A stretch of DNA of 33,098 nucleotides, from the NCBI GenBank assembly GCA_030604085.1, contig JAUVWP010000007.1, forward strand, positions 1 to 33,098. The letters run 5' to 3'. A program made the position numbers and the translations under genes. Under the pieces are notes generated by a model. It was given only the letters and a program-made list of their open reading frames with translations. It ran no database searches and was not told the origin of the DNA. This stretch comes from Methanosarcinales archaeon (lineage in GTDB: Archaea > Halobacteriota > Methanosarcinia > Methanosarcinales > Methanogasteraceae). Numbering within the stretch: position 1 is the first letter of the stretch; the number at the start of each line of letters is the position of its first letter. Shown piece after piece: positions 1-33,098 of the stretch.

Positions 1-446
1 ACGTTATATCTGCCATATTTTTTGGTATAATGCTTTGCATTCTTGGCATATTGATGTTCGGTCATCAAAATGGAACCATCACCAAGTTCTTTGAAGATCG
101 GCGAGGGGTCATCAAAAAAGAACAGATCAGCATCTAAATATGTAATGTGATCCAGTGATTTTTCTTTATTTAAAACATAGAGAGGGACAGAAGGAGTGCA
201 GGTCCAGCAATATTCGGCTGGTGACCTTGTATCCTTGATGTTGAGCAGTTCAGCATCCTCGAATTCTTTCAGCGAGATTAGATTTACATTCTTCAGGTTC
301 ATTTCTTTGAGCACTGAATATGAGATCTTGTCGAAACAGACAATCCAGAGGTTGAATTCATCGCAATGCTCTAATAGTGAATAGTATAGTGCAAGACCTT
401 TATACAGGTAGTTTCGATCAAATAATGTGCAGAAGTTATAAGTCAT
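1..446 (-). CDS. glycosyltransferase, partial (C-terminus beyond window)
   Basis: The reading frame opens with ATG at 446 and runs off the left edge, giving 148 residues. It begins MTYNFCTLFDRNYLYKGLAL, the usual N-terminus of a GT-A fold transferase (first beta strand, then a helix). A DxD-type motif with hydrophobic flanks, YLDADLFFFDD, lies near residues 110-120; in such enzymes it binds the divalent metal and the nucleotide-sugar diphosphate. The frame is closed by no stop, so it is real but cut. Its ATG overlaps the TGA of the upstream methyltransferase gene as ATGA, which indicates translational coupling in one transcript. Sugar donor and acceptor cannot be read from this part. It resembles GT8-like and unclassified capsule transferases. 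Confidence 0.8.
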   Translation of the reverse strand, partial: MTYNFCTLFDRNYLYKGLALYYSLLEHCDEFNLWIVCFDKISYSVLKEMNLKNVNLISLKEFEDAELLNIKDTRSPAEYCWTCTPSVPLYVLNKEKSLDHITYLDADLFFFDDPSPIFKELGDGSILMTEHQYAKNAKHYTKKYGRYN

Positions 447-1168
447 ACTCTCCTCGCCAAAACAATATTGTCTAAATACAGATTGTTATTTTTTGGTAGA
501 ATTTTAGATAAAATTAATCCAATTATCAAGATAGGAGAACATAGAAATAACGAAGTAAGTACATCAACATACCGATTTTCGGTTGAAAAAACAGTGTAAA
601 TATACGAAGAAAACATTTGTGCTAACGTCTCGACATAATTGCCGATTTTATGCTGGTCAATTACCTTAAAACCGCTTTTTGAAATCAAATGATTCAAACC
701 AAATGAGGTATAGCGCCCATAATCGTAAGGCGTTTCGTGTTCATCCCACACAAAAGGAACTGTTATGAGAAGCAACCCCCCCGGTTTCAGAACACGATAG
801 ATCTCTCCCATAAATTTTTCTGGTTCAAAAACATGCTCTAAAACCTCATTTGAAATGATATAATCGAAAAAAGAATCCTTAAACGGAAACTCCTTCCCGT
901 TGTAATATACATCTGAGTATTTCGCACCATCACTATGCCCGCCACCAGCCACGTCCAAGCCGATATACAAATCCACATTGAACAATGGTTCATACAGTTT
1001 TGTGCCACAACCGACATCCAATAGATAGCCGCCATTAAAATGGTCCGATAAATTTTCGATATTTCGCAGAAGATTTTTTCGTGCTATGTAGAAAGGATTA
1101 ACAAAAATGCCTAATGAAGTTGGATAAAAGGCTTGTTTTTTGATATAATTTTTTGTTTTGGCTAACAT
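443..1168 (-). CDS. SAM-dependent methyltransferase (class I, Methyltransf_11 type)
   Basis: The 241-residue protein has a Rossmann-like SAM site LLDVGCGTKL (49-58), an acidic residue after strand 2 (LDVAGG, about 71), and the post-motif SNEVLEHVFEP (106-116) followed by EIYRVLKPGGLLLITVPF, typical of Methyltransf_11 enzymes in glycan clusters. Near the C-terminus (about 204-224) is a hydrophobic stretch, LFLCSPILIIGLIL, that could be a membrane anchor, which is unusual for this fold. It overlaps the MetW-like gene by 7 bp upstream and the glycosyltransferase by 4 bp downstream, so it belongs to the same operon. A role in methylating a sugar or glycan intermediate is inferred from the neighbours; the substrate is unknown. 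Confidence 0.88.
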   Translation of the reverse strand: MLAKTKNYIKKQAFYPTSLGIFVNPFYIARKNLLRNIENLSDHFNGGYLLDVGCGTKLYEPLFNVDLYIGLDVAGGGHSDGAKYSDVYYNGKEFPFKDSFFDYIISNEVLEHVFEPEKFMGEIYRVLKPGGLLLITVPFVWDEHETPYDYGRYTSFGLNHLISKSGFKVIDQHKIGNYVETLAQMFSSYIYTVFSTENRYVDVLTSLFLCSPILIIGLILSKILPKNNNLYLDNIVLARRV

Positions 1169-1824
1169 GTTTTGTCCTTGAGAAGATATATGGATATAGT
1201 GGAGAATAGATTCGGCTTATAATTACGAATGTGGCGAGTAAATCCACCACCCCCTACATGGATCTCTTCGCAAACAGTAAGCTTATATTTCTCAACCAGA
1301 TCAAGAAAATCCCTGATTGAAAGTTGATGAATGTATCCTGTGCTGTACCACTCGTATCCAAATAACATAGGTTTTGGCATTCGCCCCTTCAGCAATAGGT
1401 CTAATCGATTTCTCCAATGCGCGAAGTTTGGAAATGATACAATCTGATAGTGTGCAATGCGTTTCATCTCTGACAAGAGCACTTCAGGATACCGGACCAT
1501 CTGTATTGTTACGTTGCAGATCGCATAATCAAACTGCTTATCTTCAACTTCATCCAGTGAAGAATCTATCAATCCATGGCGTACATTTAACCCCTTTTCC
1601 AGACTGATATCTACACCTGATTGAACCATCTCGATTCCATACTCATGGATATTTTTTTTGTCTTTCAAAAGCTTCAATAATGAGCCATTCCCACACCCGA
1701 GATCGATGACCTTTGAATTTGGCTGGATGAACGATTCTATTATGGGATACTCATCTCTTTCCTGAGTTTCGTGATTCGCATAATTATATTCACGATTGTC
1801 GTTTGATGTTGGGTCGTCTATCAT
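1162..1824 (-). CDS. MetW-like methyltransferase
   Basis: The protein has a SAM site KVIDLGCGNGSLL (38-50) and the hallmark of the MetW family in its second half: IVSFPNFAHWRNR, then GRMPKP and a tyrosine/tryptophan-rich stretch EWYSTGYIHQLSIRDF. In bacteria MetW partners with homoserine acetyltransferase MetX; there is no metX here, and MetW-like proteins also occur in O-antigen and glycan clusters, so methionine synthesis is unlikely. An upstream in-frame TTG at 1842 would add six residues; I prefer the ATG at 1824, which gives 220 residues. The gene follows the CgeB-like transferase and overlaps the next methyltransferase by 7 bp. Confidence 0.85.
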   Translation of the reverse strand: MIDDPTSNDNREYNYANHETQERDEYPIIESFIQPNSKVIDLGCGNGSLLKLLKDKKNIHEYGIEMVQSGVDISLEKGLNVRHGLIDSSLDEVEDKQFDYAICNVTIQMVRYPEVLLSEMKRIAHYQIVSFPNFAHWRNRLDLLLKGRMPKPMLFGYEWYSTGYIHQLSIRDFLDLVEKYKLTVCEEIHVGGGGFTRHIRNYKPNLFSTISIYLLKDKTC

Positions 1825-1856
1825 ATTTCTGCTCGTTCTCAATCCTGAATACGTAC

Positions 1857-2960
1857 TTACATATAATTATCTAATATTTCTAACAGTTCTCTCATTCGAT
1901 TATGATAGTTATGTTCTTTCAACGTTCTTTCCTGCCCAGCTTTTGCAATCTTTGTACGTTCTTTATCATCTGCCAATAGATACTTAACTTTCTCTACCAA
2001 TTCATCTGCAGAACGGTACGTTACCACTTCTTTCTCTGGCTCAAATAAGGTGTGCAGATTTTCTTTCCAGTCAGTCACCAAACATGCATCCATACCAGTG
2101 GCTTCGTAAAGGCGCATGTTGTTTGCATATTGCTGCGCAATTTCCCCGTGTCGGTTTAAAGTTATTGCTGATTCCGACAAAATTCGATAAATATCAAGTC
2201 CCCATGCCTCGCCGTGATAATGTTGTCTGAGTGCTGAATCAGACGGTAATGATCGTATGCCATATCCCCATACATCGATATCAATTTGTTTAGCAACTTC
2301 TTCAAAAACAGGCGTTGACCATTGGTATGTTTTGGGACTAAATCCTCCGACAAACGTAAGATGCTTTGTTCTATTTTTATGGGGAAAATGTTTCAGGATA
2401 CGTTCATCAAATGCCAATGGTTGATATATTGCTTTTAAATCTTTATTTTTAAAATATTCTACAAAGTGTGGAAATGAAGTGATCAGAAGATCATAATTAC
2501 TATATGTTCGATCACGAGGCCGGGCAGACGCGATTTGCCCCGCCACCAACTCAACCAGTGGTTTCAATTTGGCTATGAATGCATCAGAGAGGATGTTATG
2601 TTCTTGAATATATAGCACATCCGGTTTGATATGATCCACCTGAGTTTTTATGATTTTGTAACGCCAGTCATAGCCTAATGTATATTTCAACCCATAATTC
2701 AAATAACGAGGTAATGGCAATGACCGAATGCCATTCTCTTGTGCCCACTTAATTTGTAAACAGTCATCGTTTGTGATGATCTCCTGCGCCTCATGACCGA
2801 GGTCCTTTAAGTTATAAGAATATATATCTGAAGTACCGAAGCGTTGTTTCATGAGCAAAGTACGGTGTGCTTCAAAATCCAGTTTTGATACTTCTGGATG
2901 GCGAGAATAAAACAACCGTAAGAAGTTGTCGTAATAGTTATCGAGAATCAAGATCTTCAT
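1857..2960 (-). CDS. CgeB/YkvP-like glycosyltransferase (GT-B)
   Basis: This 367-residue protein starts MKILILDNYYDNFL and shows two lobes. The first ends near DVLYIQEHNIL; the second has LTFVGGFSP (strand 1 of the C-lobe), SAITLNRHGE and YANNMRLYEATGMDACLVTDW. This pattern (R-x-YEA-x-G, then a late Glu/Asp) is what Glyco_trans_1_2 proteins use to hold the nucleotide sugar. These enzymes are annotated as CgeB or YkvP spore-coat-like transferases in bacteria, but are frequent in archaeal and bacterial surface-glycan loci. Its start lies 23 bp inside the 3' end of the dehydrogenase gene, with no clear ribosome binding site, so translation is probably coupled. Linkage and sugar are unknown. Confidence 0.85.
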   Translation of the reverse strand: MKILILDNYYDNFLRLFYSRHPEVSKLDFEAHRTLLMKQRFGTSDIYSYNLKDLGHEAQEIITNDDCLQIKWAQENGIRSLPLPRYLNYGLKYTLGYDWRYKIIKTQVDHIKPDVLYIQEHNILSDAFIAKLKPLVELVAGQIASARPRDRTYSNYDLLITSFPHFVEYFKNKDLKAIYQPLAFDERILKHFPHKNRTKHLTFVGGFSPKTYQWSTPVFEEVAKQIDIDVWGYGIRSLPSDSALRQHYHGEAWGLDIYRILSESAITLNRHGEIAQQYANNMRLYEATGMDACLVTDWKENLHTLFEPEKEVVTYRSADELVEKVKYLLADDKERTKIAKAGQERTLKEHNYHNRMRELLEILDNYM

Positions 2961-4272
2961 TGTTCTGTTGCCAGTGTCCTAATTTAAATATATTAGTATG
3001 TTTGTTATTTATTACATTCCTTGAATCATAAATCAGATTTGCATTTTTTGAAATCATGTCATAGTCGATTTGTGAGTGATTTGTGATTATGAGCACTAAA
3101 TCACTATTTTTTATTAAATCTGGTGTAAGATTTTCAGAATAATATTTCTTTGTCAAGATTTTCACATTTGGAACATAAGGATCGTGATACACAATTTCAG
3201 CTCCTGCGAATAAAAGCTGTTTGGCAACTTTTATTGATGGTGATTCTCTTATATCTCCTATATCTTTCTTATATGCCATATCTATTAGCAATATTCTCGA
3301 TCCATTTATGCTTTTTTTATCCTTATTTAGGGTATCAGCAACTTTGCTTACAACGTATTCAGGCATTTTATCATTGATTTCTCCGGCAAGTTCAATAAAT
3401 CTAGTTGAAAAATCGAATTCTTTTGCTTTCCATGTTAGATAAAAAGGGTCTAATGGTATACAATGTCCACCAGCGCCCGGTCCAGGGTAAAAAGGCATAA
3501 ATCCAAATGGCTTTGTCTTTGCGGCAGATATGACTTCCCAGATATTTATACCCATTTTATCGCACAGCATCGCCAATTCATTTACTAAAGATATGTTGAC
3601 AATTCTGAATATATTTTCTAAAAGTTTCTCCATCTCAGCAACTTTCGGGGATGAAACTTTGAACACACCTCCAGTAGTAATTTCTTCATAAAACGCCGCA
3701 GCAACTTCTGTACAATCTGAAGTAACACCCCCTACCACTTTTGGAACATTGCAGACATTAAAATTGGGATTGCCAGGATCTATTCTCTCGGGGGAAAATG
3801 CAAGGTAAAAGTCTTTACCCACTTCTAAACCTTTGCTTTCGATCTTCGGAAGAATTATTTCTTCAGTGGTACCCGGGTAGGTCGTACTTTCGAGGATAAA
3901 TAACTGTTTCCTTTTGATATATGTAAATGAGGCGTCTATGGCTTCTTCTATGAATCTGGTTGTAGGTTGTTTATTTTTGTCCAGCGGTGTTGGAACGCAT
4001 ATAACTACAATATCCGATTTATCAATCTCTCCGAAATCAGTTGTGGCTTTTAACTTTCCATTGTCAACAAGTTGAACCATATCGTTGTCTGGAATGTCTG
4101 GAATGTAATTTTGTCCCTGGTTTAACATCTCTATTTTTTCTTCGTTTAGATCAATACCAGTAACGCTGTAGCCTGCTTTTCCACATTCAACTGCTAAAGG
4201 GAGGCCCACATAACCTAATCCTATTATTGCAATATTGGCGGTTTTGGTTTTTATTTTATCTAATAGTGACAT
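2938..4272 (-). CDS. UDP-N-acetylhexosamine 6-dehydrogenase (WbpA/WecC family)
   Basis: The enzyme oxidises C6 of a UDP-HexNAc to a uronic acid with two NAD+. The NAD-binding Rossmann motif IGLGYVGLPLA is at 17-27, followed by D41. FILESTTYPGTTE (125-137) and LAFSPERIDPGNP (158-170) are family blocks, and the catalytic cysteine C271 lies in GPGAGGHCIPLDPFYLTW. That version of the Cys block is typical of WbpA-type UDP-GlcNAc dehydrogenases rather than UDP-glucose dehydrogenases, though WecC (UDP-ManNAc) cannot be ruled out. At 444 residues it is full length. Its substrate pool is supplied by the glm operon at 18-23.7 kb. A final hydrophilic tail of about 20 residues overlaps the next gene by 23 bp. 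Confidence 0.92.
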   Translation of the reverse strand: MSLLDKIKTKTANIAIIGLGYVGLPLAVECGKAGYSVTGIDLNEEKIEMLNQGQNYIPDIPDNDMVQLVDNGKLKATTDFGEIDKSDIVVICVPTPLDKNKQPTTRFIEEAIDASFTYIKRKQLFILESTTYPGTTEEIILPKIESKGLEVGKDFYLAFSPERIDPGNPNFNVCNVPKVVGGVTSDCTEVAAAFYEEITTGGVFKVSSPKVAEMEKLLENIFRIVNISLVNELAMLCDKMGINIWEVISAAKTKPFGFMPFYPGPGAGGHCIPLDPFYLTWKAKEFDFSTRFIELAGEINDKMPEYVVSKVADTLNKDKKSINGSRILLIDMAYKKDIGDIRESPSIKVAKQLLFAGAEIVYHDPYVPNVKILTKKYYSENLTPDLIKNSDLVLIITNHSQIDYDMISKNANLIYDSRNVINNKHTNIFKLGHWQQNNEDLDSR

Positions 4273-4276
4273 CTTT

Positions 4277-4975
4277 TCAACTCTTTCTCGATTTTGAATT
4301 ATTTTCTTGTTTATTACGAATAACTTTCACATCAAATCTGTTATTCCATATAAACATGGTATTGAATACATCTTGGTTATCGTAGAATGCTTTTTGAAGC
4401 GGTTTTTCGATGGGACTGAATATCAGTTTAGACCATGCCGACGATCTCAATCCATCGAGCTCTCTATCGGTGAATTCGAAAAAATACAATGTACCGTTTT
4501 TGAATATTGTATGCCATTTATGCATCCCTCTTACCCAACCAAAAAGAACATCTTTCATGAAATTGGGCGTTTCTATGTATCCGCTTTTTGCTACTCGTTG
4601 TATTTCTCTGCATGCCTTCTTCGGATCATCTACATGTTCTAATACATGAGAACAATATAAAAAATCGATAGACTTATCTTTAAATGGTATATACTGCACA
4701 TCAAAATTTAAAAAAGGTCTTTCGTCTCTAATAAGCTCTTCCGTTCTATGTTTTGTCACTTCATTAAACTTATCTGAAAGAATTGTAGCATAGGGGAAAG
4801 GATAATGCCCCCCTCCGACATCGAGAATTAGTGACTTGTTTTTGATGCTATCAAAGCTAAAATATTTTGATTGATAAGAAAATCTATCCTCGTTTATCCG
4901 TTTATTTCTTTTAAAATGGATTTCAATACTAAAAAAAATAAATCTTTTAGCAATTCTTTTTACCAGGTCATGCAT
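4277..4975 (-). CDS. SAM-dependent methyltransferase (class I)
   Basis: A 232-residue protein with a glycine-rich SAM loop ILDVGGGHYPFP (50-61), where GGG replaces the usual GCG, and CSHVLEHVDDPKKACREIQRV (about 108-128). The C-terminal half contains GYIETPNF and a tryptophan/phenylalanine-rich segment, typical of Methyltransf_11 proteins in glycan loci. It lies four bases upstream of the dehydrogenase gene and is the second of three methyltransferases of this kind in the first 6 kb. A basic N-terminus (KRIAKRFIFFSIEIHFKRNKR) could associate with the membrane. The substrate is unknown. Confidence 0.85.
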   Translation of the reverse strand: MHDLVKRIAKRFIFFSIEIHFKRNKRINEDRFSYQSKYFSFDSIKNKSLILDVGGGHYPFPYATILSDKFNEVTKHRTEELIRDERPFLNFDVQYIPFKDKSIDFLYCSHVLEHVDDPKKACREIQRVAKSGYIETPNFMKDVLFGWVRGMHKWHTIFKNGTLYFFEFTDRELDGLRSSAWSKLIFSPIEKPLQKAFYDNQDVFNTMFIWNNRFDVKVIRNKQENNSKSRKS

Positions 4976-5007
4976 AAGATAAAACTCCTATATAGGCATA
5001 CGATTTT

Positions 5008-5724
5008 TTAGTCAATGCTTTCACCACAAGTGTTCTGTTGAATAATTGCATAGTTAGCACCACTATCTTTTGTTAAACCAATATCACAACTGAAACCTTC
5101 GCAATTTGTTTCGATGAATACCTTCCAACTTTCAGGACTCCAAAAATTAATATGTCCTTTATAAGTATCTGTTCGTCCATTCGGGACCGTAACTAATAAT
5201 GTTCCATTATTTGCAATCATTTTAAGAATATTTTTCAAGGCTTTATCCGGAAACAACAGATGTTCCAATACTTCGGTGCAAAAAAGCACATCAAATTTTT
5301 GTGAACTTCCTTTATATATATCAAATTGAAAAAAACTTGCTTTCGGGCATGTTTCCTTTGCTATTTTTAGTGCGGCGCCTGAATATTCAAAGCCTACCAG
5401 ATTTGCAACGTCATTTTTTTCACGCAAGAATTTTAAAAGATGCCCCGTTCCACATCCAATATCTGCAACATTTTTTTGATTGAATATTATTCCTTTATCA
5501 CAAAGAATGTTTATGATTTCATGGTAGAAAGTAATTCTTTCGGGGTTAAGATACTCTTTTACGATTTTTGGATTGGAATAAAATTTATTTAGTATTTCCA
5601 AGGAGTTCTGTTGTATTGGGTCTTTGATTAGCAGACCTTGCGCAGGATGCTTAGGGGAACTCCATCGTATTTCCAATCCCAACAAAGAGAATATTTTTTT
5701 AACAATTGATTCCATTTTAGACAT
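5008..5724 (-). CDS. SAM-dependent methyltransferase (class I)
   Basis: The SAM-binding loop is NVADIGCGTGHLLKFL (about 85-100), followed by GFEYSGAALKIAKE, with an acidic residue after strand 2, and CTEVLEHLLFPDKALKNI. Near the end, INFWSPESWKVFIE is the pattern seen in sugar or lipid methyltransferases. The longest frame begins with GTG at 5730, but ATG at 5724 (238 residues) or ATG at 5715 are more likely; none has a strong ribosome binding site. The gene follows the flippase relic, and the 80 bp before it hold a T-rich/A-rich stretch. The substrate is not deducible. Confidence 0.85.
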   Translation of the reverse strand: MSKMESIVKKIFSLLGLEIRWSSPKHPAQGLLIKDPIQQNSLEILNKFYSNPKIVKEYLNPERITFYHEIINILCDKGIIFNQKNVADIGCGTGHLLKFLREKNDVANLVGFEYSGAALKIAKETCPKASFFQFDIYKGSSQKFDVLFCTEVLEHLLFPDKALKNILKMIANNGTLLVTVPNGRTDTYKGHINFWSPESWKVFIETNCEGFSCDIGLTKDSGANYAIIQQNTCGESID

Positions 5725-5807
5725 GTTCACTTTTCCATTTTATTAAGCGGCATAATAATTCTTTAGACGATGCTTTTTTTTTAAACTCATTTATATATCA
5801 TCTCCGT

Positions 5808-5993
5808 TCATGCACCGGGATTTGTGGAAGTGGGGTCGACTATCATGGAACACCTATCAAACCTATTCATCTGCGTCACTATTTCCTTTAACTCCTCATA
5901 TATTTTCCTATCAAATTTCAATACAAAAATCCCATACATCACCGTACTCAAAAAAACCAAAATGAAACTGCCCAGTACAAAATCTTCAGTGGA
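5808..5993 (-). pseudogene. relic of a Wzx-type flippase gene (C-terminal end only)
   Basis: Read on the minus strand, this 61-codon frame has no start codon; a stop lies just upstream at 5994-5996. It encodes VMYGIFVLKFDRKIYEELKE followed by IVTQMN. The intact flippase at 8843-10321 ends VVYGFLILKFDRKIRDELKE, IATQMN, so the two tails match almost residue for residue, and at DNA level they are roughly three quarters identical over about 75 bp. Everything N-terminal of the last membrane helix is missing. The final codons (about SMIVDPTSTNPGA) do not match. The relic starts ten bases after the GT61 gene ends and marks a former second flippase here. Confidence 0.8.
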
Positions 5994-6003
5994 TTACAGA
6001 ATT

Positions 6004-7251
6004 CTAAACATCCCTCAATATCCAATCCAAAGTTTCTTTAAATGCTTTCGTATCCACCTCAAAATCCCTCCATGGAAGAGGAGAGTTTCCGGGGGCATCT
6101 TCCCCTAAAAGATAATAATATTCGTTTCCAACTTGGTTGGCAAGCCACCAAAAGTTTGCATCATAAGACGGAGAAAATATCTCCAGAATTTTAGCGTTTC
6201 TGCAGAACACGGTGTTACTCAAACCCGCGCCATGCGGTCCAACGACAATCTGGGCTTCAGCGCAGAGTTTAACCTGTTCCAAAAAATTAAGTTCGGACAT
6301 TTGAACTATTTCAAATCCAATATCTCGCAGATAATCTTCTACTTCTTCTTCATTGATGATCTTTCGATAAAGGGCATCGTTCCTGGAGATATAAATTAAT
6401 CTGTGTGGTTCAGCCACATCTTTAGGAATAAAGGATTCTCTTAAAAAATCACAACCCCATTTTGATACGCTTGATAACGAGGGAACGAATAGATTCTCGC
6501 ATAATAAATGATCGCCATCTTTAATCTTAAGCAATTTCTCTTCTGGAACTCCCAATAGACTCAACGTCTCTAAATGGAATCTCTTCAGATTGTATGGAAC
6601 AATCAAATAATCAATTTCGCCAATTACATCTTCAAGTAATTTTAAGCGGGGCAAGCTTTCAAAAATCCAGTGGTAATAGCCAGTAGTACCTGTAGAGGTT
6701 ATCGTAGCCAGACATTCTTTTCTAAATTGGGGTTTATGAATATAAGATTTGAAAACTTCATATTCTTCTATTGGTTTTCCCAATTCGGAAGTGAACTCAG
6801 CAAAAACTTTGTTATCACAAGAGATAACCACACCATTTTCATTTACAATCCTTGCATTTTTCAAAAAACAAAGATGTGCTTTTGGAGATAAATAGGATTC
6901 ACCGTATTCACTGAAGGCAGGACGGATTTCATTAGTATTATGGTTCAGTCTTTTCAATTCCACCAAATGTTCAGGAAAAATTTCTTTTATCCAGCTTCCT
7001 TCCATTTGCGGCGGTATGGGATCTTTGAACCACTGTTCGACCGAATATATAAATCCTTCCGGATGGTAAGGGGAAGGGCGATAGTGGTCAATTCCCCTAC
7101 GTACTCTCTTTGCAATCGCTGTTGTAACGATCTTTCTGTCTCTACCACCGATGAGCAACTGTTCGAGAACAAAGAACATCTCCCACATTGTCCGGTTCTT
7201 CTCTCTATCACGAGCGGATTTAACAAGTTTTATGAGGTATGATTTACTCAT
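6004..7251 (-). CDS. GT61-family glycosyltransferase (DUF563)
   Basis: This 415-residue protein matches the GT61/DUF563 plan: GYYHWIFESLPRLKLLEDV in the middle (a histidine-tryptophan motif after a variable N-terminal domain), IDYLIVPYNLKRFHLETLSL, then RLIYISRNDALYRKIINEEE and the signature QVKLCAEAQIVVGPHGAGLS followed by NTVFC. GPHGAGLSN is diagnostic for the family. GT61 enzymes in prokaryotes are retaining or inverting transferases in capsule and LPS clusters; sugar and acceptor are unknown here. The ATG at 7251 lies nine bases after the previous stop. The N-terminal 100 residues are rich in basic and aromatic residues and not recognisable. Confidence 0.88.
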   Translation of the reverse strand: MSKSYLIKLVKSARDREKNRTMWEMFFVLEQLLIGGRDRKIVTTAIAKRVRRGIDHYRPSPYHPEGFIYSVEQWFKDPIPPQMEGSWIKEIFPEHLVELKRLNHNTNEIRPAFSEYGESYLSPKAHLCFLKNARIVNENGVVISCDNKVFAEFTSELGKPIEEYEVFKSYIHKPQFRKECLATITSTGTTGYYHWIFESLPRLKLLEDVIGEIDYLIVPYNLKRFHLETLSLLGVPEEKLLKIKDGDHLLCENLFVPSLSSVSKWGCDFLRESFIPKDVAEPHRLIYISRNDALYRKIINEEEVEDYLRDIGFEIVQMSELNFLEQVKLCAEAQIVVGPHGAGLSNTVFCRNAKILEIFSPSYDANFWWLANQVGNEYYYLLGEDAPGNSPLPWRDFEVDTKAFKETLDWILRDV

Positions 7252-7260
7252 AGGTTTTTG

Positions 7261-8007
7261 TCAACAACGTTTCTTTATAAATTCAATCAATCTACCTATC
7301 ATCGCTGAACGCAGAAGTCGATCAACAGGCGTCTGCACGGATCGCGCAGTAAGGTCAACCTCAATTCCTTCAGTCTCACATAATTTAACAGCTTCTTTTA
7401 CCCATTTCCCCTTGACAACTCCGGTACAGAAGTACGGGATTGGCGAATCGCCGGTAACACTCAAAAAAGGAGCGTCCAGATCATTAGTTCGTTTTGTACC
7501 GTTTAGTTCCAGTTCCCATGCAGACTCTCCGTCACGCAAAAGTTCGAGAAGAGTCTGTTTATTCCAGATGGCAGCCTGGAGCGATAAACGGTAACCAGCC
7601 CCTTTGCTGATTTCTCCAACCAGAGGATTGTCCGAACACGGCAGATCGGGACCTGGACATGGATACAGTCTGAGGCATCCTGCGCCTTTATCCCCCATAT
7701 ATGTTATTAACCCCTCAATCACCGTCGTATCTATATGCTGGATGAGAAGATAATCCTCTATCAGTACAATCACATAAGGCTGCGGTATCTGTTCCAGCAT
7801 AGAGCGAAAATCAGAAGACCAATCAGTCTCATCACCGACCGCAATGGTCTTCACCCTCTCGTGGTCATACTTGAGATGGTTTGTACCCAGATATACGGGA
7901 TATGGGCAGTCCTGCCAGTATCTGAAGAAAAGCGTAAAGAACGGCTCCCAGAGGTCCTGATACTTATCACATGACGTTACCAAAATGGCTACTTTGCTCT
8001 TGTTCAT
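7261..8007 (-). CDS. putative GT-A-like glycosyltransferase of unknown specificity
   Basis: The 248-residue protein begins KVAILVTSCDKYQDLWEPFF, the opening seen in small transferase-like proteins of capsule loci, and carries YVIVLIEDYLLIQHID (about 80-95), where the acidic pair could replace a DxD motif. A second half has GYRLSLQAAIWNKQTLLELL and GESAWELELNG, which resemble the acceptor region of these proteins. There is a good ribosome binding site (AGGTGA, seven bases before ATG 8007). It is encoded between the DUF268 and GT61 genes with short gaps. I did not recognise a named family, so the transferase call rests on fold-like patterns and context. Confidence 0.6.
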   Translation of the reverse strand: MNKSKVAILVTSCDKYQDLWEPFFTLFFRYWQDCPYPVYLGTNHLKYDHERVKTIAVGDETDWSSDFRSMLEQIPQPYVIVLIEDYLLIQHIDTTVIEGLITYMGDKGAGCLRLYPCPGPDLPCSDNPLVGEISKGAGYRLSLQAAIWNKQTLLELLRDGESAWELELNGTKRTNDLDAPFLSVTGDSPIPYFCTGVVKGKWVKEAVKLCETEGIEVDLTARSVQTPVDRLLRSAMIGRLIEFIKKRC

Positions 8008-8013
8008 ACATTT

Positions 8014-8805
8014 TCACCTGCCATATTCCTTTTTCTTGAACCAGAAGAAACCACACGCGTAGTTACTCTCCTCGAAGTCGCTGATCTGCAGATCTCTCCT
8101 ATACACCCCCTCATCGTCCACACCCGAAAGTTCCACCAGCACGAGATCACTAAAGTACTGCAGTATCTGATTGGGGGAATGGATGCGATGTGCATTGAAA
8201 CAGACCTTTGGTCTGCCCACTGGAAGTGCGAAAAACAAGTTACCGTCTTTCGCAAGCACTCTTGAAAGTTCTTTAGCTGCCATCTCTGTGCCTTTGGGAT
8301 TCAGTGGGTCCCCATATCGCCCAAGCCCTATATGCTCGGCAACGTGCAGACAGGACAAGGACTGTACAGCGCAATCGTCAAACGGCAGGGATAATATGTC
8401 TCCTGACAGCGGTTCAAAGTTATTCAGACGCGCGTTTAGTGGGCATATGTCTAATGAGATCACATCGGTGAAACACGTTAGAAAGCCAACGAAGTCAACC
8501 TTTGATCCAACATCCACGTGTAGTTCAGGTTTATTCTCCATAATTCGCTGAGCAGCCCATACATTAAGATAAAAGTAATGCGAATCGAAAGAACTGGTAG
8601 AACTCTTCTCATGTATGCACGGATAGAGATCGGACATTTTGATGGGTTCTGCTCCATTCAATCGAGGATACTTCATGAGATCTCCAACATATCCCCCATA
8701 TCGTGGGATTGACATAATCAGTTGATATGGGTTGACAATCGGGCTCATAAGCCGGTACAAAAGATATAGCGACTGTTTGACTCTCATCCGCATCTTCTTA
8801 TGCAT
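8014..8805 (-). CDS. DUF268 protein, methyltransferase-like
   Basis: The 263-residue protein contains the DUF268 pattern: SSFDSHYFYLNVWAAQRI, HVDVGSKVDFVGFLTCF, LDICPLNARL, then SLSCLHVAEHIGLGRYGDPL and GTEMAAKELSRVL. DUF268 is a degenerate class I methyltransferase fold in which HVDVGS takes the place of the SAM loop and a histidine-rich AEHIGLGRYG block follows strand 4. Members are common in surface-polysaccharide clusters; activity has not been settled to my knowledge. The ATG at 8805 has AGGTGAT about eight bases upstream. It lies between the flippase and the small transferase in one direction, so it probably acts on the same glycan. Confidence 0.82.
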   Translation of the reverse strand: MHKKMRMRVKQSLYLLYRLMSPIVNPYQLIMSIPRYGGYVGDLMKYPRLNGAEPIKMSDLYPCIHEKSSTSSFDSHYFYLNVWAAQRIMENKPELHVDVGSKVDFVGFLTCFTDVISLDICPLNARLNNFEPLSGDILSLPFDDCAVQSLSCLHVAEHIGLGRYGDPLNPKGTEMAAKELSRVLAKDGNLFFALPVGRPKVCFNAHRIHSPNQILQYFSDLVLVELSGVDDEGVYRRDLQISDFEESNYACGFFWFKKKEYGR

Positions 8806-8842
8806 TTATTTATCACCTATTTATGCATTTCGTGTTCAGCCG

Positions 8843-10321
8843 TCACAACCAATCTGGCAATGGCATATTCATCTGTGTTGCAATCTCTTTTAACTCATCG
8901 CGTATTTTCCTATCAAATTTTAATATCAGAAACCCGTATACCACTCCGCCCAAAACGACCGGGACTAACGTCAACCACACGTTTGACAGCGGTACAAGCA
9001 TACGATACCCCCCTACGAGTAACGACATCAAACCAGAAGCTATCAGGATGTTCATCAGCGTGGTGTGTATCACTCTGATTGCTATCATCCGTGATAATGC
9101 CCGACGCGCCAAAACTGCATTCAGCACCATGGATAACAAAGTCGCAATTGCAGCGCCGTCAATACCCATCACCGGAATTAATATCAAATTCAGCACGATA
9201 TTTGCTGCTGCAGCCATAGCAGTTGCTTTGAATGCATCCTTTTGCCGATACAACGCGCCAAGGTACATCGTAAAAAAAAACTGGAAAATATTTACTAGTT
9301 GTACGATAAGCAATATCACAAGTGTCGTATACCCCTGTGCGAATTCCGCATCATAGAAAAAATATAGCAGTTTATCACCCAACAAAATCCCCCCGGCTAC
9401 TACAGGAACAGCCAATATCAGTGAGTAGCTAAATGCGCGGGAGATCGACTCCTCGATGAGTCCGAAATCTCCAATCTTCCCCCACCGGCTAACCTTGGGC
9501 CACAACGTTGAACGAAGTGCAATTGTTGTGAGTGATGATAAAGCAGCGAGTTGCAATGCAATGAGATAGATGCCCACATCTGCGTTGCTTAAATAATAAC
9601 CAATTATGACCCGATCTGCATACGAATACATCATAATCCCACCTGACGTCAAAAATATCCAGAACGAGAATGTCGACAGGCTTTTGATATGCCTCCAACC
9701 AAAACGCGTAAGGTGCAGGTCAAAAAAACGGAATTGCACTATGGCGCCAACAACCATCCCGCAAACAAAGCCGCCAGCCAACCCTGCAACACCAAACCCC
9801 AAAAAAACCGCGGCGACCTGCACGGTAATACGCGAAACGTCGTTGATAAAGCCACATGTTGCATGTATCCCCATTTTGCCGCGACCGGCAATACCACTTG
9901 AAACCGTTCCATACACAAGCGATACAGTTAACGCCACTATAAGCCAGACGAAGATCCCTTCGCTATCGAGATCCACAAAATAGCTGCGAAATGCGATCAG
10001 AGCAAGCAGAGACATAGTCACAAAGATGGAGCGCAACAGAACGAATGCGCTGAAGTATGCGTCCGGCTCTTCGCCCTCGCTGATGCGCTTCGTTGCAGCG
10101 ACACCAAACCCCCCATCACTTATTATTCCAATGATACTATAATATGCCACAAACAGAAAATATGCACCCAGAACACCTGCACCCACTACACGCGCAAAAT
10201 ACATCGTACTTAAAAATCCGATGAAAGTAAATGCGATCTGCCAGATGAACGACACTATACTCTGCCGCTGCACTTCCCCTATGCCCATGATGCGCGAGAG
10301 AATAGTATTTAACTTGAACAT
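8843..10321 (-). CDS. Wzx/RfbX-type oligosaccharide flippase (MOP superfamily)
   Basis: A 492-residue integral membrane protein with about 12-14 hydrophobic helices; it starts with a short amphipathic segment and then SIVSFIWQIAFTFIGFLSTM. Small-residue-rich helices (GVLGAYFLFVAYYSIIG, GVAGLAGGFVCGMVVGAIVQ) and charged loops follow the polysaccharide-biosynthesis protein pattern. It would move a lipid-linked oligosaccharide across the membrane. The last helix and tail, ending LKFDRKIRDELKEIATQMN, recur in the relic at 5808-5993. An A/T-rich stretch around 10374-10386 (GCTTAAAAAACC on the minus strand), 55-65 bp before ATG 10321, could be its own TATA box. No specificity can be read from the sequence. 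Confidence 0.9.
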   Translation of the reverse strand: MFKLNTILSRIMGIGEVQRQSIVSFIWQIAFTFIGFLSTMYFARVVGAGVLGAYFLFVAYYSIIGIISDGGFGVAATKRISEGEEPDAYFSAFVLLRSIFVTMSLLALIAFRSYFVDLDSEGIFVWLIVALTVSLVYGTVSSGIAGRGKMGIHATCGFINDVSRITVQVAAVFLGFGVAGLAGGFVCGMVVGAIVQFRFFDLHLTRFGWRHIKSLSTFSFWIFLTSGGIMMYSYADRVIIGYYLSNADVGIYLIALQLAALSSLTTIALRSTLWPKVSRWGKIGDFGLIEESISRAFSYSLILAVPVVAGGILLGDKLLYFFYDAEFAQGYTTLVILLIVQLVNIFQFFFTMYLGALYRQKDAFKATAMAAAANIVLNLILIPVMGIDGAAIATLLSMVLNAVLARRALSRMIAIRVIHTTLMNILIASGLMSLLVGGYRMLVPLSNVWLTLVPVVLGGVVYGFLILKFDRKIRDELKEIATQMNMPLPDWL

Positions 10322-10398
10322 GATCTCAGATGAGACAATTATTCTGTTTGCATGTCAACCACGACGAGAATGGTTTTTTAAGCAAGGTAGCATCATGT

Positions 10399-11436
10399 TC
10401 ATCGCAATTTCTTCAAATCCGCTTCCACCATCATCTTCACCAGTTCCCGAAGTCCAACCTTCGCCTCCCAGCCCAGCTTCTCCTTAGCCTTCGTTGGGTC
10501 TCCTAACAAAAGCTCCACCTCGGTAGGTCTATAATACCGAGGATCAATCTCGATCACAACATCCCCTGTCGCCAGGTCAACTCCAACCTCATCCACGCCT
10601 TCTCCCTGCCACCCAATCTCAATTCCAACCTCTGCAAACACAAGCTCTGCAAACTCCCTCACAGAATGCGTCTTGCCAGTCGCAATCACATAATCGTCCG
10701 GCTCGTCCTGCTGGAGCATGAGCCACATCACTTCAACATAATCTCCTGCAAACCCCCAGTCTCGCTTTGCGTCCATATTACCCAGATAAAGTTTATCCAG
10801 CAGTCCCTTTTTTATCCTCGCTGCTGCCATCGTGATCTTCCGGGTAACAAACGTCTCGCCGCGAATCGGAGACTCGTGATTGAACAGGATGCCGTTACAT
10901 GCGAACATATCGTAAGCTTCGCGGTAGTTTACGGTAACCCAGTAGGCGTACACCTTGGCTGCAGCATACGGGCTTCTCGGGTAGAACGGGGTGGTCTCCT
11001 TCTGCGGAATCTCCCGGACCTTGCCGTAAAGTTCACTGGTCGAAGCCTGATAGAATTTTGTTTTCTTTTCCATGCCAAGGATCCGTATAGCTTCCAAGAG
11101 TCGCAGAGCCCCGATTGCATCCGCATTTGCAGTGTATTCAGGTGTTTCAAATGAGACCTGAACATGACTCTGTGCAGCGAGGTTGTAAATTTCATCGGGT
11201 TGTGTTTCCTGGATGATCCGGATTAAGTTTGTCGAATCTGTCAGGTCGCCATAGTGCAGGAAGAAATTCACGTTTCTCTCGTGCGGGTCTTTGTACAGAT
11301 GGTCTATTCGTTCGGTGTTAAAGGAAGAAGATCTTCGCTTTATGCCGTGTACGATGTATCCTTTATTCAGGAGGAACTCGGCGAGGTATGCGCCATCCTG
11401 TCCTGTGATTCCGGTTATCAGGGCTGTTTTTGTCAT
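10399..11436 (-). CDS. gmd: GDP-mannose 4,6-dehydratase
   Basis: Gmd converts GDP-D-mannose to GDP-4-keto-6-deoxymannose, the precursor of fucose, rhamnose and perosamine. Diagnostic blocks are [19 protein letters not shown] with a TGxxGxxG loop, [50 protein letters not shown] and the catalytic [13 protein letters not shown] (Tyr-x3-Lys). [20 protein letters not shown] is almost invariant in Gmd. ATG at 11436 is chosen because GAAGGTGG lies about six bases upstream; the longer GTG start at 11445 would fall inside that ribosome binding site. No GDP-fucose synthase (wcaG) or Rmd gene occurs in the window, so the final 6-deoxy sugar is unknown. Confidence 0.95.
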
Positions 11437-11516
11437 GGTTACCACCTTCTGTGAAATGCGGTTTTGTGTTTACTTATTGATAACTCTATCATTAAAAATA
11501 TTACGCCATCTTTAAT

Positions 11517-12455
11517 TTAATAGCTACCACGAATCGGTTTTTCAAAATATCTTATAGTTTCCTTAAGCCCCTCTTCCAACCCCACCACCGGCTCCCACCC
11601 AAGCACATCCTTCGCCCTGCTAATATCAGGCCTCCTAACCTTCGGATCATCAACAGGCAGATCCTCAAAGACAACCCGTGAATCGCTCCCGATAATCCCA
11701 ACAACCACTTCCGCAAACTCAAGCACTGTCATCTCCCCGGGATTTCCAATATTCACAGGATCCGAAAAGTCTGACATCATCAACCGAAATAGCCCATCAA
11801 CAAGATCGGACACATAACAGAACGACCGCGTCTGCGACCCATCGCCATATACCGTGAGATCCTCGCCCCGGAGCGCCTGATTGATGAAATTCGGAACCAC
11901 CCTGCCATCGCCTGCACGCATACGCGGACCATACGTATTGAAGATGCGCGCAATTCGCGTATCCATGCCGTGATACCGGTGATACGCCATCGTGATCGCC
12001 TCGCCATACCGCTTCGCCTCATCATAGACCCCTCGTGGTCCTATCGGGTTCACGTTGCCCCAGTATGTTTCTGGCTGCGGGTTCACGAGAGGGTCGCCGT
12101 AGACCTCGGACGTGGACGCAAGCAGGAAGCGCGCCGCATGTTCTTTTGCAAGCCCAAGCATGTTGTACGTACCGAGCGCGCCTACCTTCAGCGTCTGAAT
12201 CGGCAGGGCAAAATAGTCGATCGGAGAGGCGGGGCTTGCCAGATGGAACACGTAATCGATTCTATCGCCAAAATAGAGGGGTTTTGTCACGTCGTGTTCC
12301 AGATATGTGAATCGATCCGACTCGATGTGCTCGATATTCTGTGCACTACCTGTTATCAGATTATCTACACAGATAACCTCGTGCCCTTTCAGGAGTAGAA
12401 GGTCGCAGAGGTGCGAACCCAGGAACCCTGCGCCGCCTGTTATTATTGCTTTCAT
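11517..12455 (-). CDS. UDP-glucuronate decarboxylase-like SDR epimerase (UDP-xylose synthase)
   Basis: An extended SDR of 312 residues. The NAD loop is [16 protein letters not shown] (1-16), then [10 protein letters not shown] with D31. [11 protein letters not shown] (71-81) is the signature of UXS enzymes, and [12 protein letters not shown] plus [12 protein letters not shown] (142-153; Tyr144, Lys148) give the catalytic triad. [21 protein letters not shown] near the end is also typical of UXS. The reaction would be UDP-GlcA to UDP-xylose plus CO2, though close relatives act on other UDP-uronates; the only dehydrogenase here is of UDP-HexNAc type, so UDP-GlcA must come from elsewhere. AAGGA lies seven bases before ATG 12455. 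Its 5' end is echoed by the relic at 12882-12931. Confidence 0.88.
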
Positions 12456-12480
12456 GGTAGTCCTTGTGTGGTGTATTATC

Positions 12481-12497
12481 TTGTAGCTATGCTACAA
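12481..12497. terminator. small perfect hairpin at the end of the VapB-like gene
   Basis: TTGTAGC, a three-base loop, then GCTACAA form a perfect 7-bp inverted repeat. It contains the TAG stop of the preceding minus-strand gene and lies 26 bases before the SDR start codon. It has no T-run, so it may be an operator or an RNA-processing element rather than a classical terminator. Confidence 0.35.
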
Positions 12498-12864
12498 CAT
12501 CAATTCTTATCGCAGTTGAATGCCTGGTATGTCTGTAAATATGCATGTTTATGCAGAGATAGTTGTATTTTCTAATCAAATTTTTCAACCGCCTCAATTC
12601 TTTTTGCATCATTACGTTCATCTGAACACGTACTTCAAACCCTTTTTCCCTTTGGCTTCTGATCTCTTCTACGGCAGAGGTACATTTCCATTCTTTCGAA
12701 ATCTGCTTCGACGCTGCCATCAACTCATTCCACGCATTTTCTGCCTTCTGTTCATCCCTGTGTCCCAGACCAATGACGAGTCGTTTTATCGGGACCAATT
12801 CCTGCATCATAAGGTCCAGATGCGCTCCAAGAATTTGTACTTCAGAAGTTTGTAAATCGTGCAC
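12487..12864 (-). CDS. VapB-like antitoxin with unusual C-terminal extension
   Basis: The start is GTG at 12864, supported by a full-length ribosome binding site GAGGTGAT three bases upstream. Residues 23-73 ([18 protein letters not shown], then [19 protein letters not shown] and [11 protein letters not shown]) look like small archaeal antitoxins that normally stop at that point and are followed by a PIN-domain VapC toxin. Here the frame continues for about 50 residues ([20 protein letters not shown] and a basic/aromatic tail), and no PIN gene follows. It may be an antitoxin that has lost its toxin and gained a tail by frameshift or fusion. It sits between an SDR 5'-end relic and the intact SDR gene. 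The family call is moderate; the tail is unrecognised. Confidence 0.55.
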
Positions 12865-12881
12865 ATTATCACCTCATTCAT

Positions 12882-12931
12882 GTCATGGTTTCCAATAAAT
12901 CCCGCGCCGCCTAATAACCTATTGCTTTCAT
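12882..12931 (-). pseudogene. relic of an SDR epimerase 5' end (relic a)
   Basis: On the minus strand, ATGAAAGCAATA matches the first four codons (MKAI) of the intact SDR at 12455. After a 2-base frame change comes GGCGGCGCGGGATTTATTGG, encoding GGAGFIG, and then CATGAC. An AGGA ribosome binding site precedes it as in the intact gene. Only the first Rossmann strand and loop survive; the frame then hits a stop. It begins 12 bases after the nucleotidyltransferase stop codon, where a full gene would be expected, and is followed by the VapB-like gene. Confidence 0.72.
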
Positions 12932-12943
12932 GCCATCCTCGTC

Positions 12944-13954
12944 CTAAAACTCAATTGACGATGAATCTCCAATATTCAAGGCGTTGTGCTTGCCCATAAG
13001 ATTTGCGTCGTCCCCGATGATCGATGATCGCAGATTCACCTTTGAGATGTGTGTCCGGGATCCGATGACACTATCCGAGATTATTGAATGTTCGATGACC
13101 GTACCATCTGCTACGGATGCGTACGGTCCTACGACTGAATTTATGATCCTCACATCATCGCCTATCGCCACCGGATGCACAACCACCGAGTCCACGATCT
13201 CGTAGGCATCGTTTGCGCCTTCCCGCTCATCCAACAGCACATGGTTGGTCGCAAGCAGAGATTCTGCATGCCCACAATCATACCAGCTGGAGACTGTGAA
13301 GATCTTGAACCTGCTACCGCGCCTGACCATCTCCTGTAGCGCAGCTGTCAGTTGATACTCACCCCGCGTCTTGATGTTGTTCTCGAGCATCCACGAAAGG
13401 ACTTCGAAGAGCATTGGCGTATCCTGCACAAAGTACACGCCCGATATGCCCAGATTCGAGACTGGATGCTCCGGTTTCTCCTCAAGCCGTTTGATGCATT
13501 GCGACGTAGGTTCCAGTTCAACGATCCCGTACTTCTGCGGCTCGTCGACCTCTCTGACGCCAATCGAGCCTGCGCAATGTCCGTTTTTCCTGTGCTGCTC
13601 ATAGAAGTCCAGATAACCTGATTTAAAGATCATATCGCCAAGTGCGATCATGATGTCAGAATCTCCCACCAGATCACGGGTCAGGGATATCGAATGCCCG
13701 AGACCGAGGCGCTCCTTCTGGGTCACATACTGTATACGAAATAAGCCGCTGTAATGCTCATCCACATACGAGATCACCTGCTCCTTCCGGTACCCGACCA
13801 CGAGTATGATCTCATCTGGTTCGAGGTCGATCATCCGGTCGAGGATGTGCCCGATGATTGGCTTGCCTGCGATATATACCATGGATTTCGGCTTGGTATG
13901 GGTATGCGGAAAGAGACGCGTTCCGGTTCCGGCAGCAGGGATGATTACTTTCAT
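12944..13954 (-). CDS. sugar-1-phosphate nucleotidyltransferase with beta-helix tail
   Basis: The 336-residue enzyme opens with MKVIIPAAGTGTRLFPHTHT and PKSMVYIAGKPIIGHILD, the NTP_transferase signature (G-x-G-T-R followed by a lysine). IMIALGDMIF holds the metal-binding Asp; GIVELEP, EEKPEHPVSNLGISGVYF and RGEYQLTAAL complete the core. The last 90 residues contain hexapeptide-like repeats (VAIGDDVRIINSVVGPYASV), a short left-handed beta helix. It would make an NDP-sugar from NTP and a sugar phosphate; whether the product is dTDP-Glc, UDP-Glc or GDP-Man cannot be decided. The ATG overlaps the TGA of relic b (ATGA), so translation may be coupled to that mini-frame. Confidence 0.88.
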   Translation of the reverse strand: MKVIIPAAGTGTRLFPHTHTKPKSMVYIAGKPIIGHILDRMIDLEPDEIILVVGYRKEQVISYVDEHYSGLFRIQYVTQKERLGLGHSISLTRDLVGDSDIMIALGDMIFKSGYLDFYEQHRKNGHCAGSIGVREVDEPQKYGIVELEPTSQCIKRLEEKPEHPVSNLGISGVYFVQDTPMLFEVLSWMLENNIKTRGEYQLTAALQEMVRRGSRFKIFTVSSWYDCGHAESLLATNHVLLDEREGANDAYEIVDSVVVHPVAIGDDVRIINSVVGPYASVADGTVIEHSIISDSVIGSRTHISKVNLRSSIIGDDANLMGKHNALNIGDSSSIEF

Positions 13955-14058
13955 TTTCCCCTATAAACCAATCCACTAATGCATGCCACTCCAAGCAGTC
14001 GTTCTGTGAGATACGAACATACAAACCCCGCGCCACCTGTTATAATTATTTTCATCAT
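13951..14058 (-). pseudogene. relic of an SDR epimerase 5' end (relic b), 35 codons
   Basis: From ATG 14058 the frame reads [20 protein letters not shown] and a short tail ending VYRGK, then TGA. This is the first strand, glycine-rich loop and first helix of an SDR epimerase, with the third glycine of GxxGxxG changed to cysteine. The TGA overlaps the start codon of the nucleotidyltransferase (ATGA). It follows the HEPN/MNT pair by 47 bp. It cannot be an enzyme; it may be a dead 5' end retained as a translational coupler. Confidence 0.78.
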
Positions 14059-14104
14059 TGATTCACCATCTGTTTCTCATATCATTCAATAAATCTTCCG
14101 ATCA

Positions 14105-14449
14105 TCAGATCAATACACCGCCCCCTACCGCATCCCCTATAAACAAGTTCCCTTCATCCACCATACGATCGAACTCTTCTATCGTGTAACACAGCGGCTC
14201 TATTGGCAGGTCAGTCAAACCCAGGATAGTCGCAATCCGCTTATGGAATCGCTCCTTAAAATCTCCAACGATGATTATATCGATATCGCTGCCCTCGTTC
14301 AAATCTTTTCTTACGAATGATCCGAAGACGATGATCTTATGAACGTCATACATCTTACGCACTTCTTTTGCAAACAGCCTCAATTTAGCATCTATTTCCC
14401 TATAAACTCCTTCACCCTTTCCAATATCAACTCTGCATACATTATACAT
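14105..14449 (-). CDS. mntA: minimal nucleotidyltransferase (MNT) domain protein, antitoxin of HEPN/MNT pair
   Basis: The 114-residue frame has the nucleotidyltransferase signature IIVFGSFVRKDLNEGSDIDI: GS at 43-45, then D55 and D57. MNT antitoxins such as MntA AMPylate or otherwise block their HEPN RNase partner. The fold is short, as expected for the minimal class. The only upstream ATG (14449) lies 58 bp inside the HEPN gene; the first 20 residues do not look like the family, so a start near the HEPN stop at 14392 (for example TTG) is possible. HEPN before MNT is the usual order. The pair sits between relics c and b. Confidence 0.85.
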   Translation of the reverse strand: MYNVCRVDIGKGEGVYREIDAKLRLFAKEVRKMYDVHKIIVFGSFVRKDLNEGSDIDIIIVGDFKERFHKRIATILGLTDLPIEPLCYTIEEFDRMVDEGNLFIGDAVGGGVLI

Positions 14450-14799
14450 TCTTCCGCGTCCTCCTTTTCATAATACTCGAAAGGGACCAGATCGCCTGCA
14501 ATCCCATTTGGGTATCGTGTTGGGATGTAGGCACTATCAAGAACCTTTGCCCCATGCTTACATTCCTCAAATCCCCCCTCAAATCTACTTACCTCTTTTA
14601 TGAGTTCGAATACCGAGTGCGTCAATATCTTTCTGAATCCTTTAGCATACAGAATCGACTTCAGAGCTTTCTCTGCGGCCTGCTGAGACTGAAAACACGA
14701 CCATTCATAGTCTTCTGAATATAAACTGTTTTTAGATGCTTTTAGATCCTTATCTGCCTGCTTAAACCATCTTTTTGATTCTTTTGGGTTCTCACTCAT
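14392..14799 (-). CDS. hepT: HEPN-domain protein, toxin of HEPN/MNT pair
   Basis: A 135-residue helical protein with SKRWFKQADKDLKASKNSLY and CFQSQQAAEKALKSILYAKG, the HEPN N-terminal helices. R56 and H61 in FRKILTHS form the R-x4-H RNase motif of toxic HEPN proteins, so it looks active. YIPTRYPNG near residue 92 is the usual end of the domain. A GGGTGA ribosome binding site lies six bases before ATG 14799. HEPN/MNT pairs act as toxin-antitoxin and phage-defence modules. This one is unusual in being inside a nucleotide-sugar operon, directly after an SDR relic whose stop codon overlaps the HEPN start region. Confidence 0.88.
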   Translation of the reverse strand: MSENPKESKRWFKQADKDLKASKNSLYSEDYEWSCFQSQQAAEKALKSILYAKGFRKILTHSVFELIKEVSRFEGGFEECKHGAKVLDSAYIPTRYPNGIAGDLVPFEYYEKEDAEECIMYAELILERVKEFIGK

Positions 14800-14923
14800 C
14801 CGCTTTCACCCTGCTACCCTCAACATTCTCTGCCCTTCCGGTGGGCATGTCATCGTTCTTCGAGAGTTTCTCGGCGAGATTTGAGCCTATAAATCCCGCG
14901 CCGCCTGTTGCCAGTGCCCTCAT
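14792..14923 (-). pseudogene. relic of an SDR epimerase 5' end (relic c), 43 codons
   Basis: ATG 14923 lies four bases after the stop of the intact epimerase. The frame reads MRALATGGAGFIGSNLAEKL, the complete strand-loop-helix start of an SDR, then an unrelated hydrophilic stretch (MPTGRAENVEGSRVKADE) that ends at TGA inside the HEPN start region. The nucleotide-binding glycines are intact, so truncation was by replacement of everything downstream rather than by slow decay. Confidence 0.8.
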
Positions 14924-14927
14924 TTTA

Positions 14928-15833
14928 TCAACCGATCAGTTCTTTGACCCCACGTTCCAGCGAATATTCAGGATTGTAACCAAGAACATCCCTTGCCCTC
15001 GTTATATCCGCAAGCGTATGCCCCACATAATTCTTCAAAGGATTCTCGATGTGCTGTGGCTCGATCTCTGTACCGAGTTCGCTGTTGAGGATGCGCACAA
15101 CATCATTGAAACTGTGCGATTCGCCTGTTCCGACGTTAAACACGCCGAATATGTCTTTTTTCATGGCGAGCATACATGCCTGAACCACGTCTTTAACAAA
15201 CACAAAATCCCGTGTCTGTTCGCCATCGCCATATATGACCGGAATTTCGTCTTTCTGTATCTCCCAAAGGAATTGCGAGACGATATTTGCGTATATTCCC
15301 TTTGCACGCTCATTGGGGCCATAAACCGAGAAAAATCGCAATCCGATCGAATTCACACCATATAACCCATGGTATAACTCCGCAATCCGCTCAATACACA
15401 GTCTCGCCTCTGTGTAGTAGTCGGTGACCCCGATCTTCGCATCCTCCCTATGTGGGGTGGGCACTCCATTGTACAGCGAGGAAGACGACGCAAATACAAC
15501 CTTTGCGCCCACATCCCTTGCAAACTCGAATACACTGATCGCATCATTGATTGCTGAGCCCACAAGTAGCGGATTCTCCTTGTACATTGGCGATGAAGAC
15601 GGTATACCAAGATGAACGATGGTGTCAACACCAGAGTCCGACATCCGGCTGCGGATATTGCCGCATGAATCCTCGATTAGGTCTATCTCGCTTTTCACGT
15701 CCTCCAGGTTGTCTATGTTTCCGGTATGGAGATTATCCAGCACCACGACATCATGTTCACCTGCCAGAGCAGATACCAGATTGGACCCGATAAACCCTGC
15801 TCCGCCAGTTACCAGTACGTTCATAGGCTCCAT
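14928..15833 (-). CDS. NAD-dependent sugar epimerase/dehydratase (extended SDR)
   Basis: The protein has MNVLVTGGAGFIGSNLVSAL, VVVLDNLHTG (the Asp that holds the NAD ribose), HLGIPSSSP, FASSSSLYNG, and LRFFSVYGPNERAKG. The catalytic Tyr lies in DYYTEARLCIE, where the usual Tyr-x3-Lys has Arg instead of Lys. I recall this Arg variant from a group of archaeal epimerases, so it may be normal for the subfamily. Substrate is probably a UDP- or dTDP-hexose. The longest frame starts at 15890; ATG 15833 has GGTG five bases upstream, and ATG 15824 (MNVLV) has GGAG three bases upstream. Either is plausible. It follows the TumE module; relic c follows it. Confidence 0.85.
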   Translation of the reverse strand: MEPMNVLVTGGAGFIGSNLVSALAGEHDVVVLDNLHTGNIDNLEDVKSEIDLIEDSCGNIRSRMSDSGVDTIVHLGIPSSSPMYKENPLLVGSAINDAISVFEFARDVGAKVVFASSSSLYNGVPTPHREDAKIGVTDYYTEARLCIERIAELYHGLYGVNSIGLRFFSVYGPNERAKGIYANIVSQFLWEIQKDEIPVIYGDGEQTRDFVFVKDVVQACMLAMKKDIFGVFNVGTGESHSFNDVVRILNSELGTEIEPQHIENPLKNYVGHTLADITRARDVLGYNPEYSLERGVKELIG

Positions 15834-15937
15834 ATTTGCACCAGTAATAAATATACCTTGTTGTGTCGATGGGTGTGAGAACTCCTGCATTTTTAGGAGC
15901 TTCTTAACCTTTCAAACTCACGCTTCCATACCACCTA

Positions 15938-16156
15938 TCAAACCTTCGGACACCGTCCTGCTAATTTCCGTATATATGTTTCCACACTTCTCCTTACAAT
16001 CTCCCCCATGCAGGAGTTTTGAACATCTTCTTCCGGTAATAATTCCGATATCCTTTCCATTTGTTTCACCACCTGAGGTGCGAGGAGATTCGTTCCAGAT
16101 GAAACAATCCTTCCTATGGTAGAGAAGACTTTACCAGAGAAACAAAACGTTACCAT
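15938..16156 (-). CDS. small protein following the TumE-like toxin, possible ribbon-helix-helix
   Basis: The 72-residue frame overlaps the TumE-like gene by 7 bp. Its second half (MGEIVRRSVETYIRKLAG) resembles the second helix of ribbon-helix-helix regulators. The first 20 residues (MVTFCFSGKVFSTIGRIVSS) do not look like the family and may be a run-on before a later start. GGAG lies about 11 bases before ATG 16156. It could be an extra antitoxin/regulator of the module or a remnant; I do not recognise it firmly. Confidence 0.4.
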   Translation of the reverse strand: MVTFCFSGKVFSTIGRIVSSGTNLLAPQVVKQMERISELLPEEDVQNSCMGEIVRRSVETYIRKLAGRCPKV

Positions 16157-16539
16157 CTACTTATCATCTCCTCGATTTCCAATAAAACATCCTTCAATCC
16201 GACTTCTTTCGATCGTCTCGGTACCTTCTCTCCTTTTACATGTTTATGGTGCGGATAAGTAGCGATCTCCAGATGATGGGGGGGGGCATTATCATATTTA
16301 AAAACCATTTCGTCATTTACATTCGCCAAATGAAATCCATACTTCAGGCGAATCATCTTATCTCTCTTTATATTTATCAGTTCCATAAATTGAAGTGTAG
16401 AGCCATCGAGCATCCCCAATATCCCATGAACTATTCCAATACTTCTCGATTTTACCTCATATTCAACATCTACGTTTTCAACGAATATTGAACTTCTTAT
16501 GAGGCTTTGAATCTCTGAGAAGTGATCTATCACCTGCAT
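16150..16539 (-). CDS. TumE-like toxin (DUF6516)
   Basis: The 129-residue protein fits the DUF6516/TumE pattern: YEVKSRSIGIVHGILGMLDG, LQFMELINIKRDKMIRLKYG, FHLANVNDEMVFKYDNAPPH and ATYPHHKHVKGEKVPRRSKE followed by VLLEIEEMI. The RYDNA-like and PHHKH blocks are the family's key features; histidines there are thought to be catalytic. Members are small toxins, presumed RNases or translation blockers, next to a small antitoxin. The start (ATG 16539) overlaps the upstream antitoxin gene by 10 bp, as expected for a TA pair. A poly-C tract at 16278-16284 lies inside the frame and could be slippage-prone. Confidence 0.8.
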   Translation of the reverse strand: MQVIDHFSEIQSLIRSSIFVENVDVEYEVKSRSIGIVHGILGMLDGSTLQFMELINIKRDKMIRLKYGFHLANVNDEMVFKYDNAPPHHLEIATYPHHKHVKGEKVPRRSKEVGLKDVLLEIEEMISRW

Positions 16540-16823
16540 GACTCAAGCATCCTCTCGATGACGATGCACTCTTTCTCAAGAAATCCAAGTGCTTCGTACT
16601 CAGCAGACCATACCATGGCATCCTGGTCGTCCCCGGCAAGTCCTTTCTCGAATTTTTCAAAAAATTCTTTGCTGCCCATTCCTTTTCTCTCTTCAAAAGC
16701 TATCAGCTTCTTCGTTGTTTCAGAGATGCTCCGGTCCAGCAAAAGCTTTTTTCTATTGAGTAATTGCCCCAACACGTCAATCGCTATCACAACATCAGGA
16801 ACCTCCAGCTTTATCACGCCCAT
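16530..16823 (-). CDS. antitoxin partner of TumE-like toxin
   Basis: The 97-residue protein contains TTKKLIAFEERKGMGSKEFF, EKFEKGLAGDDQDAMVWSAE and YEALGFLEKE. This acidic helical motif is frequent in small archaeal proteins encoded directly before DUF6516 toxins, so I call it the antitoxin. The ATG at 16823 has TGAGGCGAT three bases upstream. The N-terminal half (IKLEVPDVVIAIDVLGQLLN) resembles no DNA-binding domain I know. Just upstream lies SDR relic d. Confidence 0.72.
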   Translation of the reverse strand: MGVIKLEVPDVVIAIDVLGQLLNRKKLLLDRSISETTKKLIAFEERKGMGSKEFFEKFEKGLAGDDQDAMVWSAEYEALGFLEKECIVIERMLESCR

Positions 16824-16871
16824 GTAATCGCCTCATATCCTTATTCTATAGTTCGCTGCTTCTGATATTCC

Positions 16872-17021
16872 TTATACTAAAGTTTTTGTGAATATACTCA
16901 ATAATTCGTGACAAACAGATAACCTTCGATCGATCCCGATCACATCAAAACCATCTCCGAGCAGCCGTTTTGTGAGATGCGAGCCTATGAACCCCGCGCA
17001 TCCAGTTACCAGTGCTATCAT
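16872..17021 (-). pseudogene. relic of an SDR epimerase 5' end (relic d), 49 codons
   Basis: ATG 17021 overlaps the galU TGA (ATGA). The frame reads MIALVTGCAGFIGSHLTKRL and LGDGFDVIGIDRR, so strand 1, the GxxGxxG loop, helix 1, strand 2 and the ribose-binding Asp are intact. From residue 34 the sequence is unrelated and ends at TAA. The TumE antitoxin gene starts 48 bases later. The relic preserves the position and coupling of a former epimerase gene downstream of galU. Confidence 0.82.
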
Positions 17022-17866
17022 TTCATCACCTGTAGATAATTCTCGATCTCTTCTCTTAAATCCTCTCGTTCCAGCGCAAAATCGATAATTGCTCTTATGT
17101 AATCGGCTTTATCTCCTGCATCGTATCGCTTTCCTCTGAACGTGTATGCACAAACACCCTCCCGATCAACAAGCATCCTTATGGCATCGGTCAGTTGTAT
17201 CTCGCCCCCGAACCCGGGCCCCACCTCCTTGATGCACGAGAATATCGCTGGCGTAAGGATGTATCTCCCGATCGCTCCCATATTCGATGGCGCATCGCGC
17301 GCGTCTGGTTTTTCGATGATATCCTCGACGCGGTATATCGACTCATCGATCTTGCTGCCTTTTATGATCCCGTATTTGCTCACGTCACTGACCTCTTCCA
17401 CTGCCAGCACAGAGCGTTTATGTGTCATGTAAACGTCCATCAACTGCTTTATGCAGAGTTCTCCCCTGATGATGTCATCGCCAAGCAGAACAGCGAATGT
17501 TTCATCGCCGACGTGCTTTTCTGCCCGGAGCACCGCATCCCCAAGCCCCTTTGGTTCTTTCTGCCGTATGTAATGGATATCTACCATCGAAGAGATGTCC
17601 CGTACTTCCTTTAATAATTCATCCTTCCCATTTTTAAGGAGATGGCTTTCAAGTTCCGGAGACGTGTCAAAATAGTCTTCAAGAGCCCGTTTGCCTCTAC
17701 CTGTGATGATCAGAATATCATCGATGCCGGAAGCTACTGCCTCTTCCACAACGAACTGGATGATCGGCTTATCGATGATCGGGAGCATCTCCTTCGGCAT
17801 CGATTTCGTAACCGGAAGGAACCTTGTCCCAAGCCCCGCAGCAGGGATTATCGCTTTCTTAATCAT
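17018..17866 (-). CDS. galU: UTP-glucose-1-phosphate uridylyltransferase
   Basis: GalU makes UDP-glucose from UTP and glucose-1-P. Blocks are IKKAIIPAAGLGTRFLPVTK and SMPKEMLPIIDKPIIQFVVE (the GalU signature), FAVLLGDDII with the metal Asp, GIIKGSKIDE, EKPDARDAPSNMGAIGRYIL and GPGFGGEIQLTDAIRMLVD, ending with GKRYDAGDKADYIRA. All are canonical and the 282-residue length is usual for the family. ATG 17866 is chosen because GAGGT lies about eight bases upstream; a GTG at 17887 would give seven extra residues. It follows the second GlmU-like gene by 83 bp and is directly coupled to relic d. Confidence 0.95.
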   Translation of the reverse strand: MIKKAIIPAAGLGTRFLPVTKSMPKEMLPIIDKPIIQFVVEEAVASGIDDILIITGRGKRALEDYFDTSPELESHLLKNGKDELLKEVRDISSMVDIHYIRQKEPKGLGDAVLRAEKHVGDETFAVLLGDDIIRGELCIKQLMDVYMTHKRSVLAVEEVSDVSKYGIIKGSKIDESIYRVEDIIEKPDARDAPSNMGAIGRYILTPAIFSCIKEVGPGFGGEIQLTDAIRMLVDREGVCAYTFRGKRYDAGDKADYIRAIIDFALEREDLREEIENYLQVMK

Positions 17867-17949
17867 TCGCTTAAACCTCGCACTCACGATTCATTAACAT
17901 TTTCATATCATTTCACCCCAGATAACCCACCGGGTAACAAGCCCCATAA

Positions 17950-19137
17950 TCATCGCATCACAACCTCCCCGGGACGCGTGCTCATGCAAGCCGCCATCAT
18001 CACGCCGACGTTGATGCTCGTATTGATCCCGGTATGCACACCATCCCCCATGACCACGCCGAGTTTCCTCCTGCCCGTGTCGACAGACTCGCCCTTCACA
18101 ACCGCACGGATGTTCCTGTCGTCATGCCGCAGGTTTGCGATCTTCGTTCCGGCGCCGAGATTGCAGCCACGCCCGATGACGCTATCCCCGACATAACTGA
18201 GATGACCGATGTTTGTTCCGTCCATCACGATGCTGTTTTTGACCTCAACAGCATTCCCGATGCGCACGTTATCGCTTATGGACGTACCCGGTCTGATAAA
18301 GCAGTTCGGACCGATATCACAGTTCTCTCCGATGATTACAGGTCCTGTGATATAAGATCCGTTTCTAATGATGCTGCCCTTCCCGACCCGAATATTACCG
18401 TGCAATGTGGCGTAGGGCTCGACTACGCCTGCAATCTCTGCATCGGTGCCAGCAAGCAGATATTCGTTTGCATCCAGCAGGTTCCACGGTCTTCCGATAT
18501 CGATCCATGTATCGAGCATCGAGTAGCCGATGTCGAGAACGCTTGCAAGCGCATTTATGGAATCCGTGATCTCGTATTCCCCGCGTACCGATTCCCCGGT
18601 CTCCCTGATGGCATCAAAGATGGTATCAGGGAAGAGGTATATCCCTGCATTCACCAGATTCCCGGCTGCATGGTCTGGTTTCTCGATGAGCCGGGCGACC
18701 CTGCCGCCCTCGGTCTTCACAACGCCGTACCCCGCGGGATTCTCCAGTTCCTTTGTTGCAAGGACGATATCCTCCTCCCGTCCGATTAGAGCACGAAGAT
18801 TAGACGGCGCAACGATCGCATCGCCGTTTAAGACGAGGAATCGCGCGCCCACGGATCGAGAAGCCATTCCTATCGCATGTGCTGTGCCGAGTTGCTCTCT
18901 CTGCTCCACGTAATCGATACGGACGCCAAGGCGACTTCCGTCCCCAAAATACTCCCTGATAACATCGCCCATGTACCCGACCACGCAGACAAAATCGTTG
19001 ATACCTGCATCCCGCGCAGCCACGATGATATGCTCAAGTATCGGTCTGTTTGCAACCGGCAGCATCACTTTCGGGCACGATGCCGTCAGCGGACGCATTC
19101 TCGTCCCTTCACCTGCTGCTAAGATCACTGCTTTCAT
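17950..19137 (-). CDS. glmU: GlmU-type bifunctional sugar nucleotidyltransferase/acetyltransferase
   Basis: The N-terminal half is an NTP transferase: MKAVILAAGEGTRMRPLTAS and PKVMLPVANRPILEHII, FLVLNGDAIV, AGYGVVKTEGG, EKPDHAAGNLVNAGIYLF and VRGEYEITDSINAL. From about residue 230 a left-handed beta helix of hexapeptide repeats follows (IIGENCDIGPNCFIRPGTSI), then the acetyltransferase end region with a glycine-rich turn GRGCNLGAGTKIANLRHDD. The archaeal two-domain enzyme makes UDP-GlcNAc from GlcN-1-P. This copy keeps the exact G-x-G-T-R. Its ATG lies 29 bp inside the 3' end of glmM, so translation is coupled. A paralogue sits at 22527-23732. Confidence 0.88.
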   Translation of the reverse strand: MKAVILAAGEGTRMRPLTASCPKVMLPVANRPILEHIIVAARDAGINDFVCVVGYMGDVIREYFGDGSRLGVRIDYVEQREQLGTAHAIGMASRSVGARFLVLNGDAIVAPSNLRALIGREEDIVLATKELENPAGYGVVKTEGGRVARLIEKPDHAAGNLVNAGIYLFPDTIFDAIRETGESVRGEYEITDSINALASVLDIGYSMLDTWIDIGRPWNLLDANEYLLAGTDAEIAGVVEPYATLHGNIRVGKGSIIRNGSYITGPVIIGENCDIGPNCFIRPGTSISDNVRIGNAVEVKNSIVMDGTNIGHLSYVGDSVIGRGCNLGAGTKIANLRHDDRNIRAVVKGESVDTGRRKLGVVMGDGVHTGINTSINVGVMMAACMSTRPGEVVMR

Positions 19138-20446
19138 CGATTGCTCCTTTTACGATTTTATGTATCTCATGGTATAATTTCTCGACCACATCTCGGGTCG
19201 CGCCCTCAACAGTAATCCGGATCAGGGGTTCTGTTCCGGAAGGGCGGACGAGTGCCCACGCGTCGTCGAATCCGAGCCGGATCCCATCGATCGTGCTGAT
19301 ATCGGAAGAGGGAAGCGCACGCATTTCTTCTTCGATCCGCCTGTCATCGATATCTCCACGATAGGGAATCGATCCACGCTTTATCTCGTATTCGGGCATC
19401 GGCGAGAGATGATCACTGAATCTCGCGTCCCCCCTGCTCAGTAGCTCAACGAGTCTTGCTGCAGCATAGATTCCCTCAGGGCAGTACGATACTCGCGGAA
19501 ATATCCATGTACCGCTCGGCTCGCCTCCGAAATCAGCACCCGTGCGCTTCATCTCCTCTGCAATAAAGACATTTCCGACCCGCGTTCTGATTATCTCGAT
19601 ATCAGGGAGTACTGCATCGATTAACATGGAAGTGTCTACAGGAATGACCATCTTCTTCTGTGCTTCGTGCATTCCAAAGAACGCGAGGAGTTTGTCATTG
19701 CTGACAACACCTCCCTGATCATCAACAGCGACCATCCGATCCGCATCGCCGTCATGCGCAATCCCGAGATCGGCATTCGTACTGAGAACCGCTGACTGAA
19801 GAGCAGTGAGTGTTTCGCTCTTCGGTTCGGGCTTGCGTCCCGGGAAAAACCCGTCTGGCTGGCTATTAAGCGTCACCACATCGCAACCCATCGCCCTTAA
19901 CAGGTATGGCGTTGTGAGCGATGCTGCGCCGCACCCACAGTCCACCACCACCCGCATCCTCTTCTTGATCTTGACGCTTGCAAGGATCCGTGATATGTGA
20001 TTTGAAACAGCGTTTTCATCCGTTCTGACCGGGTGCATTCGATCCCACGATGCAAGTTCAATTCCCCCCTCCCCGGCATCTCCGATCAACCGTTCGATCG
20101 TCTTCTGCTGCTTTGAATCGAATGCCATCCCATCGGGATTGAAGAGTTTCACGCCGATGTACTCAGGCGGATTGTGAGATGCTGTTACCATGATGCCGCA
20201 GTCGTAATCCCTCGCGGCGTAGGCGAGCGTCGGTGTTGCGACCATCCCGACCCGCGTAACCCTGCAGCCCACCGAGAGGAGCCCTGATATCGCCGCGTAC
20301 TCAATCATCTCTGCCGCTCTTCTCGTGTCGTGCCCAACGACGACGCTGCCCCGGTCCGTGCCAACCGCACGTCCGATCCGGAGGGCTAATTCTGACGTAA
20401 CCGCCTGATTCGCGATTCCTCGTATCCCGCTCGATCCGAATTTCAT
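19109..20446 (-). CDS. glmM: phosphoglucosamine mutase
   Basis: The 445-residue alpha-D-phosphohexomutase has all four active-site parts: IMVTASHNPPEYIGVK with the phosphoserine S90, AHDGDADRMVAVD for Mg2+, FGGEPSGTWIFP for sugar binding, and WALVRPSGTEPLIRITVE for phosphate. It opens FGSSGIRGIANQ, as archaeal GlmM/ManB enzymes do. Activity on glucosamine-6-P is inferred from its place between glmS and glmU; archaeal mutases can also act on other hexose phosphates. GGAGTGAT lies 4-5 bases before ATG 20446. It overlaps the next gene by 29 bp. Confidence 0.92.
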   Translation of the reverse strand: MKFGSSGIRGIANQAVTSELALRIGRAVGTDRGSVVVGHDTRRAAEMIEYAAISGLLSVGCRVTRVGMVATPTLAYAARDYDCGIMVTASHNPPEYIGVKLFNPDGMAFDSKQQKTIERLIGDAGEGGIELASWDRMHPVRTDENAVSNHISRILASVKIKKRMRVVVDCGCGAASLTTPYLLRAMGCDVVTLNSQPDGFFPGRKPEPKSETLTALQSAVLSTNADLGIAHDGDADRMVAVDDQGGVVSNDKLLAFFGMHEAQKKMVIPVDTSMLIDAVLPDIEIIRTRVGNVFIAEEMKRTGADFGGEPSGTWIFPRVSYCPEGIYAAARLVELLSRGDARFSDHLSPMPEYEIKRGSIPYRGDIDDRRIEEEMRALPSSDISTIDGIRLGFDDAWALVRPSGTEPLIRITVEGATRDVVEKLYHEIHKIVKGAIDESSDLSSR

Positions 20447-20473
20447 AGTATCACTCCGGTCACCCTATCACGC

Positions 20474-22372
20474 TCACTCAACCGTAACGCTCTTTGCAAG
20501 ATTTCTCGGCTTATCGATCTCGCAACCCCTGTGATGTGCGACATAATATGCGAACAACTGGAGCACGACTGAAGAGAGGGCGGGTGCGATCCACGGATCG
20601 GTATCAGGTATCCGGAGCACATAATCCACGTATTTCGCAATCTTGGTGTCGCTCTCGTTTGCGATGCCGATGACGGTTGCGCCTCTTGCCTTAACCTCCT
20701 TGATATTTCCAAGCGTCTTTTCGTATACCGGATCCTTTGTCGCTATCGCAACCACCGGGATCCCGTCGTAGATCAGGGCAAGCGGACCGTGCTTCATTTC
20801 TCCTGCTGGAAATCCTTCTGCCGGGATGTAGGAGATCTCTTTTAATTTTAGCGCGCCTTCAAGCGCGGCTGGATAGTTTGCGCCCCTGCCCATGAACAGG
20901 AACTGATCCGCATCAGCAAACATGGTTGCGCACTTCCGGATATCAGGCGCACTGTTGAGCACACGCTGGATGTTCCCGCTCATCTGCTTTAATTCGTAGA
21001 CGAAGTCGTTTACATCTGCCGTTGATAACGTCTTTCTCGCTTTACCGAGTTGCACTGAAAGCAAAAGCAGACACGCCAGTTGCGATGTGAACGATTTGGT
21101 GGCAGCAACACCAATCTCGGGTCCCGCTCTCGTGAAGAGGCACTGACACTCCCGAGTTATACTGCTTCCAAGCGCATTGACAATCCCGAGTTTCTGGCTG
21201 CCCTTCGATCCTGCTTCCCTGATCGCTGCAAGAGTGTCAGCGGTCTCTCCTGACTGCGTGATCGCTATCACGAGATCGCCGCAATCGATGATCGGGTCTG
21301 TGTACCTGAACTCGGATGCGATCTCGACATCGACAGGGATTCTGGCAAACCGCTCGATCACGTACCTCCCAAAGAGCCCTGCATGGTACGAGGTTCCACA
21401 TGCGATGATCACGATCCTCCTGACGTTCGGCATCGCCACACCGAGATCGATCCCGTCTGCCGATATTCTTCCTGAAAATGTATCCCTGATGGTGTCTGGC
21501 TGTTCGAATATCTCTTTTAGCATGAAATGCTCATAACCGCTCTTCTCTGCCGCTTCAGGATCCCATTCGATCGTTTCGATCTTCTTCTCAACAGAAACCC
21601 CCTCGAGCGTCGTGATATCGATACCGGCATCTGTTATTACACCGATCTCCCCATCGTTCATGAAGATGACATCTCTCGTGTACTTAAGGATCCCGGATGC
21701 GTCGGACGCCACAAAAAACCCGCCAGCCCCAAGCCCAATGACAAGAGGGCTATCCTTCCGCGCAACAACGATCTTACCCGGATCATCAACACTTATCGCC
21801 GCAAGCGCGTACGACCCGCGAACCATCAATAGCGCGTTTCGCACTGCTGATTCGAGATCACCGTCATAATACGCCTCGATCAGATGTGGAAATACTTCTG
21901 TGTCGGTCTCTGACCTGAATTCGTGTCCTGAATCAATCAATTTGTCCTTGATCTCTGTATAATTCTCGATGATCCCGTTGTGGACGAGAGCGATCCTGCC
22001 TGTACCATCAGAGTGAGGGTGCGCGTTCATGGTCGATGGTTTTCCATGCGTTGCCCACCGCGTATGCCCGATTCCGATGCGCCCCCCAAGCTCAGGCGTG
22101 ATCGATATCAGGTCACCGACGCTTCCTTCGGTCTTGAATGTCTGGATCTCATCATTTTCATCGTTTAAGATGGCGATTCCGGCAGAGTCGTATCCGCGGT
22201 ACTCCAGTTTCTTCAAAAGATCGAAAAGAACCGACATGGCTCCGGATGTAACGCCCGTGAAAAATTCTCCGTCTCGAACGTCGACGCCGGAGGCGTTAAC
22301 GTCTGTGAAACACTTTCCGTCCCAGACGTCGACGGCGGAGCCGTTACCGAGATAACCGACGATACCGCACAT
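20474..22372 (-). CDS. glmS: glutamine-fructose-6-phosphate aminotransferase with N-terminal repeat insertion
   Basis: GlmS makes glucosamine-6-P from fructose-6-P and glutamine. MCGIVGYLG gives the nucleophile C2; LEYRGYDSAGIAI, GIGHTRWATHGKP and HSDGTGRIALVHNGIIENY complete the glutaminase domain. Two SIS domains follow (IIACGTSYHAGLF, ITQSGETADTLAAI, GVAATKSFTSQL), and the tail ends DKPRNLAKSVTVE as in all GlmS. The oddity is residues 14-45: two 16-residue repeats (VDVWDGKCFTD, VDVRDGEFFTG) inserted where homologues go straight from the first loop to the helix before LEYRGYDSAG. Removing them gives a normal-length N-terminus. The ATG has GGTGGGG a few bases upstream. Confidence 0.95.
   Translation of the reverse strand: MCGIVGYLGNGSAVDVWDGKCFTDVNASGVDVRDGEFFTGVTSGAMSVLFDLLKKLEYRGYDSAGIAILNDENDEIQTFKTEGSVGDLISITPELGGRIGIGHTRWATHGKPSTMNAHPHSDGTGRIALVHNGIIENYTEIKDKLIDSGHEFRSETDTEVFPHLIEAYYDGDLESAVRNALLMVRGSYALAAISVDDPGKIVVARKDSPLVIGLGAGGFFVASDASGILKYTRDVIFMNDGEIGVITDAGIDITTLEGVSVEKKIETIEWDPEAAEKSGYEHFMLKEIFEQPDTIRDTFSGRISADGIDLGVAMPNVRRIVIIACGTSYHAGLFGRYVIERFARIPVDVEIASEFRYTDPIIDCGDLVIAITQSGETADTLAAIREAGSKGSQKLGIVNALGSSITRECQCLFTRAGPEIGVAATKSFTSQLACLLLLSVQLGKARKTLSTADVNDFVYELKQMSGNIQRVLNSAPDIRKCATMFADADQFLFMGRGANYPAALEGALKLKEISYIPAEGFPAGEMKHGPLALIYDGIPVVAIATKDPVYEKTLGNIKEVKARGATVIGIANESDTKIAKYVDYVLRIPDTDPWIAPALSSVVLQLFAYYVAHHRGCEIDKPRNLAKSVTVE
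22253..22348 (-). repeat. tandem 48-bp palindromic repeat inside glmS
   Basis: Two adjacent 48-bp units (22301-22348 and 22253-22300), about three quarters identical, lie in frame in glmS. Each contains a palindrome with a TCC loop: AACGGC/GCCGTC in the first and AACGCC/GGCGTC in the second. The differing base pair is G-C in one and C-G in the other, so both hairpins are kept. A partial third unit follows. Confidence 0.8.
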
Positions 22373-22420
22373 TTACCCCACCCACCATATCATCAAAGAT
22401 CGATAGTCCAACTGGAGCGT

Positions 22421-22515
22421 GATGGATTCCAAAGGAATCCATCGACGCCACTGCCCGAAGGGCAGGGCGTTAGCGGAATGCCTGCCAACATCCAATTTTT
22501 TCGGAGAAAAAATTG
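22421..22515 (-). promoter_or_regulatory. three consecutive hairpins in the glmS leader
   Basis: Between the GlmU-like gene and glmS lie three perfect hairpins, each with a three-base loop (given on the plus strand): 22493-22515 (CAATTTTTTC/GAAAAAATTG), 22451-22465 (CTGCCC/GGGCAG) and 22421-22443 (GATGGATTCC/GGAATCCATC). The middle one extends outward through GACGCC and GGCGTT to an 11-bp stem with one bulge. Spacing to the glmS start is about 50 bp. They could be an RNA element controlling glmS, or a mobile palindromic element. No known glmS ribozyme core is recognised. Confidence 0.5.
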
Positions 22516-22526
22516 TGCCGCACATA

Positions 22527-23732
22527 TCACATCACCAGCGCATGGGGCGGTATCTGCTTCCTGATGACTGCACCAGTCTCGATTCTGCACTCTGTTCCAA
22601 CGAGCGTGCCAGCCGCAGTCGAGACGTTACATCCGACCCTGTTACCATCGCCGAGTACGGTGCCGAGTTCGTCTGCATGGTGCAGCATCCCTTCCAGTTC
22701 TATCATCAGGTTCTTTCCGCTCTCTGTGATGAAATGGCTCTCGATGAGGTTGTTCTCGCCTATGATGGAGCTTTTTATGGTGCTTCCCGAGCCGATGTAC
22801 GTGTTGTCAAGGATCACGCTGTTCCTGATGTATGTGAACGGCTCGATCGTGACATTGTCTTCGATGGATGTTGACGGCGCGATGACCACATTCGGACCGA
22901 TCTCGCAGTCCCTTCCGATGATCACTGGACCTTTGATGTACGAACCTGCTCCGATGATCGAACCACTGCCAACAACCACTCTATCCTTGATCTTACCGTC
23001 CACCTCCGCGGTTTCGTGCACCGATTCATGGATGTCCTCAAGAATCCTTGCGTTCACATCGAGCAGGTTCCATGAATGTATCACATCCATCCACGTATGG
23101 TCTGTTCTGTATGCATGGACGCCATATCCTGCATCGACCATCCGCTGTATCGAATCGGTGATCCCGAATTCACCGAGATCGGACTTAAGCGTCTCCTCGA
23201 TCGCATCAAAGATATCCGGACCGAATATGTAGATGCCTGTATTGACATTGTGGACGTCCTTGAGCGTTAGACCTTCGATGATCTTTAGAACCTTCCCGTC
23301 CCTCTCCTCAACAAGCGCATATCCGGTGGCATCCGCTCTTGCTGCTGTCAGAATCGATACGCCTCCCGTGTGTTTCTCTGTGAGGTCTGTAATCGTCTCT
23401 TCGCTCACGAGATTGTCCCCGTTAAGTACGAGAAATTCACCCTCCACGAGATCCTTTACCTGTTTTATCGCGTATGCCGTACCGAGTTGCTGTTTCTGAT
23501 CCGCATATTCGATATTGACATCAAAATCCTTCCCGTTCCCGAAATAATTCATGATGCGCTCTTTTGCATACCCGACGACCATCACGACGTCCCTGATGCC
23601 GCTGTCATGTAGCGCCTGCACCACATACTCGACCGTTGGCTTATTTGCGACCGGAAGCATCACCTTCGATCTCGTAAGTGTCAGTGGTCTGCATCGTACT
23701 CCTTCACCCGCAGCAAGAATAACCGCCTTCAT
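22527..23732 (-). CDS. GlmU-type bifunctional sugar nucleotidyltransferase/acetyltransferase (paralogue)
   Basis: The first gene of the amino-sugar operon, 401 residues. Its nucleotidyltransferase half begins MKAVILAAGEGVRCRPLTLT and SKVMLPVANKPTVEYVV; the usual G-x-G-T-R has Val for Thr. FLVLNGDNLV, GYALVEERDG and LGEFGITDSIQRMV complete the domain. The C-terminal half is a left-handed beta helix with repeats such as VIIGRDCEIGPNVVIAPSTS and IGSGSTIKSSIIGENNLIES. It differs from the copy at 17950-19137 enough to suggest a different sugar or nucleotide. Such tandem pairs are common in methanogens. A TATA box 29 bp before the ATG points to a leaderless transcript. Confidence 0.85.
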   Translation of the reverse strand: MKAVILAAGEGVRCRPLTLTRSKVMLPVANKPTVEYVVQALHDSGIRDVVMVVGYAKERIMNYFGNGKDFDVNIEYADQKQQLGTAYAIKQVKDLVEGEFLVLNGDNLVSEETITDLTEKHTGGVSILTAARADATGYALVEERDGKVLKIIEGLTLKDVHNVNTGIYIFGPDIFDAIEETLKSDLGEFGITDSIQRMVDAGYGVHAYRTDHTWMDVIHSWNLLDVNARILEDIHESVHETAEVDGKIKDRVVVGSGSIIGAGSYIKGPVIIGRDCEIGPNVVIAPSTSIEDNVTIEPFTYIRNSVILDNTYIGSGSTIKSSIIGENNLIESHFITESGKNLMIELEGMLHHADELGTVLGDGNRVGCNVSTAAGTLVGTECRIETGAVIRKQIPPHALVM

Positions 23733-23756
23733 CAGTGGTTATCTATTGGTCTCTGC

Positions 23757-23765
23757 TTTAAATAT
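23757..23765 (-). promoter_or_regulatory. TATA box of the amino-sugar operon
   Basis: ATATTTAAA on the minus strand is centred 29 bp before ATG 23732, the right distance for transcription to start at or next to the start codon. No ribosome binding site precedes the ATG, in keeping with a leaderless mRNA. Confidence 0.7.
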
Positions 23766-23833
23766 GTTGCATGCTTTTTGCTCGATCATCTGCAAATCTT
23801 TAATATTTAATACAAATACAGAAATTGAAAACG

Positions 23834-24631
23834 CTACCAGAACTTCGATGCAAGCGACCGCTTTGTGACGCAATCCTCTTCGAATGCACAGAGATCGCAC
23901 GGCGCATCCCGCGCGCGATCAGGCATCCTGCCATCTTTGATCGTCCGAACACGGTTTCGCAGCTCGAGAACCCTGCGCCGGTCTCGTGATCTGATAACCA
24001 CATCCCGTATCTCAAAGAACCGTGCGTAATCCACAAAACCGTACTCCACAACCTGTCCGAACCGCTCTTCCACAAGCATCGAATAAGCCGTGATCTGCAG
24101 CCGGTCAGGTTTCCATACCCCGTTTTCAGGCTTATCACCAGTCCTGATCATATATGGCAGCACACGGTCGCCCACCCGCACCAGTTTGTCAGGAGACCCC
24201 GCTAGCCCGAGAGCGTCCGAATAGATTGCGTACTTGACCGTACACGGAGTTATCCTTGCGAGAAGTTCGTCCCTCCCGGTTTCCCGGATGACGTCTGCGA
24301 TCCGTGATCCGATTGCGCCGGTATCGATGCTCTCCGCTGCGTCCCGGATCATGGAGCGATCCACACCTGCAAGTTCGGCACGGTAGACCACGGATAGGTC
24401 GTTTACGATGTGGTCAAGTTCGATCCGCAGCGCTTCTGCCACATCTTCGCTTGCACTTGCAGCGGCACGGTGATACGTGAGCGCAAGTTCCTTCAGGATG
24501 AGTCGGGCTAAGTATCTCGCATCCACATCCCGCTCCGCCGATTCGCGGTCGTTTTTCCGACTGCGGAAGTATACAAGGCGCGGGCATCGCAGATAGGTGA
24601 CGAGATCAGAGACAAGAACCGTGTCCGCCAT
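23834..24631 (-). CDS. Cas4/Dna2-like Fe-S protein with altered nuclease motif
   Basis: The 265-residue protein has the Cas4-like layout: C16 in LRCPRLVYF and a C-terminal C245-x2-C248-x5-C254 cluster (PCDLCAFEEDC) that would hold a 4Fe-4S centre with C16. Between them, LAGSPDKLVRVGDRVLPYMI, RTGDKPENGVWKPDRLQITA and YSMLVEER follow the PD-(D/E)xK plan. D148 is present, but where active enzymes have E-x-K, this protein has M-I-R, so nuclease activity is doubtful. No cas1, cas2 or CRISPR array is nearby; it is a solo protein. Its ATG shares a base with the hpt stop (TGATG), so it is coupled to hpt. Confidence 0.75.
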   Translation of the reverse strand: MADTVLVSDLVTYLRCPRLVYFRSRKNDRESAERDVDARYLARLILKELALTYHRAAASASEDVAEALRIELDHIVNDLSVVYRAELAGVDRSMIRDAAESIDTGAIGSRIADVIRETGRDELLARITPCTVKYAIYSDALGLAGSPDKLVRVGDRVLPYMIRTGDKPENGVWKPDRLQITAYSMLVEERFGQVVEYGFVDYARFFEIRDVVIRSRDRRRVLELRNRVRTIKDGRMPDRARDAPCDLCAFEEDCVTKRSLASKFW

Positions 24632-25200
24632 CACTGATCCGATCTGATCGTGACGCCCTCCGCGTCCGCGTCCACCGAGATCAGCGTCTTCACATCACGT
24701 CCCGAGGCACGCAATGCCCCTGCACCTTCGCCGCGCTCGATGATTACGACGATATCTGACACCTCGGCGCCAGCAAGTTCGAGCGCAAGGCTGACCGCTT
24801 TCATCGTACCCCCGGTACTGATCACATCGTCTACGACGAGCACACGGTCTCCTTTATTGATCCCGTTCAGGTACAGTTCTCCCTTCGAGTATCCTGTACG
24901 CTGATGCACGGCAATCTCATTTGGGAGGTTGTACTGCCTTTTCCGGATGACCACAAGCGGGATGCCTGTTTTCATGGAAAGCACGGTCCCGATCGGGAGC
25001 CCCATCGCCTCGATGGTCACGATCTTGTCCACATTGGTATCAGCCAGTTCGATGATGCGATCCGCAACCTCTGAGAGGAGTGCGGGCGTAAGTTCGGGTA
25101 CACCGTCCGTTATCGGGTGGATGAAGTAGTAATATTCGCCACGAAGCGTGATCGGCGCGTCTTTAAGCGACTTCGTGAGTATTGGAAGCATAGACTCCAT
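24631..25200 (-). CDS. hpt: hypoxanthine/guanine phosphoribosyltransferase, archaeal type
   Basis: A 189-residue purine-salvage enzyme. RVLVVDDVISTGGT (119-132) is the PRPP-binding loop, and the N-terminal LRGEYYYFIHPITDGVPELT and VTIEAMGLPIGTVLS, RKRQYNLPNE are typical of archaeal Hpt, which converts hypoxanthine and guanine to nucleotides. The tail VTIRSDQ is short, as in the family. ATG 25200 has no ribosome binding site; ATG 25191 has GGAG three bases upstream, so the start is uncertain by three residues. It is translationally coupled to the Cas4-like gene. Confidence 0.88.
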   Translation of the reverse strand: MESMLPILTKSLKDAPITLRGEYYYFIHPITDGVPELTPALLSEVADRIIELADTNVDKIVTIEAMGLPIGTVLSMKTGIPLVVIRKRQYNLPNEIAVHQRTGYSKGELYLNGINKGDRVLVVDDVISTGGTMKAVSLALELAGAEVSDIVVIIERGEGAGALRASGRDVKTLISVDADAEGVTIRSDQ

Positions 25201-25270
25201 GTTGTTACAATGTTACATATTCTTTTGGGATTGGTGAGGGTGTTTGCAACTTGGGGTGCTTGACCGGATC

Positions 25271-25320
25271 GCTAACGCCTTCGGCACCGATGCGGTAACT
25301 CAAAGCGTTTGTAACCGCAT
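25271..25320. repeat. palindromic element downstream of the MoxR gene
   Basis: Two hairpins lie side by side: a small one GCC/TTC/GGC (25277-25285) in the context CTAACGCC, which recalls the core of the glmS repeats, and a larger one with arms ATGCGGT (25290-25296) and ACCGCAT (25314-25320) extended by weaker pairs. The larger stem starts seven bases after the MoxR stop, so it may also act as a transcript end. Confidence 0.5.
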
Positions 25321-25327
25321 TACCAGC

Positions 25328-26293
25328 CTATTTCACGCTCTTGATGAGATCCCTGATCACCTGATCCTGTGTGACCCCTATCCGCTCTGCCTCGAACGAC
25401 AGGATGATCCTGTGCCGCAGGATCGGGCATGCCATCGCATGGATATCCTCTTTGGATACGTAGTTGCGCCCATGAATCAGTGCTCTCGCCTTCGCGGTCA
25501 GTGTAAGCGCGATCGATGCACGCGGGGATGCGCCGTATTCGAGGTTCTCCCACTTCCTGGTTGCGGTCACGATGTTGATCGCATGCGCCGTTAATTCTTC
25601 AGATATCGGAACCTCCCTGGTCAGGCGCTGAAGCGCAATGAGCTCGTCCCCGCCGATGACACGGTTCACACTCGGTTCGGATACGGATGTGTATCGATCC
25701 ACGATGGTGCGCTCCTCATCAAAAGACGGATAATTCATCAGTATCTTCATCAGAAATCTGTCGAGCTGGGCTTCTGGCAGCGGAAACGTCCCTTCCATCT
25801 CGATTGGGTTCTGGGTTGCAAGAATGAAGAACGGAGCATCCAGTTTGTATGTCTCGTTTCCGGCGGTGATCTGCTTCTCCTGCATCGCCTCGAGAAACGC
25901 GCTCTGGGTCTTTGGGGATGCACGGTTGATCTCGTCCGCAAGCACGATGTTTGAGAAGACCGGACCACGTTCGAATCGGAATCGCTTCTCCCCTGCGTGC
26001 TCCTCCACGATCATGGTACCTGTGATATCAGACGGCATCAGGTCAGGCGTGCACTGGATCCGGTTGAATGATAGATCCATCGCCCTTGATAAGGTGTTGA
26101 TCATGAGCGTCTTTCCAAGACCCGGATAACTCTCGATAAGCGCATGTCCGTTGGAGAGCAATGATATCAACAGATGTTCCAGAGCGTCCTTCTGACCGAC
26201 GATGACCTTGCCAACCTCACCCACTATCGAGTTGATGATACTTTCGGTGTTGTGGTACATCTCTGAGAGATCGGTTTGAGATGGTTCTTCCAT
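25328..26293 (-). CDS. MoxR-family AAA+ ATPase
   Basis: A 321-residue AAA+ ATPase. Walker A is SYPGLGKT (about 55-62), Walker B is VLADEINRASPKTQSAFLEA, sensor 1 lies in ILATQNPIEMEGTFPLPEAQ, and the arginine finger in LDRFLMKI. GASPRASIALTLTAKARALI closes the lid domain. MoxR proteins act as chaperones that assemble or activate partners, normally with DUF58 and von Willebrand-type proteins encoded next door; none is present. ATG 26293 is preferred over a start at 26350 because a TATA box is centred 29 bp upstream and would make the ATG leaderless. Confidence 0.9.
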   Translation of the reverse strand: MEEPSQTDLSEMYHNTESIINSIVGEVGKVIVGQKDALEHLLISLLSNGHALIESYPGLGKTLMINTLSRAMDLSFNRIQCTPDLMPSDITGTMIVEEHAGEKRFRFERGPVFSNIVLADEINRASPKTQSAFLEAMQEKQITAGNETYKLDAPFFILATQNPIEMEGTFPLPEAQLDRFLMKILMNYPSFDEERTIVDRYTSVSEPSVNRVIGGDELIALQRLTREVPISEELTAHAINIVTATRKWENLEYGASPRASIALTLTAKARALIHGRNYVSKEDIHAMACPILRHRIILSFEAERIGVTQDQVIRDLIKSVK

Positions 26294-26315
26294 GCAGATA
26301 CTTGTTGACCTGTAT

Positions 26316-26327
26316 TGATATAAATAA
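26316..26327 (-). promoter_or_regulatory. TATA box of the MoxR gene
   Basis: TTATTTATATCA on the minus strand is a near-ideal archaeal TATA box. It is centred 29 bp before ATG 26293, implying a leaderless transcript and deciding the start codon. Confidence 0.75.
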
Positions 26328-26370
26328 GACGCATGACCGGCGCGGGTCAACCCCCACTACGCAGTCACAC

Positions 26371-26829
26371 CTACAGCCGCTTCGTCATCGCGACCTCATC
26401 GCAATCAGGAAACTTTGGGCATTTGATGCAGCCGCCCCATACCTTGTGCGGAAGCGTCCCCTTATCCACCTCAACAAACCCGTGCCCCCTGAAGTAGTCA
26501 GGCACGCGGGTAAGCGTGAAGATCGTGTCGAGTCCAAGCCCCGCTGCCTCACCCATCGATGCATGTAGCAGTTGCGCCCCGATCCCCTGATGGTGCGCAT
26601 CCTGCCTCACAGCAAAGGATGCGATCTCTGCAAGACCGATCCAGCATACATGGAGGGCAGAGCAGCCGAGCAGTTGGTCGCTGCTCACACATACCGTGAA
26701 ATCCCGGATATTGTCGTATAATTCGGCAAGCGATCTCGGGAGCATCACCCCGCCCTCAGCGTACCCATTGATCAGTTCCTGCATCTGCGGGACATCCTGC
26801 ACCACCGCCTTCCGTATCAGATACTCCAT
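26371..26829 (-). CDS. GNAT N-acetyltransferase, ArgA-like
   Basis: A 152-residue single-domain acetyltransferase. The sequence LIRKAVVQDVPQMQELINGY, LPRSLAELYDNI and CSALHVCWIGLAEIASFAV, followed by the acetyl-CoA loop RQDAHHQGIGAQLL, matches the family of N-acetylglutamate-synthase-like proteins. The C-terminus has four cysteines in CIKCPKFPDC plus an upstream cysteine, which is common in this subgroup and may bind a metal. ATG 26829 has AGGGGGA upstream; a TTG at 26847 would give six extra residues. It may catalyse the first step of arginine synthesis, but no arg genes are nearby. Confidence 0.82.
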   Translation of the reverse strand: MEYLIRKAVVQDVPQMQELINGYAEGGVMLPRSLAELYDNIRDFTVCVSSDQLLGCSALHVCWIGLAEIASFAVRQDAHHQGIGAQLLHASMGEAAGLGLDTIFTLTRVPDYFRGHGFVEVDKGTLPHKVWGGCIKCPKFPDCDEVAMTKRL

Positions 26830-26863
26830 GCGATTCCCCCTTGACAACTCATCATGTCACCCA

Positions 26864-27673
26864 TCACCTGCGCATCCGCCTTGAGATACCAAGGATCAGC
26901 ACAAAGACACAGGCAAATACAAAGATACTCAGCAGATACTGGAAGATCGTTGATTCTACGAGCTGTGTGTTCCATTTGCTACCATCGTCATCACCATCAC
27001 CCTCGTCTGCGGATTCTGGCTCTTCGAACTGCGATAATCCACTTACATGCACCGAATCGTTGCCAGATATCCGATCCAGTTTTGCGATCAGGATGGTGTG
27101 GCGTTGCCCATCGACCTTCGTCGTATAAACGAATCGTTCGCCGTTTCCGCTAAGTTTCTCCTGTTTGACGATGTTATCGTCTTTATACAGCGTAAGAACA
27201 GCATTGTTATCGATGATAGAGGTTACTTCGAGTTCGTATCCTGCTTTCAAAGGTTCTCGCTCGCCTTTTTTGAGGCTCATGGATACTGCAGCGATCAGCG
27301 GGTAATCGAACGGCTTGCCAGGATCGCGGTACTGTTCAAGCACCATCGGAGCCGGCTCACCGTCGTTCAAGTTCATCGATATCCATAAGATGTCATAATC
27401 GATGCCGCCGATCTCCTTCTCAAACAAGTAAAGCCCAGATATGCTGGTATTCAGGATCTCTTCGCTACCGTTAAATATGCTGATCGTCGCATCATTCTTC
27501 CTGATATCATCGATCGTTAGCCGATACCCCTGCTCCAGATCAAAGGTATCTCCGGTCTCGACGCGGTCCTCGAAGTAGCAGATGGTAGCTTCATGCACAT
27601 TTCCTGCGCAGATTGGTATGATCAGGAGTATTGCGAGTGTTATGAAGATGATGTGCGGGATTGATCCGTTCAT
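26864..27673 (-). CDS. membrane-anchored S-layer-like protein
   Basis: A signal sequence (HIIFITLAILLIIPICAG) precedes an extracellular region and a C-terminal membrane helix (FQYLLSIFVFACVFVLILGI) with a basic tail RRMRR. The extracellular part has two related halves: FDLEQGYRLTIDDIR and PLKAGYELEVTSII, each followed by statements of the type NDATISIFNGSE and NNAVLTLYKDDN. This L-x-GY-x-L pattern resembles the repeated domains of methanogen S-layer proteins. An acidic stalk (EPESADEGDGDDDG) sits before the anchor, and there are several N-x-S/T sites. It could be a surface anchor or substrate for the glycans made upstream; that is inference. Confidence 0.7.
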   Translation of the reverse strand: MNGSIPHIIFITLAILLIIPICAGNVHEATICYFEDRVETGDTFDLEQGYRLTIDDIRKNDATISIFNGSEEILNTSISGLYLFEKEIGGIDYDILWISMNLNDGEPAPMVLEQYRDPGKPFDYPLIAAVSMSLKKGEREPLKAGYELEVTSIIDNNAVLTLYKDDNIVKQEKLSGNGERFVYTTKVDGQRHTILIAKLDRISGNDSVHVSGLSQFEEPESADEGDGDDDGSKWNTQLVESTIFQYLLSIFVFACVFVLILGISRRMRR

Positions 27674-27733
27674 GGTACTAATAGTTTGATTATCCGGTTA
27701 TTATGCATTGTGGCAACACTGGTTTTCTGCGAT

Positions 27734-27743
27734 ACATAAATAA
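27734..27743 (+). promoter_or_regulatory. probable TATA box of trpD
   Basis: ACATAAATAA lies about 100 bp before the trpD ATG, giving a leader of about 70 nt. The leader contains two hairpins: CCTCCC/GGGAGG (27770-27775 with 27784-27789) and a weaker one around 27805. They may regulate trpD; no tryptophan codon run is present. Confidence 0.45.
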
Positions 27744-27834
27744 TAAACTACAGCGCATCCTACACAAAACCTCCCTTGGCAGCGGGAGGGCTGCACAACG
27801 CTTCATGCGTGGCAGTCTCGACAGAGGTGGTGCA

Positions 27835-28851
27835 ATGATGAATGAATACATACAGATCGTAAGCGAAGGAAGAGACTTGAGCATAGAAGAGGCAGAGCGT
27901 GCCATCACAAGCATCTTTACAGATGCGACCGATGCTCAGATCGGCGCGTTCCTGATCGGGATTAAGATGAAAGGAGAGTCGATCGATGAGATCGCGGGAT
28001 TTGCACGCGGCATGCGCGGGGCAGCACGCACCATCGCGCCGGATGTGGCAGGGACGCTTGTTGATACCTGCGGCACAGGCGGCGATGTCCACAACACGAT
28101 AAACGTGAGCACAGGCGCCGCAATCCTTACGGCAGCCGCAGGAATTCCTGTCGCAAAGCACGGGAATTACGCGATCACATCACAGTCCGGAAGCGCGGAT
28201 GTGCTGAAAGCTCTCGGCATAAGAATCGATCTCCCGCCGGAACGGGTGAAAGAATGTATCGAGAAGGTCGGGATCGGCTTTCTTCTGGCACCGGTCTTTC
28301 ATCCGGCGATGAAGCGTGTCGCAGGTCCAAGAAAGGAGCTTGGCGTGCGCACCGTCTTTAATATCTTAGGACCGCTCACCAACCCGGCCGGTGCATCTGC
28401 GCAGGTGATCGGCGTCTTTGATCCCGCGCTCTGCGAGACGCTTGCAGAGGTGCTTTCTCTTCTTGGAAGCGAGCGTGCCATGGTCGTGCACGGCGATGGA
28501 ATGGACGAGATCTCGAATATCAGCGAGACAATGATCGCATCGCTCGAAGACGGAGAGGTCGCGACATACACGGTCAAGCCAGAGGATTTCGGGTTTGAGA
28601 GGGCGAAGATTGAGGATATTGCGGGCGGGACTCCGGAAGAGAATGCTTCCGACATCGTATCGATATTTGAGGGGCAGGAAGGACCGAAACGGGATGTCGT
28701 GGTGCTTAATTCCGGTGCTGCGATCTATGTTTCAGGAATGGTGAGTGATCTGGAAGCCGGAGTTCGGAAGGCGGAAGAGGTTATTGATAGCGGTGCAGCG
28801 CTTGCTAAGCTGCGTGAGTTTGTGGAGTTTGCGAGTGCGACCTTGGCATGA
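27835..28851 (+). CDS. trpD: anthranilate phosphoribosyltransferase
   Basis: TrpD attaches PRPP to anthranilate in tryptophan synthesis. The 338-residue protein has the type III PRT blocks: DTCGTGGDVHNTINVSTGAA (77-96), KHGNYAITSQSGSADVLKAL (108-127), FHPAMKRVAGPRKELGVRT and FNILGPLTNPAGA. HGDGMDEIS and TVKPEDFGF also fit. ATG 27835 follows GAGGTGGTGCA, a strong ribosome binding site; an in-frame ATG at 27838 is one codon later, and the longer frame from 27703 is leader. No other trp gene is in the window, and both neighbours point the other way, so it is transcribed alone. Confidence 0.93.
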   Translation: MMNEYIQIVSEGRDLSIEEAERAITSIFTDATDAQIGAFLIGIKMKGESIDEIAGFARGMRGAARTIAPDVAGTLVDTCGTGGDVHNTINVSTGAAILTAAAGIPVAKHGNYAITSQSGSADVLKALGIRIDLPPERVKECIEKVGIGFLLAPVFHPAMKRVAGPRKELGVRTVFNILGPLTNPAGASAQVIGVFDPALCETLAEVLSLLGSERAMVVHGDGMDEISNISETMIASLEDGEVATYTVKPEDFGFERAKIEDIAGGTPEENASDIVSIFEGQEGPKRDVVVLNSGAAIYVSGMVSDLEAGVRKAEEVIDSGAALAKLREFVEFASATLA

Positions 28852-29108
28852 TGGAACGACTCACGTTGTACTGTAGATACTATAAAAAAAATAAAGTTAA
28901 AATAACGGATGCTGCGAATTGCAGCGATCGCGGGAGTGAGGGTTGGCGGGCGGTATGGTAAATTAGCATTTGTGGGTTCCCTTAGACCCACCTGTGGATC
29001 GGCAGGACATTTTTGTAACATACGAGTTACTAACAAATGAGTTAGTGATTTATTACGTGCTCGAAGATCCTGTCTTTGGGATGAGGTGAATGATCGGATA
29101 TGAAGAAA
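28852..29108. other. intergenic region with two hairpins
   Basis: This 257-bp gap between convergent trpD and thi4 holds an A-rich run after trpD (28880-28900) and two inverted repeats: GTGGGT/ACCCAC (28972-28977 with 28986-28991) and TTACTAAC/GTTAGTGA (29027-29034 with 29041-29048). They may end the two transcripts. GAGGTGAATG at 29085-29094 looks like a ribosome binding site and start codon, but the frame is only 12 codons. I see no gene. Confidence 0.4.
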
Positions 29109-29882
29109 TTATTTACCGGAATCGATAATCTCCATCGCCACCTCTGCCGCCCGCTCGCCAGAGAGCATCATCCCGCCAAAGATCGGACCCATCCGGTGAC
29201 CTCCGGAAACGGCATTTGCTGCCATGCCGGAGACGACCAGCCCGGGATACACCTCTTTTGAGAAGTCGAGAAGCGCGATCTCGCCGCGTTCAGCCCACAT
29301 CGGCAGCTCGCCATGAACCTGTAAGGCGTCCGGGATCTTCTTAGAGACGATCCTGCAGACCTCGGCATCGTGCCCTGTGCCATCGATCACCACCTTCGAA
29401 CGGATGGTCAGCGGATCGATGTGCAGCCGTGCCGCGGCAACCGAGGTCCAGTTGATTACGAGTCCTGACACACGCCCCTCTTCCCGGATCATCACGTCCT
29501 CGACGCTTATCAGGTTAAAGATCTTCGCACCAGCACCGATCGCGGCCGCTGCGGTCCGGCAGACCGATTCGATTGAATCCGCAACATAGAGCCCCTCTTC
29601 GTATTCGGTGTACGCGATCCCGAATTCATCAAGAAACCGGCATGCTTCCTCCTGCACAACAATCCTTGGAAACATCATGCCGCCGCCCCACATGCCGCCG
29701 CCGACCGAGAGATTCCGCTCGAAGACCACCACATCGATGCCTGATTTTGCGAGCGTGTACGCAGCAACGAGATTCGCAGGTCCTGCGCCGACGAGTGCGC
29801 AGTCGATATCGGTGCAGTTGAGGAACGATTCTGTGAATTCGGTGACGATTGCTCTGGTGATGCTGATTTCATCGATTGTCAT
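29109..29882 (-). CDS. thi4: thiazole synthase Thi4-family protein
   Basis: The protein makes the ADP-thiazole half of thiamine (or, in some archaea, an analogous sugar product). The FAD/NAD dinucleotide loop is CALVGAGPANLVAAYTLAKS (28-47), followed by VVFERNLSVGGGMWGGGMMF; the C-terminal block LVVSGMAANAVSGGHRMGPI and FGGMMLSGERAAE is unique to Thi4. In yeast Thi4 a cysteine donates sulfur and is destroyed; methanogen enzymes have His and use sulfide. This protein has C176 in GHDAEVCRIV, and an alignment is needed to say whether it matches that position. A TATA-like GATATTTATT at 29973-29982 suggests a leader of about 65-70 nt. Confidence 0.9.
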   Translation of the reverse strand: MTIDEISITRAIVTEFTESFLNCTDIDCALVGAGPANLVAAYTLAKSGIDVVVFERNLSVGGGMWGGGMMFPRIVVQEEACRFLDEFGIAYTEYEEGLYVADSIESVCRTAAAAIGAGAKIFNLISVEDVMIREEGRVSGLVINWTSVAAARLHIDPLTIRSKVVIDGTGHDAEVCRIVSKKIPDALQVHGELPMWAERGEIALLDFSKEVYPGLVVSGMAANAVSGGHRMGPIFGGMMLSGERAAEVAMEIIDSGK

Positions 29883-29972
29883 GGTTGCCTGTTGGTAATA
29901 CTGCTACTTTAACCCAACCATTCGTGGAAGCGGTTTTTGATATGTAGAAAATCCCGAAATCGTGCGAGTTTG

Positions 29973-29982
29973 AGATATTTAT
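29973..29982 (-). promoter_or_regulatory. probable TATA box of thi4
   Basis: AATAAATATC on the minus strand is centred about 95 bp before the thi4 ATG. The leader this implies has no TPP-riboswitch core that I can recognise. Confidence 0.45.
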
Positions 29983-30055
29983 TGGATTTGGGGGCTAAAC
30001 TGGCATTTCGTATCTTTTTCACCAGAGATGCATCTTTATTCACCGCACAGGCAAC

Positions 30056-30064
30056 TTTAAATAT
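30056..30064 (+). promoter_or_regulatory. TATA box of the DUF116 pair
   Basis: TTTAAATAT is centred 25 bp before ATG 30085 and no ribosome binding site lies between, so the first DUF116 gene is probably leaderless. Confidence 0.7.
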
Positions 30065-30084
30065 CCGCAAACCGTTTTAGTCTT

Positions 30085-30726
30085 ATGGAAGTCCCTTACG
30101 AACTTCTTGGCAGGTTCTTCGTCTTCTTAGCAGTTGCTGTTCTTCTGGCGACGGTGCTGGCGCTGCTGCTCGGTGTTTACAGTTTTAAGAGGCATAAGAT
30201 CGTATTTCCAAATTTCATCCTGTTCATGCTGTATCTCTTCTACTCGCCTGCAAAGTGGATTTGCAGGGTGTTTTACATCAAAGAAGAACTCGTTGACGAG
30301 ATTCTCATCGAACTTAAGAATGCGATGATGCTTGAGAAGTTCAAGCACACGAAAGAGCGGCGTGCCGTCATTCTGCCACAGTGTATGAGGCATCCGGAGT
30401 GTAAGGCGCGGTGCGACCCGATAATCGGATATGAGTGCAAAAAGTGCGGCAGATGCGACATCGGACGCATAGCAGAAGCGGCGGAAAAATATAATTTCAA
30501 ATTATTCGTTGTGCCGGGCGACAGTTTCGTAAGGAAGATTATGCAGTCCTACAGACCTCATGCGTGTCTCGGTGTGGCGTGTTACAACGAATTAGCAGAG
30601 TCGATGCAGGAGGTCTCGAAGGCTGTACCGGTTCAGGGCGTCTCTCTGCTGCGGGACGGCTGCTACGACACAAAGGTGGATGTGGACGAGGTGATCAAGA
30701 AGATGGAGATGTGTTGTGATGTATGA
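30085..30726 (+). CDS. DUF116 membrane protein (first of pair)
   Basis: The 213-residue protein has one long hydrophobic segment (FFVFLAVAVLLATVLALLLG, about 11-30), a second half-hydrophobic stretch (ILFMLYLFYSPAKWICRVFY), then a cytosolic domain. Its core is LPQCMRHPECKARCDPIIGY followed by ECKKCGRC: seven cysteines in a pattern suited to an Fe-S cluster or zinc. GDSFVRKIMQSYRPHACLGV and ACYNELAESM follow; both are DUF116 features. A second cysteine group (MCCDV) ends the protein. Function is unknown; the family occurs in methanogens and anaerobes. It overlaps its paralogue, which begins in the last codons of this gene. Confidence 0.85.
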   Translation: MEVPYELLGRFFVFLAVAVLLATVLALLLGVYSFKRHKIVFPNFILFMLYLFYSPAKWICRVFYIKEELVDEILIELKNAMMLEKFKHTKERRAVILPQCMRHPECKARCDPIIGYECKKCGRCDIGRIAEAAEKYNFKLFVVPGDSFVRKIMQSYRPHACLGVACYNELAESMQEVSKAVPVQGVSLLRDGCYDTKVDVDEVIKKMEMCCDV

Positions 30727-31408
30727 CCTGATCGGGATTGCGATATCGGTAATCATAGTCGTATCCGTCGTTCTGGCGCTGTTGGCTCTGGTCATCAGCC
30801 GGATCAGTCTCACCAGGAATGTCTGGCTTGCCGGGGTCTTTGCAGACATCCTCGATTTCTTCTATCTACCGATCAAAGCAGTCTTTCAGAGGTTCGCAGA
30901 TACGAGAACGCTCGATACATGGATGGTATCGCTCAAGAACATAGCGCACAGGTCTGCTTTTGCAGAGACGAAACACCGCCTGCTGCTCACCCCGCACTGC
31001 ATGAGGTCGCTCGACTGCCCTGCGCCATCGACACGCTTCGGGATCCAGTGCAAGGGGTGTGGCAAGTGCATCTTTTCGAGGATGATGGAAGATGCGGATC
31101 GATTTGGCTATACCTTATACATCATCGCAGGTTCGTCGTACGTCCGCCACGTCGTAAAGAAGGAGTCGGCAGACGGCGCACTCCTTGTGGCGTGCAACTA
31201 CGAGTTAAACAAGGTCATGCGGTCGCTCAAACGCAGGAAGATCGTGACTTATGGTATTGTGCTTCTAACAGACGGCTGCTACAATACCGAGGTGGATTAT
31301 GAAAACCTGATAGCGGTGCTGGAGAGTTTTGGAGCGCCCATTCAGGTAACCGCCGCAGCCAATCCGAAAAATCCTGAAGCGATTCGGGGTAAACGCAAAC
31401 ATTCGTGA
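30719..31408 (+). CDS. DUF116 membrane protein (second of pair)
   Basis: A paralogue of the preceding gene: an N-terminal hydrophobic segment (IGIAISVIIVVSVVLALLAL), then LTPHCMRSLDCPAPSTRFGI and QCKGCGKC with five cysteines aligned with those of the first protein, IIAGSSYVRHVVKKE and LVACNYELNKVMRSL. VLLTDGCYNTEVDYENLI matches VSLLRDGCYDTKVDVDEVI of the first copy. The domain order and cysteine spacing suggest the two form a heterodimer or sequential complex at the membrane. ATG 30719 is preferred (GGAG nine bases upstream); GTG 30716 is an alternative. A 30-residue Ala/Asn/Lys-rich tail is unique to this copy. Confidence 0.85.
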   Translation: MYDLIGIAISVIIVVSVVLALLALVISRISLTRNVWLAGVFADILDFFYLPIKAVFQRFADTRTLDTWMVSLKNIAHRSAFAETKHRLLLTPHCMRSLDCPAPSTRFGIQCKGCGKCIFSRMMEDADRFGYTLYIIAGSSYVRHVVKKESADGALLVACNYELNKVMRSLKRRKIVTYGIVLLTDGCYNTEVDYENLIAVLESFGAPIQVTAAANPKNPEAIRGKRKHS

Positions 31409-31476
31409 TCTCTTGATGCGGATTTTGTCCCGAATCGAGTAAATCGGCGAAAATCACCGGATTTTTAGATAGTACC

Positions 31477-32067
31477 CTAAATCATGTCCATAAAATAATG
31501 ATGCAGCCGCGTATCTTCCACCATCTCAGGATGGAATGCAAGCGCAAGCGCGTTGCCCTGCTGCGCGGCAACGATGTACTCCCCCAGCCGTGCAAGTGGG
31601 GTAACATCATCACCGCAACGCACGATCGCAGGCGCACGGATAAAGACCGCGGGAAACGCACCCCCTACGACCGGGATGTCAATTAACGTCTCGAATGATT
31701 CGTGCTGACGCCCATACGCGTTTCTTCTGACCTCGATATCCATTATGTCGAGCAATCGCTGTTTTGTTCTTGTTGTCTGGCAATCTCCATGCTTTGCAAG
31801 GAGCACGAGACCTGCGCAGGTGCCAAGTATCGGCACATTCAAAGCGGCTGCGTTTTGGATCTCTTCGGCGATGCCCTCCTTCCACATAAGCCGCGCAAGC
31901 GTGGTGCTCTCCCCGCCCGGAAGCACGATGGCATCGCAATCCGGGACGAGTCCGCTCTGCCGTACCGGGATGATCTCGCCACGGTCGTTTCTCTCGGCAA
32001 GCGTGCGTTCCAGCGCATTCACATGCTCTGCAACATTTCCCTGAATCGCAATGACGCCGATCTTCAT
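31477..32067 (-). CDS. pdxT: pyridoxal 5'-phosphate synthase glutaminase subunit
   Basis: PdxT releases ammonia from glutamine for PdxS in vitamin B6 synthesis. It starts IGVIAIQGNVAEHVNALE, and AIVLPGGESTTLARLM, ILGTCAGLVLLAKHG (nucleophile C84) and LALAFHPEMVEDTRLHHYF (H179, E181) give the catalytic triad. At 196 residues it is a normal PdxT. PdxS is not in the window. GAAGATGA lies directly before ATG 32067, and CGTTTATCC about 29 bp upstream could be its TATA box, giving a short or absent leader. Confidence 0.93.
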   Translation of the reverse strand: MKIGVIAIQGNVAEHVNALERTLAERNDRGEIIPVRQSGLVPDCDAIVLPGGESTTLARLMWKEGIAEEIQNAAALNVPILGTCAGLVLLAKHGDCQTTRTKQRLLDIMDIEVRRNAYGRQHESFETLIDIPVVGGAFPAVFIRAPAIVRCGDDVTPLARLGEYIVAAQQGNALALAFHPEMVEDTRLHHYFMDMI

Positions 32068-32238
32068 TCATCTTCGATTTTAGGAGAGATCGGATAAACG
32101 TTTCGATGGATTCGGCAGTCGGGTTGCGCGGTGTTGGTGTATGGGGTAATCCCCTCTCTTTTTATCGCCCCGTACACCTCACCAGAACATACACCGGAAA
32201 GAGTTATGCAACCTGCCAGAAAGAGATATGATGGCCCA

Positions 32239-32248
32239 CCATATAAGG
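32239..32248 (+). promoter_or_regulatory. TATA box of the tandem-HTH gene
   Basis: CCATATAAGG is centred about 23 bp before ATG 32267. It overlaps a longer possible coding frame from 32228, which argues that translation starts at 32267. Confidence 0.5.
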
Positions 32249-32266
32249 ACAAACGAGGAAAACACA

Positions 32267-32698
32267 ATGATAGAGATTGATGACAAACCCATCGAAGAGA
32301 TGATCGCACTGGGGTCGGGGAGTGATGCTAGTGATCAGGAGATCAAGAATGCCATCAAGGCGCTTAGCATAAAGACGACACTGCCGCTTGACGAGATGGT
32401 AGCCGTCTTTAAAATGTACCACGAGGACTGTAGTGATAGCGAAATCGCAGTATCGCTTGGTGATCGGAAGAAGATGCGCAACGTCGAACGGGTAAGGATC
32501 AAGTGCGGTCTGTTCAGATGGCGGGATTTTGAGACGCCATTCGACATCAACGAGTTCATCCATGCGGTCGACGATGGCAGGACCGATGCCGAGATCGCAG
32601 CGATGTTTGGTGCAGGCAAGTCAACGATACGCACCTACCGGCAGGTGCTCGACTGGCATGAGGCGTACGGTGCACCAGATATCCCGGTGAACGGATAA
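32267..32698 (+). CDS. tandem helix-turn-helix protein, unknown function
   Basis: The 143-residue protein has three repeats of a D-x-EI motif spaced about 60 residues: ASDQEIKNAIKALS, DCSDSEIAVSLGDRKKMRNV and GRTDAEIAAMFGAGKSTIRT followed by YRQVLDW. The last two look like helix-turn-helix units of the kind that read DNA (EIA-x3-G-x4-T/V-x6), so I call it a probable DNA- or RNA-binding regulator. ATG 32267 has GAGG nine bases upstream and fits the TATA box. The frame could extend back to 32228 (MMAHHIRTNEEN). It lies just before the SRP RNA gene with about 30 bp between; shared control is possible. No named family is recognised. Confidence 0.65.
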   Translation: MIEIDDKPIEEMIALGSGSDASDQEIKNAIKALSIKTTLPLDEMVAVFKMYHEDCSDSEIAVSLGDRKKMRNVERVRIKCGLFRWRDFETPFDINEFIHAVDDGRTDAEIAAMFGAGKSTIRTYRQVLDWHEAYGAPDIPVNG

Positions 32699-32699
32699 C

Positions 32700-32710
32700 C
32701 TTATTAGTAT
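32700..32710 (+). promoter_or_regulatory. TATA box of the SRP RNA gene
   Basis: CTTATTAGTAT is centred about 25 bp before the inferred 5' end of the RNA at 32730. Confidence 0.55.
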
Positions 32711-32729
32711 CATCCATGCAATATCTGAT

Positions 32730-33043
32730 TGCGGGCTAGCCCGGGTAACCCGGCGTCACCTATCACCCGAAACCGCCGATATGCGGGGGGCGAAGCCAAT
32801 GGAAGACATATCAAACGCTATTTAAGATCGGATGCCCAACAATGAATCTCCGTCCTGCGGGGATGGCGTTGGTAGTGGGATCTGCCGGAGGGCAGGCTTG
32901 TTATCTCTGCTGCGGAAAACGGTTTAGGCCCGGAAGGGAGCGGACAATACCGCAGACGTTTCATCGCTTGTAGGGTCGCGGAGATGAGGCGGGTTTCCGA
33001 ACCACTGGATAGCGGGCAGGTGGCAACCATTGGCGCGCTCGCA
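32730..33043 (+). ncRNA. ffs: signal recognition particle 7S RNA (archaeal type)
   Basis: The strand carries the archaeal 7S signatures in order: ACCCGAAACCGCCGATATGC near 32770-32790, the helix 8 motif AGGCCCGGAAGGGAGC (32926-32941) with its GGAA tetraloop, and GGCGGGTTTCCGAACCAC near the 3' side. GCGGGC at 32731-32736 can pair with GCTCGC at 33037-33042 to close helix 1, so the RNA spans about 314 nt, typical for archaea. It binds SRP54 and SRP19 and targets nascent membrane and secreted proteins. Ends are estimated from pairing and could be off by several bases. Confidence 0.9.
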
Positions 33044-33098
33044 TTGTTCCTATGACTGGGCAAATCCGAATGATCCGCGCGATATTCTTCGGATTGAT

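Follow-up and report, generated by a model that had tools for sequence, protein, structure and literature searches.

A flippase 3'-end relic in a surface-sugar gene cluster of a Methanosarcinales archaeon

How does the end of a flippase gene come to lie, without the rest of the gene, in a glycosyltransferase cluster that also holds an intact flippase? The question is raised by one whole contig of an archaeal genome (Methanosarcinales, JAUVWP010000007.1), which was analysed over its full 33,098 nucleotides and is called the window below. A sequence-only reading of this DNA had proposed that a cassette ending in the flippase tail was exchanged or duplicated here, leaving the fragment as a scar. 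Of this proposal, one part stands: the fragment is a gene relic, and its cluster bears traces of exchange. A duplicated or swapped cassette bounded by matching tails is not supported. The relic is genuine but ordinary debris of gene turnover in sugar clusters and no marker of a mobile cassette.

The relic and its gene cluster

The genes run on the minus strand in the order NAD epimerase, GMD, flippase, DUF268, small transferase, GT61, relic, methyltransferases and UDP-sugar dehydrogenase. GMD is a GDP-mannose 4,6-dehydratase-like gene of the NAD epimerase superfamily (10399-11445), part of a block that many relatives conserve upstream of their flippase, and across the order the flippase often stands after such an epimerase/GMD block and before variable glycosyltransferases. 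The intact Wzx-type flippase (8843-10321, 492 aa) scores 55.1 bits with the Pfam family Polysacc_synt (PF01943) against a curated cut-off of 28.2. It is followed by the DUF268 protein (8014-8805), a small putative transferase with no Pfam match and no relative in the order (7261-8007) and an AT-rich Glycosyltransferase 61 (PF04577, 6004-7251), and this gene order bears out the earlier placement of these three genes between two flippase tails. The methyltransferase downstream of the relic (5008-5730) is also AT-rich and has only distant relatives in the order. Between it and the relic, the minus strand carries a 24-codon frame (MSLKKKASSKELLCRLIKWKSEHV) with a GGAG-like site, at 5720-5797. These may mark the beginning of one more lost gene; the frame gave no Pfam match.

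The relic itself, 35 open codons at 5864-5969 on the minus strand (peptide of 5969-5864, SFILVFLSTVMYGIFVLKFDRKIYEELKEIVTQMN), encodes the final membrane helix of a Wzx-type flippase together with its cytoplasmic tail. Positions 5808-5993 form an exact stop-to-stop frame of 60 codons around this narrower homologous part, and the residues of the frame beyond the TQMN motif (RFDRCSMIVDPTSTNPGA) are unlike flippase ends. In a blastn comparison, the relic is 77% identical over 79 nt to the tail of the intact flippase (8866-8944, minus strand, VYGFLILKFDRKIRDELKEIATQMN; E 7e-14), the two tails lying 3.0 kb apart (2.9 kb in the earlier estimate). A whole-genome search with a profile of 25 flippase tails, of which the relic is itself one row, matched 5859-5969 with an E-value of 7.6e-17, and the intact flippase alone, a query independent of the relic, recovered it from the 2.0 Mb assembly with an E-value of 9.8e-7. 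The relic peptide reached an alignment score of 106, compared with a mean of 28 (sd 4.3) and a maximum of 61 in 2000 shuffles. A scan of genome contigs gave only two loci with the flippase, and a search with the whole flippase found only the intact gene and the relic in the assembly (2.0 Mb, 94.6% complete), with no flippase body belonging to the relic elsewhere. Significant homology is thus restricted to the terminal part of a gene whose rest is missing from the assembly, and the profile, the independent query, the shuffles and the absent body together show that the relic is real and not a chance resemblance, confirming that a tail and last helix persist here without their gene body. Although the relic matches the tail of the Wzx/AglR-type flippases, the family whose score the intact gene reaches, more than 85% of the gene is gone; it is unable to work as a flippase, and no function is apparent for what remains.

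Cassette, duplicate or second flippase

The DNA between the two tails is not uniform. The GT61 gene has a G+C content of 38.7% (GC3 0.36) and the genes to its left have 33-40%, against 46% in the small transferase, DUF268 and the flippase. The G+C profile accordingly steps from about 39% to 46% between GT61 and the small transferase (7251-7261, near 7255), which assigns the relic and GT61 to one segment and the small transferase, DUF268 and the intact flippase to another. In other genomes, these genes are paired with flippases: DUF268 homologues lie directly behind flippases of the same family in two genomes (G074, G184) and a few genes away in a third (G145), and GT61 homologues lie 0.13-0.16 kb behind such flippases in two others (G147, G123). 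G019 also has GT61, but at a distance of 6.6 kb from the flippase, and no tail follows it there. The composition step and these pairings indicate that two flippase-associated pieces meet between the tails, and that the relic is part of a further flippase, located downstream of GT61. At the far end of the G184, G074 and G145 clusters, large membrane proteins look like putative AglB oligosaccharyltransferases.

These observations make it improbable that DUF268, the small transferase and GT61 moved as one cassette through recombination between flippase tails, as the earlier reading had it. The three genes are indeed flanked by two tails in the same orientation, and tails of this kind, conserved throughout the order, could act as shared ends; but the composition step falls inside the segment, DUF268 pairs with a flippase in other genomes, and Pfam detected no integrase or transposase in the genes between the tails (the small transferase being without any match). 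The alignment of the tails, proposed earlier as a way to find break points, shows ends that are 77% identical, with a longest exact match of 18 bp and differences at 17 of 35 third codon positions. The combination of near-identical ends and a uniform interior that characterizes an exchange cassette with direct repeats was therefore not found. An integrative element inserted at a gene 3' end was considered as well, and this attachment-site origin was dropped because both an integrase domain between the tails and a long identical core are lacking. A plasmid search of 4277-8010 found nothing, and Rfam and tRNA scans returned nothing near the relic, so that no tRNA-linked integration was detected. 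Duplication of the intact flippase also has to be weighed. The relic shares 73 of 105 nt and 21 of 35 aa with the intact tail, and is no closer to it than to the copies of other genomes: the flippases of G056 and G041, from other archaeal families, each match it at 79 of 105 nt, and that of G085 at 24 aa. Over the last 74 nt, the relic is identical to the intact copy at 57 positions and to G056 at 65; likewise, a search of whole genomes with the relic DNA gave 88% identity to G056 versus 77% to the intact copy. Judging from these comparisons, a recent duplication of the intact flippase is excluded. An old tandem duplication in this lineage, followed by loss of one copy's body, is rather unlikely. 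Two genomes (G056, G059) do carry tandem copies of which one has decayed, and AU tests on the short fragment (35 aa or 105 nt) did not reject the relic and the intact gene as sisters (p 0.50 for protein, 0.19 for DNA); trees of the same 105-nt and 35-aa tails place the relic without firmness, as does a site-by-site sign test. However, the relic is at least as close to other families, with which it shares the motif KIYEELK, the intact copy having KIRDELK.

We therefore favour, with a confidence of 0.72, the reading that a second, diverged flippase of the same family left its 3' end as the relic when its body was deleted within a mosaic of flippase-led segments. Differences between the relic and the intact copy in the last 20 codons fall mostly on third positions (2, 2 and 8 at first, second and third positions, respectively), which indicates that the two diverged as working genes and that the loss came late. 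The course of events that we infer is the following. A second flippase of the intact gene's family would have come from a lineage that was already well diverged, the cluster being a mosaic of segments of which several would have been headed by such a flippase. Once two segments had become adjacent, one flippase would have been redundant, and a deletion reaching from the GT61 stop codon to about 50 codons before the end of the second flippase may have taken away its body. At its C-terminus, GT61 aligns with its relatives as far as residue 413-415 of 415, and weak flippase homology (FRIL) may extend, with one in-frame stop, to 6014, that is, to the native GT61 stop codon (6004-6006). Since GT61 is intact to its last residues and flippase homology starts at or just after its stop, a single deletion would be the simplest event; its putative junction (5997-6014, minus strand) is placed by that weak homology. 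Among 186 genomes of the order, no relative has a complete flippase between the GT61 gene and the methyltransferase, the arrangement presumed to be ancestral.

Flippase fragments in related and comparable clusters

Fragments of the same flippase family occur in about nine other genomes of the order. Two Methanoperedens-type genomes show in-place decay beside a flippase that is intact. In G056 the fragments, one head and one tail piece, lie between GMD and an intact flippase, and G059 has a tail piece in the corresponding position. The tail is broken in G161, roughly the last third of the gene is all that survives in G011 and G015, and inner parts are left in G006 and G007. Two flippase heads of 117 and 97 aa are found in G058 (locus L046, contig C212, 4267-5775), a contig that also bears broken GMD copies. 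In G181, a head and a tail are fused in frame (locus L074, contig C21, 7001-7516), giving an open frame of about 190 aa that might be made as a mini-protein. The window's own family is represented by 17 genomes, among which the sole complete flippase copy found is that of the window. In two genera of this family, a divergent UDP-sugar dehydrogenase gene has different parts of an old flippase next to it (L044, 6196-6606, in G015; L045, 4547-5258, in G007).

This recurrence bears on two further explanations. It is very improbable that the 60-codon frame encodes a functional small membrane protein derived from the flippase tail: it is open, and conservation extends over its last 20 codons, but no relative has a counterpart in place, the residues after TQMN differ from other tails, and several of the other fragments in the order contain stops and frameshifts. 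An assembly error merging two strains at the flippase tail can hardly be the cause either. The genome is indeed a 181-contig assembly, yet such a join would require shared sequence, which the tails have for at most 18 bp, and similar fragments are present in relatives, including the genome of G161, which is about 99% complete. The second, diverged flippase that lost its body remains the reading that we prefer.

The relic is probably a new example of a kind of remnant known from bacterial O-antigen clusters. In the Gal-initiated O-antigen clusters of Salmonella, remnants of wzy persist where another gene has taken over, different serogroups keeping different parts (PMC3715488). There, as here, a truncated membrane-protein gene of a polysaccharide pathway is retained in the cluster; the Salmonella remnant, however, derives from the polymerase gene wzy and has known intact relatives at the same site, whereas the present one derives from a flippase in an archaeon and has no relative sharing its site. 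Similarly, the N-glycosylation clusters of Haloferax vary between strains and, in the part of that report considered here, appear as archaeal surface-glycan clusters of varying gene content with a predicted flippase, as in the window; they belong to a different archaeal group, and no gene remnants are described in that part (PMC5867893). Our results suggest that turnover in the surface-glycan clusters of methane-cycling archaea resembles that in bacterial O-antigen clusters, flippase-led segments being joined and redundant flippases left as fragments. They correct the cassette reading and offer about ten loci in the order for the comparison of break points.

Epimerase heads and toxin-antitoxin pairs

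Flippases are not the only truncated genes of the window. Searching the window with the proteins that it encodes revealed three 5' heads of NAD-dependent epimerase genes, all on the minus strand, with their bodies missing. The head at 16917-17027 matches the Pfam epimerase start with an E-value of 4.7e-9 and is followed on its strand by a TumE pair; that at 14819-14935 (E 1e-3) is followed on its strand by a HEPN-MNT pair, and the third lies at 13966-14055 (E 8.5e-3). The first two of these heads begin at the stop codon of the preceding gene. Where the bodies of these two epimerase genes would be expected, there is a HEPN-nucleotidyltransferase pair (14105-14799) in one case and a TumE toxin (16150-16823, including a small partner gene) in the other.

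Gene fragments adjoin toxin-antitoxin pairs or a toxin-type gene in several instances: two of the three epimerase heads of the window, the two flippase heads of G058, with HicAB and a MazF-type toxin after them, and the flippase tail of G011, which adjoins a PIN-domain gene. We advance only as a doubtful suggestion that toxin-antitoxin pairs repeatedly replace the bodies of pathway genes in archaeal surface-sugar clusters and leave a head or a tail behind, a pattern that was recognized post hoc. If this were true, such pairs may hold clusters in place during exchange. Near its far end, the window also carries a complete archaeal signal recognition particle RNA, at 32729-33044 on the plus strand.

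Follow-up and report, generated by a model that had tools for sequence, protein, structure and literature searches.

Toxin-antitoxin (TA) modules are known to move, most of them without a transposase, and how they enter the chromosome is a question that has largely gone unanswered. The same question is raised by a 33,098-nucleotide stretch of DNA from a Methanosarcinales archaeon (the window, i.e. the whole stretch that was analysed), in which TA-like gene modules lie between 5' ends of SDR genes, some of these ends being truncated (stubs). An earlier note on this DNA had proposed that such modules enter or exchange at the conserved, Rossmann-coding start of SDR genes, either by homologous recombination or by an insertion process that leaves a direct copy. 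Here, we compare the locus with its counterparts in related archaea, designated by handles such as G001; apart from the controls, every genome used is a metagenome assembly.

Results

The region (11517-17887) is read on the minus strand throughout, with galU (17018..17887; NCBIfam galU, E = 2e-112, above cut-off; synteny) as left anchor gene of the SDR1 site. The ATG of stub d (16872..17021; 49 codons; PF01370, E = 4.7e-9), the 5' end of SDR1, overlaps the galU stop (GATGAAATGATAG). Module 1 consists of a 97-aa TumA-like antitoxin (16530..16823), which matches the NCBIfam TumA model below cut-off (E = 4.3e-10; 39.7 bits against a cut-off of 100), and the TumE toxin (16150..16539; PF20126, E = 6.9e-17), in a gene order shared with G002. 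The small 72-aa protein behind TumE (15938..16156) has no Pfam or NCBIfam match and is likewise present in G002. The intact epimerase SDRepi (14928..15824) is 92-95% identical to genes of G006 and G002, but shares only about 39% identity with the SDR2 proteins found in relatives. Judged by these identities it is a different SDR and not the continuation of SDR1; in G006 it sits upstream of galU.

Stub c (14792..14923; 43 codons; PF01370, E = 9e-4) ends with a stop that overlaps the ATG of the HEPN toxin (14392..14799; PF05168, E = 3.9e-32), the first gene of module 2. HEPN carries the RX4H motif (RKILTH) and overlaps the MNT antitoxin gene (14105..14449; PF01909, E = 2.1e-11), which carries GSX10DXD (GSFVRKDLNEGSDID). 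With both motifs in one operon, module 2 has the sequence characteristics of a HEPN-MNT (type VII) toxin-antitoxin system, and a 95% identical counterpart exists in G003. The stop of stub b (13951..14058; 35 codons; PF01370, E = 9e-3) in turn overlaps the ATG of a sugar nucleotidyltransferase gene (12944..13954; PF00483, E = 1.6e-34; 86% homologue in G014:C177). Behind it lies stub a (12882..12931), the original UXS start with a broken frame, followed by the VapB-like antitoxin of module 3 (12487..12864) and an intact UXS-like SDR (11517..12455, ATG at 12455) with an orthologue in G014. The 125-aa VapB-like gene matches no family, but a gene 63% identical to it directly precedes a PIN toxin in G010. 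No PIN gene is present between 12487 and 12455, so that module 3 is no VapBC pair; it has lost its PIN partner.

All four stubs and the three modules between SDR 5' ends (TumA/TumE, HEPN-MNT, VapB-like) are hence where the earlier note had placed them, stubs d, c and b being recognised by PF01370. Its statement that all stubs break just after GGAGFIG is inexact: the match of stub d to SDR1 runs 93 nt past the ATG, stub c extends to roughly codon 47 of SDR2, and the end of stub a lies inside the GGAGF-coding block. Stubs a-d and the SDR start at 15824 form a single direct-repeat family; an "IFITGAN" stretch before SDRepi, considered as a further stub, was dropped as too short. Neither a recombinase nor an integrase ORF occurs in 12455-17021, and none of the module ORFs is a transposase. 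A search for terminal inverted repeats around the modules found none, only weak, unplaced inverted repeats.

Empty and filled sites in relatives

In uninterrupted relatives galU, SDR1 and SDR2 are adjacent, which corresponds to the site of stubs d and c/b, and in G014 the nucleotidyltransferase gene adjoins UXS, the empty site for stub a. The galU-SDR1 site is empty in G001, G003 and G015, and SDR1 and SDR2 adjoin in G001 and G006; G003 has the order SDR1-stub-HEPN-MNT-SDR2, with a duplicate of 168 nt at 88% identity that covers the SDR1 tail and the SDR2 start. Stub d aligns with the galU-SDR1 junction of G001 at 95.4% identity over 153 nt, where homology ends, and stub a with the nucleotidyltransferase-UXS junction of G014 at 86% over 94 nt. 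Since relatives keep uninterrupted loci, the stubs are original gene starts upstream of inserts and not randomly decayed epimerases. Stubs in uninterrupted relatives devoid of TA genes had been named beforehand as evidence against insertion; these relatives hold whole SDR genes at the places concerned, without stubs, which bears out the proposal that TA modules entered at SDR starts.

The order stub-module-intact gene repeats, with different modules, at the same SDR starts of other ANME-2 genomes and of a Syntrophoarchaeum. G010 carries VapB-PIN as well as SatD plus a membrane protein, G006 a DUF5678-protease module, and the Syntrophoarchaeum SDR1 site (L126) DUF5678 with a second gene and a duplicate of 389 nt at 94% identity. 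Alignment of such interrupted loci with the empty sites shows that the original start stays with the upstream neighbour as a stub, followed by the module and then by the complete target gene, which has its start in a second copy. The presence of stub and intact copy together in relatives also upholds the proposed direct copy of the target start. Within the window only stub a and the following UXS form a simple pair of one gene, sharing just 46 nt at 76%; the other two of the three events have to be read via relatives, as SDR1 and SDR2 are gone from the window.

Could SDR paralogues instead have been truncated independently in a fast-evolving polysaccharide operon, with TA modules beside them by coincidence? 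SDR loss and shuffling are real here, as SDR1 and SDR2 are missing and SDRepi is displaced relative to relatives; moreover, the genome has several SDR genes and the break points differ from stub to stub. We nevertheless consider such chance decay very improbable. Whole SDR genes stand at exactly these junctions in empty-site relatives, the left flanks continue into the stub at 86-95% identity and then stop abruptly, intact copies lie downstream of the modules in G003, G006, G010 and L126, and an identical footprint is found at kae1, oadA and UPF0280 (see below). Furthermore, in 17 related genomes 5/54 SDR starts are short-frame stubs versus 0/69 nucleotidyltransferase starts (Fisher p = 0.015), several of the latter lying in the same operons as the SDR starts. 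The shortest stubs (SDR1 of G010, about 20 nt) are recognisable only through synteny. Among 80 SDR1-type loci outside this group there are almost no SDR stubs, and SatD between glmU and galU in G004/G005 is not accompanied by a galU stub.

Chimeric stubs

Stubs b and c are chimeras. The left part of stub c is the beginning of the SDR gene located behind SDRepi in G002/G006, while its right part corresponds to SDR2 codons ~8-47, joined to HEPN as in G003; the switch of parent falls inside a GGYGGCGCGGG block (Fisher p = 9e-7). Stub b shows the SDR1 tail/SDR2 start on the left, as behind MNT in G003, and the same follower SDR on the right, and its parents change over at this block too (Fisher p = 1.6e-5). 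Altogether, four tests of chimerism at this GGAGF-encoding block gave p values from 1.6e-5 to 7e-13. Because stubs b and c switch parent within the block, SDR starts recombine with one another too, in line with the homologous exchange at the Rossmann-coding block suggested before. It appears from these junctions that recombination between SDR starts moved HEPN-MNT to a new place. The module would have been excised, together with one copy of the block, from an SDR2 site resembling the one in G003, and homologous recombination would have brought it in at a different SDR start; alternatively, a related genome may have been the partner in an equivalent exchange.

The same footprint at other genes

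The footprint extends to genes unrelated to SDRs, where 5' duplications at kae1, oadA and UPF0280 measure about 200-640 bp. At oadA in G006 the duplicate comprises 208 nt (92%), promoter included, and the thermosome-oadA site is empty in G000, G001, G002, G003 and G005. At kae1, where AF2212-like/PIN modules are found, the duplicate of G011 is 639 nt long (87% identity) and that of G006 415 nt (90%); in G006 an Mrr-type endonuclease gene adjoins a kae1 stub, and G013 has a ladder of kae1 stubs. UPF0280 with MNT-HEPN shows a duplicate of 217 nt at 86%, G004 has three wecB stubs around PIN modules in the same ladder pattern, and UGD has 3' duplications. Overall, duplication lengths range from about 20 to 639 nt (SDR stubs, about 20 to 389 nt). 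The idea that conserved SDR starts are a special entry point therefore does not hold.

This finding also bears on an SDR-specific, integron-like cassette system, in which the SDR start would be a dedicated recombination site and modules would be exchanged as circles with one block copy. Such a system would account well for several observations, namely that every switch in the chimeric stubs lies in one block, that HEPN-MNT occurs at two SDR sites with block-to-block boundaries, that one VapB-like leader, that of the window, recurs in G006 behind a different stub half, and that several module types occur at SDR starts. Given the footprint at kae1, oadA, UPF0280 and wecB, the variable stub length that leaves no fixed site, and a module region devoid of recombinase gene and terminal inverted repeat, we regard it as quite improbable, the more so as ordinary homologous recombination can explain the exchanges.

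Flanking repeats in TA loci and random places

Under a strict criterion (>=80% identity, >=60 bp), flanking repeats occur at 15/83 TA (HEPN/PIN) loci versus 32/750 random places (p = 1.5e-5) and, within the family, at 9/55 versus 26/450 (p = 0.008). Any local direct repeat is found at 11-12% of random places in these genomes, and when any such repeat is counted, HEPN loci on their own show no enrichment (6/28 vs 22/200, p = 0.13). Cross-locus pairs (3/145) were discarded as too lenient a control in favour of random positions in the same genomes. Repeats from an unbiased scan that proved to be tandem surface-protein paralogues, CBS-domain repeats or spurious ORFs were rejected as insertion scars, as was the deacetylase duplicate of L246, which lies beside a transposase and N-stretches and is possibly a scaffolding artefact. 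HEPN loci of more distant families have flanking repeats in 10/28 cases, only some of which resemble target duplications (L355, L356); for this reason, we do not claim lineage restriction.

Local direct repeats free of TA modules are frequent even under the strict criterion (26/450 random places), which would fit an order in which ordinary replication errors first duplicated the target and a TA module later landed harmlessly in the redundant copy. This order of events would account for the intact downstream copies and for the UGD 3' duplications as well. It appears rather doubtful to us, since the SDR, oadA and UXS sites of the examined relatives show no empty duplicated intermediate and the module borders coincide with the duplicate ends.

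Discussion

In conclusion, the stubs probably record that TA-like modules were inserted repeatedly at conserved gene starts with a long, variable target duplication, and the best reading adds secondary homologous exchange to this insertion. On first entry, the upstream side would be joined illegitimately, whereas the downstream duplicate could stem from one-sided, homology-facilitated homologous recombination or from a repaired staggered break. In tightly overlapping operons, only events that leave the neighbours whole would survive, and addiction to the TA module would counter-select its loss via the flanking repeats. Where a stub frame runs into the start codon of the following gene, translational coupling may be the reason why it is kept.

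A more far-reaching possibility, which we consider unlikely, is that small DNA molecules carrying TA and restriction genes, along with one copy of a conserved gene start, circulate in ANME-2 archaea and their relatives, and that any homologous gene can take them up at this start. Housekeeping gene starts would then be attachment sites, and stub ladders the insertion history.

For these methane-oxidising archaea, a stub upstream and, in clear cases, a complete gene downstream suggest how transposase-less gene pairs can move. As empty sites, filled sites, duplicated starts and chimeric re-insertions exist side by side in one archaeal family, the question becomes testable from sequence. Any genome can be screened for the stub-module-intact signature, and the kae1 and SDR stub ladders yield a relative order of insertions. 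Annotators of these archaea should bear in mind that a short gene labelled "epimerase", "Kae1" or "WecB" next to a TA pair is likely to be the scar of an insertion.

Comparison with known systems

In contrast to transposons and insertion sequences, the modules lack a transposase ORF, and the duplications are long and variable instead of short and fixed. Like integron gene cassettes, they stack at one place and exchange via a short shared block; unlike these, they lack both integrase and attC-like site, have a block of ordinary coding sequence as target, leave stubs of variable length and target many genes. Presence or absence in an otherwise syntenic operon is also known for HEPN-MNT, found in one Thermus thermophilus/Deinococcus strain and missing from another's, with no target duplication reported for those (PMC2701414).

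The immunity-gene arrays of the Vibrio cholerae T6SS arise by homology-facilitated illegitimate recombination, one end being joined by homology and the other illegitimately, and they too consist of successive toxin/antidote insertions at one anchor with older pieces laddered (PMC5361080). In that case the module supplies the homologous anchor with its own upstream region, and old immunity genes are retained (PMC5361080), whereas in the archaeal loci this role would fall to the downstream housekeeping gene, whose 5' end is left behind. The shapes of the junctions fit this type of recombination but do not prove it.

The closest parallel is insertion with long target duplication. PMC3874152 and PMC3031569 describe it as a proposal made for restriction-modification systems, citing Nobusato et al. 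2000 and Furuta et al. 2010; the earlier view that no such system had been described was too strong. As reviewed in PMC3874152, those inserts are also toxin/antidote-type pairs with no mobile element attached and an empty site in relatives, and their direct target duplications are long and variable, on the order of 100 bp. Correspondingly, the inserts studied here are absent from the orthologous site of relatives (SDR1-SDR2, nucleotidyltransferase-UXS, thermosome-oadA) and are flanked by direct duplications of 168, 208, 217, 389, 415 and 639 nt. The SDR-site inserts differ in being TA-like and not restriction-modification systems. Inserts in ANME-2 and related archaea comprise HEPN-MNT, PIN, TumE, DUF5678/protease and SatD; they frequently lie at gene starts, occur in ladders and underwent subsequent exchange between paralogous targets. 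The best reading extends what was proposed for restriction-modification systems to the TA modules of ANME-2 archaea and their relatives.

Results

The region lies on contig C115 of an archaeal draft genome of 2.0 Mb and all of its genes are encoded on the minus strand. In the direction of transcription it reads galU, stub d (16872-17021), TumA-like, TumE, a 72-aa protein, the intact epimerase SDRepi (14928-15824), stub c (14792-14923), HEPN, MNT, stub b (13951-14058), a sugar nucleotidyltransferase, stub a (12882-12931), VapB-like and an intact UXS-like SDR (11517-12455). As the earlier note had read them, the stubs are genuine SDR N-termini, and together with the SDRepi start they form one direct-repeat family. 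The galU stop codon contains the first bases of stub d, and the 3' ends of stubs c and b overlap the start codons of HEPN and the nucleotidyltransferase, respectively. Two further features were observed in the window. A C9 tract (16278-16286, minus) lies within the TumE reading frame, and in the related genome G002, where the tract is shorter, the frame is broken at exactly this place; judged from these sequences, the toxin may thus be switched or inactivated by slippage. A 3' fragment of a second flippase (about 40 codons, about 5855-5965, minus) is possibly another rearrangement scar; the intact flippase (8843-10321) lies about 2.9 kb upstream of it.

The close relatives are metagenome assemblies of the ANME-2 cluster and other Methanosarcinales. 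The ancestral order galU-SDR1-SDR2 is present in G001 (QBUV01000177) and G006 (PQXF01000005); in G001, G003 and G015 the SDR1 start lies within the galU stop. Stub d matches the G001 galU-SDR1 junction with 95.4% identity over 153 nt, after which homology breaks off sharply, and is thus an SDR1 start. In G003, a whole SDR1 is followed by a 49-codon SDR2 stub, HEPN, MNT and a whole SDR2, with 168 nt common to stub and intact SDR2 (88%), starting in the SDR1 tail. In G014, UXS directly follows the nucleotidyltransferase without an insert; the window is 86% identical to this junction over 94 nt, as far as the end of stub a, after which the VapB-like gene and another UXS copy, this one complete, follow. 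The refutation suggested in the earlier note, namely that uninterrupted relatives carry the stubs without TA genes, thus fails, as such relatives possess whole genes.

Other modules occupy the same sites. G010 carries a tiny SDR1 stub, VapB-PIN and intact SDR1 as well as an SDR2 stub, SatD with a membrane protein and intact SDR2; G006 carries an SDR1 stub, DUF5678 with an aspartyl-protease-like gene and intact SDR1. On a Syntrophoarchaeum contig (L126), SDR1 is preceded by its own stub of 132 codons, a DUF5678-like gene and one more gene (duplicate of 389 nt, 94%). Several modules end in a stop codon that shares bases with the ATG of the gene restored behind them. On two ANME-1 type contigs, MNT-HEPN pairs lie exactly between galU and SDR1 (L119, 5137-5945; L121, 5131-5944), and the MNT frame of L119 starts with MKRVLVTD and resembles a fusion of an SDR1 start with MNT. 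G004 and G005 have a whole SatD and membrane-protein module between GlmU and galU, and G002 has a decayed one; in the window only the membrane-gene end remains as a scar (17887-17950).

Stubs b and c are chimeric. Left of the block GGYGGCGCGGG, which codes for GGAGF, stub c matches the SDR following SDRepi in G002, and right of it the HEPN-linked SDR2 stub of G003 (informative sites 20:1 vs 3:14, p = 9e-7). In stub b the two parents are arranged the other way round (16:0 vs 4:12, p = 1.6e-5). Together, these mirror-image chimeras mean that a piece with HEPN-MNT, from block to block, was placed into another SDR start. The source would presumably have been a locus like that of G003: if its two copies recombined, exactly this piece would come free and SDR2 would be whole again. 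A VapB leader is common to stub a and a G006 stub, left of the block the two differ (p = 5e-7 and 7e-13), and they could have landed independently after the same block.

The earlier note had placed TA entry at the starts of SDR genes. The footprint is not confined to these: a scan, first of two long G006 contigs and then of 617 kb from G006, 240 kb from the window's own genome and 400 kb from an outside genome, revealed it also at oadA, and a search around HEPN/PIN genes of the family at UPF0280, kae1 and wecB. At oadA, a two-gene insert lies between duplicates of 208 nt (92%) that take in 36 nt ahead of the ATG, and the thermosome-oadA junction is empty in five genus members. The search around HEPN/PIN genes yielded a 217-nt UPF0280 duplicate around MNT-HEPN. 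At kae1, duplicates of 639 nt (87%, G011) and 415 nt (90%, G006) enclose AF2212-like/PIN or unnamed pairs, and G011 shows a true ladder of stub, module, stub, module and intact gene; kae1 stubs also occur in G013, G004 and the window's own genome. In G004, three wecB stubs surround two PIN modules. 3' duplications, expected if the duplicated stretch may lie at either gene end, are found for UGD in G006 and SDR1 in L122.

Several loci deserve separate mention. The kae1 5' fragment of the window's own genome (C148; L392, 4831-5116, minus) lies on a different contig from intact kae1 (C99), and a remote stub set in G004 (C208) resembles it. In G006 (C136; L239, 2816-3661), an Mrr-type restriction endonuclease gene lies directly in front of a kae1 stub and a small module of two genes, so that the kae1 site also takes restriction genes. 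Repeated 3' duplications are seen in G006 (C125; L041, 94572-99248): behind UGD come a PIN module and a 3' fragment of UGD, then HEPN-MNT and another, longer UGD 3' part (649 nt, 93%). In L355 (G036, C2), a RelE-like gene and its duplicate (531 nt, 97%) enclose a HEPN gene, i.e. a TA module lies inside another TA gene.

Short-frame stubs occur at 5 of 54 SDR starts and 0 of 69 nucleotidyltransferase starts of the same 17 genomes (p = 0.015). Flanking repeats under a strict criterion were found at 15/83 HEPN/PIN loci compared to 32/750 random places (p = 1.5e-5), and within the family at 9/55 compared to 26/450 (p = 0.008), the loci counted from related genomes being not fully independent. HEPN alone, under a loose repeat criterion, showed no significant enrichment (6/28 vs 22/200, p = 0.13).

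Discussion

The loci show that the original start is left behind, followed by the insert and then the restored gene, that duplicate length is variable, that several genes serve as targets and that SDR starts exchange with each other. Entry would involve homologous joining on one side and illegitimate joining on the other, or repaired staggered ends; the former combination has been described for PabI-linked duplications (PMC4615327) and proposed for T6SS immunity arrays (PMC5361080). The dominance of 5' stubs in overlapping operons is attributed to selection: galU would be disrupted by a left junction that fell before its stop, and surviving junctions therefore sit within the following gene.

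An insert between direct repeats of 100-600 bp should be lost quickly. A TA pair penalises its own loss, and this may account for the arrangement being seen with TA pairs in the present genomes and with restriction systems in earlier work. The frame of stub c is intact despite a deletion relative to G003, which, along with the start/stop overlaps, suggests that the stubs now serve translational coupling.

For restriction–modification systems, insertion with a long, variable target duplication has already been put forward (PMC3874152, PMC3031569). For archaeal TA modules, a literature search confined to open-licence papers found no report of such insertion, and reports outside these papers may exist. 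As in the restriction–modification insertions, the target duplication at the present TA sites is long and variable.
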